Shown: positions 1 to 64,000, numbered from the stretch's first letter. The stretch: DNA of 64,000 nucleotides from Bdellovibrionales bacterium (GCA_018266355.1 JAFEAP010000020.1:1-64000); one strand, 5' to 3'. Numbers and translations: made by a program. The notes: a model not told the origin generated them from the letters alone.

Positions 1-1
1 G

Positions 2-1309
2 ACCCGTTATTCGGCCGAGGACGCGTGGGTTTCGCTGAACCTCTGGAAGGCGATGAAGCCCGAGCTCCAATCGGGGGGCCTCATGCGGGTCTTCGCCGAG
101 GTCGACCTTCCGCTCGTCCAGATCCTGAGCAAGATGGAACGCGCGGGCGTCTCGATCGACGTCGATTGGCTCAAACAGCTCGCCGCCGAATTCACGAAGG
201 ACATCGCGGCGGTCGACAAGAAAATCGAGAAATTCACGAACGGCCCGATCAATTTGAACAGCCCGAAGCAGCTCGGTACGCTCCTCTTCGAACAGCTGAA
301 GCTCCCGCCCCAAGGAAAAACCAAGACGGGGTACTCGACCGACGCCTCCGTGCTCGAGACGCTCGCGCCCATGCACGAAGTGCCCCGACTCATCCTCCAG
401 CACCGCGAGATCGCGAAACTGATGGGGACGTACGTCGAGCCGCTGCCGACGATGCGGGACGCGAAGGACGGGAAGATCCACGCGGGTTTCCATCAAACGG
501 TCGCGGCGACGGGCCGCCTTTCGAGCGCGGATCCGAACCTCCAGAACATCCCCGTCCGCACCGAGCGCGGCCAAAAGATCCGCCGCGCGTTCGTGCCCTC
601 GAAAGGGAACGTCTTCGTCTCGGCCGACTACTCCCAGATCGAGCTCCGGATCCTCGCCCAGATGTCGGGGGATAAGGACCTGATCGCCTCGTTCCAGAAA
701 GACGAAGACGTCCACCGCCGGACGGCCTCCGAGATCTTCGACGTGAAACCGGAAGCGGTGACCGATTCCCAGCGCGCGGCCGCGAAGGCGATCAATTTCG
801 GCCTCATGTACGGGAAGAGCGCGTTCGCGTTGGCCGCGGAACTCGAGATTTCACGGACGGAGGCGAAGGACATCATCACGAAGTATTTCGCGCGCTATGC
901 CGGGGTGAAAAACTTCCTCGACGGCCTGATCGTCGAGGCGAAGGAAAAGGGCGAGACGGCGACGTTGCTCGGCCGTCGGCGCATCCTTCGCGACATCAAC
1001 GCGAAAAATCCGGCCCTGCGCGCCTCCGCCGAACGGATGGCGATGAATACCCCGATCCAGGGCACCGCGGCCGATTTGATGAAGCTCGCGATGATCCGAA
1101 TCGACGAGGCGCTCACGAAGGGCGGACTCGCCGCGAAGTTCATCATCCAAGTGCACGACGAAGTCGTGATCGATACGCCGAAGAGCGAGGTCGAGCAAGT
1201 GAAGAAGCTCGTCGCGGATTGCATGGAGCGCGCGTTCGAAGGCGTGGTGAAGATCGATATTCCGCTGCGGGTAAACGTCGCGACCGGGGCGACCTGGGCG
1301 GATCTTTAA
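2..1309 (+). CDS. polA: DNA polymerase I, C-terminal part (5' end outside window)
   Basis: The reading frame is open from the window edge, so this is the 3' part of a longer gene. It replicates and repairs DNA, filling gaps and replacing primers. The first residues (YSAEDAW) match the end of the 3'-5' exonuclease-like domain. The rest is a complete family A polymerase domain: motif A DYSQIELR with its metal-binding Asp, motif B around AKAINFGLMYG (O helix), and motif C VHDEV with the second catalytic Asp. The gene ends in TAA and is followed by a hairpin at 1329-1350. Only the missing N-terminus, including any 5' nuclease domain, is unknown. Confidence 0.97.
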   Translation, partial: TRYSAEDAWVSLNLWKAMKPELQSGGLMRVFAEVDLPLVQILSKMERAGVSIDVDWLKQLAAEFTKDIAAVDKKIEKFTNGPINLNSPKQLGTLLFEQLKLPPQGKTKTGYSTDASVLETLAPMHEVPRLILQHREIAKLMGTYVEPLPTMRDAKDGKIHAGFHQTVAATGRLSSADPNLQNIPVRTERGQKIRRAFVPSKGNVFVSADYSQIELRILAQMSGDKDLIASFQKDEDVHRRTASEIFDVKPEAVTDSQRAAAKAINFGLMYGKSAFALAAELEISRTEAKDIITKYFARYAGVKNFLDGLIVEAKEKGETATLLGRRRILRDINAKNPALRASAERMAMNTPIQGTAADLMKLAMIRIDEALTKGGLAAKFIIQVHDEVVIDTPKSEVEQVKKLVADCMERAFEGVVKIDIPLRVNVATGATWADL

Positions 1310-1328
1310 CCCCCTTACTTCGGCGAAG

Positions 1329-1350
1329 GATGGGTCTTTCGGGACCCATC
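1329..1350 (+). terminator. Probable terminator after polA
   Basis: A perfect 8-bp stem, GATGGGTC with GACCCATC around a 6-base loop, lies 20 bases after the polA stop. It is followed by a weak T tract (ctttc). The position fits an intrinsic terminator, but the tail is poor. Confidence 0.5.
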
Positions 1351-1441
1351 TTTCGTGGGCGCCAAATCGCGGTAATCTATATAGAGTCGTTACGAAATCT
1401 CGAATCGAGGTACGTTTCTGGGAGAGATTCGTTTTACGCGT

Positions 1442-4400
1442 TTGGTGGCGTGCGCGCTCGCGCTCGCGGCCGCCGGATGCGGAACCCAAATCAATACGCT
1501 GAGGAATGCCGCCACCCTGCGCACCGGGGCGAGCGGGGTGCCCCCGTCTTTGACGTCGTTCGCGCTGACGGACGCTTCCCCGACGAATCATGCGTCGCTC
1601 GGCGTGAGCTGGGGCGTACCGGTCGGCGGCGCGAGCGAATACTGCCTCCTCGAGAATTCGAGCGACGTGCTCGCGTGCGTGTGGCATAGCGGGACCTTAC
1701 CCACTTCTTACGTCGATTCGTCGGCCGACGGCGGCTTCGCGCTCACGGCTTACCTGAAGAACGACTATGGCGTCTCGGACGCGTACGTCTCGAACACGAT
1801 CACGATCGATCGGACCGCGCCGGTGCTCGCGTGGGCGACGGTCGGGAACGCCGATCCGACGAACGACCCGGTCTTCGCGATCTCCTACGGAGCCGTCACG
1901 TTCGCGCCGTACGTCGAGTACTGCATGCAGGAGAACAACACCTCGTCGGCGAGCTGCTCCTGGACGGCGGGAGCGTTGCCGTCGACCTTCAATGTGAATC
2001 CGACGAACGGATCGAAGGCGATCTCGATCTGGCTGCGCGACGCCGCGGGCAACGTCTCGGGCCGCGTGACGACGGCGCCGATCCTTTTCGACGGGAGCAC
2101 GCCGACCGTGGCGTTCACGTCCCCGGCGGCCGGTAGCTACGCGAACATCGGGAACGCGAGCGCCTTCGCGATTTCGGGCACCTGTTCCGAAAACGGCCGG
2201 AACGTCGTGATTTCGGGCGCCGCCTCGGCGACCGTGGCGTGCAGCGGCGGGACTTGGAATACGACGGTCGATGTATCGGGCGTCGGTTCGGGTCCGTTCA
2301 CGCTCAAGGCCGACCATTCGAACGCGGCGGGAACCTCCGCGGTCCAGGCGACTCGAGGGTTCAACGCCGATTCGAACGCGCCGACCGTCGCGATCGTCTT
2401 GCCGACGGCGGGCAGCTACGCGAATAACGCGAACAAGACCGCGTTCGCGATCTCGGGAACGTGCTCGGAGAACGGTCAGAACGTCGTGATCTCGGGCGCG
2501 GGCAGCGCGACCGTCGCGTGTGCCGGCGGGACGTGGTCGACGACGGTCGACGTTTCGGGCGCGGCCGACGGTTCCATCACGCTGCGCGCGGACCATTCGG
2601 ACGTCGCCGGAAATCCGGCGGCCCAAGATTCCCGCGTTTTCACGAAAGACACCGGTAACCCGGCGCTCGCGATCACCGCGCCGGCGGCGGCCAGCTACGT
2701 TTCGTCGGCGAACGTGACGGCGTTCGCCGTGAGCGGGACATGCTCGGAAAACGGTCGCACGATCTCCATTTCGGGAACGGTTACCGGTTCGACGGTCTGC
2801 GCAGCCGGTGCGTGGTCGATCAACCTCGATTTTTCCGCGGCGTCCGAGGGCGCCGTGACCGTCCAAGCCGACCTCTCGGACGCCGCCGGAAACTCCGCGG
2901 CCCAAGCCTCGATCGGATTCGTGAAGGACACCGTCGCCCCGTCGCTCGCTTCCGCCGCGATCACGAATTCGAGCCCGACGAACTCGACGACCTACGCGCT
3001 CAGTTACGGCGCGGTGACTGGGAGCTACGCCGATTATTGTATCCTCGAGAATTCGACGGCGGTCGGCGGATGTTCCTGGACGACGGCGGCTTTGCCGGCG
3101 AATTTCACGGTTTCGTCGACTGAGAACGCGAAGATTCTTTCCGTATGGTTAAGGGACGCGGCTGGGAACGTTTCCTCCCGCGTCGACACGAATTCCGTGA
3201 CGCTCCTCACGACGGCTCCGACCCTCGCTTCGGTGACGGTCACGAACGCGAATCCTACGAACTCGACGACCTACGCGCTCGCTTTCGGCGCGACGACCGG
3301 CTCGCCGAGCCAGTACTGCATCCTCGAGAACAGCACGACGGTCGGGAGCTGCGCATGGACGGCTTATCCGCTTCCGGCGAGCTTCGCGGTAAGCGCGACC
3401 GAAAACGCGAAAGTCCTGTCCGTCTGGCTGAAGGACGGGGCGGGGAACGTCTCGAACCGCGTCGACTCGAATTCGGTGACTTACGATATCACGCCGCCGA
3501 CGCTCGCGGGGGTTTCGATCCTGAACACTTCGCCGACGCCGAGCCGCGGTTATCTGCTTTCGTACACCGGTCTTTCGGAGGCTATCAGCGCGTACTGCAT
3601 CCTGCAGAACGACGCGACCGTGACGAATTGCGCGTGGACGAGCGCGACGGCGCTTCCGGATAGTTTCACGGTGAGCGCGACCCAAGGAGCGAACGTCCTG
3701 ACCGTATGGGTCCGCGACGCGGCCGGGAACCAGCAGGCCGCCGGGCGAAATTCGAATTCGGTGACTTATCAAAACGTTCTCGCGATCAGCCCGGCCTCCT
3801 CGACGATCAGCGCCGCCTTTTCGACGGACTCCTACGAGGGTTCGCGGTCGGGGCACGTCGCGACGATGCTCGCGAATGGGAAGGTCCTTTTCGCCGGAGG
3901 CTGTAACCTGACGAGCGGCGGTCCGAACATCTACTACTCGGTCGCGAAGCTCTACGATCCGACGACGGACTCGTGGAGTTTCGCGGGTCATCTCTCCGTT
4001 CCGCGGTGTTACGCCGCATGGGCGAAGCTCGCCGACGGCCGAGTCTTCGTCGCCGGCGGCCAGACCGCCGACAACACCTCTTCGAACACGGTGGACATCT
4101 ACGATCCGGCGACGAATACCTGGTCGGCGACCTACCCGATGACGACCGCGCGCGCTTATGCGAACGCCACCGTCCTCGCGAGCGGGAAGGTCCTCGTCTC
4201 GGGCGGTTTCACGAATACGAACGGGACAGTACGGAACACGACCGAAATTTACGATCCCTCGACCCAGGTTTGGATCGCCGGTCCGACGATGGGGGCATCG
4301 CGCTTCCATCATCGCGCGATCCTGCGCGGGAACGGGACGGTCCTGATCATCGGCGGATTGATCAGCTCGTCGAACTCGACGGCGACCACCGACGTCTTCA

Positions 4401-6169
4401 CTCCGAGCGGGCACCAAGGGACGATCGCCGCCGGGCCTTCGATGGCCCAGAAACGCGGCGACTTCGGGGCTATCCTGCTCTCGGCCTCCGAGTCTCCGAC
4501 CGGATCGGAAGCGGTTCTCGCGATCGCGGGTTTCGACGGGAACGCGACCTATCGGAATTCGGTCGAGCTCTACGACGGGACGAGCTGGACGACGAAGACC
4601 GCGATCACGGGCACGCGTCGCGGGGCGAGCTACGTGAAGTTCGCGGACGGCACCGTTTTCGTCACCGGCGGGACGGTCGGTTCCGGTCCGATCGGGACTT
4701 CCGGGCTCTACGATCCGAAAGCTTCGTCGGGAGCGGGCACTTGGACGTCGAAGGCGACGAGTGGCGTGAACGGTTCGTGGGGGATCTGTCAATACAACAC
4801 GGTCCCAATCCTGCTCGCGAACGGGAAGGTGATGCTCGTCTTCGGGGATTCGAGTACCGGCGGCGGCCATCCGAACCTCTACGATCCGGTCGCGGACAGC
4901 TGGAACACCGGCGGCACCGCGCATCCGAGTTATCCCTCGTTCGGACAAGTCCAAGGTCCGATGATTCAGCTGACTTCTACGGGGAAAGTGCTCACTTGCG
5001 GTTGGCGATCGAACATCACCTGGGAGAGTCCGCATTGCCTGCTCCTCGATCCGCAGAAGGGCGTCGTACTTCCCACCGGCGATCAGACGACCGGCCATCA
5101 GCGCGAGTTCGGCAACCTCATCGAACTCAGCGACGGAAGGGTATTGACGCTCGGCGGGGCTTGGAACGGGATCAGCCAGGCGCATAACAGCTCGGAGATC
5201 TACGATCCGGCCACCGACGTTTGGACGCTGAAGGCGAACTTGCCGAGTTACGTGTTCGGGCAGAAATCGGCGTTGCTCTCCGGGAATCGGGTGCTCGCCG
5301 TCGGCGGTTACGCGGGGACGGCGGCGAATAACGCTTCGTTGACGAACAAGACGTTCATTTACGACGTCGCCGCGAATACCTGGACTTCGCCCGCGTCCGC
5401 GAACCTGCCGAATAACCTGAACCACCACTCGATCGTGAGGACGCCGACCGGCCGCGTGTTCATCTACGGCGGAACGAACGGGACGAATCCGGTGAAAACG
5501 CTTTACGAGTGGAACGACGGGACGTCCTCGTGGACGGCGAAGACGAGTTCCTCGACCGCGCGGCAGGGAGCGCTCGCGGTTTACATTCCGGGAGGTGTGG
5601 CCGGGAAGATCATCGCCATCGGCGGCTACACGGCCCAAGACTCTTCCGCGACCGGCACTTCGGAGATTTACGACATCAACTCGGACTCGTGGACCGCTGG
5701 ACCCTCGCTGCCGAGTTCGATCACCCAAGCGCACCTCTGCGGCCAATACCTCGCCTCGCAGAATAAGGTCTATTTCGTAGGAAACTGGACGGGCTCGGCA
5801 TATTTCGCCGGACTTTTTAAGTACGACGTGGCCGGGAATACGATTACCGCCGGGGCGTCGGGCCAGGTGAGCGGCCCGTCTAGTTCGGACTATCAGCTCG
5901 GCCTTTCGTGCGGCGTCTTGAACGACGGAAGATTCTGGAACGCAGGCGGGGAGTATTCGCTGGTCCACGTCGTGAACGATGCGACTCCGGTGAGGTACAC
6001 CGCGAGCCAAGGCGACGGAAACTATGCGTTCAGTCTGACCTCGGGCACGGGTACGCTCGACGACCGGCACGTCTTCATCCCGGCCGCTCCGCTCGCTTCC
6101 GGTTCGAGCACCGTTCGCGTCGACGACGGCAGCGGCCAAAACGCGTCGGCCACGGCCACCGTCCCCTAA
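1442..6169 (+). CDS. Giant surface lipoprotein with Ig-like repeats and Kelch-type propeller
   Basis: Exported lipoprotein of about 1575 residues. A short hydrophobic signal ends in the lipobox AAAGC. Residues of about 35-215 carry two roughly 90-residue Ig-like repeats, each with a Cys pair (YCxLEN and CxW). Three repeats of a second type follow (SGTCSENG signature), then three more of the first type, to about residue 780. The remaining half has repeated GKVLxxGG and IYDPxTxxW motifs typical of Kelch propellers. The start is uncertain: the TTG at 1442 lies about 15 bases after GGGAGAG, and no ATG is available in frame. It is probably displayed on the cell surface for adhesion or glycan binding, which is inference. 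Confidence 0.85.
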   Translation: MVACALALAAAGCGTQINTLRNAATLRTGASGVPPSLTSFALTDASPTNHASLGVSWGVPVGGASEYCLLENSSDVLACVWHSGTLPTSYVDSSADGGFALTAYLKNDYGVSDAYVSNTITIDRTAPVLAWATVGNADPTNDPVFAISYGAVTFAPYVEYCMQENNTSSASCSWTAGALPSTFNVNPTNGSKAISIWLRDAAGNVSGRVTTAPILFDGSTPTVAFTSPAAGSYANIGNASAFAISGTCSENGRNVVISGAASATVACSGGTWNTTVDVSGVGSGPFTLKADHSNAAGTSAVQATRGFNADSNAPTVAIVLPTAGSYANNANKTAFAISGTCSENGQNVVISGAGSATVACAGGTWSTTVDVSGAADGSITLRADHSDVAGNPAAQDSRVFTKDTGNPALAITAPAAASYVSSANVTAFAVSGTCSENGRTISISGTVTGSTVCAAGAWSINLDFSAASEGAVTVQADLSDAAGNSAAQASIGFVKDTVAPSLASAAITNSSPTNSTTYALSYGAVTGSYADYCILENSTAVGGCSWTTAALPANFTVSSTENAKILSVWLRDAAGNVSSRVDTNSVTLLTTAPTLASVTVTNANPTNSTTYALAFGATTGSPSQYCILENSTTVGSCAWTAYPLPASFAVSATENAKVLSVWLKDGAGNVSNRVDSNSVTYDITPPTLAGVSILNTSPTPSRGYLLSYTGLSEAISAYCILQNDATVTNCAWTSATALPDSFTVSATQGANVLTVWVRDAAGNQQAAGRNSNSVTYQNVLAISPASSTISAAFSTDSYEGSRSGHVATMLANGKVLFAGGCNLTSGGPNIYYSVAKLYDPTTDSWSFAGHLSVPRCYAAWAKLADGRVFVAGGQTADNTSSNTVDIYDPATNTWSATYPMTTARAYANATVLASGKVLVSGGFTNTNGTVRNTTEIYDPSTQVWIAGPTMGASRFHHRAILRGNGTVLIIGGLISSSNSTATTDVFTPSGHQGTIAAGPSMAQKRGDFGAILLSASESPTGSEAVLAIAGFDGNATYRNSVELYDGTSWTTKTAITGTRRGASYVKFADGTVFVTGGTVGSGPIGTSGLYDPKASSGAGTWTSKATSGVNGSWGICQYNTVPILLANGKVMLVFGDSSTGGGHPNLYDPVADSWNTGGTAHPSYPSFGQVQGPMIQLTSTGKVLTCGWRSNITWESPHCLLLDPQKGVVLPTGDQTTGHQREFGNLIELSDGRVLTLGGAWNGISQAHNSSEIYDPATDVWTLKANLPSYVFGQKSALLSGNRVLAVGGYAGTAANNASLTNKTFIYDVAANTWTSPASANLPNNLNHHSIVRTPTGRVFIYGGTNGTNPVKTLYEWNDGTSSWTAKTSSSTARQGALAVYIPGGVAGKIIAIGGYTAQDSSATGTSEIYDINSDSWTAGPSLPSSITQAHLCGQYLASQNKVYFVGNWTGSAYFAGLFKYDVAGNTITAGASGQVSGPSSSDYQLGLSCGVLNDGRFWNAGGEYSLVHVVNDATPVRYTASQGDGNYAFSLTSGTGTLDDRHVFIPAAPLASGSSTVRVDDGSGQNASATATVP

Positions 6170-6173
6170 GCGT

Positions 6174-6716
6174 TCAGACCGCGCCGAGCGGCCGGCGGCC
6201 CATTTTTTTCAGCGCCTCGGTTCGGAAGCGGATCCACGGCACTTGGGCGGCCTTGTAAGCGGCGGCGGCCACCGAGGGCGCGATTTCGAGGCGTTTCACC
6301 CAGGCCTCGGCGTTCGCGCACGCCTCGTCGATGAGGGCGGTTCCGATCTCGCCGCCGCCCGGCGCGAGACGCGCGTTCAGGTCGATCGCGCTTTCGATGA
6401 AGGCGCGGTAGTGAGGATAGGCCCAAAGGTGAAATTCGAGGATCTCGGGCAGTCCGAGTTCGCGAACCGTGCCTTCGAGTTCGGCGTAGGCGTTCGCGTT
6501 CGAATGCGGGCCCGGGGTCTCGATCCACATCCCCGGCGCGAGCGAGGCGCCCGTCGGCGTTTTCGGTTCGAGGCCCGCGAGTCTTCGGTCGTCGTAGGAT
6601 TCTCCGGCGTCTTCGAGCATGTCGACGAGGTTCTCCTCGCCGAAGAAGGCGCCGAGACGCTTCAGCGTTTCCGCTTGGGCTCCGAGCAGCAGCACGAGGA
6701 AGTCGACGAGTCTCAT
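6174..6716 (-). CDS. Hypothetical protein, last gene of four-gene operon
   Basis: I do not recognise this 180-residue protein. It has no signal peptide. The N-terminus is mildly hydrophobic (LVLLLGAQ) and the rest looks soluble and helical. It starts 10 bases after the preceding minus-strand gene and is the last of four tightly packed genes (6174-8128). It converges on the giant lipoprotein gene with only four bases between the stop codons. Codon use is like its neighbours. It probably works with the other three proteins, whose roles are also unknown. Confidence 0.75.
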   Translation of the reverse strand: MRLVDFLVLLLGAQAETLKRLGAFFGEENLVDMLEDAGESYDDRRLAGLEPKTPTGASLAPGMWIETPGPHSNANAYAELEGTVRELGLPEILEFHLWAYPHYRAFIESAIDLNARLAPGGGEIGTALIDEACANAEAWVKRLEIAPSVAAAAYKAAQVPWIRFRTEALKKMGRRPLGAV

Positions 6717-6726
6717 CGCGTCTTCC

Positions 6727-7227
6727 TCATAGGATTTTCAGCACCTTCGCCGCCGCTTTCACGCCCGGGGCGGCCGCGAATCCGATCGGGTCGCCGGCCG
6801 TATCGCCGCGGAACGTGAAGTAGAATATCGCGTCCCAAGCACCGTCCGCGAGCGCGTGCACTCCGTTGCTCTCGAAGAAAAGCGGGGCGCCGTCGCGTTC
6901 GAGCGCCGTCTCGATCCAGGCGTGCAAGGCGTTCACCGATTCGACCTCGATGGTGAGGGGGAGCCGGTAAAAGGAAAACCCCTCCCGCAGCGCCTGGGCG
7001 GCCAGCGCGCGTTCCCAGTCGCGTCCGAATTCGTTCAGTTTAGCGCGGAAGACCTGCGGGAAGAACTTCAAGTCGAGATCGCCGACGGAATCGACCCCGG
7101 CTTCCCGGAAAACACGGTCCGCGTTTTCTCGGTCCTGCCGCTCGTGATAGGTGCGCCACTCGCGGCGGAGCGCGACGAGCGTCCGGAAGTCGGGGCGATC
7201 GAGGCGGGCGGGAGCGGCGGAACTCAT
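6727..7227 (-). CDS. Hypothetical protein of orphan operon
   Basis: Unrecognised 166-residue soluble protein without a signal peptide or membrane segment. The ATG overlaps the upstream gene's stop as ATGA (7224-7227), which implies translational coupling. The N-terminal third is rich in Arg and acidic residues. The C-terminal half has alternating hydrophobic segments (AIFYFTFRGD) suggesting a small alpha/beta fold. No catalytic motif is visible. Confidence 0.75.
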   Translation of the reverse strand: MSSAAPARLDRPDFRTLVALRREWRTYHERQDRENADRVFREAGVDSVGDLDLKFFPQVFRAKLNEFGRDWERALAAQALREGFSFYRLPLTIEVESVNALHAWIETALERDGAPLFFESNGVHALADGAWDAIFYFTFRGDTAGDPIGFAAAPGVKAAAKVLKIL

Positions 7228-7739
7228 CGGCTCGGCGGTTTCGGTTTCAGGATGGTCTGGACGGGACGAGAGGCCCGGTGCGGACCGGAAGGCGACTTCG
7301 GCACGACGTTCTCGACGACCGGGATGTCGACCGGGGCAAAACGCTCGCCGGGAGTCGCGGAAGAGTCGGTCCGCACGATCGTTCTCGCTCCGAGCTTCGG
7401 TCCGCGGAGACGGTGGTATTCGAGAAGCGCTTCCATCAGGCGGTCGTCCGATGTGGACGCGGACTTCGGCGCGGCCGCTTTCGCGGGCGGAGCGGTGTCG
7501 GGAGTTTTCGGTGCCGACGCGGCGGGCGCGGCGGCCGGAGGAAGCGTGGCCGACGATGCGGCGGCGAGAAAGGATTCCGTTTCGGAGATCGAGGCGGCGG
7601 CGATATCGCCGAGTTCCTTCAGGAGTTCGAGCGATTCGATCGGAGGCGAGGTGAAAAGTGCGGACGCCGACTCGAGTCCTTCGGCAGGACTCAGCGCGGG
7701 AGCGTGGAGGAGATCGAGAGGTTCGCCCGTCGGTTTCAT
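7224..7739 (-). CDS. Hypothetical Ala/Pro-rich protein of orphan operon
   Basis: Unrecognised 171-residue protein. I chose the ATG at 7739 because it overlaps the upstream stop as ATGA; the open frame extends further upstream but reads through the preceding gene. An N-terminal acidic helical part (to about residue 65) is followed by a low-complexity Ala/Pro/Lys linker (about 66-95), a short helical piece (LMEALLEYHRLRGPKL) and a basic Pro-rich tail. This suggests an adaptor with short binding segments. It lies inside the four-gene operon, and its function is unknown. Confidence 0.7.
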   Translation of the reverse strand: MKPTGEPLDLLHAPALSPAEGLESASALFTSPPIESLELLKELGDIAAASISETESFLAAASSATLPPAAAPAASAPKTPDTAPPAKAAAPKSASTSDDRLMEALLEYHRLRGPKLGARTIVRTDSSATPGERFAPVDIPVVENVVPKSPSGPHRASRPVQTILKPKPPSR

Positions 7740-8128
7740 TCGGTTACCCAGAGTTCCGCCCGGCCCTTCGGGAAATGACGTTTCGCTTCGGATGCGGACC
7801 ATCCGAAATCGGAGGCCGAAAAACCGATGCTCTTCAAGCCGAGCCCGTCGACGTTCTTCGCGAGTTTCGCCATTTCTTGGGTGGAGACGTTCCGGCGATC
7901 GTTCACGCCGAGCGTGAGGATGCGGAAGGTTTCGCGGCCGGAATCGGAAACGGGACGCGTGCAGGGGATCAGCGAGACTTCGCCGGACTCGCGGGAGATC
8001 GCGCCGGCTTGAAGCGCGCGCGCGATCGCGCCGCGGAATCTCCAGTCGAGGTGAAGGAAAGTCGCGTCGGGTTCGCGATCGGATTCCGGGAGACAAAGTA
8101 TCCAAGCGTCTACGCGCCGAGTCGCCAT
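7736..8128 (-). CDS. Small protein resembling the N-terminal domain of M17 leucyl aminopeptidases
   Basis: About 130 residues from ATG 8128; a GTG at 8188 would add 20 residues, and neither start has a good ribosome site. The pattern LDWRFRGAIARAL, then GEVSLIPC, then FRILTLGVND recalls the macro-like N-terminal domain of leucyl aminopeptidases. The catalytic M17 domain is absent, so a binding rather than peptidase role is likely. First gene of the four-gene operon. The family link was made by eye from pattern only. Confidence 0.5.
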   Translation of the reverse strand: MATRRVDAWILCLPESDREPDATFLHLDWRFRGAIARALQAGAISRESGEVSLIPCTRPVSDSGRETFRILTLGVNDRRNVSTQEMAKLAKNVDGLGLKSIGFSASDFGWSASEAKRHFPKGRAELWVTE

Positions 8129-8227
8129 GAGCGACTCGAGAGAGTGGCTAGCCGCGGATTTCGGGGAATCGGTTTCGTTCCGGACCACGGTTCTAGTTTA
8201 CCGAAAAGGCGGGAAAAGGAGCAAGCG

Positions 8228-8246
8228 TCACGCGTTTGACGCGTGA
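8228..8246. terminator. GC-rich hairpin upstream of the orphan operon
   Basis: A perfect 7-bp stem, TCACGCG/CGCGTGA with a 5-base loop, lies between the nusB stop and the orphan operon. Read on the minus strand it is followed by short T tracts (CCTTTT). It may terminate nrdR-nusB transcription. A second stem (CGCTGG/CCAGCG) sits just beside it at about 8247-8267. Confidence 0.4.
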
Positions 8247-8280
8247 GCGCTGGCGGTCGCTTCCAGCGAGCCTGCGGTCT

Positions 8281-8736
8281 TTATCCCGCGAGGGACGTTT
8301 TGCGATAGGAATCGAGGATCGCGTTCACGAATCCCGAGGTGTCGGCCGTGCCGAACTGTTTCGCGAGCTCCACGGCTTCGTCGATCGTGATCGCGGCGGG
8401 GATATCCTTAAAGCGGCTCATCTCGAAGAGGGCCATGCGGAGGAGGTTCCGGTCGATGAGCGCCATCCGCGAGATCTTCCAGTTGTTCGCGTACTTCTCG
8501 ATCTCGAGGTCGAGTTCCGGGATGTTCTTCAGCGTGCCGGCGACGAGCTCGGCCGCGAATTCACGGACGCCTTCGGTGACCTGGAAATGTTCGAAGTGCT
8601 TCTTCAGATCGTCCGCGAGCGCGAGTCCGGTCGGCACCGGCACGGCGGCTTCGCCCTTCGCGGCTGAGGCGTTCAGGTCGTACCGGTAAAGGATCTGGAG
8701 GGCGATTTCGCGGGCGTGGTGGCGGGAATGGTTCAT
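8281..8736 (-). CDS. nusB: Transcription antitermination factor NusB
   Basis: A 151-residue all-helical RNA-binding protein that, with NusE (ribosomal protein S10), binds boxA RNA and prevents early termination of rRNA transcription. The N-terminal signature HHAREIALQILYRYD and the C-terminal stretch around AITIDEAVELAKQFG, ending in FVNAILD, are diagnostic. The start overlaps the nrdR stop as ATGA. In many Deltaproteobacteria the riboflavin genes sit between nrdR and nusB; here they are missing. Confidence 0.96.
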   Translation of the reverse strand: MNHSRHHAREIALQILYRYDLNASAAKGEAAVPVPTGLALADDLKKHFEHFQVTEGVREFAAELVAGTLKNIPELDLEIEKYANNWKISRMALIDRNLLRMALFEMSRFKDIPAAITIDEAVELAKQFGTADTSGFVNAILDSYRKTSLAG

Positions 8737-9254
8737 GACGATTTCTCGGGACCGTTTTCCGGAAGGTGGGCGAAGGAGAAGAGCGGCGCGGCCGGATCGG
8801 TTTCCGGCGCCGGCGGTTCCTGGAGTTCGGCCACGAATTCGTCGACGTCGTTGAAGTCGCGGTAAACGGAGGCGAAGCGGACGTAGGCGACCTTGTCGAG
8901 CTTGTGGAGTTCGGCCATCACCATCTCGCCGACCGTTTTCGAGGGGACTTCCTTCAGGCCGTAGGATTGGAGGCGTTTCTCGATGCCCGTGACGAGCGCG
9001 TCGACGCGTTCGGCGGGGACGGCGAGTTTCTGGCAGGATTTCTCGATGCCCTGCCAGAGCTTCTCGCGCGCGTACGGTTCGCGGCGGCCGTCTTTCTTGA
9101 TCACGAGAGGCATCACTTCTTCGATGCGCTCGTAGGTCGTGAAGCGGCCTTCGCAGCGCGGGCAGACCCGGCGGCGGCGCGTGCTATCGCCGGTTTGATT
9201 CAACCGGGAATCGATGACTTTCGTTTCCGAAAAAGTGCAGTACGGGCAGCGCAT
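8733..9254 (-). CDS. nrdR: Transcriptional repressor NrdR
   Basis: A 173-residue nucleotide-sensing repressor of ribonucleotide reductase genes. An N-terminal zinc ribbon (CPYC and CPRC, residues about 3-34) binds DNA, followed by Arg-rich RRRRVC and TTYER. An ATP-cone domain starts near VIKKDGRREPY. A C-terminal extension of about 25 residues is rich in Glu and Pro. It is translationally coupled to nusB. Confidence 0.96.
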   Translation of the reverse strand: MRCPYCTFSETKVIDSRLNQTGDSTRRRRVCPRCEGRFTTYERIEEVMPLVIKKDGRREPYAREKLWQGIEKSCQKLAVPAERVDALVTGIEKRLQSYGLKEVPSKTVGEMVMAELHKLDKVAYVRFASVYRDFNDVDEFVAELQEPPAPETDPAAPLFSFAHLPENGPEKSS

Positions 9255-9394
9255 GCGTGGGGGGTTTAATACCTTTTTCGACCCTCCGCTTCAATCCTGA
9301 AAAAGCCCATAAATATCGAGGGGATACCTAGGCACTCTTTGCCCACTCAGTTTCGCCGTCAGACGCCGATCGGGGGAATACGGAGGAATTTCCC

Positions 9395-10108
9395 ATGACC
9401 GGCTCGGCTTCGCGCAACTCGATTTGGATCGGTGGTCTCGTCGCTTTCGCTCTCGTGATGTTCCCCGCGTCGCTTTTCGCCGCGACCGAGGTGGTTTTCT
9501 CGGATGCGGATCTCGGAGCCTTCGTGCAGCTCGTGAAGCCCGAGCTGACTTCGCTTCGGCTCGACGGTCGCCAGGGTTCGTTCCGTCCGGGCCCGGCCCT
9601 CCGATTCGCCGGACTCGAGAACCAGGATTTCGACATCGATCTGAATCTCGGCGCGAACCTCGTCGACCTCCGTTTCAACGACCTGCGCGCGAAGGCGCCG
9701 GCCCTCGCGTTCGAAGCCGACCGCGTGCGGATCGAGATCGCGTTCGACGACCAGGCGAAAGCGATCAAGAGCGCCCTCGGCGCGATCGGATTGAAAGGCG
9801 TCGTCCTCGCCGCGTGGGCGAAGTTCGACGCGAACGGACGCCTCGTCTACGATTCCGCCTCGCTCGCGGGAGAGTTGAAGGGAACCGGACTGCTCAAGCC
9901 GAAATGGGTGATCGACGCCGTCCGCTCGCTCGCGATGAAGGCGATGAAGTCGGAAATCGAACGGCAGCTCGGTCGTGAAGGGGTCCAAGCCTCGATCGCG
10001 GCGGGGCTCTTGAACTGGGCGAAGTTTTCGTCCGACCCGCGCTTCACGCGCGTCGTCCCGGATTCGGTGAAGGTCACCCCGACGGCGCTGCGTTTCGAAG
10101 CCGAATGA
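9395..10108 (+). CDS. Exported protein of unknown function
   Basis: 237 residues with a clear Sec signal (residues about 1-29, cleavage after LFA) and a good ribosome site (GGAGGA, 8 bases before ATG). The mature part alternates short beta segments (LRFAGLENQDFDIDLNL, ADRVRIEIAF) and ends in an amphipathic helical region. This is loosely like periplasmic lipid-binding families of the LmeA/DUF2993 type, but I cannot confirm that. It stands alone between divergent nrdR and convergent glyA. Confidence 0.75.
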   Translation: MTGSASRNSIWIGGLVAFALVMFPASLFAATEVVFSDADLGAFVQLVKPELTSLRLDGRQGSFRPGPALRFAGLENQDFDIDLNLGANLVDLRFNDLRAKAPALAFEADRVRIEIAFDDQAKAIKSALGAIGLKGVVLAAWAKFDANGRLVYDSASLAGELKGTGLLKPKWVIDAVRSLAMKAMKSEIERQLGREGVQASIAAGLLNWAKFSSDPRFTRVVPDSVKVTPTALRFEAE

Positions 10109-10111
10109 CTC

Positions 10112-10131
10112 CGGGCCCTCGGGGCCCGTTT
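10112..10131. terminator. Terminator between convergent genes
   Basis: A perfect 7-bp stem CGGGCCC/GGGCCCG with a 3-base loop is followed by TTTC. It sits between the stop of the exported protein and the glyA stop, so it can serve the plus-strand gene. Confidence 0.65.
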
Positions 10132-10135
10132 CGAC

Positions 10136-11422
10136 TTACGACGAGTAGACGGGATATCTCCCGCAGAGCACCTTCACGTCCTCGCCGATGCGGGCGAGCT
10201 TCGTCTCGTCGCCCTTCGTCTGGAGCGCTTGGCCGATCCACTTCGCGATCTGCTTCATCTCCGATTCGCCGAAGCCGCGGGTCGTCGCCGCCGGCGTTCC
10301 GATGCGGATGCCGCTCGTGACGAACGGGCTACGGGTGTCGCCGGGGATCGCGTTCTTGTTCACGGTGATGTGAGCGCGGTCGAGCCAGGCTTCGGCGTCT
10401 TTTCCGGTGACGGAGCCGTCGCCGAAGCGGGTGAGGTCGGCGAGCATGAGGTGGTTATCGGTGCCGCCGGAGACGAGCCGGAGGCCCTCCGCCGAAAGCG
10501 ATTCGGCGAGGATCTTCGCGTTCGCGACGACGTTCCGCTGGTATTCCTTGAATTCCGGCTTCAGCGCTTCGCCGAACGCGACGGCCTTCGCCGCGATGAC
10601 GTGTTCGAGCGGACCGCCCTGGATGCCCGGGAAGATGAGCGAGTTCGCCGCTTTCATCTTCTCGGCCGAGCCGAGGATCAGTCCGCCGCGCGGGCCGCGC
10701 AGCGTTTTATGGGTCGTGGACGTCGTGTACGTCGCGTGCGGGATCGGCGAGGGGTGCAGCCCGGCCGCGACGAGGCCCGCGATGTGGGCCATGTCGACGA
10801 AGAAGACGCAGTCGTTCTCCTTCGCGATCGCGCCCATCGTCTCGAAGTCGATCGTCCGCGGATAGGCGCTCGCGCCCGCGATGAGCATCTTCGGCTTCTC
10901 GCGCTTCACGAGGTCGCGGACTTGGTCGTAATCGATCCGCTCGGTTTTCGGGTCGAGTCCGTAGGCGACGATTTGGTAGAGTTTGCCCGAAAAGTTCACG
11001 GGCGAACCGTGGGTCAGGTGCCCGCCCTGCGCGAGAGACATCCCGACGACCTTGTCGCCGGGCTTCAAGCAAGCCATGTACACGGCCATGTTCGCTTGGG
11101 AGCCGGAGTGCGGTTGGACGTTCGCCGCGAGATCCGGCGCGCCTTCGCCGAAGAGTTTTAAGCACCGGTCGATCGCGAGTCTCTCCGCGACGTCGACGAA
11201 CTCGCAGCCGCCGTAGTAGCGTTTCCCGGGATAGCCTTCGGCGTACTTGTTCGTGAGGACGGAGCCTTGGGCTTCCATCACCGCGCGTGAAGCGTAGTTC
11301 TCGGAAGCGATGAGCTCGATGCCGTCCTGCTGCCGGGTGAATTCCTTTCCGATCGCCGAGAAGACTTCGGGGTCGGAGGATTTCAGGGGCGCGTCCATGC
11401 CGGCGTTGTGCTTCATCGTCAT
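10136..11422 (-). CDS. glyA: Serine hydroxymethyltransferase
   Basis: A 428-residue PLP enzyme converting serine and tetrahydrofolate to glycine and methylene-tetrahydrofolate. Diagnostic stretches are ELIASENY near the N-terminus, [15 protein letters not shown], and the PLP-lysine motif [13 protein letters not shown]. Length is normal for bacterial GlyA. The ATG overlaps the rpiB stop as ATGA (11419-11422). The rpiB-glyA order is common in Deltaproteobacteria. Confidence 0.98.
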
Positions 11423-11904
11423 TTCCCTTTCAGGCCTAATTTCGCGGCGGCATCGGTAACGATGCGTGCTTCGAGCGCGGCGATTTTTTCGACCCGGCCG
11501 CAGTGCCGGGGTTGGTTCGAGAATTCGGTGGTGAGCCAGACGCGCACCATCTCGATCGCCCGTTCGGCGGGCACGAGCCGGGCGCCGAGGCAGAGGATGT
11601 TCGCGTCGTTGTGCTCGCGGGAGAGGCGCGCGGCTTCGACGCTTTCGCAGAGCGCGGCGCGGACGCCCGGGAACTTGTTCGCGGCGATCGACATCCCGAT
11701 CCCGCTGCCGCAGATCAGGATTCCCCGCGGGGCCTTTCCGCTCGAGACGAGCGAGGCGACTTTTTCGGCGTAGTCGGGGTAGTCGACGCTCTCGGTGGAG
11801 TTCGGTCCGAGGTCGGAGAACTCGTATTCCTTCAGCGCGGCGATCAGTTTCGATTTCAACTCGGGAGCGGCGTGGTCGCCGGCGATCGGAATACGATTCG
11901 GCAT
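11419..11904 (-). CDS. rpiB: Ribose-5-phosphate isomerase B
   Basis: A 161-residue RpiB/LacAB sugar-phosphate isomerase of the pentose phosphate pathway. I chose the internal ATG at 11904 because [11 protein letters not shown] is the family's usual N-terminus. The catalytic-loop motif [17 protein letters not shown] carries the active-site Cys. [16 protein letters not shown] and the C-terminal LTTEF stretch are also typical. Coupled to glyA by ATGA overlap. Confidence 0.95.
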
Positions 11905-11993
11905 GCGCCGAAAGTAACCCGCTCGGGAAGTTCCCACAACTTTGACGGGCGCCGCCATTCGGTCAGGGTTTGATCAGGGCCAAGGGGTTGCAA

Positions 11994-12035
11994 TAGAGTA
12001 TTTTAAAGTATTGCAAAATACGTTTAGATACTCTA
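11994..12035. promoter_or_regulatory. 42-bp dyad upstream of the HTH-DUF2087 gene
   Basis: Concentric dyad symmetry centred between 12014 and 12015. The outer arms TAGAGTAT and ATACTCTA (8 bp) and inner arms GTATT and AATAC (5 bp) share the same centre, and 16 of 21 positions pair overall. The region is AT-rich within GC-rich DNA and ends 11 bases before the ATG at 12047. It is a candidate operator for autoregulation, or a 5' RNA hairpin. Confidence 0.6.
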
Positions 12036-12046
12036 AGTTCAATCCC

Positions 12047-12577
12047 ATGAACGACGCGATTTTGCCGAACTCCCCGAACTTCCAGGCCCTTCCTCCGGCG
12101 CTCCGTCTTTTCACTTCGGCCGAGGTCGCCGAAGTGCTGCGGCTTCACCCGCAAGTCGTCGCGCGGAAGCTCCAAGCCGGCGAAATCCCGGGGTACAAGC
12201 TCGGGAAGGATTGGCGCGTTTCGGAAACCCAACTCGCGCAGTATCTCGAACGCCACGCGAACCAGAAGGAGTCCGGTCCGCGCAACCTCTTGCCGACCGA
12301 GGCGAAGAAGGACGCGAAGGTCGTCCGCACGTTCATCGTCGACGGGAAGCTCCGGTCGATCCCGACCGCGCGCGGAAAGCGGCTCGCGGTGCTGAAGTAC
12401 CTCGTGTCGAAGCTCGAACCGCGCCGGATTTACCCGGAGGAGGAGCTGAACCGCTTCCTCGAGACGTTCCACTCGGACGTGTGCACGCTTCGCCGCGAGT
12501 TCATCATGAACGGGTTGATGGTGCGGAAAGACGGGAAGTACAAGGTCGTCGCTCCGGTCGCCGAGCGCGTACTTTGA
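12047..12577 (+). CDS. HTH (excisionase-type) plus DUF2087 regulator
   Basis: 176 residues from the ATG at 12047. Residues of about 24-67 form a MerR/excisionase-type winged HTH (SAEVAEVLRLHPQVVARKL, then YKLGKDWRV). Residues of about 101-170 match DUF2087: GKLRSIPTARGKRLAVL, RIYPEEELNRFL and LRREFIMNGLMVRKDG. DUF2087 is usually attached to small transcription factors. There is no clear Shine-Dalgarno, and the dyad at 11994-12035 abuts the start. It probably regulates itself and perhaps the divergent rpiB-glyA. Confidence 0.85.
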   Translation: MNDAILPNSPNFQALPPALRLFTSAEVAEVLRLHPQVVARKLQAGEIPGYKLGKDWRVSETQLAQYLERHANQKESGPRNLLPTEAKKDAKVVRTFIVDGKLRSIPTARGKRLAVLKYLVSKLEPRRIYPEEELNRFLETFHSDVCTLRREFIMNGLMVRKDGKYKVVAPVAERVL

Positions 12578-12612
12578 CCCGAAACCGTTTGGGTCCGATC
12601 TCGCGCGGTGAC

Positions 12613-12731
12613 TTGCTCACGCAAGTCATTTGCTCACGCAAGTCATTTGCTCGCGCAAGTCATTTGCTCGCGCAAGTCATTTGCTCGCGCAAGTCATTTG
12701 CTCGCGCAAGTCATTTGCTCGCGCAAGTCAC
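12613..12731. repeat. Seven tandem 17-bp units with internal palindromes
   Basis: Units of TTGCTCRCGCAAGTCAT begin at 12613, 12630, 12647, 12664, 12681, 12698 and 12715. The first two have A and the last five G at position 7. Each unit holds arms TTGC/GCAA around four bases, and the first forms ACTTGC/GCAAGT. The array fills the gap between two convergent genes and overlaps the last codon and stop of the phosphatase gene. Because 17 is not a multiple of 3, translation in any frame gives a 17-residue repeat, which is an artefact and not a gene. Confidence 0.9.
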
Positions 12732-13474
12732 TTACACTTGAATCGGCTGCCGTCGAGCTCGGTCTTCGGCTTGGCCGAGCAGAGGCCGGGGCTGAGTTTC
12801 GAGGCGACGCTTAAGCCCTGACCTTCGATCTGCGAGGCGAGCTGGAGGAAAATCGGCGTGAGGTTCGTTTCGACGGCCTTCGAGACGTTCGCGGGCCGGG
12901 TCGTATCGCCGAAACCGTAGCCGTGCGCGCACATTTCGCTCACGAACGCTTTTTCGGCGCTCCACCCCGCGGTGACCATGCGGAGGAGCCCGGCGAGCAT
13001 CCCGGTGCGGTCCTGGCCGGCGGAGCAGTGGAAATAACCCACGCGTCCGGGAGTCGCCGCGACGGCGAGCATCGCGTTCACCGCCTGGACGGTCTTCTGG
13101 CACGGATCCTTGATGTCTTCGATGTCCTTCCAGGGCATGTCGATCGAAGTGATGCGTTCCTCGGGAATACCGAGGGCCTTGAGGTCTTTGATCTCCTGCT
13201 CGACTTCGCGTTTGACCGGATGCTTGAAGATCACGACGTCGGTCACGCCGATGTCGACGAGTTCCTTCGCGTCCTTTCCGGGCTCGTGACCGCGAAGGAG
13301 TTTGCCTTCACCTTCGTAGACTTCGTGCGTGTTGCCGAGGGTGAGGCCGGGGACCTCGTCTTGGAGATTCAGCTTTTCGAGCTTGAGCAGGCATTTCGGA
13401 GGCGCCGCCTTTCCGGCGAGCGCCGCCGCGGGAAAGAAGGCAAGGGCGAGGCCGAGACGGGCTAAGGGGCGCAT
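12728..13474 (-). CDS. Exported tyrosine/dual-specificity protein phosphatase
   Basis: 248 residues with a Sec signal (about 1-20, ending ALA). The P-loop phosphatase signature HCSAGQDRTGM gives a CX5R site (Cys150, Arg156), and Asp112 or Asp117 could be the general acid. The protein would act in the periplasm or outside the cell on phosphotyrosine or another phosphate ester. It is cotranscribed after a TetR regulator with a 13-base overlap, so the pair may respond to a common ligand. The last repeat unit of the 12613-12731 array covers its stop codon. Confidence 0.85.
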   Translation of the reverse strand: MRPLARLGLALAFFPAAALAGKAAPPKCLLKLEKLNLQDEVPGLTLGNTHEVYEGEGKLLRGHEPGKDAKELVDIGVTDVVIFKHPVKREVEQEIKDLKALGIPEERITSIDMPWKDIEDIKDPCQKTVQAVNAMLAVAATPGRVGYFHCSAGQDRTGMLAGLLRMVTAGWSAEKAFVSEMCAHGYGFGDTTRPANVSKAVETNLTPIFLQLASQIEGQGLSVASKLSPGLCSAKPKTELDGSRFKCK

Positions 13475-14139
13475 GGAGGGTCCTCGTGGGGGGCGGCCGC
13501 TCGGGGGGACTCGTCCGCGCGGTTCGCGGTCAGGTGGTTAAAGATGAGCGCGGAAACTTCCGCGCGAAGATCGGCGGGCGAAAAATCGGTCGCGCCGAAG
13601 TGCACCCCGAACTGGATTCCCTTGAGAGCATAGAGGACGACGAAGATCGTGCGGTCCCAGTCCGCGATACGGAGCTCCGTCGAGTACGGTCCGAATTTGC
13701 GCTTGAGTGCGTCCGCGATCTTCGCGTCGTTCTTCAGCATGAATTTCAGGTGTTCGACCGAGACGACCGAGAGGAGGAACTGGCGGAAGACGCTCTTTTT
13801 CTGCGCATGCCGCGCGAAGAATTGTTCGGTGAGGCGATCGATCGCGCCCCGCAGGTCGGTCCCCTCGAGGTCGAGCGATTCGAGGGTCGCGAGCATCTCG
13901 TCGGCCATCCCGTTGAAGAGGCGTTCGACGAGGTGGTGGACGATCGATTCCTTGTTCGGAAAATACTGGTAGAGGGTGCCGATGCTGATGCCCGCGCGTT
14001 CGACGATCTTGTTCGTCGAGAGCGCCTTGACGCCGACGTCCTCGAGAACCTGAGTAGCGGCTTCGACGATGACGTTGATCGTGTCTTTCGCCCGCGCTTG
14101 GACCGCGTTTTTACGGGGATTTATCTCGGTTCGCGACAT
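13462..14139 (-). CDS. TetR family transcriptional regulator
   Basis: 225 residues. The N-terminal HTH (residues about 20-65) has the TetR hallmark ISIGTLYQYFPNKESIVHHLVE. The C-terminal ligand domain is divergent. The gene overlaps the downstream phosphatase and is divergent from the ceramidase-like gene at 14235, 95 bases away. It may control both, which is inferred from position. No clear palindromic operator was seen in the gap. Confidence 0.92.
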   Translation of the reverse strand: MSRTEINPRKNAVQARAKDTINVIVEAATQVLEDVGVKALSTNKIVERAGISIGTLYQYFPNKESIVHHLVERLFNGMADEMLATLESLDLEGTDLRGAIDRLTEQFFARHAQKKSVFRQFLLSVVSVEHLKFMLKNDAKIADALKRKFGPYSTELRIADWDRTIFVVLYALKGIQFGVHFGATDFSPADLRAEVSALIFNHLTANRADESPRAAAPHEDPPCAP

Positions 14140-14234
14140 ACCGCCCTCCTCACCGAATGCGAGTTTCGCTCCTCCCAGTATACGTCGAAAATAGGGATAG
14201 GAAGAATGCTTTAGAGAAGGAAGAGGACGAACCT

Positions 14235-14987
14235 ATGGGATTTCCAGGCTTACCGGTCGATCACGTTTGGCATTTTCTAGGACAGTGGGGGTGGGCGAAC
14301 GTCGACTGGTGCGAGGAAACCGTCGCCGGGTACGTCACGGAACCGGCGACCGCCTGGTCGAACGTCGCGTTCCTCGTCTCGGGAGCGGCGATTTACGCGA
14401 CTTCGGGCGTCCGTAAGGGCCATCCGCTCCTGCGGATCCTGCCGGCGGCCACCGTCGCGCTCGGCCTCTTGTCAGGATTCTATCACGCGACGAACGCGTG
14501 GGTGACCCAGCTCGGGGACTTCCTCGGGATGTACCTCGTCGCCGGGATCCCGCTCCTGATCGGTCTCGAGCGATTCGGCTTCCGGCGCGCGGGCACGTTC
14601 GGCGCTTACGCGATCCTGAACGCGGTCGCGATGGCGGCGACGATCGTCGGCCACCGGGCGGGCTTTCCGATCCAAGCGATCTTCGCGGTTTTCCTCTTCG
14701 GGACGATCGCGCTCGAACTCGCGCTGCGAGCGCGCGACCGCCTGCCGTCCTACCGCGACTTCGCCTATTCGCTCGCTTCGTTCGGGATCGCCGGCGCGTG
14801 CAGCGCCGCCGACGTGACCCGGACGGTTTGCGATCCGACGAATCACATCGTCCAGGGCCACGCGCTCTGGCACGTGGGCTGCGCGATCGGGATCTATTTC
14901 ATGGCCCGCCACGTGCGCCAGGTCGGAACGATGGCGGAAATCCCGCGCGGAAGTTCTCCGTCGATCGAAGAAGCGGTTTCGGCCTAA
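14235..14987 (+). CDS. Ceramidase-like CREST family membrane protein
   Basis: 250 residues from the ATG at 14235, which follows a GAGGA ribosome site. About seven membrane segments. Motifs match the alkaline ceramidase (CREST) superfamily: DWCEE near residue 24, EPATAWSN, GFYHAT in the third segment, and HALWHVGCAI near the end, supplying conserved Asp/His/Ser positions for a zinc site. The likely role is hydrolysis of ceramide or a related amide lipid. Divergent from the TetR gene. Substrate is uncertain. Confidence 0.75.
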   Translation: MGFPGLPVDHVWHFLGQWGWANVDWCEETVAGYVTEPATAWSNVAFLVSGAAIYATSGVRKGHPLLRILPAATVALGLLSGFYHATNAWVTQLGDFLGMYLVAGIPLLIGLERFGFRRAGTFGAYAILNAVAMAATIVGHRAGFPIQAIFAVFLFGTIALELALRARDRLPSYRDFAYSLASFGIAGACSAADVTRTVCDPTNHIVQGHALWHVGCAIGIYFMARHVRQVGTMAEIPRGSSPSIEEAVSA

Positions 14988-14994
14988 GGCGGGC

Positions 14995-15375
14995 TCAAGC
15001 CGGAGAGTGGCAGCAAGCTTCCATTCCGTTTCCGTCGGGATCGAGCACGAAGCCGCCGTAATAGTTCGCGTGATAGATCGGTCGGAGGCCCGGCGCGCCG
15101 TTATCGCGGCCGCCGGCCCTGAGCGCCGCCGCGTGGAAGGCGTCGACTTCGGCCCGCGTCTTCGCCGAGAAGCAGAGGTGGACGTCGTCGTCCCCGTTCG
15201 TGGGAGCGCCCTCGGCGACCCAAAACTTCGGGCGCTCGCCCTCCCGTCCGTATCCGGCCACGGCGTACTCTTCCATGAACACGAGGCGCTTCACGCCGAG
15301 CGCGGCGAGCGCGGCATCGTAGAAGGCCATGCTTTTCTTCAGGTCGCGAACGTCGAAACCGGCGTGATCGAACAT
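14995..15375 (-). CDS. VOC family (glyoxalase-like) protein
   Basis: 126 residues of vicinal oxygen chelate fold: MFDHAGFDVRDLKKSMAFYDAAL at the N-terminus and YYGGFVLDPDGNGMEA at the C-terminus. His4 and Glu near residue 119 could bind metal. It lies 40 bases downstream of fabF on the same strand but is probably not part of fatty-acid synthesis. Substrate unknown. Confidence 0.9.
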   Translation of the reverse strand: MFDHAGFDVRDLKKSMAFYDAALAALGVKRLVFMEEYAVAGYGREGERPKFWVAEGAPTNGDDDVHLCFSAKTRAEVDAFHAAALRAGGRDNGAPGLRPIYHANYYGGFVLDPDGNGMEACCHSPA

Positions 15376-15415
15376 GGGTGTCCTCCCGGACGAATGGGCG
15401 AGCCGATTCGCTCGC

Positions 15416-16747
15416 TCAGATCTTTGCGAAGATCAGACTCGCGTTCGAGCCGCCGAATCCGAACGAGTTCGACATCGCGTATTTCACCGGTTTCGTCACC
15501 GAGCGGCCGAGGGTGAAATCGAGGCCGAGGGCGGCGCAAGCCGGATCGAGCTTCTCGACGTTGATCGTCGGGGGGATCTTGCCCTCTTTGCAAGCCATGA
15601 TCGAGAAGACCGCTTCGATCGCGCCCGCGGCGCCGAGCAAGTGACCCGTCATCGACTTCGTCGAGGAGACGTGCGCCTTTTTCGCGTCCACGCGCTTCGA
15701 GATCGCGCGCGCTTCTTCGGCGTCACCCGCCGGGGTGGAGGTTCCGTGCGCATTCACGTAATCGATGTCCTTGCCGGTGATCCCGGCGTCTTTCAGGGCC
15801 GCATCCATCGCGCGTCCGCCGCCTTCGCCTTCCGGGGAGGGAGTGGTGATGTGGAACGCGTCCGCGGAAAGACCGTAACCGAGGACTTCGCCGTAGATCT
15901 TAGCGCCGCGCTTCTTCGCGTGCTCGTACTCCTCGAGGACGAGCACCGCCGCGCCTTCGCCCATCACGAATCCGTCGCGGCCCTCGTCGTACGGTCGCGA
16001 CGCCGTCTCCGGCGAGTCGTTCCGAGTGGAGAGCGCGCGCATCGAGGCGAAGCCGCCGATCCCGAGCTTGCACACGACGGCTTCCGAACCGCCGGCGAGC
16101 ATCACGTCCGCGTCTCCGCGGCGGATCTGCCACATCGATTCGCCGATCGAATGCGCGCTCGAAGTGCAGGCGGTGGTATTGCAGAGGTTCGGACCGCGGA
16201 GGTCGAGTTGGATCGAGACCATCCCGGACGCGAGGTTCGGGATCGACTGCGTGATGAAGAACGGCGTGATCCGGCGATAACCTTTCGCGAGGAAGTCGTT
16301 ATGCACGTCCTCGATTTCGGGAAGGCCGCCCATTCCGACGCCGATATTCACTCCCATGCGAGTGGCGTCGACCGACGGCACGGAGGCGCCATCGGCGCCG
16401 GACGGACCGCGATGTTTATCGAGCCCGCTGTCCGCGTAAGCTTCGATCGCGGCGACCATCGCGAAGTGCGAGAAGCGGCCGATCTTCCGCGCGTCCTTCG
16501 GATTCGCGGCGACCGTGACCGGTTCCTCGGACGGGCGCGGACGAACCGGCGTCGGCAAGGGTTTCGTCACGTCGAAGCCCTTCACTTCGCCGGCGATCTG
16601 CACGGGGCAATCCACGGTATCGAAAAGGGTGATCTTTCCGATGCCCGGACGACCTTCGAGCGCGTTCTTCCAGGACTCGGGCGCGGTGAGGCCCAAGGGA
16701 CTGACGGCGCCGATTCCGGTGACGACGACCCGACGACGGTTTTCCAT
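15416..16747 (-). CDS. fabF: Beta-ketoacyl-ACP synthase II
   Basis: A 443-residue condensing enzyme extending acyl-ACP with malonyl-ACP. The N-terminal RRRVVVTGIGAVSPLG is typical. The catalytic triad is Cys in NTTACTSSAHSI, His in NAHGTSTPAGD and His in KSMTGHLLGAAG. It is about 25-30 residues longer than E. coli FabF, partly from an insert near residues 61-75 (PTPVRPRPSEEP). Last enzyme gene of the fatty-acid cluster, 18 bases after acpP. Confidence 0.97.
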   Translation of the reverse strand: MENRRRVVVTGIGAVSPLGLTAPESWKNALEGRPGIGKITLFDTVDCPVQIAGEVKGFDVTKPLPTPVRPRPSEEPVTVAANPKDARKIGRFSHFAMVAAIEAYADSGLDKHRGPSGADGASVPSVDATRMGVNIGVGMGGLPEIEDVHNDFLAKGYRRITPFFITQSIPNLASGMVSIQLDLRGPNLCNTTACTSSAHSIGESMWQIRRGDADVMLAGGSEAVVCKLGIGGFASMRALSTRNDSPETASRPYDEGRDGFVMGEGAAVLVLEEYEHAKKRGAKIYGEVLGYGLSADAFHITTPSPEGEGGGRAMDAALKDAGITGKDIDYVNAHGTSTPAGDAEEARAISKRVDAKKAHVSSTKSMTGHLLGAAGAIEAVFSIMACKEGKIPPTINVEKLDPACAALGLDFTLGRSVTKPVKYAMSNSFGFGGSNASLIFAKI

Positions 16748-16765
16748 GGGAAATGGAGTCGGGAC

Positions 16766-17008
16766 TTAGTTGTTCGCCTTCGACGTGATGTACTTCACCA
16801 CGTCGCCGACCGTCTTCATCTTCTCGGCGTCTTCGTCCGGGATATCGAGGTCGAACTCTTCTTCCATCGTCATCACGAGCTCGACGATATCGAGGCTGTC
16901 CGCGCCGAGGTCGTCGATGAACGACGCCGTCTGCGAAACTTTCGTGGAGTCGACGGCGAGTTGGTCGACGATGATGGAACGGACTCTTTCTTCAATGGAA
17001 GCGGTCAT
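16766..17008 (-). CDS. acpP: Acyl carrier protein
   Basis: 80 residues, acidic. The phosphopantetheine attachment Ser lies in the motif [12 protein letters not shown] near residue 36. The start follows an AAGGAAA ribosome site. ACP carries growing acyl chains for the neighbouring Fab enzymes and donates acyl groups to PlsX. The 97-base gap from fabG probably holds an extra promoter, as in many bacteria. Confidence 0.98.
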
Positions 17009-17105
17009 GAGCGATGCTTTTCCTTATCTATGGACTTAAAACTCAAAACGGACTGAAAACCGAAACTGCACTGAAACTCAAACTGCAACGGATTCTGCCA
17101 TCTGA
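17009..17105 (-). promoter_or_regulatory. acpP leader with repetitive GTTT-rich sequence
   Basis: This is the largest gap within the fatty-acid cluster. Read on the minus strand it has repeated CAGTTT, GAGTTT and GGTTTT blocks, an AT-rich pyrimidine-skewed stretch unlike the surrounding coding DNA. It plausibly holds a separate acpP promoter or a stabilising 5' leader. I could not identify a convincing -35/-10 pair. Confidence 0.4.
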
Positions 17106-17846
17106 TCAAATATACATTCCGCCATTGACCCCGATTACCTGGCCCGTCACGTAACGGGCTCGGGGAGACGCGAGAAACGAGACCATTTCTGCGACGTCGT
17201 CCGGGGATCCAAGACTGCCCAGCGGAATGGACCGGAGAATGGCGTCTTTTTGGGCCTCCGTCAAGGCTCCCGTCATGTCGGTTTGGATGTAACCGGGGGT
17301 AACGATGTTGCAGCGAATCGAGCGCGAAGCTAGCTCTTTTGCTAGGGATTTTCCGAATCCGATGAGGCCGGCCTTCGCGGCGGCGTAGGCGGTTTGGCCG
17401 GCGTTGCCCATCTCGCCGACGACCGACGAAATGAGGATCACGGAGCCTGCGCGTGCCTTCATCATGCCGCGCGACGCAGCGCGTACGCAGTAGATCGCGC
17501 CTTTCAGATCGACGTCGAGGGTGCGGTCGAGGTCCTCGTCCTTGAGGCGCATGAGCAGCGAATCGATCGTGATGCCGGCGTTCGCGACGAGGCACGCGAC
17601 CGGTCCGTGCGCGGCGGTGAGCGACTCGATCGCGGCGTCGACCGCCGCCGAATCGGCGACGTCGAACTTCGCGAGCACCGCGGATCCGCCCGCGCCTTCG
17701 ATCTTCGCTTTCAGTTCGGCGGCCTTCGCTTCGTTCGAGGCGAAGTTCAGCGCGACCGTGAATCCGGAAGCGGCGAGTTTCTCGGCGATCGCGGCTCCGA
17801 GTCCGCGGGAGGCGCCGGTGACCAGGGCGAGGGGCTTCGTCGACAT
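17106..17846 (-). CDS. fabG: 3-oxoacyl-ACP reductase
   Basis: 246-residue short-chain dehydrogenase that reduces beta-ketoacyl-ACP with NADPH. I chose the ATG at 17846, after a GGAGC ribosome site; the open frame upstream is a shadow of fabD. It has the Rossmann motif TGASRGLGAAIAE, the catalytic Ser in VILISSVVGE, the YxxxK motif in YAAAKAG, and the C-terminal GQVIGVNGGMYI typical of FabG. Confidence 0.96.
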   Translation of the reverse strand: MSTKPLALVTGASRGLGAAIAEKLAASGFTVALNFASNEAKAAELKAKIEGAGGSAVLAKFDVADSAAVDAAIESLTAAHGPVACLVANAGITIDSLLMRLKDEDLDRTLDVDLKGAIYCVRAASRGMMKARAGSVILISSVVGEMGNAGQTAYAAAKAGLIGFGKSLAKELASRSIRCNIVTPGYIQTDMTGALTEAQKDAILRSIPLGSLGSPDDVAEMVSFLASPRARYVTGQVIGVNGGMYI

Positions 17847-17872
17847 CGGATTGCTCCTTTCAAAAAGTCGTC

Positions 17873-18889
17873 TTAAACGTAGGCGGCAAGTTCGTTCAGG
17901 GTCTTCACGTCGGAAACGCCGGTGCAAACGAACGCCTGGGCGGCGGCGCTCGAAATGCGCTTCGCGAGTCCGGCGAGGACTTTGCCCGGGCCGAACTCGA
18001 CGGCCGACTTGTATCCGCGCTCGATCAGCATCGCGCCGGTCTGGCGCCAAAGCACCGGATGGTCGACCTGCTCGACCAGCAGTTCGAACACGACCGAGGC
18101 TTCGTTCGTGAGTTTCGCCGTTCGATTCGGCACGTACGGATAGCGCAGGGTCTTCGGTTTCTCGGCATCCTTCGCGTTCTTGAAGAGTTCGGCCATCCGC
18201 GCGCGCGCCGGAGCCATAAGCCGGCAGTGGAAGGGCGCCGAAACCGCGAGGGGGATCGCCTTACCGGAAAACTCGCCGCCGGCTTTCAGCAGCGCGACCG
18301 CCTCATTGACGGCATCCGCCGCGCCGGCGATCACCGTTTGTCCGGGGGCATTGAAGTTCGCCGGCGAAAGGACGCAGTCGACGGTGATTTCCTTCGCACC
18401 GCTCAGGCGCTTGGCCTCCGCGGAACGAACGGCGGCCAAGCAGAGTTTTTCGATCACGTCGTCCTCGACGGAGAGGATCGCGGCCATTCCGCCTTGGCCG
18501 GCGGGAACCGCGGTCTGCATCGCGCGCCCGCGTTCGCGCACCCAGGCCGCGGCCGAGGCGAGGGGAAAGGCGCCGGCGGCGACGAGCGCGGAGTATTCGC
18601 CGAGGCTATGTCCGGCCACGGCCGAGGGTTTGAACCCTTTTTCGATTTCGGCCACGCGGAACGCGGCGATCGAGGCGGTGAGGAGCGCGGGCTGGGTGTT
18701 TTCCGTCAGCTGCAAATCGCTCTCCGGTCCGTCGAAGCAGAGCTTCTTCAAGTCGACTCTCGTCGCGTCGCTCGCTTCTTCGAACGTCTCGCGCGCGATT
18801 TTGAAATTTTCGTAGAGTTCTTTCGCCATGCCCACGTGTTGGGAACCTTGGCCGGGGAAAAACGCGAGGGGCATTCGAGGGTCGCTCAT
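17873..18889 (-). CDS. fabD: Malonyl-CoA:ACP transacylase
   Basis: 338 residues. It loads malonyl groups onto ACP. Motifs are FPGQGSQ near residue 11, GHSLGEYSAL with the active-site Ser, and the catalytic His in VSAPFHCRLM. It is somewhat longer than the usual 310 residues because of small insertions, for example around SAEAKRLSGAKEI. It sits between fabH and fabG. Confidence 0.96.
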   Translation of the reverse strand: MSDPRMPLAFFPGQGSQHVGMAKELYENFKIARETFEEASDATRVDLKKLCFDGPESDLQLTENTQPALLTASIAAFRVAEIEKGFKPSAVAGHSLGEYSALVAAGAFPLASAAAWVRERGRAMQTAVPAGQGGMAAILSVEDDVIEKLCLAAVRSAEAKRLSGAKEITVDCVLSPANFNAPGQTVIAGAADAVNEAVALLKAGGEFSGKAIPLAVSAPFHCRLMAPARARMAELFKNAKDAEKPKTLRYPYVPNRTAKLTNEASVVFELLVEQVDHPVLWRQTGAMLIERGYKSAVEFGPGKVLAGLAKRISSAAAQAFVCTGVSDVKTLNELAAYV

Positions 18890-18898
18890 TTCTCTCTC

Positions 18899-19867
18899 CT
18901 AATAGGTGACGATCGCGGCCCCCGCCGTGAGTCCGGCCCCGAAGACGGGCACGAGCAGGCGATCGCCGCGTTTGATTTTCCCGGAGCGGACGGCTTCGTC
19001 GAGGGCCGTCGGCACGGTCGCGCCCGAAGTGTTCCCGCGCGTGGTGATGTTCATCGCGAATCGGTCGAGCGGAATCTTCATCTGCTTCGCCACGCGTTCG
19101 AGGATCCGGAGGTTCGCCTGGTGGGGAACGACGTGGTGGATGTCCGCGGTCGTCAGCCCCGCGTCGGCGAGGATCTTCTCGGAAAGGTCGACCATCGTCC
19201 GGACGGAGGCCTTGAAAATCTCGTGTCCCTTCATCGCCATGCCGGAAGCGCCCGCGGGGATCCGGAGCATCTCGGCGCCTTCGCCGTCGGCGGTGAGCCG
19301 GAAACGCGAGGGCGGGACGTTTTCCGCGCGCGAAAGGACCATCGCGCCGGCTCCGTCGCCGAAGAGGATGCAGGATTTCCGGTCGGTATAATCGGTGATT
19401 TTCGTCAGCACGTCCGCGCCGACGACGAGGAGGTGATTCGCCTGGCCGGAGGCGAGGAACGCGTGCGCGGTGGCCCAAGCGTGGTGGAACCCGCTGCAAG
19501 CCGCGTTCAAGTCGTAGGCGAAGGCGTTCCTCGCGCCGAGTTTCGCCTGCACGAGCGCCGCCGCGGCGGGCATCGGCGTATCAGGGGTGCAGGTCGCGAC
19601 GAGGATTCCGTCGAGGGCCGAGGCGTCGAGGGAAGCCGCTTCGAGCGCGCGGCGGGCGGCTGCCGTCGCGAGTTCGGAAGTCGTTTCGTCCGAGCCGGAG
19701 AAATGGCGCGTCTCGATGCCGGTCACTTGCCGAATCCACTCGGGCGAAAAGCCCTCGACCGACTCGCCGGGTTTCCCCTCGAGTTCGCGGCAGAGTTCGG
19801 CGTTCGTCACCACGCGTTTCGGGAACGCGGACCCGGTGCCGGCGATGCGCGAGCCGGCGACGGTCAC
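18899..19867 (-). CDS. fabH: Beta-ketoacyl-ACP synthase III
   Basis: 322 residues from a GTG at 19867 that overlaps the plsX stop (GTGA), so it is translationally coupled. It catalyses the first condensation of acyl-CoA with malonyl-ACP. Catalytic residues are Cys in LNAACSGFHHA, His in VVPHQANLRIL and Asn in NITTRGNTSGAT. The longer open frame upstream is a plsX shadow. Confidence 0.96.
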   Translation of the reverse strand: MTVAGSRIAGTGSAFPKRVVTNAELCRELEGKPGESVEGFSPEWIRQVTGIETRHFSGSDETTSELATAAARRALEAASLDASALDGILVATCTPDTPMPAAAALVQAKLGARNAFAYDLNAACSGFHHAWATAHAFLASGQANHLLVVGADVLTKITDYTDRKSCILFGDGAGAMVLSRAENVPPSRFRLTADGEGAEMLRIPAGASGMAMKGHEIFKASVRTMVDLSEKILADAGLTTADIHHVVPHQANLRILERVAKQMKIPLDRFAMNITTRGNTSGATVPTALDEAVRSGKIKRGDRLLVPVFGAGLTAGAAIVTY

Positions 19868-20955
19868 GGTTGGACCCCGGGGTTCGCTCCGGCGGGAGCG
19901 ACGGCTTTTTCGAGGCGCTCGACGATCTTCGCGTCGAGGGCTTCCTGCGCGCGGATGAGCGAGTTCCGGACGGCGAGTTTGTCGCTGCGGCCATGGGCGA
20001 TGAAGACGTAGCCTTGGACGCCGAGTAGGGGGGCTGCGCCCGTTTCGCGGAAATCGACCTTTTTCTTGAACGAGCGGATCGCCCCCCACGCGAGACCGAA
20101 GCCGATCAGGTTCAGCGGATTGCGCTTCGCTTCGCCTTTCATGATCTTCAACAAGAACGAGGCGAGCGCCTCGGAATTCTTCAGGATCAGGTTCCCGATC
20201 AACCCGTCCATGACGACGACGTCGACCGAGCCCTTGAACATTTCCTTCGCTTCGCAGTAGCCGGTGAATTCGGCGACGGCTCCGCGATCTTTCCCGCCCG
20301 AAAAGAGGGGATGACCTTCGAGGAGCGCCGAGGCCGCGCGCGTGAGGTCGTTTCCTTTCGTGCGTTCTTCGCCGTTCGCGAGGACGCCGACTTTCGGCAG
20401 GGTGAGGCCCGCGCCGCCGGCCGACGCGAAGAACGAACCCATGATCGCGAAGTCGCGGAGGTGCTCGGGTTTGCAGTCGACGTTCGCGCCGACGTCGAGA
20501 CAAACGACGCCTTTGCCGTTCAAGGTCGGGAGCCGGGTCGCGATCGCCGGACGCTCGATTCCCTTCAACCGCCCGAGGGTGAGGAGAGCGGACGCCATCA
20601 CGGCGCCCGAGTGGCCCGCGGAAACGAACGCGTCCGGTCCCGAGCCGGAGCCTTCCTGCATCGCCTTCCAGGATTCGGCGACCATCCGGGTGCCGACGTT
20701 GATCGGCGCGTTCGGTTTCGAACGGATCGCCTTGATCTTGTCCTCCATCTCGATGTTCTCGGGTGCGTGGACGACGGACACTTTCGCGCCCGGACCGTCG
20801 ACGGCGAGTTTGCCGATCGCGTGTTTGCGGATCTTCTTTTCGTCGCCGATGAGCACGAGCGGATGATGGAGATCCTTCAGGGCGGCAAGCGCGCCGTCGA
20901 GAATCGCTTTGGGGGCGTAATCGCCGCCCATGACGTCGAGTAGGAGTCGGGACAT
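19864..20955 (-). CDS. plsX: Phosphate acyltransferase PlsX
   Basis: 363 residues. It makes acyl-phosphate from acyl-ACP for phospholipid synthesis. Recognised by DVMGGDYAPKAILDGA at the N-terminus, SAGHSGAVMA and CLDVGANVDCKPEHL. A Pro/Ala tail extends the C-terminus by about 15-20 residues. It lies 71 bases after yceD, without the rpmF gene that usually sits between them. Confidence 0.97.
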   Translation of the reverse strand: MSRLLLDVMGGDYAPKAILDGALAALKDLHHPLVLIGDEKKIRKHAIGKLAVDGPGAKVSVVHAPENIEMEDKIKAIRSKPNAPINVGTRMVAESWKAMQEGSGSGPDAFVSAGHSGAVMASALLTLGRLKGIERPAIATRLPTLNGKGVVCLDVGANVDCKPEHLRDFAIMGSFFASAGGAGLTLPKVGVLANGEERTKGNDLTRAASALLEGHPLFSGGKDRGAVAEFTGYCEAKEMFKGSVDVVVMDGLIGNLILKNSEALASFLLKIMKGEAKRNPLNLIGFGLAWGAIRSFKKKVDFRETGAAPLLGVQGYVFIAHGRSDKLAVRNSLIRAQEALDAKIVERLEKAVAPAGANPGVQP

Positions 20956-21026
20956 GGAGCTAAAGTCCTACGGCCAAACCGGCGGAAAGGAAAAGGGAAT
21001 CGGCGGCGCGCGGCGCGGCAGCAGGC

Positions 21027-21704
21027 TCAGTGTTTCGGTTTACCCGGGGCGGTTTTGAACCCCTTCAGCGCCGCGAACGGACTTTCCTTGACGATCTTCG
21101 CGCACGCGCAGCGTCCGACGTTCAAGTCGGCGCCGCAGTTCGCGCAGATTCCCTTGCAGTCTTCCTTGCAGAGCGGCTGAAAGGGAATGCGAAGTTGGAT
21201 CTGCTCGGCGAGGACGACCGGTAGATCGAGGTATTCCTCGGCGATGTACGTGATTTCGAGATCGTCCGCGGCTTCGTTGCCGTCGGCTCCGCCCTCGTCG
21301 TGAGCGTGGCGCGCGTATCCCTTGTTTTGGCCGCGCGGGTTCGCGTTCTTATCGAGGTACGCGATGCCGGCCATTTCCTTGTCCTTGCAATAGAGCGCGG
21401 TGAAGTGCTCGTTGATCGGGAGGAGGAACGGAGCCGCGCAGCGGGAACAGAGGAGTTGGACGGTCGTGTCCACGTCGCCCGAAACGACGATCACGTCGTC
21501 GACGCGACGGAGATTGAAACGCACGAAAGTCGGGCGCACGACCGGCTTCGTCTTGAGTCCCGCCGGGCGCAGGGCTTCCGGCGATCCCGGAACCGAAGCG
21601 GTCGATTCGTCGAGCGAGGTCACCGTGTCGGCGACCCATTTCTCGGATTCGTTCGCGACGACTTCGCGGTCGGTTTCTTTGATTTCGTGGAGGTAAATCT
21701 TCAT
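21027..21704 (-). CDS. yceD: YceD/DUF177 family protein
   Basis: 225 residues from the ATG at 21704, after a GGAGG-like site in reverse orientation (CTCC on the plus strand). The DUF177 core includes the CSRC-type pair LCSRCAAPF and the C-terminal metal-binding set CKEDCKGICANCGADLNVGRC. An insert near residues 125-150 is rich in His, Gly and Asp. DUF177 proteins affect 23S rRNA levels and normally precede rpmF and plsX. Confidence 0.88.
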   Translation of the reverse strand: MKIYLHEIKETDREVVANESEKWVADTVTSLDESTASVPGSPEALRPAGLKTKPVVRPTFVRFNLRRVDDVIVVSGDVDTTVQLLCSRCAAPFLLPINEHFTALYCKDKEMAGIAYLDKNANPRGQNKGYARHAHDEGGADGNEAADDLEITYIAEEYLDLPVVLAEQIQLRIPFQPLCKEDCKGICANCGADLNVGRCACAKIVKESPFAALKGFKTAPGKPKH

Positions 21705-21784
21705 GGAGGTTCGGAGGCGCGTAGCGGTCACGGCGCGCCGGTTTAACGAGAAGTACCACAAACGACGCCAATTATGGAGCGAAG

Positions 21785-22873
21785 TTACGATCGGGTCGAT
21801 TTCGCGGGCTTTTTCGGGAGTTTCCGCAGGGAACGGACCGCGAGGACGGCGGGCCCGCCCCGTGTCCCGGGGACGATTTCCCACCGGACGGGGAAGCGTT
21901 TCAGGAGGCGCGCGATCTCGGCCGGCTTCCGGAAAAGCGCTTCGAGCGGGACACGGTTCGTTCGGGCGAGGTGGCTCTTCAGGATTTTCTCGGGCGACGC
22001 CTTCTTCCGAAGCGCTTCGGCGGCGACCCACTGGCCGAAAGACTCGGGAAGCAGGAATCCGCCGCCGGCGAGCCGGCCGTCGGGGAGGCGACTCGCGCGG
22101 TCTTGGAACCGGCATTCGAGGTCTCCGAATCGATGGAAATGGCTGCCGTCGGTACAAGCCGCGGGAGCCGCGTCGCTGACGAAAAACGTCCCTCTCGGGT
22201 GCATGGCGAGCGTCCAATCGATGAAGCTCGGGTGAACATGGATTTCATCGGGGATCAATTCGACGTAGGTCGACTTCCGTCCGAACGCGGCACCCAGTAC
22301 TCCGGGTTCTCGGTGGTGATAACTCAGCGCGTTCCAAGCATGGGTTACTCCCGAAAAGCCATCCGTGAAGGCCCGCTCGGCTTGGGCGATCGTGCAACGC
22401 GTATGGCCGATCGCCAGGCGCACTCGGCGCTTTTTCGCCCAGGACCCTAGGGTTTTTCGGGTCTCGTCGTCGAGGGTTTCCGGCGCGACGGTCAGGATTT
22501 GGAGCGTCTCTTTCGAGCGTTCCCAGAGGTCCTCGAGTTCCTCGATCCGGAGTTTGCGAAGGATTCCGGGAGGGTGCGCGCCGGCGGCTTCCGGATTGAG
22601 GAACGGCCCTTCGAGGTGGATCCCGAGCGGAACTGCCCCGGGTGCGGAATCGGATCGGATCCATGCGCCGAGTCGAGAAACGGCGGCGCCCAAATCCTTC
22701 TCGGACGCCGAGAGCGTCGTCGCCGAAAAGCCCGCGACGCCGTGATCGGCGAGCGAGGCAGAAAGGGCGTCGAGTTCGGCGGGATTCGCCGACATCAAAT
22801 CGATTCCGAAGGCTCCGTGGAAGTGGAGGTCGATCGCGCCGAAGCTCTTGACGCGTTTAGTAGGGCGTGGCAC
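21785..22873 (-). CDS. nagA: N-acetylglucosamine-6-phosphate deacetylase
   Basis: 362 residues of the amidohydrolase superfamily. The metal-binding HxH is in IDLHFHGAFGID near residue 17. IHLEGPFLNP carries the conserved Glu, then GHTRCT, a THAWNALS motif with the metal His and substrate Asn, and a catalytic Asp in SDAAPAA. It removes acetate from GlcNAc-6-P, feeding amino-sugar use or peptidoglycan recycling. There is no nagB or transporter nearby. Confidence 0.9.
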   Translation of the reverse strand: MPRPTKRVKSFGAIDLHFHGAFGIDLMSANPAELDALSASLADHGVAGFSATTLSASEKDLGAAVSRLGAWIRSDSAPGAVPLGIHLEGPFLNPEAAGAHPPGILRKLRIEELEDLWERSKETLQILTVAPETLDDETRKTLGSWAKKRRVRLAIGHTRCTIAQAERAFTDGFSGVTHAWNALSYHHREPGVLGAAFGRKSTYVELIPDEIHVHPSFIDWTLAMHPRGTFFVSDAAPAACTDGSHFHRFGDLECRFQDRASRLPDGRLAGGGFLLPESFGQWVAAEALRKKASPEKILKSHLARTNRVPLEALFRKPAEIARLLKRFPVRWEIVPGTRGGPAVLAVRSLRKLPKKPAKSTRS

Positions 22874-22934
22874 ACCGCTAAGTTATCAGCTAACTCTCGA
22901 ATCCCGCAAGGCTTTGGCCGAAGGCACGAACTCG

Positions 22935-23633
22935 ATGGCTAAGAAGGCAGCTCCGAAGAAGACGAAGATGGCGGCGAAGCCGACGAAGAAAACGGCGCCC
23001 AAAAAAGTCGCTCCCGCGAAAAAGACGGCGACCGCGGCTAAAGCATCCGCTTCGAAAGCATCGCTCAAGTCGGGCGCGAAAAAAGACGTTAAGCTCTCTG
23101 CCGGCAAGAAGGCGGGAGCACCGACGATGAGTAAAGCGGAAGCGGCGAAGGCGACGAAAAAAGACACGGTTAAAGGTGCAGTCGAGTTGAAAGTGAAAGC
23201 AACGGCGGCTCCCGCGCCGGCTACCCCCGCGCCGACGGGCAAAGCGGCGAAGGCGCCGAAAGGCGCGAAAAAAGCGGCGACGCCGAAGAACTACGAAGAC
23301 ATGTGCCGCGAGATTGCGTGCGAGAGTCATTCGTCGACGGCCGGTTACTGCCGCCTGCACTACATCAAGAATTGGAAGAAGATCAAACGCAAGGAACTCA
23401 TCCTCCGCGAGAAGAAACTGAACCAGTACATCGAGGAACTCGTCTCGAAGTATCCGGATAAGTACATCGAAGCGATCAAGCAAGACCTCGCCGACGAAAC
23501 CGCGTTCTCGAAGGTCATCTACGACCTCGAACTCGACGAAGGCGTGGACGATATCCCGACGGACGACGAGTCGGACGAACAGGTGATCGACAGCATCAAG
23601 CGCGAGTTCGACGACGGGGACACCGAGTTTTAA
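22935..23633 (+). CDS. Histone-H1-like Lys/Ala/Pro-rich protein with Cys/His C-terminal domain
   Basis: 232 residues from the ATG at 22935. Residues 1-115 are a low-complexity Lys/Ala/Pro/Thr tail with AAKK and PKK repeats, like eukaryotic H1 tails, and should bind DNA. The C-terminal part has Cys124, Cys129, Cys139 and His142 (CX4CX9CX2H), a possible zinc site, then a Lys-rich helix and an acidic tail. Divergent from nagA, 61 bases apart. A nucleoid role is inferred. Confidence 0.85.
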   Translation: MAKKAAPKKTKMAAKPTKKTAPKKVAPAKKTATAAKASASKASLKSGAKKDVKLSAGKKAGAPTMSKAEAAKATKKDTVKGAVELKVKATAAPAPATPAPTGKAAKAPKGAKKAATPKNYEDMCREIACESHSSTAGYCRLHYIKNWKKIKRKELILREKKLNQYIEELVSKYPDKYIEAIKQDLADETAFSKVIYDLELDEGVDDIPTDDESDEQVIDSIKREFDDGDTEF

Positions 23634-23727
23634 CGCCGTAAGTAGGCTCGGCCCGGATGGACGGGCTTTGCCCGGCCGTAGGGTCGAGCTGTTCTAGATC
23701 TAGTTCCGTATCACTGACGGAAAAATG

Positions 23728-23763
23728 AAAACGGCGCCGCGGAGAGATCCTCGGCGCCGTTTT
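23728..23763. terminator. Bidirectional terminator
   Basis: AAAACGGCGCCG pairs perfectly with CGGCGCCGTTTT around a 12-base loop, between the convergent ends of the H1-like gene (23633) and the exported-protein gene (23781). It has T tracts in both directions. Confidence 0.92.
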
Positions 23764-23780
23764 TAGTTTCGGAGTTCCGG

Positions 23781-24626
23781 TTATTTCGCGCCGGTCGTCT
23801 TTTGAATGTACGGTATGCCGTCGTTCCCGAAATTGATGATCGCGTTCGGGTGTTCCTTGAGGAGTTTATCGAGGCTTTGGTCGACTTTTTCGCCGTAGGG
23901 GCTCGCGTTCTCGACGGCGAGGCGTCGGCCCTCGACTTGGATCGACTTGAATTTTTGCGTGACCTTATCGACGGATTCCGCGTAAGTCGTCGCGTCCGTC
24001 GACGACATCAACTTCTTCTTGCTGCCGATGGCGTTTCGCTGGGTGTCCGCGATCTTGTCGCCCCACACCGCGAGCGTGCCGGAAACGGCGCTCATGTATT
24101 GGATATGCGGATCCTGGAAGCTCAGGATGTTACAACCGCCGCCCGCGTAACGGTCGTGCATGCGCGCGGCACGGAAGTCGTACTGGGGTATCGCGCCCTT
24201 AAGACCTTGCTCGGTGTAGGGCAGGAAGTAGATCGAACCGTTCTTCGATTTGTTGAAGACCTTCACTTCCTTGTATTTCTGGAGCTTCTCGAGCTGCGCT
24301 TTCGTGAGTTCCATGTGCTCGCCCGCGGGATACGGGATGCGCATGACCTCCGACTCGCCGTCCTTCTTCGAGGGGAGGACGACGTAGAGCATGGAGGGAT
24401 TCCCGTCGTTCGCGTACATCTGGTCGATCTTTTTCTCGAGCGCTTGGCGGGCCTTTTCTTTTTCGGTGTAAGGCACGCCGGCATTCGGATTCGTCGCCGC
24501 CTCGTAAGCGGATACCGGTTTCGGATCGCCGCAGCCGCGTGCGAGGGCGTCTCGGGCCGAGACGGCGCCGGTAAGCGCGAGAACGAGGACGGAAGCTGCG
24601 AGCAGACGAGGAGAACGGTCGAGCAT
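23781..24626 (-). CDS. Exported protein of unknown function
   Basis: 281 residues from the ATG at 24626, preceded by an AAGGAGC ribosome site. The Sec signal (about 1-28) ends in ALA. The mature protein is Lys-rich, with segments such as MLYVVLPSKKDGES and YFLPYTEQGLKG. I recognise no family. Cys residues near the mature N-terminus (RGCGDP) and at GGGCNIL could form a disulfide. It stands alone between a terminator and a long inverted repeat. Confidence 0.8.
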   Translation of the reverse strand: MLDRSPRLLAASVLVLALTGAVSARDALARGCGDPKPVSAYEAATNPNAGVPYTEKEKARQALEKKIDQMYANDGNPSMLYVVLPSKKDGESEVMRIPYPAGEHMELTKAQLEKLQKYKEVKVFNKSKNGSIYFLPYTEQGLKGAIPQYDFRAARMHDRYAGGGCNILSFQDPHIQYMSAVSGTLAVWGDKIADTQRNAIGSKKKLMSSTDATTYAESVDKVTQKFKSIQVEGRRLAVENASPYGEKVDQSLDKLLKEHPNAIINFGNDGIPYIQKTTGAK

Positions 24627-24740
24627 GGAAGCTCCTTTATCTTCTTCTAGTGTAGCGATAGGCCCGCCTGGGAATCGAGCGCGAAAAAATTGACGAAGGG
24701 TGGCCGATTCGCGCGGATTTGCTCCTAGAGTTCTCGGGAC

Positions 24741-24859
24741 TTCCTGGTCTCTTAAAAATACGTTCCCTCCGCGAGCGCCGCGGCCCAGGATGGGCAAAAT
24801 CGCGCCCGGACAGGATGTCCGGACGAGCCGGAGGGAACGCATTTTTAAGAGACCAGGAA
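24741..24859. repeat. Long inverted repeat (possible MITE or REP-type element)
   Basis: The left arm 24741-24771 and right arm 24829-24859 are reverse complements at 30 of 31 positions, around a 57-base centre that has its own small GGACA/TGTCC stem. The arms contain TCTCTTAAAAAT, atypical of the local composition. It lies between the dadA stop and the next gene and has no T tail, so it is not an ordinary terminator. Confidence 0.8.
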
Positions 24860-24871
24860 ATCCGGCGAAAC

Positions 24872-26131
24872 CTAGAACCGGTCCGCCCGAAACGGCTTCG
24901 GATCGACGATCGGTTTCCGTCCGAGGACGAGGTCGGCGGCGAGTTTCCCGGTGCCCGACCCCGACTGCAGTCCGAGCATCTGGTGGCCGGTGACGACGTG
25001 GAGGTTCGCGTACTTCTTCGGGGCGCCGATGATCGGCACGCCGTCCGGCGTGCAGGGACGGAGCCCGCGCCAGAGTTCGGTGTACTGGAAATCCTGCGGG
25101 ACGTTCATGAACGCGCGCGCGCCCTTCACGATCGAGTCGATCCGGCGCGGGGTGATCGAGTAGTCGTTGTTCACGAGCTCGAGGGTGCCCGCGAGGCGGA
25201 GCGTCCCGTTCCGAGGCGTGACGGCGACTTTCTTCTCGACGAGCATCATCGGGACTTTCGGGTTCGGATCGAGCGGTTTCGTGATGAACGCGTAGCCCTT
25301 GCCGCCCATGATCGGGATGTTCAAGCCGAGCGCCCGGCCGACGCCCGTCGACCACGATCCGGTCGCGAGCACGTATTGATCGGCGGTGATCACGCCTTTC
25401 GTGGTGCGGACGCCGGTGATGCGTTTCGCTCCGCCTTGGTCCGAGACCTGACAGTCGATGAGTTCGTGGCCCGAAAGGATCTTCGCGCCGTGTTTCACCG
25501 CGCCCGCGGTGAGCGCGCGCACGACTTCGAGCGGTTCCGCATGGGCTTCCGACGGGAAGTAAACGCCGCCGACGAGTTCGCCGGTGAGCGCCGGTTCGAG
25601 GGCCCGGGTTTCTTCCGCGTTCATCGAACGGCCCGCGACGCCGTGTTCGGCGACGAGGTTCATCTCGGTCTTCGCGTAATCGAATCCCTCGCGGGTGTTC
25701 GCGGCCATGAGCAGGCCCTTCTGCTCGAAACGGATGTCGTGACCGGTTTCGGCGGAAAGCTTCGAATAGAGATCGAGCGAGATCTTCGAGATTTCGGTGA
25801 GCGCGGTGACCGAGCGGACCATTTGCTTTTGGTTCATCGCGAAGAGGAAGCGCGTGAGCCACGAGACGAGGAGCCACGAGGGACGCGGCTGGATATAGAG
25901 CGGGCTCTCGGGATTCGTCATCCACTTGATCGACTTCAGGAGCATGCCCGGCATCGGCAACGGCATCGAGAAACACGGAGTGAGCCATCCGGCGTTCCCG
26001 TACGAACATCCGAATCCCGGCTCTCCCTTATCGATCACGGTCACCTTCGCGCCGCTTTTCGCGAGCTCGAAAGCCGTGGCCATGCCGATGACCCCGCCGC
26101 CGACGACGAGAATGTCCGTGTCTTTTGCCAT
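24872..26131 (-). CDS. dadA: D-amino acid dehydrogenase, small subunit type
   Basis: 419-residue FAD enzyme that oxidises D-amino acids such as D-alanine, passing electrons to the respiratory chain. It has the dinucleotide motif VGGGVIGMATAFELA at the N-terminus, GSYGNAG-like GCSYGNAGWL, and the C-terminal FAD motif TGHQMLGLQSGSGTGKL. Length matches DadA. It may act with the alanine racemase encoded at 51927, although they are not adjacent. Confidence 0.9.
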   Translation of the reverse strand: MAKDTDILVVGGGVIGMATAFELAKSGAKVTVIDKGEPGFGCSYGNAGWLTPCFSMPLPMPGMLLKSIKWMTNPESPLYIQPRPSWLLVSWLTRFLFAMNQKQMVRSVTALTEISKISLDLYSKLSAETGHDIRFEQKGLLMAANTREGFDYAKTEMNLVAEHGVAGRSMNAEETRALEPALTGELVGGVYFPSEAHAEPLEVVRALTAGAVKHGAKILSGHELIDCQVSDQGGAKRITGVRTTKGVITADQYVLATGSWSTGVGRALGLNIPIMGGKGYAFITKPLDPNPKVPMMLVEKKVAVTPRNGTLRLAGTLELVNNDYSITPRRIDSIVKGARAFMNVPQDFQYTELWRGLRPCTPDGVPIIGAPKKYANLHVVTGHQMLGLQSGSGTGKLAADLVLGRKPIVDPKPFRADRF

Positions 26132-26213
26132 GGGGGCTATTCTATGCCGGAGTTTTCCGGACGAAAGGAAAAACCTCAGGCATAGCCCGAATAGGGGAGC
26201 CCTGAAGGGTGCG

Positions 26214-26807
26214 TCAGTTCATGCGGGAGAGCGTCACCCAGACGAGTTCGACGCCCGCGCCGAAGCCGAGGCCGAATCCGTGGGCGTTGATCTCCGTGCC
26301 GGTCTTCGAACTGTGCAGACCGTAGGCTTCGAAGCCGATGATGAAGTGGCCCGAAGCCCGCTCGCCTCCGATCGTGAGGCTATCCGGGAAGGCGGTATTC
26401 GAGACGAGCTTCAGCCGACCGGTATGCACTTCGGCGCCGACGCCGATTCCGAGGGCGCTGAACGCGTATTTGCGCCCGGCACTCTTACAAACGCCGGTCT
26501 GGCCGCTGATGACCGCGGAAAAGCCCGAGACCCAGCACCGCATCTTTTCCGGGTGCTTCCGGAACGCGTCGTTCTTTTCGGCTTTCGCGAGAAGGGTATT
26601 CTCCGGGTGGGCGGCGAGCTCCTTCAACCACTCCGCGTGGAGTGCCTCGGCCTTCGCGGCATTTTCGACCGTGTCGGCGCCCGAGGTTTCGACGATCCGA
26701 ACTTCTTCGACGATCGGCGCATCGTCCGCGTCCGCGCGGGCCACGACCGGAAGGAGAGCGTTCAAACCGAACAGGATCACCAGGGACGACGACGCGAAAT
26801 GTTTCAT
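26214..26807 (-). CDS. Exported protein of unknown function
   Basis: 197 residues with a Sec signal (about 1-25, ending ARA). An acidic helical segment follows (about 40-85), then a Gly-rich beta region (FSALGIGVGAEV, GFGLGFGAGVELVWV) like a small outer-membrane barrel or a barrel fragment. Two Cys (CWVSG, VCKSAG) may pair. Possibly the last gene of the HtrA operon, 88 bases downstream. No family recognised. Confidence 0.75.
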   Translation of the reverse strand: MKHFASSSLVILFGLNALLPVVARADADDAPIVEEVRIVETSGADTVENAAKAEALHAEWLKELAAHPENTLLAKAEKNDAFRKHPEKMRCWVSGFSAVISGQTGVCKSAGRKYAFSALGIGVGAEVHTGRLKLVSNTAFPDSLTIGGERASGHFIIGFEAYGLHSSKTGTEINAHGFGLGFGAGVELVWVTLSRMN

Positions 26808-26895
26808 GGCGGGGTTTTACCCGGGATGCCGCAGTCGGTCAATCCTCGCCCCTTTACGGAAATGGCGATAACCGTCAGTCCGCTAAAGCCTCGGA

Positions 26896-27519
26896 TTAAT
26901 GGAAGGATCCGCTTCCCCGGCCCGCTTTCGGCTTTCCGGTCACGAAAAGGTCCTTCGTGTCTTCCTCGTATTCGTCTTCCTCGAGGTCCGCGTCGGGGTC
27001 GTTCTCGGCGAGCCATTTGTCCGTCATTTCGTCGAGCGTCGGATTCGATTTATCGACGAGGAGCCACACGCGGCGACCGTCGAACTCGACCTTCGTCCAC
27101 TCGAAAGGAATTTCCTCGAGCGCGGAGAGCGAACCTTGGGCGACCTGGGCGATGCGGTCGGGTTTCGAGGGATCGAGGAGGGTCCCGTAGAGCGAGCCGA
27201 TCGCGTCGACGCAGATGTTCAACAGGTCTTGGGCCGTCGGCGAGGAGGCCGTCGGATCGAAATCGACGGAGCAGTAGATCGTCGTCGCGGCCATCACGCC
27301 GTCGGTGACGAGCGAAACGCCCATCACGATCTCGTTCGCGAAGATCGCGCCGCGGACTTCGAAGAAGCTCTTCGCGCCTTGGAGCTTCGTGAGCTGTTTC
27401 ATCCCTTCGGCGAAATTCGTCGTGTAGACCTCGCGCACGATCCGCGTGAAGTCGGCCGGCAAGTCGGCCGCGCGGGAAAGACGGGAAGAGGACTTTACGG
27501 AGTTCTTTCGACTTTCCAT
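26896..27519 (-). CDS. Hypothetical cytoplasmic protein next to HtrA-type protease
   Basis: 207 residues, no signal peptide. A core of alternating beta and helical segments (EIVMGVSLVTDGVMAATTIYCSVDF, WTKVEFDGRRVWLLVDK) ends in a highly acidic linker (DPDADLEEDEYEEDTKD) and a short basic Gly-rich tail. The ATG directly follows the protease stop (TAGATG), so the two are coupled. I cannot assign a family. Confidence 0.78.
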   Translation of the reverse strand: MESRKNSVKSSSRLSRAADLPADFTRIVREVYTTNFAEGMKQLTKLQGAKSFFEVRGAIFANEIVMGVSLVTDGVMAATTIYCSVDFDPTASSPTAQDLLNICVDAIGSLYGTLLDPSKPDRIAQVAQGSLSALEEIPFEWTKVEFDGRRVWLLVDKSNPTLDEMTDKWLAENDPDADLEEDEYEEDTKDLFVTGKPKAGRGSGSFH

Positions 27520-28641
27520 CTAGATGATCCCTTGGGGCAGGCGGCTGAGTTTCGGAAGCTCGGCGAGCTTCACCTTGAGTTCGAGCGTCTTGCCCTTGCG
27601 GAGGACCTTCACGGGGACGACGTCGGTGGGTTTTTTCTTGTAGAGTTCGCGTTCGACGTCGGAGTTTTCGCGGACGTCGACGCCGTTTACGGAGAGGAGG
27701 ATGTCGCCGATGTGCAGGCCTGCCGCCGCGGACGGTCCGCCGTTCACGAGGTTCGCGAGGATCACGCCGTGGTCGACGGAGAGTCCGTAGTAGGACTGGA
27801 TCGCCTCGTTCACCGGCTGGCCGAGGATGCCGAGCCACGGGCGGGGGACGCGGCCGAACTTTTTCAGGTCTTCGAGCGTGTCCTTGACGGCGTTGATCGG
27901 GATCGCGAAGCCGAGGCCCGCGCTTTGGCCGGAACGGGAAAAGATCACGGTATTGATGCCGATAACCTCGCCTTTGAAATTGAAGAGCGGTCCGCCGGAG
28001 TTTCCCGGATTGATCGCGGCGTCGGTCTGGAGGAAATTATCGAGCGGGCCGACGCCGATCGTGCGGTTCTTCGCCGAGATGATGCCGGTCGTGACGGTAT
28101 GGCCGAGACCGAACGGATTTCCGACGGCGAAAACGGGTTCGGCGATCCGGACTTTCGCGGCGTCGCTCATCGGGAGCGCGACGAGATCGGCGGGGACCGA
28201 ACCGTCCTTGTCGCGGATGCGGAGGAGGGCGACGTCGAGTTTGTCGTCCCGGCCGATGATCCGGGCTTTGTAGCTCTTGCGATTGAAGAGGATCACGTTC
28301 ACTTCGTCGGCGTCGTCGACGACGTGATTGTTCGTGATCACGTATCCGTCCTTCGAAAGGATAAAACCCGAACCCATCGACGTCTGCGGGTGTTCCTTCG
28401 GTACGCCCCAAAGTCGGAAGTACTCGTCCATCCCGTAGGCCATCGTCTTCTCGATCTTGATCGAGGAGATGTTCGCGACGCCCGGGAGGACCTTTTCCAC
28501 CAGATCCGGCAACTCGGTCGCGCCGACGACCGATGCGCGGGCGGAAGTGAACCAAGCGAGGGCGAAGATGCCGAAGAGCAGGGCGAGCCAGAGGGTGCGG
28601 GCGCCGCGGTTTTCGCGTTCTCTCGAGGGCGAGGAATTCAT
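27520..28641 (-). CDS. S1C family serine protease (HtrA/DegQ type)
   Basis: 373 residues with an N-terminal membrane anchor (about 15-36) and a periplasmic trypsin-like domain. The triad is His in TNNHVVDDAD, Asp in DDKLDVALLRI and Ser in INPGNSGGPLF. A single PDZ domain (about 265-355) follows, making it DegS/DegQ-like. It degrades misfolded envelope proteins or cuts a regulatory target. There is no adjacent sigma-E system. Confidence 0.93.
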   Translation of the reverse strand: MNSSPSRERENRGARTLWLALLFGIFALAWFTSARASVVGATELPDLVEKVLPGVANISSIKIEKTMAYGMDEYFRLWGVPKEHPQTSMGSGFILSKDGYVITNNHVVDDADEVNVILFNRKSYKARIIGRDDKLDVALLRIRDKDGSVPADLVALPMSDAAKVRIAEPVFAVGNPFGLGHTVTTGIISAKNRTIGVGPLDNFLQTDAAINPGNSGGPLFNFKGEVIGINTVIFSRSGQSAGLGFAIPINAVKDTLEDLKKFGRVPRPWLGILGQPVNEAIQSYYGLSVDHGVILANLVNGGPSAAAGLHIGDILLSVNGVDVRENSDVERELYKKKPTDVVPVKVLRKGKTLELKVKLAELPKLSRLPQGII

Positions 28642-28774
28642 CCGGATCTCTTACCAGTCGTGCGTCGATTCGAGCAAGGCGCATGCGTCGCGTCATAGCT
28701 GAGCTTTGCGACCCATTTTCCTCTGGAATCTCGGTACTTCCGATGTAACCTTCAAGGCCGAATTGGAGACATCT

Positions 28775-29956
28775 ATGAAGACCGAAATCGTCATCGCATC
28801 CATCGCTCGCACCCCCCAAGGTTCCTTCCAAGGTTCGCTCGCTTCGCTCAGCGCCCCGAAGCTCGGCGCGATCGCGATCAAGGCCGCGCTCTCCCGCGCC
28901 GGTATCGACGGCTCGAAGGTCGACGAAGTCTATATGGGTAACGTGATGCAGGCCGGAATCGGCCAAGCCCCGGCCCGCCAAGCCGCCGTTTACGCGGGCA
29001 TCCCGCACTCGGTTCCGGCGACGACCGTGAACAAGGTCTGCGGCTCGGGCATGAAGGCGATCATGGACGGCGTGCAGACGCTCCTCGCGGGCGACGCCGA
29101 AGTCGTCGTGGCGGGGGGGATGGAATCCATGACGAACGTTCCGTACTACCTCGCGAACGCGCGCGGCGGTCTCCGCATGGGCAACGCGCCCTTCATCGAC
29201 GGCATGATCCACGACGGACTCTGGGATCCGTACAATAACCAACACATGGGCAACTGCGGCGAGCTCTGCGCGAAAGAAAAGGGTTTCACGCGCGAGATGC
29301 AGGACCAGTTCGCCATCGAATCCTTCCGTCGCGCGAACGCCGCGATCAAGGAAGGCAAGTTCAAGAACGAGATCACGCCGGTCGAGATCGAAGGCAAGAA
29401 GGGCGACAAGGTCGTCATCGAGCACGACGAAGGTCCGGCGAAAGTGAACTACGATAAGATCCCGACGCTGAAGCCCGTCTTCGACAAGACCGGCACGGTG
29501 ACGGCGGCGAACGCCTCGTCGATCAACGACGGCGCGGCCGCGATCGTCCTCATGACCGCCGACAAGGCGAAGGCCCTCGGCGTGAAGCCGCTCGCGCGGA
29601 TCGTCTCTTACGCGAGCTTCGCGCAGGATCCGGTGTGGTTCACGACCGCTCCGGCCGAGGCGATGAAGCGTGCGATGAAGAAGGCCGGATGGGAAACGAA
29701 GGACGTCGATCTTTTCGAAGTTTCGGAAGCTTTCGCCGTCGTTCCGCTCGCGGCCCAGAAGGACCTCGGAGTTTCGGGCGATAAGATGAACATCTACGGC
29801 GGCGGCATTTCCGTCGGCCACCCGCTCGGCGCGACGGGGACTCGTCTCGTCACGACGCTCGTGAACGCGCTCCGGAATACCGGGAAGAAGAAGGGCGTCG
29901 CGGGCGTCTGCATCGGCGGCGGCGAAGCCACCGCGATCGCGGTCGAAATTCTGTAA
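28775..29956 (+). CDS. Acetyl-CoA acetyltransferase (thiolase)
   Basis: 393 residues from the ATG at 28775 (GGAGA ribosome site). It joins or cleaves acetoacetyl-CoA. Active-site Cys in [10 protein letters not shown] near residue 89, His in [11 protein letters not shown], and a second Cys in GVCIGGGEA. It is followed at 10 bases by the CoA-transferase genes, so the operon activates acetoacetate and cleaves it to acetyl-CoA, or runs in reverse. Confidence 0.96.
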
Positions 29957-29965
29957 GGAGTCGAA

Positions 29966-30708
29966 ATGGCGCTGAAGTGGGACTGGAAAGTCGTGAAGGA
30001 CGCCGACGAGGCCGTGAAGGACCTCTTCGACGGCGCGAAGATTTCGATGGGCGGCTTCGGCCTCTGCGGGATTCCCGAGAACTGCGTTTCGGCGATCAAG
30101 CGGAAGGGCACGAAGGGCCTCACGATCTATTCGAACAACGCCGGCGTCGACGGGTTCGGGATCGGGATCCTGCTCGAGACGAAGCAGGTGAAGAAGATGG
30201 TCTCGTCGTACGTCGGCGAGAACAAACTCTTCGAACAGCAGCTCCTCTCGGGCGAACTCGAAGTCGAACTCACCCCGCAAGGCACCCTCGCCGAACGGAT
30301 GCGCGCGGGAGGCGCCGGGATCCCGGCGTTCTTCACCGCCGCGGGCGCGGGCACGCTCATCGCGAAGGGGAAGGAAGTCCGCGAGTATAACGGCCGGAAG
30401 TACATCCTCGAGGAAGCGATCGTCTCGGATTTCGCGATCGTGAAGGCCTGGAAGGGCGACACGATGGGGAATCTGATTTTCCGGAAGACCGCGCGGAACT
30501 TCAATCCGCTCGCCGCGATGTCCGGAAAGATCACCATCGCCGAAGTCGAAGAACTCGTTCCGGTCGGTGCGCTCGATCCGGACCAAGTCCACCTCCCGGG
30601 CATTTTCGTGAAGCGGATTTTCCAAGGGAAGGGCTACGAGAAGCGCATCGAGAAACGCACCACGGCGAAGCCGTCGCCGGCACCCGGCGCAAGTGAGAAG
30701 GGAGCGAA

Positions 30709-30712
<4 letters not shown>
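29966..30712 (+). CDS. 3-oxoacid CoA-transferase subunit A
   Basis: 248 residues of the CoA-transferase alpha family. [10 protein letters not shown] is the CoA-binding signature, followed by [12 protein letters not shown] and [19 protein letters not shown]. The segment [13 protein letters not shown] matches succinyl-CoA:3-ketoacid CoA-transferase (SCOT/ScoA). A Lys/Pro tail is added at the C-terminus. The stop overlaps subunit B as ATGA. Confidence 0.95.
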
Positions 30713-31365
<653 letters not shown>

Positions 31366-31368
31366 TCG

Positions 31369-31794
31369 ATGGCCTCGACGGGTCCCGCGGGAAGGAGCGC
31401 CGACGCCGAGATCGAGGCGATCCGGAAGCTCTTCGTCGCCATCAATCGCGGCGCCGTCGAGGACGCGCGGGGTCTCCTGCATTCCGACGTCGAACGGATC
31501 GAACCGGAGGGCTATGCGACCGCGGGCGTGCATCGCGGCGCCGATTCGGTTCTCGCGCAAATCGCGAAGGGGCGATCGACCTGGGCGGAAGGGTCGTGCG
31601 ATCCCGAACGCTTCGTCGTCGCGGGCGAGAAGATCGTCGCCTGTCTCCATGCGCGGGTTCGGCTGAAAGACAAGACGGATTGGATCGACGGACGTTTCGC
31701 AGACGGGTTCGTTTTCCGGGACGGGAAGATCGCGTTCATGCGCACGTTTTGGGAGACGCGGGAAGCCCTCGAATGGGCGGAAGTCTCGGAATGA
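31369..31794 (+). CDS. SnoaL-like/NTF2-fold protein
   Basis: 141 residues. The N-terminal helix plus NRGAVEDARGLLHSDVERIEPEGY and the C-terminal FADGFVFRDGKIAFMRTFWE match the SnoaL-like NTF2 fold, used by small isomerases, hydrolases or stress proteins. It begins three bases after the CoA-transferase stop, so it is cotranscribed. Function is not predictable from the fold alone. Confidence 0.82.
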   Translation: MASTGPAGRSADAEIEAIRKLFVAINRGAVEDARGLLHSDVERIEPEGYATAGVHRGADSVLAQIAKGRSTWAEGSCDPERFVVAGEKIVACLHARVRLKDKTDWIDGRFADGFVFRDGKIAFMRTFWETREALEWAEVSE

Positions 31795-31811
31795 GATCTA
31801 TGAACGGAAAG

Positions 31812-31864
31812 GGCCGGGCGCCCGAACGCCGCGCGCTTGCGCTGGCGCTCGAGGCCCGGCCTTT
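31812..31864. terminator. Terminator between convergent genes
   Basis: GGCCGGGC (31812-31819) pairs with GCCCGGCC (31854-31861), extended by AAAG and CTTT flanks, around an internally structured loop. It separates the CoA-transferase operon from the convergent exported-protein gene. Confidence 0.75.
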
Positions 31865-31887
31865 CTATTTCCGGGAAAGCGAACCGC

Positions 31888-32598
31888 TTAGGAGCGGTTG
31901 TCGACTTGCTCTTCGTTCGATTCCGGGGCGACCTCGAGGGTCATCGGTTCGTCGGAGATCTTCTTGAGCTTGATCTTGTCGCCGAAGAAGTCGGACGACT
32001 TCACTTCGTACGTCGCTTGGGTGTTCAGCGGCTTCATCGTGAAGTCGGCGTTCGACGAGCCTACGGCGCGTTGATCGCCGGAGAGGAGGAACGTCTCTTG
32101 TTCCGAACCCGAGAGCTTCTTCGCCTTGCGGAAGACGAGCTTCACTTTTTTCGTCTCGAAATGCGTGGCGGTGCCGTAGCGGACGCAGTAGTTCACCGGG
32201 TATTCGCACGCGCGCATCACGCTGACCGGATAGCTCTCGAGGCGGCGCTGCCAAGCGACGCAGCGGGTGCCGCCGCGCGGAGTGCGCTCGTAACGGACGC
32301 AGTAGTTCCGCCACACGGTGCGGAGGACGGTGTCGTAGCCGCAAACCGGGTTACGGCCGAAGACCATGCGGGTGCCGGTTTCTTCGCAGACGCGGTTCCC
32401 CATCGGAACCTGCATATAGACTTTCACGGTCTTCGGCGTGTCGGCCGTACGGACGACGGTGGCCGTCGAGGCCGGGATGCTGACGGACTTTCCGTTCAGG
32501 ATCACGTCGCCGCCGTCGCCGTTCGTGGCGGCGAACGCCGACAAGGAAGCGAGGAGGGCGGACGTGAGAACGAGGAACGCGGTCGAAAATCGATTCAT
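31888..32598 (-). CDS. Exported Cys-rich protein of unknown function
   Basis: 236 residues with a Sec signal (about 1-23, ending AFA). The central region has seven Cys in motifs such as RVCEETG, PVCGYDT and two NYCVRY segments, suggesting a disulfide-bonded domain. A basic beta-rich part and an acidic tail follow. The AAGGGGGT-like ribosome site lies in the divergent spacer. No family recognised. Confidence 0.8.
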   Translation of the reverse strand: MNRFSTAFLVLTSALLASLSAFAATNGDGGDVILNGKSVSIPASTATVVRTADTPKTVKVYMQVPMGNRVCEETGTRMVFGRNPVCGYDTVLRTVWRNYCVRYERTPRGGTRCVAWQRRLESYPVSVMRACEYPVNYCVRYGTATHFETKKVKLVFRKAKKLSGSEQETFLLSGDQRAVGSSNADFTMKPLNTQATYEVKSSDFFGDKIKLKKISDEPMTLEVAPESNEEQVDNRS

Positions 32599-32929
32599 GG
32601 TGGAACCCCCTGAGGTTTTTGGATGGTCCCTGCGTAAACGCTGCGGCGCGGCTCTGTCAAGGCGGCCTGCTTCGCTTCGCTCTATAGAGGAGAAGGCGAG
32701 GATTTAATTTGTTAAAAACCGGTAAAGTCGAAGACCTCGAAATTAACCGGTTTTCGAAACCGCGAATCGTTTCAATCCCCGGGTCACGGGTGACCCTCGC
32801 AATAAATTGACAATTTCGCTGTAAATTCAAGCGACTGCGCCAAAAATCCGAACCGTTGGTTGGTCGGTAAAGAGGGCGCGTTTCCCTCCCACCGGGAGAA
32901 TGATTCTTCCGGACGGCCGAGGTGAATCC
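32599..32929. other. Divergent intergenic region with three inverted repeats
   Basis: 331 bases between divergent exported-protein genes. I see AAAACCGGT (32715-32723) with ACCGGTTTT (32746-32754), a perfect 16-base palindrome GGGTCACGGGTGACCC (32781-32796), and an AT-rich stretch at about 32801-32830 holding TTGACA. No gene is evident. It must contain promoters for both sides, and the palindromes may be operators. Confidence 0.55.
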
Positions 32930-33865
32930 ATGGCTAAAACACTGCTTTTCGCGGCGGCGATTTCGATCGTCGCGGCGACGACGACGGCATTCGGCGACGA
33001 AGTTCCCGGACAGTTCTCCGACGAGCATGCCGCGATCGGCAAGCGCAACGGCGTGAGCTACCGGATCGGTCCGATCGATCCGGACTCCGTCACCGTGAGC
33101 GCGCCCGCTCCGAGTCCGCTGCCGAGTGTATCGCCGAGCCCGGTCGCTTCGAGCGGCGGCACTTCCGGCACCGTTGGTTCGGGCACGCAGCCGGACCTCG
33201 CCGGTCTTTCCGCCGCGCTGAGCGCGATGATCTTCGGCAAGGACCGCTCCATCATGGAGGCCCAGGCCGGGATGACCGACCTGCTCGAAGGCGAGAGCGA
33301 TTTCTACTGGGGCGGCTTCAAGGTTTGGAACTCGAAACCGGAATGGAAGGACGGCGCGTTCCAGATCGCCGCCGGTCTGCCGACCGTCACGATGCGCGCT
33401 CCGCTCGTCCGTCTGCCCGTCGGTCCGGTGACCCTCGCGGTCGACGCGGGCGTCGCCGCCGAGGCGAACGTCACCGCGAAGCTCGCTCCGCTCATCTCGC
33501 TGCCGATCCAATTCACGTCCGTGAAGGCCACCCTCGAACCGGACGTTTCGGCGTCGGGCTTCATCGAGGGATACGCGCAGTGGCTTATCATCCGCGCCGG
33601 CATCGGCGGGGAACTCGAGCTCATCCGCGCCGACGCGAAAGTCTCGGGCCTCGTGAGTTTCGGCGCCTATCCGCCGACATTCGCCTTCGAGGGGTTCTTG
33701 AACCTGCTCGCGGGTAAGATCTACGGCTTCGTCGACTACTTCAATCTCTTCGGATGGAAGTGGAAGCGGGCGCTCCAGCCCGTCTTCGCGAATTGGAAAG
33801 GAAAGTGCATCGCGCTTTCCAAAACGACGGGAGGAGCGGATCCGTGCGCGGCCTCTACGCCTTAA
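32930..33865 (+). CDS. Exported protein of unknown function
   Basis: 311 residues from the ATG at 32930, after a GAGGTG ribosome site. Sec signal about 1-22. A Pro/Ser/Gly linker (about 53-80) leads to a beta-rich domain with long amphipathic strands (VTLAVDAGVAAEANVTAKL, IPI-like ISLPIQFTSVKATLEPD). It ends with a Trp-rich segment and two Cys. Possibly an outer-membrane-associated protein. It overlaps the next gene by 22 bases and probably works with it. Confidence 0.75.
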   Translation: MAKTLLFAAAISIVAATTTAFGDEVPGQFSDEHAAIGKRNGVSYRIGPIDPDSVTVSAPAPSPLPSVSPSPVASSGGTSGTVGSGTQPDLAGLSAALSAMIFGKDRSIMEAQAGMTDLLEGESDFYWGGFKVWNSKPEWKDGAFQIAAGLPTVTMRAPLVRLPVGPVTLAVDAGVAAEANVTAKLAPLISLPIQFTSVKATLEPDVSASGFIEGYAQWLIIRAGIGGELELIRADAKVSGLVSFGAYPPTFAFEGFLNLLAGKIYGFVDYFNLFGWKWKRALQPVFANWKGKCIALSKTTGGADPCAASTP

Positions 33866-35571
33866 TCGTTTTCTCGGCGATCTTCGTCGCGGGTTTGGTC
33901 CGCCAGGGCGAGCTCGACTCGCGCGGGACGGCCGACCGTACTCCCGCGTCCGAAGCGCCCCGTAACGCGAAGGAAAGCGCGCTCGAGCGCGAGCCGGCCG
34001 CCGCGGCGAACGCGACCGTGAACGTTCCGGGCGACGAGCGGTGGCCGTCGACGGGCGAACGGTGGATCTATCGTTTCGAACGGAAGGCTTCCGCCGAGTT
34101 CGCGGGCAAGCCTTGGCTCCGTCTTTCCGTCGGCGGTCGCGTCGCGGTCGAGCCCACCGAGTCGGCGGGCTCGACGACGAACGGCGACAGCCGCTACTAC
34201 CTCCTTTCTTTCCAAGTCGACCGCCTCGAGATGCAGGGCCAATCGAGATACGAGACGATCGCGTTTCCGGGAGTGCGCATCGAACTCGACGGCGCGGATC
34301 ATCCGCGCGAGCTCCGCTTCGTCGCGAGCCGTGAAGGCAAGACGGCGGTCGTCTCCGATGAGGAAGCGGATTTCGTTCGCGACCTCGCAGCCCAATGGCT
34401 CTTCTTCGAAAAACGTACGCGGATCGGAGAAGGCGAAGTCGAGTGGTCGAGCGCGAGCGGGGGCAAACTCGTGACGAAACGGATACTCCGCTATCCGGCG
34501 CGGCCCGAGATCACCAAACTCGATTCGAACCACGAATGGGCGCTCGGCGGCGACGCGAGCGGCAAGCACGTCGAGCGGATCGAAGGCGTCGAGAATTTCC
34601 GGCTCGCGGCGAACGGCGGCGACTTCGTCCAGGCGACTTCCTATCGGTGGGTTTGGACGGCGACCGAAAGGCTCGAAAATAAGCCGAAACTGGCGCTCGG
34701 AAACGCATTCGCCGTGGACGGGGTCTCCGCGACCGCCGGCGAGGGACTCCGCGCGAAACCGGACCCGGCGCGCGTCGCCCGAGATTGGCCGAAGCTGAAG
34801 GACCTCGCTCCGCACGCGCGGCTGAAGCTTTTCCGCGACGCGAAGCGGGCGCTCGACGCCGGAGCGAACGAGCTCGTCTCGCTCATCCTGAAGGACCTCC
34901 GCGGTCGCGCTTCGACGAGCGTCGAGTGGCGCACGGGCGTCGGCGCGCTCGCATCGACGTCGAACCCGCAGGCCGCGGCCGCGCTCCTCGCGCTTTACCG
35001 CGAACCGGGTCGCACGACCGACGAGAAACTCTCGATCCTTTCCGGCGTCGCCGCGGGCGAAGGCGCGCCGGCGCCCGAGTGGAAACCGGCGTTCGAGGCG
35101 GCGCTCGATTCCGCGCCGGCGAATCCGGCGACGTCGCCGGCGGAAACCGCGGAAGCGCGGGCGAACGGTTTCGATCCCCAAAACGACCCCGAAGCCGCCC
35201 TTCGCGAAGCCTCGCTTTACGCGCTCGGCAGCTCGATCCGGAAAGAGACCGATGCCGATCGCCGAACCGCGCTCGAAGGCGTGCTCTGGAACGAAGTGAA
35301 GGAAGCGCGCACCGAAAAAGCGCAGACCGCGGTGCTCGAAGCGATCGGGAACTCCGGGAGCGGCGAATACCTCTCTTACGTGAAGGAATCGCTCGCGACG
35401 GGAACGCCGCGCGTGCGCGCGAAAGCCGTCGGCGCCGTTCGCTTCCTCGCTTCCGACCTCGCGCAACCGGTGATCGAGAAAGCGAAAGCCGATCCCGCGC
35501 CGGTCGTGCGGAAAGCCGCGGAGTGGAGCGCGAAGTTCCAAGCCGCCGCCGCTCCGGATCCCGACGAATAA
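33844..35571 (+). CDS. Membrane-anchored HEAT-repeat protein
   Basis: 575 residues from GTG 33844, preceded by GGGAGGAGC, inside the end of the previous gene. An N-terminal membrane segment (about 2-16) anchors it facing the periplasm. Residues of about 60-290 are beta-rich (WIYRFERK, YYLLSFQVDRLEM). From about 320 onward helical pairs recur (TSNPQAAAALLALYREPG, PVVRKAAEWSAKF) as HEAT-like repeats. This beta-plus-helical layout recalls lipid-transfer (vitellogenin-type) proteins, a tentative comparison. Confidence 0.75.
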   Translation: MRGLYALIVFSAIFVAGLVRQGELDSRGTADRTPASEAPRNAKESALEREPAAAANATVNVPGDERWPSTGERWIYRFERKASAEFAGKPWLRLSVGGRVAVEPTESAGSTTNGDSRYYLLSFQVDRLEMQGQSRYETIAFPGVRIELDGADHPRELRFVASREGKTAVVSDEEADFVRDLAAQWLFFEKRTRIGEGEVEWSSASGGKLVTKRILRYPARPEITKLDSNHEWALGGDASGKHVERIEGVENFRLAANGGDFVQATSYRWVWTATERLENKPKLALGNAFAVDGVSATAGEGLRAKPDPARVARDWPKLKDLAPHARLKLFRDAKRALDAGANELVSLILKDLRGRASTSVEWRTGVGALASTSNPQAAAALLALYREPGRTTDEKLSILSGVAAGEGAPAPEWKPAFEAALDSAPANPATSPAETAEARANGFDPQNDPEAALREASLYALGSSIRKETDADRRTALEGVLWNEVKEARTEKAQTAVLEAIGNSGSGEYLSYVKESLATGTPRVRAKAVGAVRFLASDLAQPVIEKAKADPAPVVRKAAEWSAKFQAAAAPDPDE

Positions 35572-35859
35572 CTCGAACGGCTCGAACCTTCGGTCGGACG
35601 AAGCGAGTTCCCTCATGACGTGAGTGTCGATTCACTCATCACGTTTCGTCGCGCGCACGCGACTCAAGAGTGAAAAAACGAGAACACTGTAAACGTCTCT
35701 TCAAGAGTGATCAGCAGACTCTACATTTCTGAAGGCGTTTTATTTTTTCGCGCGAAGCGTCGATGCGTTCAGTGAAGCCACGATGGCGAAGCAGGTTCAT
35801 GGAGAACCCTCATTACGAGCACGCATCGTGGCGGCCATCACCATCAGGAGGATGACGGC
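35572..35859 (+). promoter_or_regulatory. Leader region with two mutually exclusive stems
   Basis: 288 bases without a gene. CGATGCGT (35761-35768) pairs with ACGCATCG (35821-35828), and GCCACGATG (35777-35785) pairs with CATCGTGGC (35824-35832). The two right arms overlap, so only one stem can form. A strong AGGAGGAT ribosome site follows near 35846. An imperfect hairpin around ACGTGAGTG (35618-35640) may end the previous transcript. Confidence 0.5.
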
Positions 35860-36672
35860 ATGTCCACGCAAAATCAAGAACGGCTGAATGGGATTTTCGC
35901 TCGCATCATCGCGGTGTCCGCGCTCGGTCTAGCGCTGACGCTCACCGGGTGCGGTGCCGGTTCGAAAGTCGTGACGAACGTGACCTTTAGCGACGAGGTC
36001 CAAAACGGCGACCTCTACGCGGGCATCGACGCCACGCTCGCGGCGGGCAGCATCGTGCTGCCGGCGGCGACGCTTCCGCTCTACAATCCGAAGAACCCGT
36101 CCCAAGTCCTCGGTCAGATCGAGACGAACGGACTGCACGTGATCGCGCGGGTGAACGCGAGCCAGGCGCTCAATCTCCCGGATCTCGCCGACGGGACGAA
36201 GCTCCCGAGCGGCGCGCCGATCCCGCTCGTGCTTCCGGCCGGGCTGAAGCCGATCGGCATCCCGGCGTTCAACTCGAACTCCCTCGTCTACGTCGCCATC
36301 AACGGGAATCAGATTCTCGTCGGCGTAGCCGTCTCGATCCTGAAGGAAGACCGTCTGAACCTGCCGGTGAACCTCTTCCTTCCGTTCAACATCTCGAACC
36401 AGATCTCCGGTACGGCCGGGTTCTTCCTCGGCGAGAAGCAAGGCGTGGCCGTCTTCGCGCTCAAGGATTCGACGGCGGTTCCGGTCGCGACGACCGGCGT
36501 GACGCTCGCGGGCGCGGCTTCGGGGGCGAAAACGCTCGCCGCGGCTTCCGCTTCGCGCGCGATGCCGGAGATGATCGGCCGGATCGAAGTGAGGAACGAC
36601 GCGATCACTTCCTCGACGCTGAACAAATTCGAGAAGGCGAAGAAGAAGATGCGGAATATTCGCCTGGATTAG
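35860..36672 (+). CDS. Lipoprotein of unknown function
   Basis: 270 residues with a signal and lipobox LTGC near residue 31 after a long N-region. The mature part is beta-rich and Leu/Pro-rich (VLPAATLPLYNPKNPSQVLGQ, LPVNLFLPFNIS). It ends in a basic Lys/Arg helical tail (KFEKAKKKMRN). I recognise no family. Followed by a strong terminator; expression may be controlled by the leader structures. Confidence 0.8.
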   Translation: MSTQNQERLNGIFARIIAVSALGLALTLTGCGAGSKVVTNVTFSDEVQNGDLYAGIDATLAAGSIVLPAATLPLYNPKNPSQVLGQIETNGLHVIARVNASQALNLPDLADGTKLPSGAPIPLVLPAGLKPIGIPAFNSNSLVYVAINGNQILVGVAVSILKEDRLNLPVNLFLPFNISNQISGTAGFFLGEKQGVAVFALKDSTAVPVATTGVTLAGAASGAKTLAAASASRAMPEMIGRIEVRNDAITSSTLNKFEKAKKKMRNIRLD

Positions 36673-36728
36673 TCCTCGGCTCCTGGCATCGGTTCCCGCA
36701 CCGGTGATTCGGCGGGGCCCGAAATACG

Positions 36729-36764
36729 AAAAGGCCGAACCTCGGGAGAGGGGTTCGGCCTTTT
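36729..36764 (+). terminator. Strong intrinsic terminator
   Basis: AAAAGGCCGAACC pairs with GGTTCGGCCTTTT around a 10-base loop and is followed by CTTCTT. It ends the 35860 lipoprotein gene and, read in reverse, could also end the convergent 36858 gene. Confidence 0.93.
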
Positions 36765-36857
36765 CTTCTTATCCGATCGAGCCGTAACGAGGGCTGGATT
36801 TGGGTGATTGGGAGAGGGAAGTGTTTCCGTCCCGATCGGATAAACTCGGATGAAAAT

Positions 36858-37982
36858 CTAGAACATCGACAAAGCGGGAGAGAGGAGCGGGGCCTCCTGA
36901 TAAAGGTCTTTCAGTACGCCGAAGCCGTCGTGGTCGACGTGGGGCAGTTCCTTCACGCGCCAAACGAATTCCGGGCGGCGTTCGCTGAGCCACCGACCTC
37001 CGGTGATCTCGTGGGACTTGTCGGTTTCGAGTACGTACTTGTAGGTCTCGTTCTCGGAATCGAGGTTGAAGAATCCGTAGGGCTTCGCCGATGGGAGCCG
37101 GCGCTTCGCGTAGCGCACGGTCGTGGTGACCGCGTATCCCGAACCGTCGTCCTCCGCGCGCACGGCGGTCGTGTAACCGACGATCGGACGGTAGTCGATC
37201 GCGGCCGACGGGTCGATGTCGGCGACGAAGGATTTCCCGGAACGTTTGATCATGTTCGTGAGCAGGACGTGGAAACTCGCCGGATCGATGCCGTGGCAGC
37301 TGAAGTCGTTCGCGCCGTGGCAGCGCGAGCCGACTTTCGCGATCTTCACGAGGTTCGGGACCTTCACGCCGTAGTAATATGCGGCGAGGCCCTTCACGTC
37401 GGCGGAGCCGATCGAGAGCGTCGCTTCGGTGCCTTCCGGGAAACGAATCTTGTAGTTCGTACGGAGCGCCGGCTCTTCCATCGAGGTCGCGGCGGCCGCC
37501 CATCCGAAGCTCATCTTCTCGTCGAGTTCGGCGAGATCGCGCGCGGATTTCGCTTTCGCCATCAGGCGGCGGATCTCGTTCGTAAGCGGATAGGTCGCGG
37601 TGTATCCGCGGACGAGATCGAAGATCTCCGACGGGGCGTGCTTCGAGAGTTCTTCCGTGCGGCTGGCCGGCGAAAGCGCCTTGATCTCGTCGAGTCGGAG
37701 GCCGCGGCGGGTGAAGCGATCCTCCTTCGGGAGGTCTTCGCGCTGGTAGCGATTCGCGATCGAGCCTTCCGCGAACGGGAACCGGGCGTCGGCCCAGGGG
37801 AAGTTCTTCTCGTCGAGCGTGCCTTCCTCCGGGAGACGGTCGAGGTTACGCTCGAGGCTCATTCCCCAGGCCTTCGCCAGGGGATCCGGCGCGGGCTTGA
37901 ACTTGGCGTAACCGCCGACGCTGAGGGTGATCAGCGCGCCGACGAACAGCCATTTCGATGGGGAAGACTTCCGGGAACGCAT
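36858..37982 (-). CDS. Transglutaminase-elicitor-like exported protein
   Basis: 374 residues with an N-terminal signal or anchor (about 11-26). The pattern GWAAAATSMEEP (160-171), then SADVKGLAAYYYG, a CHG...CHG pair near 221-231, DPASFHVLLTNMI and DYRPIVGYTT resembles the TGase_elicitor family of oomycete elicitor-type transglutaminases. Family members often have Cys just before the GW; here SerPhe (158-159) takes that place, so catalytic activity is doubtful. Its own two CHG motifs could supply Cys. Assigned by eye. Confidence 0.55.
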   Translation of the reverse strand: MRSRKSSPSKWLFVGALITLSVGGYAKFKPAPDPLAKAWGMSLERNLDRLPEEGTLDEKNFPWADARFPFAEGSIANRYQREDLPKEDRFTRRGLRLDEIKALSPASRTEELSKHAPSEIFDLVRGYTATYPLTNEIRRLMAKAKSARDLAELDEKMSFGWAAAATSMEEPALRTNYKIRFPEGTEATLSIGSADVKGLAAYYYGVKVPNLVKIAKVGSRCHGANDFSCHGIDPASFHVLLTNMIKRSGKSFVADIDPSAAIDYRPIVGYTTAVRAEDDGSGYAVTTTVRYAKRRLPSAKPYGFFNLDSENETYKYVLETDKSHEITGGRWLSERRPEFVWRVKELPHVDHDGFGVLKDLYQEAPLLSPALSMF

Positions 37983-38004
37983 AAACCTAAACTCTCTCTC
38001 AGGG

Positions 38005-38025
38005 AAAACCGCTCATCCGGAGCGG
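38005..38025 (-). terminator. Terminator after the VWA lipoprotein gene
   Basis: On the minus strand CCGCTC pairs with GAGCGG around five bases and is followed by TTTTCC. It lies 50 bases downstream of the VWA lipoprotein stop. Confidence 0.75.
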
Positions 38026-38074
38026 GGTTCAAGGGCCGGGGACGAGGAACTTTGCGGGACGTTCGATTCGAAGA

Positions 38075-39232
38075 TCAGTTCGAAGGAGTGACGCCGTACG
38101 GGAGGTACGTGACCGAGGCGGTCTCGTCACCGGTGAGCTTGTAAGCGTCGCCGATGAGCTGGATCATGTAACCCGTGCGGTAGTCCATCGCGATCGGTTC
38201 GGAGACCATCGGCGCGGTGGTTTCGCCGAGGTAGACCCAACCGGCCGAGCCGTTCACCGACTTCGGAACCGAGATGTCGACGCCGTTCGAGCCGTGCTTT
38301 ACGATCGAGATCGTGTCTTCGTTCGGACGGGAGGCGATCTGGATGTAGCGCTTCACGTAGCTCAGCTTGATCGCCGAGACCTGGGACTGGATTTGCGCGA
38401 AGACCGCGTTCATCGAGTTCGTGCAGATGTCGATCGGGGTGTGGCCGCCGATTTGTTGGCCGGCGCTCACGTAGCGGGTCGCGGCCCAGGCCGTGCCGCC
38501 GCCGAGCGCGGTGCAAGAGCGGCTACCGCTCGGGGAAACGACCGGGATCAGGTGGACCGAGCTCGCGAGCGCGGAGCCCTTGGCGTTCTTGATGCCGTTC
38601 AGGGTGCCGGACGCGATCGTCGGGTAAGGAAGGTACGGATAGGCCGAGTAGTCGACGCCGTCCGAGGAATCTTCGCCGTTCGAAAGGACGACGACCGCGA
38701 GGATCGCTTCCGGACGGATGAAGTATTGCTGGGCGGCCGAAGAGGCGAGCGCGGTACCGATGTTCTTCAGGCCCGGCTCGTAGCCGTCGGTGCCGGTCGA
38801 GTTCACGGAGACTTGGTAGTTCTCCGGAGCGACGTACATCGAGTGCGGGATCGTCGACGTGTGCGGGGCTCCCGGATACGGAGCGACCCAGTTCGCGGAG
38901 TTCGCGTCGTACTTCGAAGCCGAGATCTGGGTGATCGACGGCGTGCCGGTGAGCGGGATCGCGGTGACGCGGAAGTCCCAGTCTTGGGCGTTCAACGTGG
39001 CGAGGAAGCTCTTGATCGAAGCGTTCAGCTTCGCTTGGACCGAGTAGGTCGAGCCCGTGTTATCGACCGCAAGGAGCAGGTCGACTTTCGGTGCGATCGA
39101 AGATCCGCCGGCGGAGCCGCTGTCTTGTTGGGATTGGACGACGCCGTAGGATTGCTGGCCGCAGCTCGAAAGCGCGACGAAGGCAGTCAGGGTAGCCGCC
39201 AGGATGGAAGAATGCCGAATCCATTGTTTCAT
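38075..39232 (-). CDS. VWA-domain lipoprotein
   Basis: 385 residues from the ATG at 39232 (AGGTGC ribosome site). The signal ends in lipobox LSSC. A Ser/Gly/Gln-rich linker leads to a von Willebrand A domain: VDLLLAVDNTGST carries the DxxxS metal site (MIDAS), with FRVTAIPLTG and ILAVVVLSNGEDSSDG further on. Such lipoproteins bind ligands or partners at the cell surface. It has its own promoter (39332-39362) and terminator. A second VWA lipoprotein heads the motor operon at 56969. Confidence 0.88.
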   Translation of the reverse strand: MKQWIRHSSILAATLTAFVALSSCGQQSYGVVQSQQDSGSAGGSSIAPKVDLLLAVDNTGSTYSVQAKLNASIKSFLATLNAQDWDFRVTAIPLTGTPSITQISASKYDANSANWVAPYPGAPHTSTIPHSMYVAPENYQVSVNSTGTDGYEPGLKNIGTALASSAAQQYFIRPEAILAVVVLSNGEDSSDGVDYSAYPYLPYPTIASGTLNGIKNAKGSALASSVHLIPVVSPSGSRSCTALGGGTAWAATRYVSAGQQIGGHTPIDICTNSMNAVFAQIQSQVSAIKLSYVKRYIQIASRPNEDTISIVKHGSNGVDISVPKSVNGSAGWVYLGETTAPMVSEPIAMDYRTGYMIQLIGDAYKLTGDETASVTYLPYGVTPSN

Positions 39233-39577
39233 AAGCACCTCAAAACTCTTCTCTCTCAGGATGAGATAGAGCAAGGCAGGTGCCAGAGAAGGGGTCGAGC
39301 GGAGGCTCTTAAAAACCAATAAAAACGAATAGTTATATCGATATCCGAAGGCGGACTGTCAAGCGATGTGACTGTGTCCCGTGCGCATGTCGAAAGATTC
39401 GACAGGAAATCCCCCCGCAAATGCGGGCAAAAACCGAGCGGAATTCGGCTTGGAAATCGAGTTTTCGTCGCGGCCCTTTGTGCAGCGGGCGTGCCGGCCG
39501 AGAGCGGCTTTAGAGGGGAGCGAAGCGAGCCCGGCGACCAAAGCTTGGGCACGCGTCGATTTTCGGGCGAAAAAAAA
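39233..39577. other. Gene-free region before the VWA lipoprotein gene
   Basis: Apart from the promoter at 39332-39362 I see no convincing gene here. Overlapping short frames occur on both strands at 39256-39628, but they lack ribosome sites and recognisable proteins. Confidence 0.5.
39332..39362 (-). promoter_or_regulatory. Sigma-70-like promoter for the VWA lipoprotein gene
   Basis: Read on the minus strand: TTGACA (39362-39357), 19 bases, TATAAC (39337-39332), about 100 bases before the start codon. The -35 is perfect and the -10 matches five of six, but the spacer is longer than the ideal 17. Confidence 0.55.
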
Positions 39578-39602
39578 CCCGGAGGGAAGCGACTCCTCCG
39601 GG
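39578..39602 (-). terminator. Terminator after the 28-residue membrane protein gene
   Basis: On the minus strand CCCGGAGG and CCTCCGGG form a perfect 8-bp stem with a 9-base loop, directly followed by a run of eight T (39570-39577 as A on the plus strand). Confidence 0.9.
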
Positions 39603-39635
39603 CCGAATCCTTGGGGGATCCCGTTTAAAACACCT

Positions 39636-39722
39636 TCATTTGGGAACCATCAAAATGCCCGCCACCATAATGGTGGCCAAAAGCACGAGGGCGACTCCGA
39701 TGGGGTATAGCTTCGATTTCAT
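39636..39722 (-). CDS. 28-residue single-pass membrane protein
   Basis: A small gene: ATG at 39722 with a GGAG ribosome site six bases upstream, 28 codons, TGA, then a strong terminator 34 bases later. The N-terminus MKSKLYPIG is followed by one hydrophobic helix (VALVLLATIMVAGILMV) and PK at the end. The complete signal set (ribosome site, start, stop, terminator) supports a real transcript unit. Function unknown; small membrane proteins often modulate a larger partner. Confidence 0.65.
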   Translation of the reverse strand: MKSKLYPIGVALVLLATIMVAGILMVPK

Positions 39723-39912
39723 GACTTGCTCCAGTGGGGGAACCTTTCATTAAGGAAGATGAGCAAGCCCTAGACCAGGGCTAAACGCCGTGGGATCGCA
39801 TATAAGCGAGTTGGGGGCGGAATCCGGGGTCGGGGAATCACCACCGGATCGAAATGCACCGCCATCCTCTACCCATTTGCGCCCTTGGTTTTCGACGAAT
39901 AGAATCTAACCT

Positions 39913-40734
39913 ATGGAAAACCGGACACCTTTTGGCGGCCAGACCCAGGCGGAGTGGTTCATTGCGATCGGAGACCAGTCGGTCGGTCCCATGAGTGCGG
40001 CGGAAGTCTACGACCGCGTTATGGCGGGCGAGCTGACGTGGGTTTCCTACGTGTGGAAAGAAGGCATGGGCGAGTGGTCGCGCATCGCCGACGTCCCGAC
40101 GTTCAAAGCCGCGGTTCCGCCTCCGCCCGCCGCGAAGCCGAAGGCCCAACCGCCCGCGCCTCCGCCCGCCGCGAAGAAACTCCAGGCCCGCGAGTGGTTC
40201 CTCTACTACAACGATTCGCAGTACGGCCCTTTCACCGAGGAAGAAGTGCAGGGGCTCGCCGGCGTCGGCAAGATCACGCCGGAGTCCTTCGTTTGGAAAG
40301 ACGGGATGAGCGACTGGGAGAAGATCGGATCCGTCGCGCACTTCCGCTCGACGTTCAAGAACGTCGCCCAAATCGCAATGAGCGAAAAGACCGTCGAGAT
40401 CGACAAGACCGGCGCGAGCCAGAAGCGCGCGGCCGATCGCAAACCGATCCTCGCGAAAGTCATCATCGCCGAAGGGGAGAAAATTCTCGTCGGCATGGGC
40501 CGGGACATCTCGATCGGCGGGATGCAAGTTCTCTCGGAGTTTCTCCCCTCGAAAGTTGGTTCGCGGCTGAAGCTGAACGTATCGCCTCCGGAACCCACGA
40601 GTTCGGCGTTCATGCCGTTCGTCGCCGAAGGCGTCGTCGTTCGCGTGCTCGAGGATCGTCGCGGATTCAGTTTCCGCTTCGACGAGCTTTCGCCGAACGC
40701 CCGCGGGATCATCGAACGGATCGTCGCGGGATAA
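39913..40734 (+). CDS. GYF-GYF-PilZ protein
   Basis: 273 residues, cytoplasmic. Two GYF_2 (DUF4339) domains, about 13-66 and 93-147, each have EWF near the start, a GP(M/F) turn and VWK(E/D)GM(G/S)(E/D)W. A Pro/Ala/Lys linker separates them. The C-terminal PilZ domain has RxxxR (RAADR) and DxSxxG (DISIGG), the c-di-GMP binding residues. It likely links c-di-GMP to a Pro-rich partner. It may be cotranscribed with the hydrolase 10 bases downstream. Confidence 0.88.
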   Translation: MENRTPFGGQTQAEWFIAIGDQSVGPMSAAEVYDRVMAGELTWVSYVWKEGMGEWSRIADVPTFKAAVPPPPAAKPKAQPPAPPPAAKKLQAREWFLYYNDSQYGPFTEEEVQGLAGVGKITPESFVWKDGMSDWEKIGSVAHFRSTFKNVAQIAMSEKTVEIDKTGASQKRAADRKPILAKVIIAEGEKILVGMGRDISIGGMQVLSEFLPSKVGSRLKLNVSPPEPTSSAFMPFVAEGVVVRVLEDRRGFSFRFDELSPNARGIIERIVAG

Positions 40735-40744
40735 GGACGCCCAC

Positions 40745-41692
40745 GTGACGACCGCCGCGGGATTCGAACGCAACTATTACGGAGTGAAGCAGCCGCAGGG
40801 ATTCCCCGGCATGCCCGAGGGTTGGTTCACGGAGTGGGAGACGCGCGTCGCCTCCGACGACGCGACGAAACTCTTCGCGCTCGTGCACCGGAAACGCGAC
40901 GTCGCGGTCAAACGCGTTCTCGTCCTCGTGCACGGGTTCGGCGAGCACGCCGGCCGTTACCTCCACTTTCCGCACTACCTCGATGCGTGCGGCTCGGGGG
41001 TCGACGCGGTCTTCGCGTACGATCAGCGCGGCCACGGTCGGAGCGAAGGGCTACGCGGCGACGTCGATCGCTTCGACTCGCTCGCGGACGACCTCGAGGG
41101 CATGCTTCGGCACGTCGAAACGAAATTCCCGGGCGCGGAAATCCACCTCCTCGGACATTCGCTCGGCGGGCACGTCGCGCTTCGCTTCGGATTCCTGCAC
41201 CCGGGGCTGCCGCTGAAGTCTTTCCAGGTCTCGGCGCCGTATCTCGCGCTTCACAAAGAGCCGCCGCTCCCGTTACGCGGCGTCGCCGCCGTGCTCTCGA
41301 AGACGTGGAAGACGCTTTCGCTCTCGACCGACGTCGACGCTTCGGTGCTCAGCCGGGACGACCGCGTCGTCGAGAACTACTCGTCGGATCGACTGAATCA
41401 CGGTCGCATGACGCCGCGATTTTACGCGTCGATGACCGCGGCCCAAAAAGACACGCTCGCTCGCCGCGAGGGGTTCGGGTATCCGGGACTCGCCGTGCAC
41501 GTTCCGCTTGCCGATCGGCTCGTGAACACGCCGGTGACCCTCGCGTTCTTCGAACGCCTCGACCTTCCCGGGAAACGCCTCTTCGAATATCCGGACTTCC
41601 GCCACGAACCGATGAACGAAATCGGGAAAGAGGCGTTTTTCGAGAATCTGTCCGCCGTCGTTTCGGGGGCAGCTCCCGGAGGTCGGTCGTGA
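40745..41692 (+). CDS. Alpha/beta hydrolase, monoacylglycerol lipase type
   Basis: 315 residues from GTG 40745. Oxyanion-hole motif LVHGFGEHAGRY, AYDQRGHGRSEG, nucleophile Ser in LLGHSLGGH, probable Asp in VPLADRLVNT and His in DFRHEPMNE. These match the serine aminopeptidase/lysophospholipase group that hydrolyses lysophospholipids or monoglycerides. It overlaps the next gene by GTGA. Confidence 0.9.
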   Translation: MTTAAGFERNYYGVKQPQGFPGMPEGWFTEWETRVASDDATKLFALVHRKRDVAVKRVLVLVHGFGEHAGRYLHFPHYLDACGSGVDAVFAYDQRGHGRSEGLRGDVDRFDSLADDLEGMLRHVETKFPGAEIHLLGHSLGGHVALRFGFLHPGLPLKSFQVSAPYLALHKEPPLPLRGVAAVLSKTWKTLSLSTDVDASVLSRDDRVVENYSSDRLNHGRMTPRFYASMTAAQKDTLARREGFGYPGLAVHVPLADRLVNTPVTLAFFERLDLPGKRLFEYPDFRHEPMNEIGKEAFFENLSAVVSGAAPGGRS

Positions 41693-42579
41693 TTCCGTCG
41701 ACGAAGCGGGACGGCGAACCGATCCAGCACGTTTCGGACACCTCGTTTTGGATCGCCGCGTACCGGGCGATGGAGTCCGAGCGTCCCGACGCGCTCTTTC
41801 GCGATCCGCTCGCGAAAGTGCTTTCCGACGGCCGCGGCGAAGCGATCGCGCGCGAAATGGGCGGCGGGAACCGCATGTCCTGGGTCGTCGCGCTCCGCAC
41901 GGTCGTGATCGACGATTTCATCCGCGACGGAATCCGCAAGGGGGTGGACACGGTGTTGAATCTCGGCGCCGGTCTCGACACGCGTCCGTATCGCCTCGAT
42001 CTTCCGGAATCCCTCCGGTGGATCGAAGTCGATTTCCCGCACGTGATTTCCTACAAGACGCTCCGGCTCGGCGGCGAACCTCCGAAGTGCGATCTCGAGC
42101 GGATTTCGCTCGACCTCGCGGACGCGGACGCCCGCGAACGCCTCCTCGCGAACATCGGCGCGAAATCGGCGCGCGTGCTCGTGCTCACCGAGGGCGTCGT
42201 GCCTTATCTCCCGAACGAAGCGGTCGCGGATCTCGCGACCGATCTCTACGCCCAGCGGAGTTTCAAATACTGGGTCACCGACTATTTTTCTAAGACGGTG
42301 ATGAAATACCGCAAGCGCCAGAAGATGTTCCGCAAACTCGACGCCCACGCGCCGTTTCGGTTCTCGCCCGGCGACTGGGAAAAGTTCTTCGCCGACGCGG
42401 GATGGGGGGTCTCCGAGATGCGCTATATCTTCGAAGAAGGCGTGCGCCGCGGCCGTCCGCCGCCGGCCCCCGCTTGGCCCTTCCGGCTGCTATACCAGCT
42501 GATGCCGGCGGAAAAGCGCGCCGAAATCGCCCGGATGATGGGCTACGCGCTCCTTGAACGGCGGATAGCGGCGGGTTAG
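41689..42579 (+). CDS. Class I SAM-dependent methyltransferase, LCMT-like
   Basis: 296 residues from GTG 41689, coupled to the hydrolase. SAM-binding motif VLNLGAGLDTRPYRL, IEVDFPHVISYK, and VLTEGVVPYLPNEAV match the leucine carboxymethyltransferase/PPM family (Pfam Methyltransf_16-type LCMT, TIGR00027 in bacteria). These often methylate carboxyl or hydroxyl groups of secondary metabolites. Substrate unknown. Confidence 0.87.
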   Translation: MIPSTKRDGEPIQHVSDTSFWIAAYRAMESERPDALFRDPLAKVLSDGRGEAIAREMGGGNRMSWVVALRTVVIDDFIRDGIRKGVDTVLNLGAGLDTRPYRLDLPESLRWIEVDFPHVISYKTLRLGGEPPKCDLERISLDLADADARERLLANIGAKSARVLVLTEGVVPYLPNEAVADLATDLYAQRSFKYWVTDYFSKTVMKYRKRQKMFRKLDAHAPFRFSPGDWEKFFADAGWGVSEMRYIFEEGVRRGRPPPAPAWPFRLLYQLMPAEKRAEIARMMGYALLERRIAAG

Positions 42580-42588
42580 AACGAGGGC

Positions 42589-43221
42589 ATGACGATGCCT
42601 CGGTTCGACGCCCCGATCGATTTCGTGAACGAATCCTCCGCGCTGCTTCGACTCGTGCGGGAACGGAGCTACCGCGAAGGGGATTTCACCCTCGCGTCCG
42701 GAAAGAAGAGCAAGTTTTACATCGACATGAAGGCGACGACGCTTTCGGGCGCGGGCGCGCACCTCATCGGACGGCTCGCGTTCGACGTGATCCGGAGATT
42801 CGCCGAGAAGCGCTTCGCCTCGGGCGGTCCGTCGAGCGGCGCGAACGCGATCCGCGGCGTGGGGGGGCTCACGCTAGGCGCCGATCCGATCGCGACCGCG
42901 GTCAGTCTCGCGGCGTTCGCCCAAGGCGCCGACTGGCCGGCGTACATCGTGCGGAAAGAGGCGAAGGATCACGGAACGGGCCGTTACGTCGAAGGACGCG
43001 AGAACCTCGCGCCGGGTGCGAAGCTCATCGTGCTCGAGGACGTGGTCACGACCGGCGGTTCGAGCATCAAGGCGATCGAACGACTGCGCGCCGAGGGTTA
43101 CGATCCGGTCGCGGTGCTGACCGTCGTCGACCGCGAAGAGGGCGGGGAAGCGGCCCTACGGGCGACCGGTCTCGAGTTCCTGCGGCTCCTTTCGATCAGC
43201 GAACTGCGCACTCAGTCCTAG
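42589..43221 (+). CDS. pyrE: Orotate phosphoribosyltransferase
   Basis: 210 residues. It makes orotidine monophosphate from orotate and PRPP. The PRPP loop VLEDVVTTGGSSIKA is diagnostic, with FTLASGKKSKFYIDMK near the N-terminus and RKEAKDHGTGRYVEG forming the mobile loop. It is 9 bases after the methyltransferase. Other pyrimidine genes are not nearby. Confidence 0.96.
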   Translation: MTMPRFDAPIDFVNESSALLRLVRERSYREGDFTLASGKKSKFYIDMKATTLSGAGAHLIGRLAFDVIRRFAEKRFASGGPSSGANAIRGVGGLTLGADPIATAVSLAAFAQGADWPAYIVRKEAKDHGTGRYVEGRENLAPGAKLIVLEDVVTTGGSSIKAIERLRAEGYDPVAVLTVVDREEGGEAALRATGLEFLRLLSISELRTQS

Positions 43222-43231
43222 GCGCCGGTCG

Positions 43232-43639
43232 ATGAAGCGCGCGAAGAAGATCTCGCTCGGGCTCCTCGCGGCGTTCTTCGTCTTCGCGGGCGTGATGCAT
43301 TTTCGGCGTCCGGAGTACTATCTCACGTTCATGCCGCCCTATCTTCCGCAGCCGCTCTTCCTCGTCTACTTGAGCGGCGCCGTGGAGATCGGTCTCGGGC
43401 TCGCGGTCCTCGCGAGGCGGTTTCGCCGGCGCGCGGCTTGGGGTTTGATCGCGCTCCTCATCGCGGTTTTTCCGGCGAACCTCTATATGTATACGCACAC
43501 CCTCGAGGTGGGGGAGCCTGTCTACGGCGTCGATCCGAAGGTGCTTTACGCGCGTTTGTGGCTCCAGCTCGTCTTTATCGCATGGGCGTACTGGCACACC
43601 CGCCGGGACGGGGCCGGGGCCTACCCGACGGAGGCTTGA
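43232..43639 (+). CDS. DoxX-like membrane protein
   Basis: 135 residues with four predicted membrane helices. The first helix with FAGVMHFRRPEYY and the second with GAVEIGLGLAVL fit the DoxX family. The loop between helices three and four has YMYTHTLEVG. DoxX proteins are loosely linked to thiol and redox balance. It is 10 bases downstream of pyrE. Confidence 0.8.
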   Translation: MKRAKKISLGLLAAFFVFAGVMHFRRPEYYLTFMPPYLPQPLFLVYLSGAVEIGLGLAVLARRFRRRAAWGLIALLIAVFPANLYMYTHTLEVGEPVYGVDPKVLYARLWLQLVFIAWAYWHTRRDGAGAYPTEA

Positions 43640-43706
43640 AAAGAATTGACGCGAAGCGTTAGTCGTGAGAAAAGCCTCCCGCCCAAAACACCTTCGGAGG
43701 TTTCTT

Positions 43707-44366
43707 ATGTTTCGTTCCCTCGTTTCGACGTTCATGCTCGCGATCGTGGCGCTGACCGCCGTCGCTCCGACCGCCCACGCCGGCGACGGCCGTCGCGGCT
43801 ATCGCTATCGCACGACCTATCGCCAGTGGGACGGCGGTTTCCACCGCTACTACGGCTATTCGGAAAGCTGCACGACCACGTACCATCCGGGTTGGACGTC
43901 CTCGACGTGCTATAACGTCGCGCCGACCGACTACGTGTACGTCCAGGAACAAATCCTCGACGACGGCCGCTCCCGCGTGACCGTTTACGCGGACGACAAC
44001 TACGACAAGTCTCCGTTCGTCGAATACTACGTCCAGCACAACGAAGTCGTGTACCGCCGGTACTACGACGGCTGGGGCTACCCGCACGACGTCTACTACT
44101 CGCGCTCCTACGTGACGACCGAGTGGGCGATCAACTGGGATAGCGGCTGGGGCAAGATCCTCGGCGGCCTCGAAGTCGCGGCCATCGGCGCTTCCATCGC
44201 GTCGAACGGCGACAAGGCTTCCCAGTACGTCGGCGCCGGCATCGCCCTCTCCGGCTCGATCTCGATGTCCTTCGGCTCCGCGCAGCTGAAAAAGGAATCG
44301 GATCTCGAAAAGGCCATCAAGGCCCAAGCCGAGCAAAAGAACGAAGCCACCGACGTTCTCAACTAA
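43707..44366 (+). CDS. Exported Tyr-rich protein
   Basis: 219 residues from the ATG at 43707, after a GGAGG ribosome site. Sec signal about 1-25, ending AHA. Residues of about 30-145 are rich in Tyr, Arg and Asp (YRTTYRQWDGGFHRYYGY). A hydrophobic Gly/Ala segment (about 150-195) may insert in or span a membrane, followed by a charged helical tail. Two Cys (SCTTTY, STCY) may pair. No family recognised. Confidence 0.8.
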   Translation: MFRSLVSTFMLAIVALTAVAPTAHAGDGRRGYRYRTTYRQWDGGFHRYYGYSESCTTTYHPGWTSSTCYNVAPTDYVYVQEQILDDGRSRVTVYADDNYDKSPFVEYYVQHNEVVYRRYYDGWGYPHDVYYSRSYVTTEWAINWDSGWGKILGGLEVAAIGASIASNGDKASQYVGAGIALSGSISMSFGSAQLKKESDLEKAIKAQAEQKNEATDVLN

Positions 44367-44379
44367 GTCAGTCCGAGAA

Positions 44380-44412
44380 GGGCCCGCGACGAAAGTCGCG
44401 GGCCCATTTTTT
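44380..44412 (+). terminator. Strong intrinsic terminator
   Basis: GGGCCCGCGAC pairs with GTCGCGGGCCC around a GAAA tetraloop and is followed by ATTTTTT. It ends the Tyr-rich protein gene. Confidence 0.96.
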
Positions 44413-44460
44413 CGACCTAGTCTCCACCCGCTTTAACCTTCCCCGCCCCAGGAGAGTCCT

Positions 44461-45153
44461 ATGAACGCGTCCCGTTTCCTTACCGCCCTCGTCCTCGCCC
44501 TGACCTCCCTTCCTTCGGCTTTCGCCATGAACGCCGCCGAGGAAGCCGCCTTCTACGCGAGCAAGAATTACGAAGCGCTTTATACCAACGATGACGGTCG
44601 TGTGACCATCGGTGGCCCGAAGTTCGGTTCCGCCGACGGTACCGTCCGGTGGATTAGTACTTCCTCGAATCTGAACGGCGTATGCGAGCTTTTCGGCTAC
44701 GGCGCCGCCGTTGCAAGCTCGCTCACCTGGGATGGGGACTTCGATCGTACGATCGTCATCGATTCCGACGCCCGATTCTCGGCTTTCCGTTCGCGCGGCT
44801 ATAATTACAACAACTCTCGTATCGCGACCATCATGTGCGAAACCGGCGTGCAGGCTGGACCGAGCACTCGCCTCGAGAAGCCAGTGATCGTGAACGACGA
44901 CGGCACCGTCACGCTCGTGGGACCCGCCTTCGGCGCCGCCGACGGTACCGTCCGATGGATGAGCACGTCGTCGAATTTGAACGGCGTTTGCAAATCTTTC
45001 GGGTTCCAATCTGCGATCCCGGCCTCGCTCACCTGGGACGGAGACTTCGACCGTACGATTATTCTAGGCGGCGATGCCAAATTCAGCGCATATCGCTCTC
45101 GCGGATACAATTACAACAATTCGCGCATCAAGACCCTGATGTGCAATCCGTGA
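44461..45153 (+). CDS. Exported protein made of two tandem copies of one domain
   Basis: 230 residues with a Sec signal (about 1-22, ending AFA). Two copies of about 80 residues (about 45-126 and 146-229) share SADGTVRW/AADGTVRW, STSSNLNGVC, SLTWDGDFDRTI and SRGYNYNNSRI, each with a Cys pair. The two copies differ in codon choice, so the duplication is old or has been kept apart. Ribosome site AGGAGAG. The gene uses more AT-ending codons than its neighbours. Function unknown. Confidence 0.85.
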   Translation: MNASRFLTALVLALTSLPSAFAMNAAEEAAFYASKNYEALYTNDDGRVTIGGPKFGSADGTVRWISTSSNLNGVCELFGYGAAVASSLTWDGDFDRTIVIDSDARFSAFRSRGYNYNNSRIATIMCETGVQAGPSTRLEKPVIVNDDGTVTLVGPAFGAADGTVRWMSTSSNLNGVCKSFGFQSAIPASLTWDGDFDRTIILGGDAKFSAYRSRGYNYNNSRIKTLMCNP

Positions 45154-45298
45154 TCTAGTCATTCAGGATTCGGTTATCTCGCGCGGGCTCCGGTTTCGAC
45201 CGGGGCCCGTTCGCGTTCCGGAATCTGGCATCCCGCGTGCTCTCTAGAGAGGAAACGTCCCCAGACCGCGCCTCGGGCGCGTTCGGAGAGCATCGCCC

Positions 45299-46774
45299 AT
45301 GCAGATGTCGAACTTCTATACAGCTTTCGCGGCCGCAATCCTGAGTTTCTCGGGGGGCGCGCTCGCGACTGGCCCTCGGGCGCCCCGGGCCCCGGCTTCC
45401 GTGGCCGACGAGATTCCCGCGGTCATCGAGGGGAAGCGCGGAGGCCCGGTCACCGACCTCGGCTCCTTGAAAGGCATCGGCATCGAGACGCTCGGCACCT
45501 GCCTCGAGAACTACTCGCCCGACGTGGTCACCCCGTCCGGAACCCGAATCAAGATGCTCGGCGCGGCCTTCGTCTACATGGGGCCCGCGAACGGGACCTC
45601 CGTCCTCGGGCACTCCGGCGAACGCTTCGTCTACTGCCGGAACGACGAACTTTTCGATGCCGTCTACGAATACGAAAAACCGGAAGAGGGGATGATCGGT
45701 CCGTCCTTCGAAAAGCAGTACGGCATCCGGCTCGCGGACTATTCCGACGCGGAGAAGAAGAACCTCGCGAACGCGCTCTATCTCGAAGTCAGCCTCGACC
45801 CGGCCGAGTACTATGCCTTCGAGCAAACCCAGATCATGCGCACGATCTACGAGACTTGGTTCGAACTCGACGGCGCGAAGATGTACGAGATGCTCGCCGC
45901 GAATGCGAAGCGCTACGCGGAGCAAACCCGAAAGATCAAAGCGCATGAGCCACTCGACGGGTATTCGCTCTTCAAGAACAACTGCGCGACGCCGGTCTCC
46001 CAGGACATGGCGATCATCAACCCGGAGTTCCTCCATCACCACGGTCCGCTCCCGATCATGCCGGCCGAGATCTACCGCGGCGTGAACAAGGACCCGGCGA
46101 AGGTCCGCCAGATCATCGTTTATCCCTCGCAGCGCCTCTTCCGGCAGCTCCGCTTGAAGCAGCAGGGGAAGTCGCGACTCTTCGAGGGATTCGTGCCGCT
46201 GTCGAAATCGCTCCGGGGAACGTTCCGCGGGTCTTGGGTACTCCTCTACGACGACGGTTCGACCGAGTGGCGAAAGATGCTCCTGCGCCCGATCTACGGC
46301 GCGGTCAACCTCGGCGCCGGCGTCGCCGAGACCCTCCTCGGCGTGATCACCACGCCGCTGACTTTCTTCGAGAAGATCACCGGCATCGAGAAGCACCGCC
46401 GGAAAAAGCTCGCCGCGCGCGCGGCCGCGCGGAAGGCCGAACTCGAGGCCGAAGGGCTCGACGCTTCGGCGATCTCGCTCACGCCGCGGACGATCTCCGA
46501 TAAGCTCGGACCGGCCCGCGTGGTGAAAGGGCTTCGCGACATGTTCTCCTCGCTCGGCGAAGTCTTCACGCTCGAACTCCGGCATCCGCGGGTGACCGCA
46601 TGGTCGGAAGAAGAAAAGACGTTCTTCCGGGACCTCGAACAGAACTCCGCGCTCCTCGAATACATGAAGGCGGAGTGGGAGAAGGCGCCGCTCATCATCC
46701 AAGGCGAGGGAAAAGACGACCTCACCGAAGCGGACGTGCGCGAGATCGACGCCGAACCGGCGGACGAGCGTTAA
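45299..46774 (+). CDS. Exported DUF4105/Lnb-like protein
   Basis: 491 residues with a Sec signal (about 1-23). The pattern GTSVLGHSGERFVY (His105) and, 120 residues later, GYSLFKNNCATP (Cys229) resembles the DUF4105 family, a papain-like fold that includes the lipoprotein N-acyltransferase Lnb. A hydrophobic segment near 335-350 and a Lys/Arg/Ala helix follow. It would act at the inner membrane facing the periplasm. The identification rests on two motifs only. It converges with the next gene, the stop codons sharing TTAA. Confidence 0.6.
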   Translation: MQMSNFYTAFAAAILSFSGGALATGPRAPRAPASVADEIPAVIEGKRGGPVTDLGSLKGIGIETLGTCLENYSPDVVTPSGTRIKMLGAAFVYMGPANGTSVLGHSGERFVYCRNDELFDAVYEYEKPEEGMIGPSFEKQYGIRLADYSDAEKKNLANALYLEVSLDPAEYYAFEQTQIMRTIYETWFELDGAKMYEMLAANAKRYAEQTRKIKAHEPLDGYSLFKNNCATPVSQDMAIINPEFLHHHGPLPIMPAEIYRGVNKDPAKVRQIIVYPSQRLFRQLRLKQQGKSRLFEGFVPLSKSLRGTFRGSWVLLYDDGSTEWRKMLLRPIYGAVNLGAGVAETLLGVITTPLTFFEKITGIEKHRRKKLAARAAARKAELEAEGLDASAISLTPRTISDKLGPARVVKGLRDMFSSLGEVFTLELRHPRVTAWSEEEKTFFRDLEQNSALLEYMKAEWEKAPLIIQGEGKDDLTEADVREIDAEPADER

Positions 46775-47628
46775 CGGATCCCGACCACGTACGCGAGCCA
46801 GACGTCGGCGTCGTCGCCGTGCTCGACTTCGACGTACTCGCTCATCGTTTCGTCGGTCGGCCAGAGCACGCGGGTGTCGCGGAATCCCGCCTCGAGCAGG
46901 ATCTCGCGCACTTCCCGGATTTCCCAAAGCCGCCAGTGATAGGTGAACGCGTCGTTCAGCCAGCGCCCGTTCGGAAGGCGGAAGTGGATCGAGTAATCCG
47001 AGACCTTCGTCACCGGGTCGTAAGGGTGCTGTTCCCAGACGTACTTCACCTTGCCGACCTCGGGCACGACGACGGTCTGCGAATTCGACTCGGTTTCGAC
47101 GAAGCCCTGGCCGCCGGCCATTTCGAGGAAGAAGGTGCCGTCCTTTTTCAGCGAGCGGAGGGCGGCCTTCGCGTAGGCGAGCAGGTCGCGGCGCTCGTGG
47201 AAGACGAAAAACGAGAAATTATGGGCGCCGATGACGTCGAACTTCTCGCGCGTCGGGAAGAGGACGTTCTGGAGCGCGAAGCTCACTTGCTCGCGTTCCG
47301 CGGAGGGGAGCGCGGCGCGATTCACGCGGTCCGCGTACTCGAGGGTGACGGCGTCGAGGTCGAGGCCGAGCGCGCGGTGATGGGGGGATTTCTTCACCCA
47401 GTCGCACGCGATCCGGCCGGTGCCGCAGAAATCCTCGCGCATCGAGGTCGCGGGCTTTCCGGTGAAGCGCCGGTGAAAGAGGGGAAGGTAGCGCATCTGC
47501 CAAGCCGAGCTTTGGACGGCCGCTTCGTAAAGTTTGAATTTCAAGTCCGTCTCGGGAATCGAGGGCGATCGGGACGGTTTCTTCGGGCGAGCGCCGCGAC
47601 GTCCGGCGTTTTTTCGCGGACGGCTCAT
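46771..47628 (-). CDS. Class I SAM-dependent methyltransferase
   Basis: 285 residues. SAM site REDFCGTGRIACDWV followed by ALGLDLDAVTLEYA, FDVIGAHNFSFFVF and a C-terminal beta hairpin region typical of class I methyltransferases. A basic N-terminal tail of about 25 residues precedes it. It is the third gene of the nadB operon, starting with an ATGA overlap. Substrate unknown. Confidence 0.87.
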   Translation of the reverse strand: MSRPRKNAGRRGARPKKPSRSPSIPETDLKFKLYEAAVQSSAWQMRYLPLFHRRFTGKPATSMREDFCGTGRIACDWVKKSPHHRALGLDLDAVTLEYADRVNRAALPSAEREQVSFALQNVLFPTREKFDVIGAHNFSFFVFHERRDLLAYAKAALRSLKKDGTFFLEMAGGQGFVETESNSQTVVVPEVGKVKYVWEQHPYDPVTKVSDYSIHFRLPNGRWLNDAFTYHWRLWEIREVREILLEAGFRDTRVLWPTDETMSEYVEVEHGDDADVWLAYVVGIR

Positions 47629-48467
47629 CGCGAGGTCCTCCTTGCGGCGGACTTCGTATGCTTCGACGAAACTTTCCGGATCGTTTTCAGCTCGGTTTTT
47701 CTACGCTCTTTCAGCTCGACTTTTCTGCTCGCTTTCAGCTCGACTTTCGTCGCCGGCGGAAGTTTCTCGGTCGCGGCCTGCCACGCGGGCGCGGCGATCC
47801 GGCCGATCCGCTTCCGGAGCCAAGCCACCGTCTCCCGCGGGTAGACGTTATAAGTTTCGCGGATCGCCCAGCCGACGCCCTTCTGGACGTAGTAGTGGGG
47901 ATCGTCGAGGTGGCGTTCGATGAACGCGCGCAGCTTCGCGAACGGGAGGATGCGTTTCGGGTCGCGCCCGCGCGAGTAATAGAGGAGCGAGACGAGCGAC
48001 TGACGCCGCTTCCACGGATTAGGGGATTCCGCCCACTTCGCGAGCAGCGGCAGCCACTGCGCGCGGTCGTGCTCGAGTAGGCGCGCGTAGAACGAGCTCA
48101 GCCCGTCGGAAGTCGCCCAGTTATCCGAGCGTTCGACCCACGCCACGAGCCGGTGCCCGTGCGGAGCGAGGTCGACGGCCTTGAATCGGTCGGCGAACGC
48201 GAAGGCGGCCGTCACGACTTCGAACGTCGGGGAATTCCGGAAAACGAAGTCCCAGATCGGCCACTGCTCGGAGACCGGAAGCGCGGTGAAGGAAAACCCC
48301 TTCCTTAGCCGGGCATCGAGCGTCGGGACGGTGAGATCGAGGAACTCGAACTTCGATTCGCCGGCGCCGACGTAGTTCTTCGCCATCCACATCTCGGGGC
48401 GCTTCGCCCGCGGGAGCGCGCGGATGGCGCGTTCGACTTCGGCGAGTTCCTTCGCGTATTTTTTCAC
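47625..48467 (-). CDS. DNA alkylation repair protein, AlkD-like
   Basis: 280 residues from GTG 48467, which overlaps the nadB stop (GTGA). All-helical HEAT-like protein with YVGAGESKFEFLDLTVP near the N-terminus, ERSDNWATSDGLSSF carrying the conserved Trp/Asp of the AlkD active cleft, and YYVQKGVGWAIRETYNVYP. AlkD is a DNA glycosylase that removes alkylated bases. A Lys/Arg-rich tail with repeated VELK units extends the C-terminus, perhaps for DNA binding. Confidence 0.85.
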   Translation of the reverse strand: MKKYAKELAEVERAIRALPRAKRPEMWMAKNYVGAGESKFEFLDLTVPTLDARLRKGFSFTALPVSEQWPIWDFVFRNSPTFEVVTAAFAFADRFKAVDLAPHGHRLVAWVERSDNWATSDGLSSFYARLLEHDRAQWLPLLAKWAESPNPWKRRQSLVSLLYYSRGRDPKRILPFAKLRAFIERHLDDPHYYVQKGVGWAIRETYNVYPRETVAWLRKRIGRIAAPAWQAATEKLPPATKVELKASRKVELKERRKTELKTIRKVSSKHTKSAARRTSR

Positions 48468-50179
48468 AAGACCGTGTCCCGTTTGAAAAAGGCGTCGTCC
48501 CGCGCGGGGTAGTCGACGGTGTAGTGGAGGCCGCGGCTCTCTTTCCGAAGGAGAGCCGAGGCGACGATCAGGTCGGCGACGTCGACGAGGTTCCGAAGCT
48601 CGACGAGGTCGCGCGTGAGGAGGTGGGACCAGTAATAGTCGTTGATCTCCTCTTTCAGGATCTCGAGCCGGCGGCGCGCGCGCAGGAGGCGATGGTTCGA
48701 GCGCACGATGCCGACGTAGTTCCACAGGATCGTGCGGATTTCGGTCCAAGTCGCGGCGATGTCGATCTGCTCCTCGAGCTCGACGGCGTGACCGACCGAC
48801 CATTCCGGGAGGCCGTTCGGGAGGATCCGTGCCCGCTGCGGATTCGCGCGGCGGTTCTCGAGTTCGCGGCCGCCGTCGATCCATGCGCGGTGGGCGAAGA
48901 CGACCGCTTCGAGCAGCGAGTTCGAGGCGAGCCGGTTCGCCCCGTGGAGTCCGGTGCACGAGGCTTCTCCGATCGCGTAAAGACCGGGGATCGTCGTGCG
49001 CGCGTGCTCGTCGACGAGCACGCCGCCGCACGTATAATGCGCGGCCGGCACGACCGGGATCCGCTGCTTCGTGATGTCGACGCCGTACTTCAGGCAGGTC
49101 TCGTAAATGTTCGGGAAGTGGGTGCGGAGTTTCTCGGCCGGGATCGCCGAGCAGTCGAGCAGCACGTGACGGTCGCCCGTACGCTTCATCTCGAGGTCGA
49201 TGCCGCGCGCGACGATGTCCCGCGGCGCGAGCGATCCGAGTTCGTGCGCGCGATCCATGAACGGTTCACCCGCGAGGTTACGGAGGATCGCGCCTTCGCC
49301 CCGGAGCGCTTCGGTGATGAGGAAGGTGCGGGCACTCGGATGATAGAGGCAGGTCGGATGGAACTGGATGAACTCGAGGTTCGCGACTTTCGCGCCGGCC
49401 CGATAGGCCATCGCGATGCCGTCGCCGGTCGCGGTGTCGGGATTCGAGGTATAGAGATAGACTTTACCGGCGCCGCCGGTGGCGAGGATCGTGAGATCCG
49501 CGGACAGCGTCTCGACTCGGCCGCTCCGGGTATTGAGCACGTACGCGCCCAAGCAGCGTCCCGGGCTGCCCGTGGTTTTTCCCGTCGAGCGGTCGAGCTT
49601 CCCTTCGGTGATGAGGTCGATCGCGCAATGTTCTTCGAGGAGGGTGATCCGCGGATGGTCCTTGATCTGGGCGAGGAGCGCCTTTTCGATCGCCCATCCG
49701 GTGAGGTCGTCCGCGTGGAGGATCCGGCGTCGGCCGTGGCCGCCTTCGCGGTGAAGGTCGAACGCTTCCGCCGGATCGATGGGCGCCTTCGAGGGAGGGC
49801 CCGAGGGATCGGCCTTCGTGAATTCGACGCCGAGTTCGATGAGTTCCCGCACGCGTTCGGGGCCCTCGCGCACGCAGAGGTCGACGATCGATTCGCGGCA
49901 GAGGTCGGCGCCGGCGACGAGCGTGTCGCGAACGTGTTCCTCGAAGCTGTCTTGTTTCGACCAGACGGCGGCGATGCCGCCCTGGGCCCACCGGGTCGCG
50001 CCTTCCGCGGCGTCGGCCTTCGCGAGCAGCGTCACCCGAATGTCGGAGGAAGCGCCGTTTTTCGTCCCCGCGAACTTCAGGGCCGCCGAAAGTCCGGCGA
50101 TTCCCGAACCCAAAATTAAAACATGGGGGGGGGGCAGCGGGATTTCCGGGTCTTTCGCACTGGTGGAGGATCGAGTCAT
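48464..50179 (-). CDS. nadB: L-aspartate oxidase
   Basis: 571 residues from the ATG at 50179. It oxidises L-aspartate to iminoaspartate for NAD synthesis. FAD motif ILGSGIAGLSAALKFA, ATRWAQGGIAAV, HPTCLYHPSARTFLITEALRGEGA, and the C-terminal ASCTGLHGANRLASNSLLEAVV are family hallmarks. nadA and nadC are not adjacent. The start lies only 30 bases from the divergent sensor gene. Confidence 0.95.
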   Translation of the reverse strand: MTRSSTSAKDPEIPLPPPHVLILGSGIAGLSAALKFAGTKNGASSDIRVTLLAKADAAEGATRWAQGGIAAVWSKQDSFEEHVRDTLVAGADLCRESIVDLCVREGPERVRELIELGVEFTKADPSGPPSKAPIDPAEAFDLHREGGHGRRRILHADDLTGWAIEKALLAQIKDHPRITLLEEHCAIDLITEGKLDRSTGKTTGSPGRCLGAYVLNTRSGRVETLSADLTILATGGAGKVYLYTSNPDTATGDGIAMAYRAGAKVANLEFIQFHPTCLYHPSARTFLITEALRGEGAILRNLAGEPFMDRAHELGSLAPRDIVARGIDLEMKRTGDRHVLLDCSAIPAEKLRTHFPNIYETCLKYGVDITKQRIPVVPAAHYTCGGVLVDEHARTTIPGLYAIGEASCTGLHGANRLASNSLLEAVVFAHRAWIDGGRELENRRANPQRARILPNGLPEWSVGHAVELEEQIDIAATWTEIRTILWNYVGIVRSNHRLLRARRRLEILKEEINDYYWSHLLTRDLVELRNLVDVADLIVASALLRKESRGLHYTVDYPARDDAFFKRDTVL

Positions 50180-50209
50180 GCTACCCTTTAAGGAGGAGGG
50201 TATACCGCC

Positions 50210-51907
50210 TTGGGCGCTCCGCGACAAGACCGGACTCGATCGCTGAATATCCGCTATCTGCTCCTCGCCGGGGTGACGTTCTCCCTCGTGGCGGGGATGG
50301 CGTATATCGAGTCGCGTCGCAGCCATGCCCTCGCGCGCGCTCACCGAGCCGCCGAGTCTCGGGAGCTCGACGACCGGTTCGGTCGTGAATTCGACCGCCT
50401 CGAGATGCGGCTCCAGGAACTGAAGACCCAGGCCATCCGGGCGATTCCGTTCGCCGATCGCCGTCGCTATCCCTCCGGCGTGGTTTCCGCTTCGGTCTGG
50501 ACGAAGGCGCCGAGCGGAGTGGTGCGCTCGCTCGGATTCGAAGCCGAAGGTGTTTGGGAACAAGCCCTCTACCGCGTTCTGCCCGCCGAGATCGCGAAGC
50601 GAACCGGCGCGGCCGTGCTGCCGCTCGTCGGTCCCGAGCTCGCGAACGATCCGAGCGGGGAGACGCTTCGTCTCGGTCTCTTTCCGGACGCCGACGGCGT
50701 GCACGTCGCGGCGATCGCGTTTCGGCCGCACGCGCTTTTCGCCGCCGGGATTCCCTCGGGCGGAGTGAAGACCTACCTGATCGAGGACAGCGGACTCATC
50801 CTCGCGCACACGAACGCGGCCGAAGTGGGCACGCGGACGAGCGCGCTCGCCGATCTTTACCGGAGGAGCTCCCACCGGATTTCGTCGAAGTCGTGGGAGG
50901 GTTTCCCGACGACGATCCGCTTCGAGCGCGTGCCGGGTTGGAACGCGTTCCTCGTGATGGAAAAGGTCCACGCGCCGGTTCGTGCGTCGACGAACCCGCT
51001 CTTGATCCTGATTTTCATCTCGGGCTCGCTCCTCGGGATCCTCTTCCTCGGCCTCGCGATCATCCGCCCGCGAAAACCGCCGGTGGCCGGACTCGCGCCG
51101 ATCGTGCCGGAGGTGGCCCTCGAGACGGCGCCGATCCCGGTTCGCACCTTCGTGCCGCGCTCCGCGCCGGTCACCGTCGCCGCGCCTACTCCGGAACCGC
51201 GCCGCGGGCTTCGCGAGTTGCGCGAGAATCCGCCGCGATTCATCCCGCGGGCTCCCGCGGTCGAAGCACCGTCGCTCGCCGCCCCGGTTCCGACGAACGC
51301 TGCGCAGACTGCGAGCGACCCCGCCGTGCCGAATTCGGAACTCGCGCGCTTCCTCACCGCGCGAAAGGCGCGCAGCGAAACCGCGGAACAAAACCGGCTC
51401 CGTCGCGAAAAGATCCTGCTCGAGGAGTTCGAGACCGAAGCGCGTCGCGCGAAGGGAAGAGAACGCCTCGAGACGAAGATCGTCGAATCGGTCTCTTCCG
51501 CGACGAAGAGCCCGGCGCTTTTCTTCCGCTACGACCCGCTCCAGGGCATCGCGCGCCTTTCCGCCGAAGCCGGCTATCCGGCGTCGCGTTCGATCCTCGG
51601 CGCGGGCGGGATGAGTTTCGCGCTCGAGACCGGGCTCGTGACGGAGATCCACGCCGAAGTCGCGCGCGGTCGGGCGCTGAACCTCTGGGAATACCCGCCG
51701 CTCGTGCGCGTGATGCTCACCCGGCTCGGGATCGCGAATTTCGAGGCTTGGCCGATGACCGAGGCGCGAAATCCTCACGCCGGACCGCCGCGTCTTCTCG
51801 GCGTCCTAGTCGTCGCCGAATCGGGCGTCGACAGCGTGCTTCACCGCGAATTCATGGGCGCGCTCCTCGAGCGGGCTTCGCGCCATTATGCTCGTCAGGA
51901 CGCCTAA
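50210..51907 (+). CDS. Membrane sensor with periplasmic and cytoplasmic domains
   Basis: 565 residues from TTG 50210, after GGAGGAGGG. Membrane helices lie at about 15-32 and 264-286. The periplasmic part between them has GGVKTYLIEDSGLILAHTNAAEVGT, characteristic of Cache-type sensor domains. After the second helix comes a Pro/Ala-rich linker, a charged coiled helix (ETAEQNRLRREKILLEEFETEARR) and a GAF-like C-terminal domain. No kinase, cyclase or methyl-accepting domain is seen, so the output is unclear. Confidence 0.75.
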   Translation: MGAPRQDRTRSLNIRYLLLAGVTFSLVAGMAYIESRRSHALARAHRAAESRELDDRFGREFDRLEMRLQELKTQAIRAIPFADRRRYPSGVVSASVWTKAPSGVVRSLGFEAEGVWEQALYRVLPAEIAKRTGAAVLPLVGPELANDPSGETLRLGLFPDADGVHVAAIAFRPHALFAAGIPSGGVKTYLIEDSGLILAHTNAAEVGTRTSALADLYRRSSHRISSKSWEGFPTTIRFERVPGWNAFLVMEKVHAPVRASTNPLLILIFISGSLLGILFLGLAIIRPRKPPVAGLAPIVPEVALETAPIPVRTFVPRSAPVTVAAPTPEPRRGLRELRENPPRFIPRAPAVEAPSLAAPVPTNAAQTASDPAVPNSELARFLTARKARSETAEQNRLRREKILLEEFETEARRAKGRERLETKIVESVSSATKSPALFFRYDPLQGIARLSAEAGYPASRSILGAGGMSFALETGLVTEIHAEVARGRALNLWEYPPLVRVMLTRLGIANFEAWPMTEARNPHAGPPRLLGVLVVAESGVDSVLHREFMGALLERASRHYARQDA

Positions 51908-51926
51908 ACGCCGGTAATCTAAGGCC

Positions 51927-53219
51927 ATGGATTCCGAGTCGAAAAAAAAGAACTGGGCGAAGCTGCGCCGCAGTTTCGATGACCGCGCGGAGGCGGGCCG
52001 CGGAAGCGATCCGCTCGACGAAGCCGGCGCCTTCGACGACGACTCCTACTCGAATTCGAACGCTCCGCTGACCGCGCGTTTCGATCGCGCGGAGGCGATC
52101 GTCTCGGGCAAGGCGCTCCGCGAGAATTTCCGGGCGATCCAGGACCAAGTCGGCGACCAGGCGATCCTGCCGATGATCAAGGCGGACGCCTACGGGCACG
52201 GCGCCGCGTTCGCGACGAAGGCGCTGGCCCAGGCGAGGAACCTCTACGGCTTCGGCGTCGCTTCGCTCGACGAAGCGCGGGAAATCCGCGAGACGCTCGG
52301 TGCGAAGGGACGGCGGACGCGCGTGATGGCGCTCTCGGGCGCGACGAACTGGAGCGACGAGAAGGGCCAGTACTGCGAGCGTTTCGGCATCACGCCGACG
52401 ATCGCGTCGGACGAGGACTGGCGCCGGTTCCTCAAGGGAAAATGGCCGGAACGGCTGAAATACCACCTGAAGTTCAACACCGGGATGAATCGCCTCGGGA
52501 TCTCGGCCGGGCTCGTTCAGCAGATCCTTTCGCAGCTGAAAGACAAACCGCTCGAATGGCGGCCGGAAGGCGTCGCGACCCATATGGCGGTCGCGGAGGA
52601 CGACGGGCATTCGCTCACGAAGAAGCAGCTTGAGACGTTCCGCGGGATCACGTCGGCGGTGAAGTCGACTTGGACGGACACGCTTTTCCATCTCGCGAAC
52701 AGCGGATCGATCTGGCACGCGAAGGAGTTCGGGCTCGACGGGTGGACGGATCTCGTGCGCCCGGGGATCTCGCTCTACGGCGTGCCGCCCTGGCCGGGGG
52801 CGCCCGCACGCGGTCTCGTACCGGCGATGGAACTTCGGTATCAGGTCGCGGCTCGCCGCCAGGTGAAGCCGGGCGAGAGCGTCGGGTACGGAGCGCACTT
52901 CAAAGTGAAGGGAAGCGAATCGCCGGTCGAGATCGCGATTCTCGCCGCGGGCTACGCGGACGGACTGCACCGGATGAATTCCGGGATCGGCGAAGGAGGC
53001 GGACGTGCGTGGCTCGATGGCCGGCTGCGGCGCTTTCTCGGCGTGGTCAGTATGGATCTGAGCGCGATCGAATGCGACGCGTCGACCGAAGTCGGGGCCT
53101 GGGCGCGGATCTTCGGGGAGGGGCTAGACCCATGGACTCAAGCGAAGGCGGCTGGCACAATTCCCTATGAAGTTTTGACGTCGGTATCGCGGCGGGTTCG
53201 CCGCGTTTTCAAGGACTAA
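51927..53219 (+). CDS. alr: Alanine racemase
   Basis: 430 residues. PLP enzyme making D-alanine for peptidoglycan. PLP lysine in MIKADAYGHG, second catalytic base Tyr in SVGYGAHF, VRPGISLYGVPP and the C-terminal MDLSAIEC. An unusual N-terminal extension of about 48 residues, charged and Asp/Ser-rich, precedes the barrel. The stop is directly followed by the next ATG (TAAATG). Confidence 0.94.
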   Translation: MDSESKKKNWAKLRRSFDDRAEAGRGSDPLDEAGAFDDDSYSNSNAPLTARFDRAEAIVSGKALRENFRAIQDQVGDQAILPMIKADAYGHGAAFATKALAQARNLYGFGVASLDEAREIRETLGAKGRRTRVMALSGATNWSDEKGQYCERFGITPTIASDEDWRRFLKGKWPERLKYHLKFNTGMNRLGISAGLVQQILSQLKDKPLEWRPEGVATHMAVAEDDGHSLTKKQLETFRGITSAVKSTWTDTLFHLANSGSIWHAKEFGLDGWTDLVRPGISLYGVPPWPGAPARGLVPAMELRYQVAARRQVKPGESVGYGAHFKVKGSESPVEIAILAAGYADGLHRMNSGIGEGGGRAWLDGRLRRFLGVVSMDLSAIECDASTEVGAWARIFGEGLDPWTQAKAAGTIPYEVLTSVSRRVRRVFKD

Positions 53220-54002
53220 ATGGAAAACAAGAATCCCTTAGGCACCGTGAAGCTCGTGAACGTCCGGAAGGCGTTCCGGAACGGCCGCGATCAAATCCTG
53301 AAGGGCGTGTCGATCGAATTCCCCACGGGCGAACTCACGTACATCCTCGGCAGCTCGGGCGCCGGGAAGTCGGTGACCTTGAAGCATATCCTCGGTCTCC
53401 TGCGCCCCGATTCCGGCGAAGTTTGGGTCGGCGGGAAGGACATGGCGAAGATCAAGGGCCGCGAGCTGATGGAGCATCGGAAGCTTTTCGGCATGCTCTT
53501 CCAAAACTCCGCGCTCTTCGACGACTTCACGGTTTTCGAGAACGTCGCGTTCCCGCTTCGCGAGCACACCGACCTTTCGGAGTCGGAAATCACGGAGAAG
53601 GTGGTTCGAGCGCTCGATTTGCTCGGGATGAACCGCGCCTCGCACGATAAACTCCCGAACGAGATCTCGGGCGGGATGAAGAAACGCGTCGCGCTCGCCC
53701 GCGCGATCATCCGCGAACCCTCGATCCTGCTCTACGACGAGCCGACGACCGGTCTCGATCCGGTCACTCGCACGACGGTCGACGACCTCATCGATCAGCT
53801 CAAGCGCGAGCTGCACCTCACGTCGATCGTCATCTCGCACGACATTCCCTCCGCGCTCCTGCTCGCCGACCAAATCGCGTTCCTCCACCAGGGCGAGATC
53901 GTGTTCTGGGGAAAACCCGCCGAATTCCGGAAGGCGCACCACCCGGCGATCAAGAGTTTTCTCGAGGCCGAAGGCCGCACGGTGACCGCGCTCACGTCAT
54001 GA
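53220..54002 (+). CDS. ABC transporter ATPase, MlaF type
   Basis: 260 residues. Walker A GSSGAGKSVT, signature SGGMKKRVALARA, Walker B ILLYDEPTTGLDP. The MKKR variant of the signature and LYDEPTTGLDPVT are typical of MlaF, the ATPase of the phospholipid transport complex at the inner membrane. No mlaE permease or MCE protein gene is adjacent, so its partners must be elsewhere. Overlaps the GYF gene by ATGA. Confidence 0.92.
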   Translation: MENKNPLGTVKLVNVRKAFRNGRDQILKGVSIEFPTGELTYILGSSGAGKSVTLKHILGLLRPDSGEVWVGGKDMAKIKGRELMEHRKLFGMLFQNSALFDDFTVFENVAFPLREHTDLSESEITEKVVRALDLLGMNRASHDKLPNEISGGMKKRVALARAIIREPSILLYDEPTTGLDPVTRTTVDDLIDQLKRELHLTSIVISHDIPSALLLADQIAFLHQGEIVFWGKPAEFRKAHHPAIKSFLEAEGRTVTALTS

Positions 54003-54487
54003 ACTACCTCATCCGGACGAAGGAAAATCGAATTTCCGGTCCGTTCCCGAAGGAAACCATCGTCGCTCGGATGCAGTCGGGGGAACTCCGCGAGATGGAC
54101 GAGGTTTGTCCGGCGACGGGGTATTGGATCTATCTCCACGAGCGCGACGAATCGATCAAGATGCTCGGCGTGGCGCTCGCGCGATCCGACGAGTTCCACG
54201 AGGAGTCGACCGAGACGGACACCGAAACGGTGACCGCGACCGCGCCGGTGACCGCGCCTTACGCGGCCGCGAACGCGAAGGAAATGATCCACGCCGCGCG
54301 CGAGAGCGTCGCCGCAAGTACGACCCACCTTCCCGAAGCCTCGAAACAGTCCGCGACGGTCGTGCCCGCCGTCTCATCCTCGAACCGTCCCGAGCGCATG
54401 CGGGCGTTGAAGCTCCTGCTCTGGGCGTTCGTCGGACTGATCATCTTCATCGTGATCCAGATTTTCCAACTCGCGAACCGGATGTAG
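53999..54487 (+). CDS. GYF-domain protein with C-terminal membrane anchor
   Basis: 162 residues. A GYF_2-like N-terminal domain (about 2-55: YLIRTKENRISGPFPKETI, then TGYWIYLHE) is followed by a Thr/Ala/Ser linker and one C-terminal membrane helix (LLLWAFVGLIIFIVIQIF). The GYF domain faces the cytoplasm and could bind a Pro-rich partner. It is translationally coupled to the MlaF-type ATPase, suggesting a scaffold for that transporter. Confidence 0.8.
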   Translation: MNYLIRTKENRISGPFPKETIVARMQSGELREMDEVCPATGYWIYLHERDESIKMLGVALARSDEFHEESTETDTETVTATAPVTAPYAAANAKEMIHAARESVAASTTHLPEASKQSATVVPAVSSSNRPERMRALKLLLWAFVGLIIFIVIQIFQLANRM

Positions 54488-54496
54488 GGGGCGTCT

Positions 54497-54637
54497 GAAG
54501 CCGAATCTATATCTGAATCTGTTTTGTCTTCAGTGGCGATGGCGGCGCGACCGCGAATGAACGGCGGTCGAACTCGAAATACCGCTGACCGCTTCAGGCA
54601 CCGAAAACAAAACAGATTCAGATACCGATTCGGTTTC
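54497..54637. repeat. Long imperfect inverted repeat (possible MITE-like element)
   Basis: Left arm from 54497 (GAAGCCGAATC...ATCTGAATCTGTTTTGT) and right arm ending at 54637 pair with about three mismatches over 31 bases, and pairing continues weakly inward. The whole is about 141 bases. It fills the gap between the GYF gene and the convergent DUF721 gene. The arms differ from those of the 24741 element. Confidence 0.8.
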
Positions 54638-54656
54638 GGCCTCGCGGAAAACCGGA

Positions 54657-54977
54657 TTACCGCCGACGCTTCGAATCCCCGCTGCGCTTCGGCTCGATGA
54701 GAAAGAGGTCGGTGAGCTTCGTTTTCCCGCAGGCTTGGTTCAACCGCTCGAGGATCTGGCGTTTGCGGTGGTGGAGTTCGGTCCGCCAGACCGAATGGTC
54801 GACCTCGACCCAGAGCACGCCGTCGTCCACCTTCAGCGCGCGCGCGTGATTCGCGATCTGCGGGCCGACGGTTTTCTCCCAGGCTTCCACGGCGATGGCC
54901 TCCTCGAGCCGGTTCTGGAGCGCGGGGTTTTTCGCGCGGATCTTCGCGAGGATGTCCTTGATGGAGTCAATTCCCAT
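54657..54977 (-). CDS. DUF721 family protein
   Basis: 106 residues from the ATG at 54977 (MGIDSIKDILAKI); longer in-frame starts at 54998 or 55043 would overlap lptE. The domain has VEAWEKTVGPQIANHA and VLWVEVDHSVWRTELHHRKRQILERLN, typical of DUF721 (DciA-like helicase loader relatives). It may load the replicative helicase DnaB, as DciA does. Only 19 bases separate its start from the divergent lptE start. Confidence 0.82.
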   Translation of the reverse strand: MGIDSIKDILAKIRAKNPALQNRLEEAIAVEAWEKTVGPQIANHARALKVDDGVLWVEVDHSVWRTELHHRKRQILERLNQACGKTKLTDLFLIEPKRSGDSKRRR

Positions 54978-54996
54978 AGGGTACGACCGGAAATAC

Positions 54997-55629
54997 ATGA
55001 TCGGGCGCTTCCTTTCGATTCGCAGAGCGTTATTTTCCCGCATCGCGGTCGGGACCGCGGTGGCCGGGGCGCTCCTCGGCCTTTCGGCTTGCGGCTACGC
55101 GCTCCAGAACGCGAAGACGAACAGCCTGCGCGAGATCGGCGTGAATTCGGTCTACGTCGCGCCCGTGAAGAACCTTTCGTACAAGCCGGGGGTCGAGAAC
55201 ATCTTCTATAACGAGATGATCGAGTCGCTGCTCTCGGGGCGACGGGTGAAGGTCGTCGACCGGCCCGAACTCGCCGACGCGATCCTCGAGTCGAGCGTCG
55301 AGAAGGCGAGTTACGCCTGGTCGGCGAAGACGAGCGCCGGATCGATTTTTCCGACGACGGTTTCGGTGATCGATATCGAAGTCGCGACGGAGTACCAAGC
55401 CGACGTGACCTGCTCCTTCCACCTGCGGCGGCAGAAGCACGGCCAACCCGAAGAAGTGCTTTGGGAGTCGGGATTTTCCCGTTCGCGCCGGTTCGCGGCG
55501 AACAACCAGAAAGTCGAATACGGAACGACCTCGGGCCTCATCAACGAATCCGAATTCGATCGGACCCTGAAGGAAATCGCGCACGGGATGATGCAGGACG
55601 TGCACGAAGCGATGGTGGCGCGGTTCTGA
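54997..55629 (+). CDS. lptE: LPS-assembly lipoprotein LptE
   Basis: 210 residues from the ATG at 54997. Signal plus lipobox LSACGY near residue 27, the classical LptE start. The mature part has NSVYVAPVKNLSYKPGVENIFYNEMIESLL and a beta-sheet region. LptE plugs the LptD pore and helps place LPS in the outer membrane. It overlaps holA (TGATG), a neighbour pairing seen in many Gram-negatives. Confidence 0.85.
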   Translation: MIGRFLSIRRALFSRIAVGTAVAGALLGLSACGYALQNAKTNSLREIGVNSVYVAPVKNLSYKPGVENIFYNEMIESLLSGRRVKVVDRPELADAILESSVEKASYAWSAKTSAGSIFPTTVSVIDIEVATEYQADVTCSFHLRRQKHGQPEEVLWESGFSRSRRFAANNQKVEYGTTSGLINESEFDRTLKEIAHGMMQDVHEAMVARF

Positions 55630-56642
55630 TGCCGAAGCTCGAACCGAAGGCCATCCAAAAAGAACTCGAAGCCGGGAAAGTGCGCCCGGTGTACTGGATT
55701 TACGGCGGCGAAGCGATGAAGTCCCGCGAGTTGCTGAAGCGGATCCGTTCCGCCGTGTTCGGCGACTCGTCCGAAGCTCCCGGGAGCGCCTCGGGGTTCG
55801 GGTTCGCCTCGGCCTTTCGCGAGGCGATTCTCGACGGTGCGGAGTGCGAGGTGTTCGAAGTCCTCGACGCCGCCCAGTCGCTCTCTCTCGGGGGGGGCGG
55901 GAAGCTCGTCCTGGTCAAACAAGCCCACAGTCTGAAGGATCCTGAACCGCTCCTCGATTTATGCGGGTCGGAGTTCGTGAAGGTCGCCGAAGGCGGTTCG
56001 GTCGTGGTCTTCCTTTCGAAGGACCTCGACCAACGGAAAAAGTTCTCGAAAGGACTTATCGAGAAGGCGGCCTGCGTCCCGTGCGAGGAAATCGCCGAGG
56101 AAGACCGCGAGGCATGGGTCGGGTACCTCGCGAAACGGAAAGGGTTGATGCTGAATCCGACCGAGGTGAATTCCCTGCGTGCGCTCGATCCGTGGTCGCT
56201 CGACGGGGTCGAGCGCGAACTCGAGAAGATGGAAACCGCCGGATCTCCGGCCGACCGCGAGGGCGTGCTCCTCGGCGGAGGGGAGGGCCAGCATGCGTCC
56301 GAGGTTTTCGTCGAGGCGTTCTTCCGGCGCGACCGCGCGCGGGCGCTTCCCGAGGTCCGGCACTTCGCCGATTCCCCCGAGGCGGCTTTGCCTTTGCTCG
56401 GCCTCCTTTCTTGGAACGTGAAAATGCTCGTCGGCCTCCTCAAGGATAGGGAGGCGGGCACCCGCGAGACGAAGCTCGGTTCGTTTCTCCAGGATCGTTT
56501 CACGGCTTATCTCCGCGAATGGACCCTCGCGGACGCCATCTCGCTTCAGTCGGCTTTGGCGAAGGTCGACTTCTCGACCAAGCAGACGCCCCGGGATCCG
56601 CTCGGAACCTGGAGTTCGCTTGTGCTCGACTTCTGTCGATAG
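55629..56642 (+). CDS. holA: DNA polymerase III subunit delta
   Basis: 337 residues from the ATG at 55629, which overlaps the lptE stop. HolA opens the sliding clamp within the clamp loader. RPVYWIYGGEAMKSRELLKRI is the family N-terminal motif, LVLVKQAHSLKD the next beta segment, and VFVEAFFRRDRARAL near the helical collar domain. Length is typical. Confidence 0.9.
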   Translation: MPKLEPKAIQKELEAGKVRPVYWIYGGEAMKSRELLKRIRSAVFGDSSEAPGSASGFGFASAFREAILDGAECEVFEVLDAAQSLSLGGGGKLVLVKQAHSLKDPEPLLDLCGSEFVKVAEGGSVVVFLSKDLDQRKKFSKGLIEKAACVPCEEIAEEDREAWVGYLAKRKGLMLNPTEVNSLRALDPWSLDGVERELEKMETAGSPADREGVLLGGGEGQHASEVFVEAFFRRDRARALPEVRHFADSPEAALPLLGLLSWNVKMLVGLLKDREAGTRETKLGSFLQDRFTAYLREWTLADAISLQSALAKVDFSTKQTPRDPLGTWSSLVLDFCR

Positions 56643-56968
56643 CCGACCCGGCCCTTTCAGGAGTTCTGGTCCCGTTTATGCGAAGCGTTAAGTCCATCGC
56701 CCCTAACCCGAAATTTAAATCCGGGCACGGTTAGGATTTCATGACTCGGCGTCCCGATTTGGATTCGCCTTAGAATCCAAAGAGATAGCGCATTGCATTT
56801 AATGCATAGCGCATTATTTCGGTTAAGTATTGTAACCATTTGGAATTAAAAGGATTTAGTAAAAAGACGCATCGCGTCAAATTTACCCTTTCCCTTTGAA
56901 TCCCAAAGGCGTAAAAGCGTGACCGGGTTACGACACATTACGTCAAAGAGAGAGTCCGAGGAGGCGCT
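56643..56968 (+). promoter_or_regulatory. AT-rich control region before the motor operon
   Basis: 326 bases without a gene and much richer in A/T than the rest. CCTAACC (56702-56708) pairs with GGTTAGG (56729-56735), possibly ending holA. ATAGCGCATT occurs twice (56785-56794 and 56806-56815), 21 bases apart, and between them is the palindrome TGCATTTAATGCA. GGTTA/TAACC flanks a short spacer at about 56820-56836. A strong GAGGAGG ribosome site precedes 56969. These repeats are candidate activator or repressor sites. Confidence 0.55.
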
Positions 56969-58402
56969 ATGTCCTTCACGTTTGGAAAAATCGAAAAGAG
57001 AAATGAAATGCAACGCGTCGCGTCGATCGTGCTCGCGCTCGTTGCCGGCGCGGGTTGTACCCAAGCCTCGCACAACGAATTCAAAATGCTGCCGGCGCAG
57101 GAATCCGCGGCCGCCGCGTTCGAAGTCGGTGAGACCGTCGTCGAGAAGCACGGCGCTCCGGTCGACATCCTCTGGGTGATCGACAACTCGGCCTCGATGC
57201 TCACGTCCCAAACGAAGCTCAAGAACGGCCTCGCTTCCTTCGCCCGCGACTACCTCACGAAGTCGGGCACGGACATCCAGCTCGCCGTCATCACGACCGA
57301 CGCCTTCGTCGCGAACGAAGCGTGGGAAAAATACCTGAACACGGAAAATCCGGACACGAAGAAGACCCCGCTCCAAGTGCATGCCTCTAAGGCGGGTGGC
57401 CAGAAGCAATGGGGCCCGGACTACGCGAAACTTTCCTCCGGCGCGCTCATGAAAACGAAGAACGGAGCCTCCGGTCTCGTTTCGAACTTCCAATCGCGCG
57501 TCCTCGTCGGCACCCAAGGCATCTACGAAGAGCACGGACTCGATTCCGTCACCGAGTTCCTCGCCGACAACGAAAAGGGTTCCGGACTGAACAAACTCTT
57601 CCGCAAGGGCTCGCAGCGGATCATCATCTTCCTCTCCGACGAGGACGATCAGTCGGTCGGCGACCACGTCGGCCCGGAACCGCGCAAGCTCCTCTACAGC
57701 GGCTCGTACTACACCGGTAAGGACGCGGCGACGGCGGCGAAGATCCTTCCCTCGCAGTTCTCGATCAACTGCCCGGGCACGCCGAACGAAGCGAAGACTC
57801 CGATCACGGCTCAGACGGCGATGACCCTTTGCGTGGACGCGAGCTCGCTCCAGCCGGTCGGCGAGTTCAAGTCGAAACTCGACGCGTTTTTCCGCGACCT
57901 CGACGGTTCGCCCGCCGCGAACCCGAACTACTTCGTGACGGCGATCGTCGCGAAGGACGATTCGACGATCGAGACGCTCCGCCGGAACACGAAGGAAAAG
58001 AATTCGGAGACCGGTCTCACGGTCATCACGAACGAAAAGGGTAGTCGGTATCTCGACCTCGTCGGCCAAGTCGCGAACGGCTCGTTCGCGATGGACATCG
58101 GCGCGGACGATTACTCGCCGATCTTGAAGAAGATCGGTCTCGAGATCGAGAAGCGCTCGGTCGTGAAGAAGACGTCGCCCCAAACGACGTTCACCCTCGA
58201 GCGCGCGCCGGATACTCGCGAACGCCTCGTCGTCACGGTGGAAACCGCGGACGGCCGTTCGGTCGAGCTCTCGGCGAACCAATTCCACGTCGCGGCGAAC
58301 AAGCTCGTGATCACGGATAAAAACCTCATCGCCGTTCTCCAGCCGGGAGACCGGGTCAGAGTTCAGTACCAGCCGTCCACGGTACTTCCGGCAGCTAAAT
58401 AA
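56969..58402 (+). CDS. VWA-domain lipoprotein heading the motor operon
   Basis: 477 residues from ATG 56969 (GAGGAGG ribosome site; an ATG at 57008 is possible). Signal with a weak lipobox ending GAGC near residue 30. The von Willebrand A domain begins VDILWVIDNSASML with the DxSxS metal site, continues IQLAVITTDAFV and IIIFLSDEDDQ. A C-terminal beta domain follows (about 400-477). Followed at 33 bases by the TolQ-type gene. It could be an adhesin like CglB of the Myxococcus gliding machine. Confidence 0.85.
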   Translation: MSFTFGKIEKRNEMQRVASIVLALVAGAGCTQASHNEFKMLPAQESAAAAFEVGETVVEKHGAPVDILWVIDNSASMLTSQTKLKNGLASFARDYLTKSGTDIQLAVITTDAFVANEAWEKYLNTENPDTKKTPLQVHASKAGGQKQWGPDYAKLSSGALMKTKNGASGLVSNFQSRVLVGTQGIYEEHGLDSVTEFLADNEKGSGLNKLFRKGSQRIIIFLSDEDDQSVGDHVGPEPRKLLYSGSYYTGKDAATAAKILPSQFSINCPGTPNEAKTPITAQTAMTLCVDASSLQPVGEFKSKLDAFFRDLDGSPAANPNYFVTAIVAKDDSTIETLRRNTKEKNSETGLTVITNEKGSRYLDLVGQVANGSFAMDIGADDYSPILKKIGLEIEKRSVVKKTSPQTTFTLERAPDTRERLVVTVETADGRSVELSANQFHVAANKLVITDKNLIAVLQPGDRVRVQYQPSTVLPAAK

Positions 58403-58435
58403 AAGCGTAGTTCAGTAACAGAGGAGTCTAGTTTT

Positions 58436-59095
58436 ATGGGTTTCCTTGAATTTCTTAAGAACAACTTCATGCACGTCATGCCGATCTTCGTCGCGGGCAT
58501 CATCGCCGTCGCGATCGCCGTCGAGCGCGTCGTCGCGCTCTTCCAGAAGTATCCGATCCGCAACCTCGACGCGTTCTTCGCGCGGATCTCCGACCTCGTG
58601 ATGGCCGATCGAGTGTCCGAAGCGGTCATCCTCTGCGACCAAATGCCGAACAAGCCGTCGGCCCAAGTCGTGAAGCTCGCCCTGATGCGCGCGCACCAGC
58701 CGGAAGAGCTGATCGAGAACGGTCTCGGGATCTCCGTGAACAAGGCGGCCCAAGCGATCCAAAAGCGCACCCAATTCCTCGCGACGATCGCGAACGTGGC
58801 GACCCTCCTCGGTCTCCTCGGCACGATCGCCGGCCTCATCGCTTCCTTCCAAGCGGTCGGCGCGGCGGACGCCTCGCAAAAGTCGACGCTCCTCGCGAAC
58901 GGGATCTCCACCGCGATGAACGCGACCATGCTCGGCCTCGGAGTCGCGATTCCCTGTATGGTGATGTTCTCCTTCCTCATGAACCGCACGAACCGCCTCA
59001 TCGCGGAAGTCGATCAGTCGGCCATGCAGGCGATGGATATCCTCAAGCAGAAGTTCTACGCGGCCCAAGAAAAGACGCTCAAGATCGCGAAGTGA
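58436..59095 (+). CDS. TolQ/ExbB/AglR-type proton channel
   Basis: 219 residues, MotA/TolQ/ExbB family. Three membrane helices: about 10-30, 117-140 (NVATLLGLLGTIAGLI) and 156-180 (STAMNATMLGLGVAIPCMVM). The large cytoplasmic loop lies between helices one and two. The family forms a proton channel around two TolR-type stator proteins, driving periplasmic work. It is followed by a strong hairpin, then two TolR/ExbD genes. Confidence 0.94.
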   Translation: MGFLEFLKNNFMHVMPIFVAGIIAVAIAVERVVALFQKYPIRNLDAFFARISDLVMADRVSEAVILCDQMPNKPSAQVVKLALMRAHQPEELIENGLGISVNKAAQAIQKRTQFLATIANVATLLGLLGTIAGLIASFQAVGAADASQKSTLLANGISTAMNATMLGLGVAIPCMVMFSFLMNRTNRLIAEVDQSAMQAMDILKQKFYAAQEKTLKIAK

Positions 59096-59108
59096 ATCTA
59101 GGTAAGCA

Positions 59109-59133
59109 GGGGAGCGAGCGGTGCTCGCTCCCC
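59109..59133 (+). promoter_or_regulatory. Perfect hairpin between the TolQ-type and TolR-type genes
   Basis: GGGGAGCGAGC pairs with GCTCGCTCCCC around a 3-base loop, 13 bases after the TolQ-type stop. There is no T tract, so it is more likely an mRNA-stabilising or attenuating structure than a full terminator. It could raise TolQ-type expression over the downstream genes. Confidence 0.65.
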
Positions 59134-59205
59134 GTAACTGGAAAGAAAACGAAACGCATAAGGAACCTGACGCCTTAGCTAGAAATTAAGATCGTCGGAG
59201 TATTT

Positions 59206-59652
59206 ATGAAGAAAAAGGGATTCTTAAAACACGGAGAGTTCGAGCAAGACTTCGAACTCAACATCGCCTCGATCATCGACTGTTTCGTCGTCTTGATCGC
59301 GTTCGTGCTCGTGTCGACGTCCTTCTTCTCGATCGGCATCATCGACGCCGAAGTCGCCGGAGCCTCGGACGACGCCCCGGCCGCCGTGGACACCGCGCCG
59401 GTCGTGATCGAGTTGAAGGCCGACCATTCTTTCGTCCTCAAGACCGGCTCGTTCGGTCAACACGTCACGAAGATCGCCGCTCGGAACGCGGCTTGGAACT
59501 TCGACCGCCTCGCCGGTTCGCTCGACTCGCTCAAAGAAGAAGCGAAGTCGGCGATCGTCGTCGCGGACAACTCGGTCAGCTACCGCGACGTCATGGCTTC
59601 CATGGAAGTCGCGAAAGGGAAGATCGCCCAGGTCAACCTGGGTGGTTTTTAA
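59206..59652 (+). CDS. TolR/ExbD-type protein 1
   Basis: 148 residues. Short cytoplasmic N-terminus, one membrane helix (about 20-42) with the conserved Asp in IIDCFVVLIAFVLV, then a periplasmic domain with VVIELKADHSFVL and a SYRDVMASMEVAK end. The Asp carries protons through the TolQ channel. Starts 110 bases after the TolQ-type gene and 10 bases before the second TolR-type gene. Confidence 0.87.
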   Translation: MKKKGFLKHGEFEQDFELNIASIIDCFVVLIAFVLVSTSFFSIGIIDAEVAGASDDAPAAVDTAPVVIELKADHSFVLKTGSFGQHVTKIAARNAAWNFDRLAGSLDSLKEEAKSAIVVADNSVSYRDVMASMEVAKGKIAQVNLGGF

Positions 59653-59662
59653 GGGTATCGAT

Positions 59663-60145
59663 ATGTTGAAGAAATCGTTCTTACCGCACGCCCCGAAAAG
59701 CGAGCAAATGGCGCTGCAGATCACCTCGATGGCCGATATTTTCGTGATCATCCTCGTGTTCCTGCTCAAGTCCTACTCGGTCGAAGGCCTTCCGTACCAA
59801 CCGACCGTTCCGCTCACGCCGCCGGTCGCGAAAGGCCGCGTCGAGAAAGCCGACGCCCTCAAAGTCGAGATCGCGAAGGACGCCGTCGCCCTCGGCGGCA
59901 AGAACGTCTCCGCGATGAGCACGTTCAAGTTCGCCAAACAAGACATCGACGGGGAAGGGGCCTCGTCCTCCCTCCGTCGCGCGCTCTCCGCTTCCCGCGG
60001 CTCGGCGCTCTCCGGACCGAAAGGCCCGAAGCTGATCGTGGTCGCCGACGAAGGCGCCCCGTACGAAACCATCAAAGCCGTCCTCGCCTCCGCGGCGAGC
60101 GAGGGCTACCTCGATATCCAACTGGCGGTGGCCCATGCTGAATAA
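59663..60145 (+). CDS. TolR/ExbD-type protein 2
   Basis: 160 residues from ATG 59663 (a GTG at 59642 would overlap the previous gene). One membrane helix (about 21-41) with conserved Asp in SMADIFVIILVFLL, and a periplasmic domain ending APYETIKAVLASAASEGY, the standard ExbD C-terminal segment. Differs strongly from the first TolR-type protein, so the channel may contain a heterodimer. Overlaps the next gene by 11 bases. Confidence 0.87.
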   Translation: MLKKSFLPHAPKSEQMALQITSMADIFVIILVFLLKSYSVEGLPYQPTVPLTPPVAKGRVEKADALKVEIAKDAVALGGKNVSAMSTFKFAKQDIDGEGASSSLRRALSASRGSALSGPKGPKLIVVADEGAPYETIKAVLASAASEGYLDIQLAVAHAE

Positions 60146-63100
60146 ACAGTCGAGTAGCTCGATCTTTCTCCGTCAGTTCGTTCTCGCTCTTTTGATCGCG
60201 AGCCCGACCGCCTTCGCGGCCGACAAGGCCGAAGAGACGACCGACCGCGTGGTCGACCAGGCCGCCGTCGACATGCAGGACGAAGCCGACCGGGACCTCG
60301 CCCTCCTCGTGAAACGGTACCAAGGGACGAAGCGCGAACCGGAGATGCTCCTTCGCCTCGCCGAACTCCGCCTCGAGATCGCCGACGGGATGTTCCGCGT
60401 CGCTTACGGCCCGGGTGAAACCGGCTTGAAGAAGGCGTACCGCGCGAAGCTCGCCGCGGGTATTCTCCCGCTCTCCCGGATCCTTTCCGCTTACGGTCGC
60501 TCCGAGCAGGCCCCTCGCGCCCTCTACCTCCGCGGTAAGGCGGAAAAGGAACTCGGCCAATCGAAAGCGGCCGTGAAGGATCTCGAAAAGTTCCTCGCCG
60601 CGAACCCGAAGCGCGACGAAGCTCCGGTCGCCGCGATGGCCATCGCCGACCTTTCGATCGATTCCCGGAACTACGCGCGCGCCGTCTCCGTACTGAACGG
60701 TCTCGCCGCGAATCCGAAGCATTCCCTCTATCCGAACGCGCTCTCGAAGCGCGCGTGGGCGCTCCAAGCCGACGGTCGCCACGAATCCGCCGCCGCCGAG
60801 ATGGCCCGCCTCGCCGCGGTCTTCAAGGCGCGCGCCGGCGCGAAGACGCTTTCCGCCGCGGACGCCGCCCTCCGCGAAGCGGTCCAGAACGACGTTCCGG
60901 GGATCGCCTATATGGCGCACCAGGCGAACGCGAAGAAATTCAACCTCCTCGCCGTGAACGCGCTCTTCCGGTCTTTCGACACCGGCGAAGGTTACCAAGC
61001 CATGGCGATCAAGTTCGCCGACCACCTCCGCACCGCCGACCTGAACGCCGACCTTCGCGCATGGAAGGCGATCGTGCTCAAGAGCGATCCGTCGCGGAAG
61101 AGCCTCGAGATGCTGATCGGCATCCTCGAATACGACCTCGAACGCGCCGCCTACCTCGACGTCGTGAAGGATTCCTCCGACGTGGCCGACATCATCGCCG
61201 CGAATCCGGAGCACCCGGAAGCCGAACACGCGCGCAAGCTCGTCGTGAAGGCCGCCGACAAACTCACGAAGCGGATCACCGACTATAAGAAGACGACCGC
61301 TTCGACGGAAGCCGAACGGAACCTCGGCCAACTCCTCGTTTCCTTCGACCGTATGACGTCCGCGAACGACGCCCGCCGCTTCGGACTCCGCTGGAACCTC
61401 GCCGAGACGCATTTCGCCCTCGAGCAGTACGCGCAGGCCTCGAACGCTTACCGCTGGATCGCCGCGAACTGGGTGAACGGCGTGAACGCCCCGGCCACGA
61501 TCTCTCCGAAAGCCGCCCGCGCCCAAGCGATCGAAGCCCGTTTCCAATCCCTCCGCGCCTCCGGCGTGATTCCGGAAGACCTCGAAGTCGGCGCGAAAGC
61601 AGGCAAGGGCTTGAGCGCCGCGAACCTCGCTTCCCTCCGCGAATTCGTCGCGTGGACGGTCGAATCCGAGAAGCTCGACGGCGTGGCCCTCGAGCACTAC
61701 GATTTCGAAGCCACCCGCGCGCTCTACGCGGCCGGCTTCCAGGACGAAGCACTCGGCCGGGCGAAAGCGCTCGCCCTCGGGAATCCGCGCGGCCAGTTCT
61801 CGGTCGGCGCGGCCTCGCTCGTCGTCGACACCTGGATCGCCCGCAAGCGGTGGGACGCCGTCGAAGCCGAAGCCCGCGCTTTCGCGGCCGCTTCCGGCTG
61901 GGCCACGAAGGATTTCGGGCACAAGATGCTCGTCCAGGCCGCCGCCGCGAAGTTCAAGCGCGCCGAAATCGCTTTCGCCGCGAAGGACTATCCGACGGCG
62001 GGCGTTCAAGCCCGCGAGTTCCGCTCGACCTACCCGAACAGCAACCTGAGCCTCGACGCGATGGGAATCGCCTGTAACTCCGATCTGAACCAAGGCGCGC
62101 TCGACGCTGCCGTCTCCTGCTTCTCCGACCTCGCTTCGGAATTTCCGAAGGCGAAGGCGGCGGTCCAAGCCCTCCGCACGGTCGCCCGCATCGAGGACGA
62201 TCGCCTCCATTTCTCGGCCGCGGCCGCCGCTTACGCGAAGGTGCTGAGAGCGTCTCGCTCGTCGATGTCGGCCTCCGAATCGATGGCCGTCCGGAAGCGG
62301 ATCCTCCTCCTCGCTCGCGCCGAAGGCGACGCCGGGAAAATGGAAGCGGTTTCGAGCGGTAAGCAGTTCTGCGCTCCGAAGCTCGAAAAGGTTTGCGACA
62401 TGAACCTCGCCCTCGCCGCGCTCATCCGCGACGATTCCTCCGCGGGTGCGGTCTCGAGAGCTTACTCCCGGATGGAACGCGCTTCTGCGGAACTGCGATC
62501 GATTTGGGCAACGCTCGCGCTCGACCACGCGAACTACGCGGATCCGCGCGCGGTCGATCGCGCGCTGAAGGTGCTCGCTTCGACGTGGAAGGCGACCGAT
62601 CCGTCCGTCCAGTACTTCTTGATCGCCCGCTTGACGAAGTCGGTCCCGGCGCTCCTCGAACGCGACCGGAAGGCCGTCCAGTCGATCGAAGTGCTCGCGA
62701 ACGAGGCGACGATCACCCGCCGCATGCGGGCGCTCACCGCGTTCGAGAACCGCACGAACCTCGCGGTCGCCGTTCCGGTGAACGCGGTCCGCGCGGTCTC
62801 CCAGAACGAGCTCTTCCTCGCTTACTCGGATTTGATCTCCGATCTCCGCGCGATCCCGGCGCCGAAAGGCCCGACGAAGCAGGCGACGGCGGCGATGACC
62901 GCCGAGCAGAATCGCCTGATCGCCGGATTCGTCCAGCCGTTCGTGCTCAAGTCGCGGAAGATCCGCGACGCCTCGCTCGCCTTCGAGATGAAGGAGAAAC
63001 GGGGCCTCGATCCGGATACCGTCGACGGACTTTGGGATCGTCCGATCGCCGGCGGCGTGAATCAAGCCGCGCTCCGCACGGAGTGGGCGAAAGCGATCCG

Positions 63101-63323
63101 CGACGGAAACTGGTCGCGGGTGGCGTTCCTCTCGAACGAGGCCGCCGAAATGAAGGGCGTGCCGTCCGGTTGGTCGAAGGCCGCCCGCGCGATCACGCTC
63201 GCGACGGCCGGTGCGGCCGCCGAAGCGAAAACGGTTTTCACGGACGCTTGCCGGGACACCGGCGGGTCGTCCTCGCTCCGCGACGCCTGCCGCGTCTCGG
63301 TGCGCGGGAAAGGAAGAGGGTAA
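60135..63323 (+). CDS. Very large exported helical-repeat (TPR-like) protein
   Basis: 1062 residues with a Sec signal (about 1-28, ending AFA). The mature protein is built of paired helices, such as ALYLRGKAEKELGQSKAAVKDLEKFLA and YANAL-like repeats, fitting TPR or related solenoid folds along nearly the whole length. Cys pairs occur near 645 and 663. It overlaps the TolR-type gene and precedes a small exported protein. Periplasmic TPR proteins serve as scaffolds in Agl-Glt gliding machinery and Tol-like systems. Confidence 0.85.
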   Translation: MLNKQSSSSIFLRQFVLALLIASPTAFAADKAEETTDRVVDQAAVDMQDEADRDLALLVKRYQGTKREPEMLLRLAELRLEIADGMFRVAYGPGETGLKKAYRAKLAAGILPLSRILSAYGRSEQAPRALYLRGKAEKELGQSKAAVKDLEKFLAANPKRDEAPVAAMAIADLSIDSRNYARAVSVLNGLAANPKHSLYPNALSKRAWALQADGRHESAAAEMARLAAVFKARAGAKTLSAADAALREAVQNDVPGIAYMAHQANAKKFNLLAVNALFRSFDTGEGYQAMAIKFADHLRTADLNADLRAWKAIVLKSDPSRKSLEMLIGILEYDLERAAYLDVVKDSSDVADIIAANPEHPEAEHARKLVVKAADKLTKRITDYKKTTASTEAERNLGQLLVSFDRMTSANDARRFGLRWNLAETHFALEQYAQASNAYRWIAANWVNGVNAPATISPKAARAQAIEARFQSLRASGVIPEDLEVGAKAGKGLSAANLASLREFVAWTVESEKLDGVALEHYDFEATRALYAAGFQDEALGRAKALALGNPRGQFSVGAASLVVDTWIARKRWDAVEAEARAFAAASGWATKDFGHKMLVQAAAAKFKRAEIAFAAKDYPTAGVQAREFRSTYPNSNLSLDAMGIACNSDLNQGALDAAVSCFSDLASEFPKAKAAVQALRTVARIEDDRLHFSAAAAAYAKVLRASRSSMSASESMAVRKRILLLARAEGDAGKMEAVSSGKQFCAPKLEKVCDMNLALAALIRDDSSAGAVSRAYSRMERASAELRSIWATLALDHANYADPRAVDRALKVLASTWKATDPSVQYFLIARLTKSVPALLERDRKAVQSIEVLANEATITRRMRALTAFENRTNLAVAVPVNAVRAVSQNELFLAYSDLISDLRAIPAPKGPTKQATAAMTAEQNRLIAGFVQPFVLKSRKIRDASLAFEMKEKRGLDPDTVDGLWDRPIAGGVNQAALRTEWAKAIRDGNWSRVAFLSNEAAEMKGVPSGWSKAARAITLATAGAAAEAKTVFTDACRDTGGSSSLRDACRVSVRGKGRG

Positions 63324-63329
63324 TCGGTC

Positions 63330-63692
63330 ATGAAATATCTCGCGAAACTCACGATCACGCTCGTGCTTTCGATCTTGGTCGGTGCGTTGATCGACGGCGC
63401 TCGCGCCGCGCCTTCTGCGAAGCATCCCGCGAAGAAGTCGCATCAAGTCCGCAAAGGCAAGGGCGCCAAGAAGAAGGCCCTTCGCCACGCGTCCTACGGC
63501 GGGGAAGCCCTTAAGCCGAAGACGTCGCTCAAATTCGACGGTCGCAGCGTGGAAGCGCTGCGCGCCGGAAAGTATGACTCCCTGTCCATCGGCGACGAAG
63601 GAGCCAAAGGGGCCAAGCGCCTTTACGAACTTCCCGCGAACTTCCAAGCTCGCGCCGCCGATTCCGAATCCGAAATGAGGTACCGCCAATGA
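63330..63692 (+). CDS. Small basic exported protein of the motor operon
   Basis: 120 residues with a signal (about 1-26, ending ARA). The next 30 residues are very rich in Lys, Arg and His (KSHQVRKGKGAKKKALRH), then a charged helical tail. It may bind peptidoglycan or LPS through the basic stretch. It begins 7 bases after the repeat protein and overlaps the next gene as ATGA. No family recognised. Confidence 0.75.
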   Translation: MKYLAKLTITLVLSILVGALIDGARAAPSAKHPAKKSHQVRKGKGAKKKALRHASYGGEALKPKTSLKFDGRSVEALRAGKYDSLSIGDEGAKGAKRLYELPANFQARAADSESEMRYRQ

Positions 63693-64000
63693 GCGCCCAA
63701 AAGAAGATGATCCAATCGAAGCAAGTCTTTACCTACCTGGTGAAGGTCGTCGCCGGCCCGGGTGAATCCACTCGCGTCTGGAACACCAAGCAACCCATGG
63801 TCGTCGGTCACCCGATGCGCTGGGAGATGGTCCAAACCGACGAAGGCGTGAAGATCTCCGCTCTCTGGACGGAGAAAGAGCACCTCGTGAAGGATGCCGA
63901 CATCGCGAAGGGCAAGGGCTCGGTGAAGCTCGTCTGCGGGACCGCGAAGGATGCCGGTACGCTCCAAGTCGAGATCCAGCCGGTCGCGAAACTCGCCGCC
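63689..64000 (+). CDS. Last gene of the motor operon, cut by the window end
   Basis: ATG at 63689 overlaps the previous stop; 104 codons are visible and the frame is open to the edge. The start reads TYLVKVVAGPGESTRVWNTK and then VVGHPMRWEMVQTDEG, a beta-rich domain without signal peptide, perhaps FHA-like and cytoplasmic. In Myxococcus a membrane protein with such an N-terminal domain (GltG/AgmX type, with a TonB-like end) is part of the machine, but the rest of this gene is not visible. Confidence 0.65.
   Translation, partial: MSAQKKMIQSKQVFTYLVKVVAGPGESTRVWNTKQPMVVGHPMRWEMVQTDEGVKISALWTEKEHLVKDADIAKGKGSVKLVCGTAKDAGTLQVEIQPVAKLAA

Follow-up and report, generated by a model that had tools for sequence, protein, structure and literature searches.

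A MIDAS lipoprotein gene at the head of an Agl-Glt-family motor operon in a relative of Bdellovibrio

Gene order and upstream region

The window analyzed here comprises the first 64 kb (64,000 nucleotides) of contig C12 in the genome of a relative of the predator Bdellovibrio (3.91 Mb in 30 contigs, 93% complete, GC content of 63% and likewise 0.63 for the window). An operon at its far end lies entirely on the + strand and, according to gene calling on C12, reaches beyond the window to about C12:68345. Its gene order is VWA/MIDAS lipoprotein, AglR, AglQ, AglS, GltD, GltF, GltG, GltA/B-type barrel, GltC-like protein, and a 189-residue exported protein. The genes that an earlier note had listed from the sequence of the window (a VWA lipoprotein, a TolQ-type and two TolR-type proteins, a 1062-residue repeat protein, a small basic exported protein and one further gene) were all recovered on the + strand at the expected places. 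Its description of short gaps or overlaps downstream of an AT-rich control region also held: neighboring genes overlap by 4–11 bp or are separated by 6–33 bp (−11 to +33 bp), with the exception of 110 bp between aglR and aglQ.

The upstream region (56643..57007, +) is a probable control region with short palindromes and inverted repeats; its GC content is 0.45 overall and falls to 0.30–0.38 at 56801–56900, vs. 0.63 for the window. A sigma-70-like promoter was looked for between 56643 and 57007 and rejected, as none was located, and an Rfam search of the same region gave a single chance-level match, on which basis a riboswitch or known RNA was also rejected. Between aglR and aglQ lies a stem-loop with a perfect 11-bp stem (59112..59136, +), which is missing from congeners; a functional role for it in setting stoichiometry was therefore discarded.

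Components of the predicted motor

The first gene encodes a VWA/MIDAS surface lipoprotein of the Bd1483 type (57008..58402, +); the longest open reading frame begins at 56969, with 57008 as the probable true start. The protein carries the MIDAS motif DNSAS and a cysteine at a lipoprotein-type position (Cys17) that is conserved in at least 90% of aligned homologues, although the −3 residue of the lipobox, mostly typical in congeners, is atypical here. Its match to Pfam VWA_2 was under that model's cut-off (E 0.069), whereas NCBIfam returned CglD (E 7e-9; 34 bits vs. a cut-off of 400) and the MIDAS adhesin of the Bdellovibrio family (E 3e-8). No match was obtained when the protein was used as query in a sequence search of the PDB. 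A fold search with its predicted model (pLDDT 66.6, modest confidence) showed similarity to integrin beta I domains (E 6e-11) and to SpaC, a pilus adhesin (E 2e-8). Despite the sub-cut-off Pfam score, the MIDAS motif, the two NCBIfam matches and the fold search together support the VWA domain call. The protein has features of a CglB-type adhesin, namely a VWA domain with MIDAS and a predicted lipid anchor, and a CglB-like role is proposed for it.

The next three genes encode a putative proton channel. AglR (58436..59095, +) is a TolQ/ExbB/MotA-type protein (PF01618 MotA_ExbB, 4.7e-26; AglR profile match 99.9%), and the two TolR-type proteins that follow are AglQ (59206..59652, +; PF02472 ExbD, 1.5e-11; AglQ 97.9% vs. 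AglS 84%) and AglS (59663..60145, +; PF02472 ExbD, 1.6e-12; AglS 97.4% vs. AglQ 1%). The set therefore combines one AglR with two distinct TolR-type partners, the reverse AglQ/AglS pairings scoring lower in the profile comparison. Agl/Glt proteins of Archangium lansinium and Pyxidicoccus fallax served as myxobacterial references; at 245 and 194 residues, AglR and AglS of Pyxidicoccus have exactly the M. xanthus lengths (PMC3169522). Taken alone, AglQ and GltF from the window are too diverged to assign, and both were assigned via profiles of the window clade. The channel aspartate, at the position of AglQ D28 in the Agl-Glt core complex, is conserved as Asp25 in both AglQ and AglS and is invariant even in comparison with the TolR and ExbD proteins of the same genome; likewise the two threonines of AglR, T130 and T164, are invariant. 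Comparisons of operon proteins with relatives gave dN of 0.09–0.42 vs. dS of 1.2–2.2, which, with dS near saturation, shows only that the proteins are constrained.

Downstream, a 1062-residue exported TPR protein (60135..63323, +) matched the GltD profile at 99.9% over 865 columns, compared to 5% for GltE and 12% for GltC, and also matched Pfam TPR. The small exported protein that follows (63330..63692, +; 120 residues) is basic, with 25 K+R vs. 11 D+E, and is called GltF-like because it occupies the same position in the cluster as GltF and its family profile matches GltF (80%); by itself, the protein from the window gave no match to GltF. The window ends within the gene for a GltG-like, TonB-like bitopic protein (63689..64000, continuing to C12:65509, +), which matched the GltG profile at 99.8% and has a single TM span and a TonB-like/AgmX (myxo_SS_tail) C-terminus (NCBIfam AgmX/PglI C-terminal domain, 94 bits vs. 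a cut-off of 40; GltG, E 1e-29). Its cytosolic part had no Pfam FHA match; the highest-probability fold matches were to the FHA protein TIFA (0.8–0.96) and were non-significant (E 0.2 or worse).

Extension of the contig past 64000, which the earlier note had recommended, added three + strand genes: a GltA/B-like outer-membrane barrel (C12:65516-66253; OMP_myx_plus, 91 bits vs. a cut-off of 60; GltA 98.4%, GltB 97.9%), a GltC-like, TPR-like protein (C12:66250-67779; GltC, E 1e-11; profile match 98.0%), and the 189-residue exported protein (C12:67776-68345, from gene calling). Because the GltG and GltC family scores are far under the equivalog cut-offs, these two proteins are regarded, at the sequence level, as distant relatives of GltG and GltC. 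The GltC-type protein, like those of the GltD and GltF types, is assigned to the periplasm. By gene content and profile comparison, GltE, GltH, GltI, GltJ, and GltK have no equivalents in the cluster; GltH, GltI, GltJ, and GltK are absent in Bdellovibrio too (PMC3169522).

Matches for the individual proteins (MotA_ExbB, ExbD twice, TPR, GltG, OMP_myx_plus, GltC) and profile matches to AglR/Q/S, GltD, F, G, A/B, and C bear out the earlier note's suggestion that the operon resembles an Agl-Glt motor. Its term "compact" is apt in that the cluster has no GltE, H, I, J, or K, but less so given that equivalents of GltD, F, G, A/B, and C are present.

Parallel clusters, phylogeny and adhesin linkage

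Four Agl-Glt clusters were found in the genome: A (the window operon), B (C12:98-107 kb), C (C4:34-47 kb), and D (C23:6-24 kb). The genome also has a true TolQRAB operon (L012), four MotAB pairs, and several ExbBD sets. Each of the 24 relatives searched carries one or more AglR proteins of this kind. In a tree of concatenated R, Q, and S, the window operon and cluster C fell in a clade of 18 rows, almost all of them titled Bdellovibrionota, while cluster B joined one B. bacteriovorus locus (L157) and the myxobacterial AglRQS. Constraining the window clade as sister to AglRQS was rejected (AU test, p-AU 2e-7), as was orthology of the window RQS with Myxococcus AglRQS by the same test; the cluster closest to AglRQS in this genome is that at C12:98 kb, not the window operon. 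A tree uniting the window clade with the VWA-first type of B. bacteriovorus (L156) exceeded the free quick search by 5.9 lnL (p-AU 0.65), and because the constrained likelihood exceeds that of the free search, the two may form one clade with a common RQS origin.

MglA is present (E 2.5e-81 to Myxococcus MglA structures), and no roadblock MglB was found in the genome, an absence that is uncertain at 93% assembly completeness. B. bacteriovorus likewise has MglA without MglB. Since deletion of mglA in Bdellovibrio abolishes invasion without abolishing gliding (PMC3983030), MglA presence is non-discriminating and was discarded as a test for gliding.

Of 80 loci retrieved through the AglR alignment, 12 had a member of the VWA subfamily linked to the motor, in 11 cases upstream of aglR on the same strand and in one downstream of gltC; because the search profile derives from proteins of this subfamily, VWA proteins of other types may have escaped it. 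Eleven of these 12 are titled as Bdellovibrionota-type organisms; the remaining locus bears the title Nitrosovibrio, clusters with the other eleven, and probably reflects a binning error. The order VWA-R-Q-S-GltD is retained in two congeners (L185, L189) and in family members from two other genera (L191, L192), and also occurs in L042–L045, L051, and L056.

The window operon does not represent a new type of motor. Such machines have been known in Bdellovibrio since 2010–2011, when B. bacteriovorus was described as having four of them, termed tonB/agl operons or expanded core complexes (Lambert 2010, PMC2797640; Luciano 2011, PMC3169522). The Bd1483–Bd1473 operon of that species similarly begins with a VWA/MIDAS lipoprotein, followed on the same strand by AglR, AglQ, AglS, and then GltG, OMP, and GltC-like proteins. 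We took this order from strain kdesi (L156), whose identity as the Bd1483 type was inferred from published gene names and order; its AglR and VWA proteins are 42% and about 26% identical to those of the window, and it differs from the window operon in a 565-bp gap between the VWA gene and aglR. Bd1481 is aglR and Bd1480 is aglQ; transposon insertions in Bd1481 and Bd1483 impair biofilm predation (PMC2277423), bd1480 is surface-induced and cGAMP-dependent (PMC9140294), and Bd1483 is a lipobox MIDAS lipoprotein whose deletion leaves invasion normal (PMC11003981).

The proton-driven motors of this family power gliding in myxobacteria. Compared to the M. xanthus Agl-Glt gliding machine (AglRQS, GltA-K, CglB), the window system shares equivalents of AglR, Q, S, GltD, F, G, A/B, and C plus a VWA surface protein, but it forms one operon with the VWA gene linked, rather than three separate loci; it also lacks GltE, H, I, J, and K in the cluster and a detectable FHA domain in GltG, and its RQS is not the AglRQS sister. 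The Agl-Nfs sporulation machine and the myxobacterial G4/G5/M2 paralogues have the same core complex on an AglRQS-type motor; unlike these, the window operon has its own dedicated RQS set and VWA protein, with no spore coat genes nearby.

Possible roles of the motor and its adhesin

From these data, the operon is a real and well-supported member of a known family, assigned by sequence as encoding an Agl-Glt machine of the Bd1483–Bd1473 type; what merits follow-up is its linked adhesin. The mechanism that we consider reasonably probable is a force path from AglRQS through GltG and the Glt proteins to the VWA lipoprotein. Proton flow through AglRQS would move GltG, the Glt proteins would relay force from GltG to the outer-membrane barrel and the VWA lipoprotein, and the latter, acting like CglB of Myxococcus, would grip the surface of a substrate or of prey, giving slow surface translocation or a powered grip; the window motor would be one of four parallel machines in the genome. 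Consistent with such a mechanism are the part-by-part profile matches, the intact channel Asp and Thr residues, the conserved gene order, the 12 of 80 loci with VWA linkage, the integrin-I-like fold, MglA, dN below dS, and a tree uniting the window clade with the L156 type that scored better than the free one, as well as the biofilm phenotype of Bd1481/Bd1483 (PMC2277423), the surface induction of bd1480 (PMC9140294), and the MIDAS lipoprotein nature of Bd1483 (PMC11003981). Weighing against it, the lineage has no gliding on record, the cluster lacks five Glt proteins, a sister relationship of its RQS to AglRQS is firmly rejected, GltF was matched only via its family profile, MglA is non-discriminating, and many bacteria not known as gliders carry related clusters. 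Gliding by the window operon is an inferred function, and paralogous Agl-Glt machines have other tasks, e.g., Nfs in sporulation (PMC3858216).

Energization of an ordinary Tol-Pal or TonB system would account for the TolQ/TolR/ExbB-like channel proteins, which are homologous to those of TolQRAB-Pal and ExbBD-TonB; the TonB-like C-terminus of GltG is a further shared feature. However, the operon has two different TolR-type proteins, a large TPR protein, a barrel, and Glt-like neighbors, without a TonB-dependent receptor or the tolA, tolB, and pal genes whose presence next in the operon the earlier note had said would point to such a system; TolQRAB and ExbBD operons sit elsewhere, and Glt-like genes, whose absence from the whole genome would by the same note have pointed the same way, occur in four clusters. 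We therefore rejected this explanation on operon content as extremely improbable. A less remote alternative, which we nonetheless rate as unlikely, is a machine for moving or assembling an envelope layer or a polymer at the surface, in which the VWA protein serves as cargo or polymer linker and the cell itself is not moved. Core complexes occur in non-gliding bacteria (PMC3169522), Agl-Nfs rotates spore coat material in sporulation (PMC3858216), and among the four machines of this genome it is the C12:98 kb cluster that groups with AglRQS; an operon-linked MIDAS adhesin, however, suits traction better than polymer wrapping, and Bd1480, from a similarly organized operon, is surface-induced (PMC9140294). 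The motor might instead act on the MIDAS adhesin, presenting or pulling it so that another cell is held or entered, given that the VWA protein matches the Bdellovibrio MIDAS adhesin family, one member of which, Bd0875, acts in prey entry (PMC11003981), and that expression of another cluster, Bd0411–Bd0421, peaks at prey entry (and that of Bd2368–Bd2377 at exit; PMC12546842). With normal invasion after deletion of the similarly placed Bd1483 (PMC11003981), and no predatory lifestyle known for the present genome, such an energized prey- or host-contact machine seems rather improbable.

CglB has been reported from Myxococcales only (Luciano 2011, PMC3169522), and a 2026 review regards Bdellovibrio gliding, with respect to its motor, adhesins, and force path, as a major open challenge and lists motor and adhesin as unidentified (PMC13104615). 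We tentatively suggest, as a possibility of slightly less than even weight, that Bdellovibrionota, unlike myxobacteria with their separate adhesin gene, encode the CglB-type adhesin as an operon-linked MIDAS lipoprotein that is dedicated and matched to one motor. A single cell would then run several Agl-Glt motors with different integrin-like feet, and the VWA protein of the window would serve its own motor as the moving adhesin. If true, Bdellovibrio-type gliding would thereby gain its missing adhesin. The operon-head MIDAS lipoprotein, kept in genus and family and in the similarly organized B. bacteriovorus operon, is a candidate for that adhesin, and the link renders the gliding question testable in laboratory B. 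bacteriovorus. Four parallel motors in one cell are also available for comparison. The C12:1 and C23:1 contig ends overlap exactly by 36 bp, inside polA, which probably places clusters D, A, and B on one chromosome, in a stretch of about 132 kb.

Spacing and origin of motor clusters

Because the window (1-36) and contig C23 (1-36; locus L016) share an exact 36-bp overlap at their ends, inside polA, C23 and the window's contig, C12, probably adjoin, so that three Agl-Glt clusters probably lie within about 132 kb. The Agl-Glt cluster at L053, from a MAG titled Nitrosovibrio sp., groups inside Bdellovibrionota, and its placement under that title is probably a binning error.

Adhesin candidates

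A second VWA/MIDAS lipoprotein-like protein (385 aa) is encoded by a stand-alone gene at window 38075-39232, reverse strand, and matched the subfamily profile of the operon's VWA lipoprotein (E 5e-18). The VWA lipoprotein of cluster C (L018:152-1495, reverse strand), with a long Pro/Thr-rich linker, follows gltC, the other position observed for the adhesin gene. Cluster B closes with a lipoprotein of carbohydrate-binding (PA14-like) appearance (L022:2914-3771, i.e., C12:106914-107771), perhaps that motor's own adhesin.

Possible control elements and MglA

Within the AT-rich, probable control region upstream of the operon, a palindromic block with repeated ATAGCGCATT (window 56785-56815) is a possible operator. 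Between aglR and aglQ, a perfect 11-bp stem-loop (window 59112-59136), not present in the two congeners compared, might change how much R is made relative to Q and S. MglA is encoded beside recR (L166:1384-1977, reverse strand; C21:202.7 kb) and carries Gly21, whereas Bdellovibrio MglA has Ser21; MglB was not found in this MglA-bearing genome, and Bdellovibrio likewise lacks it.
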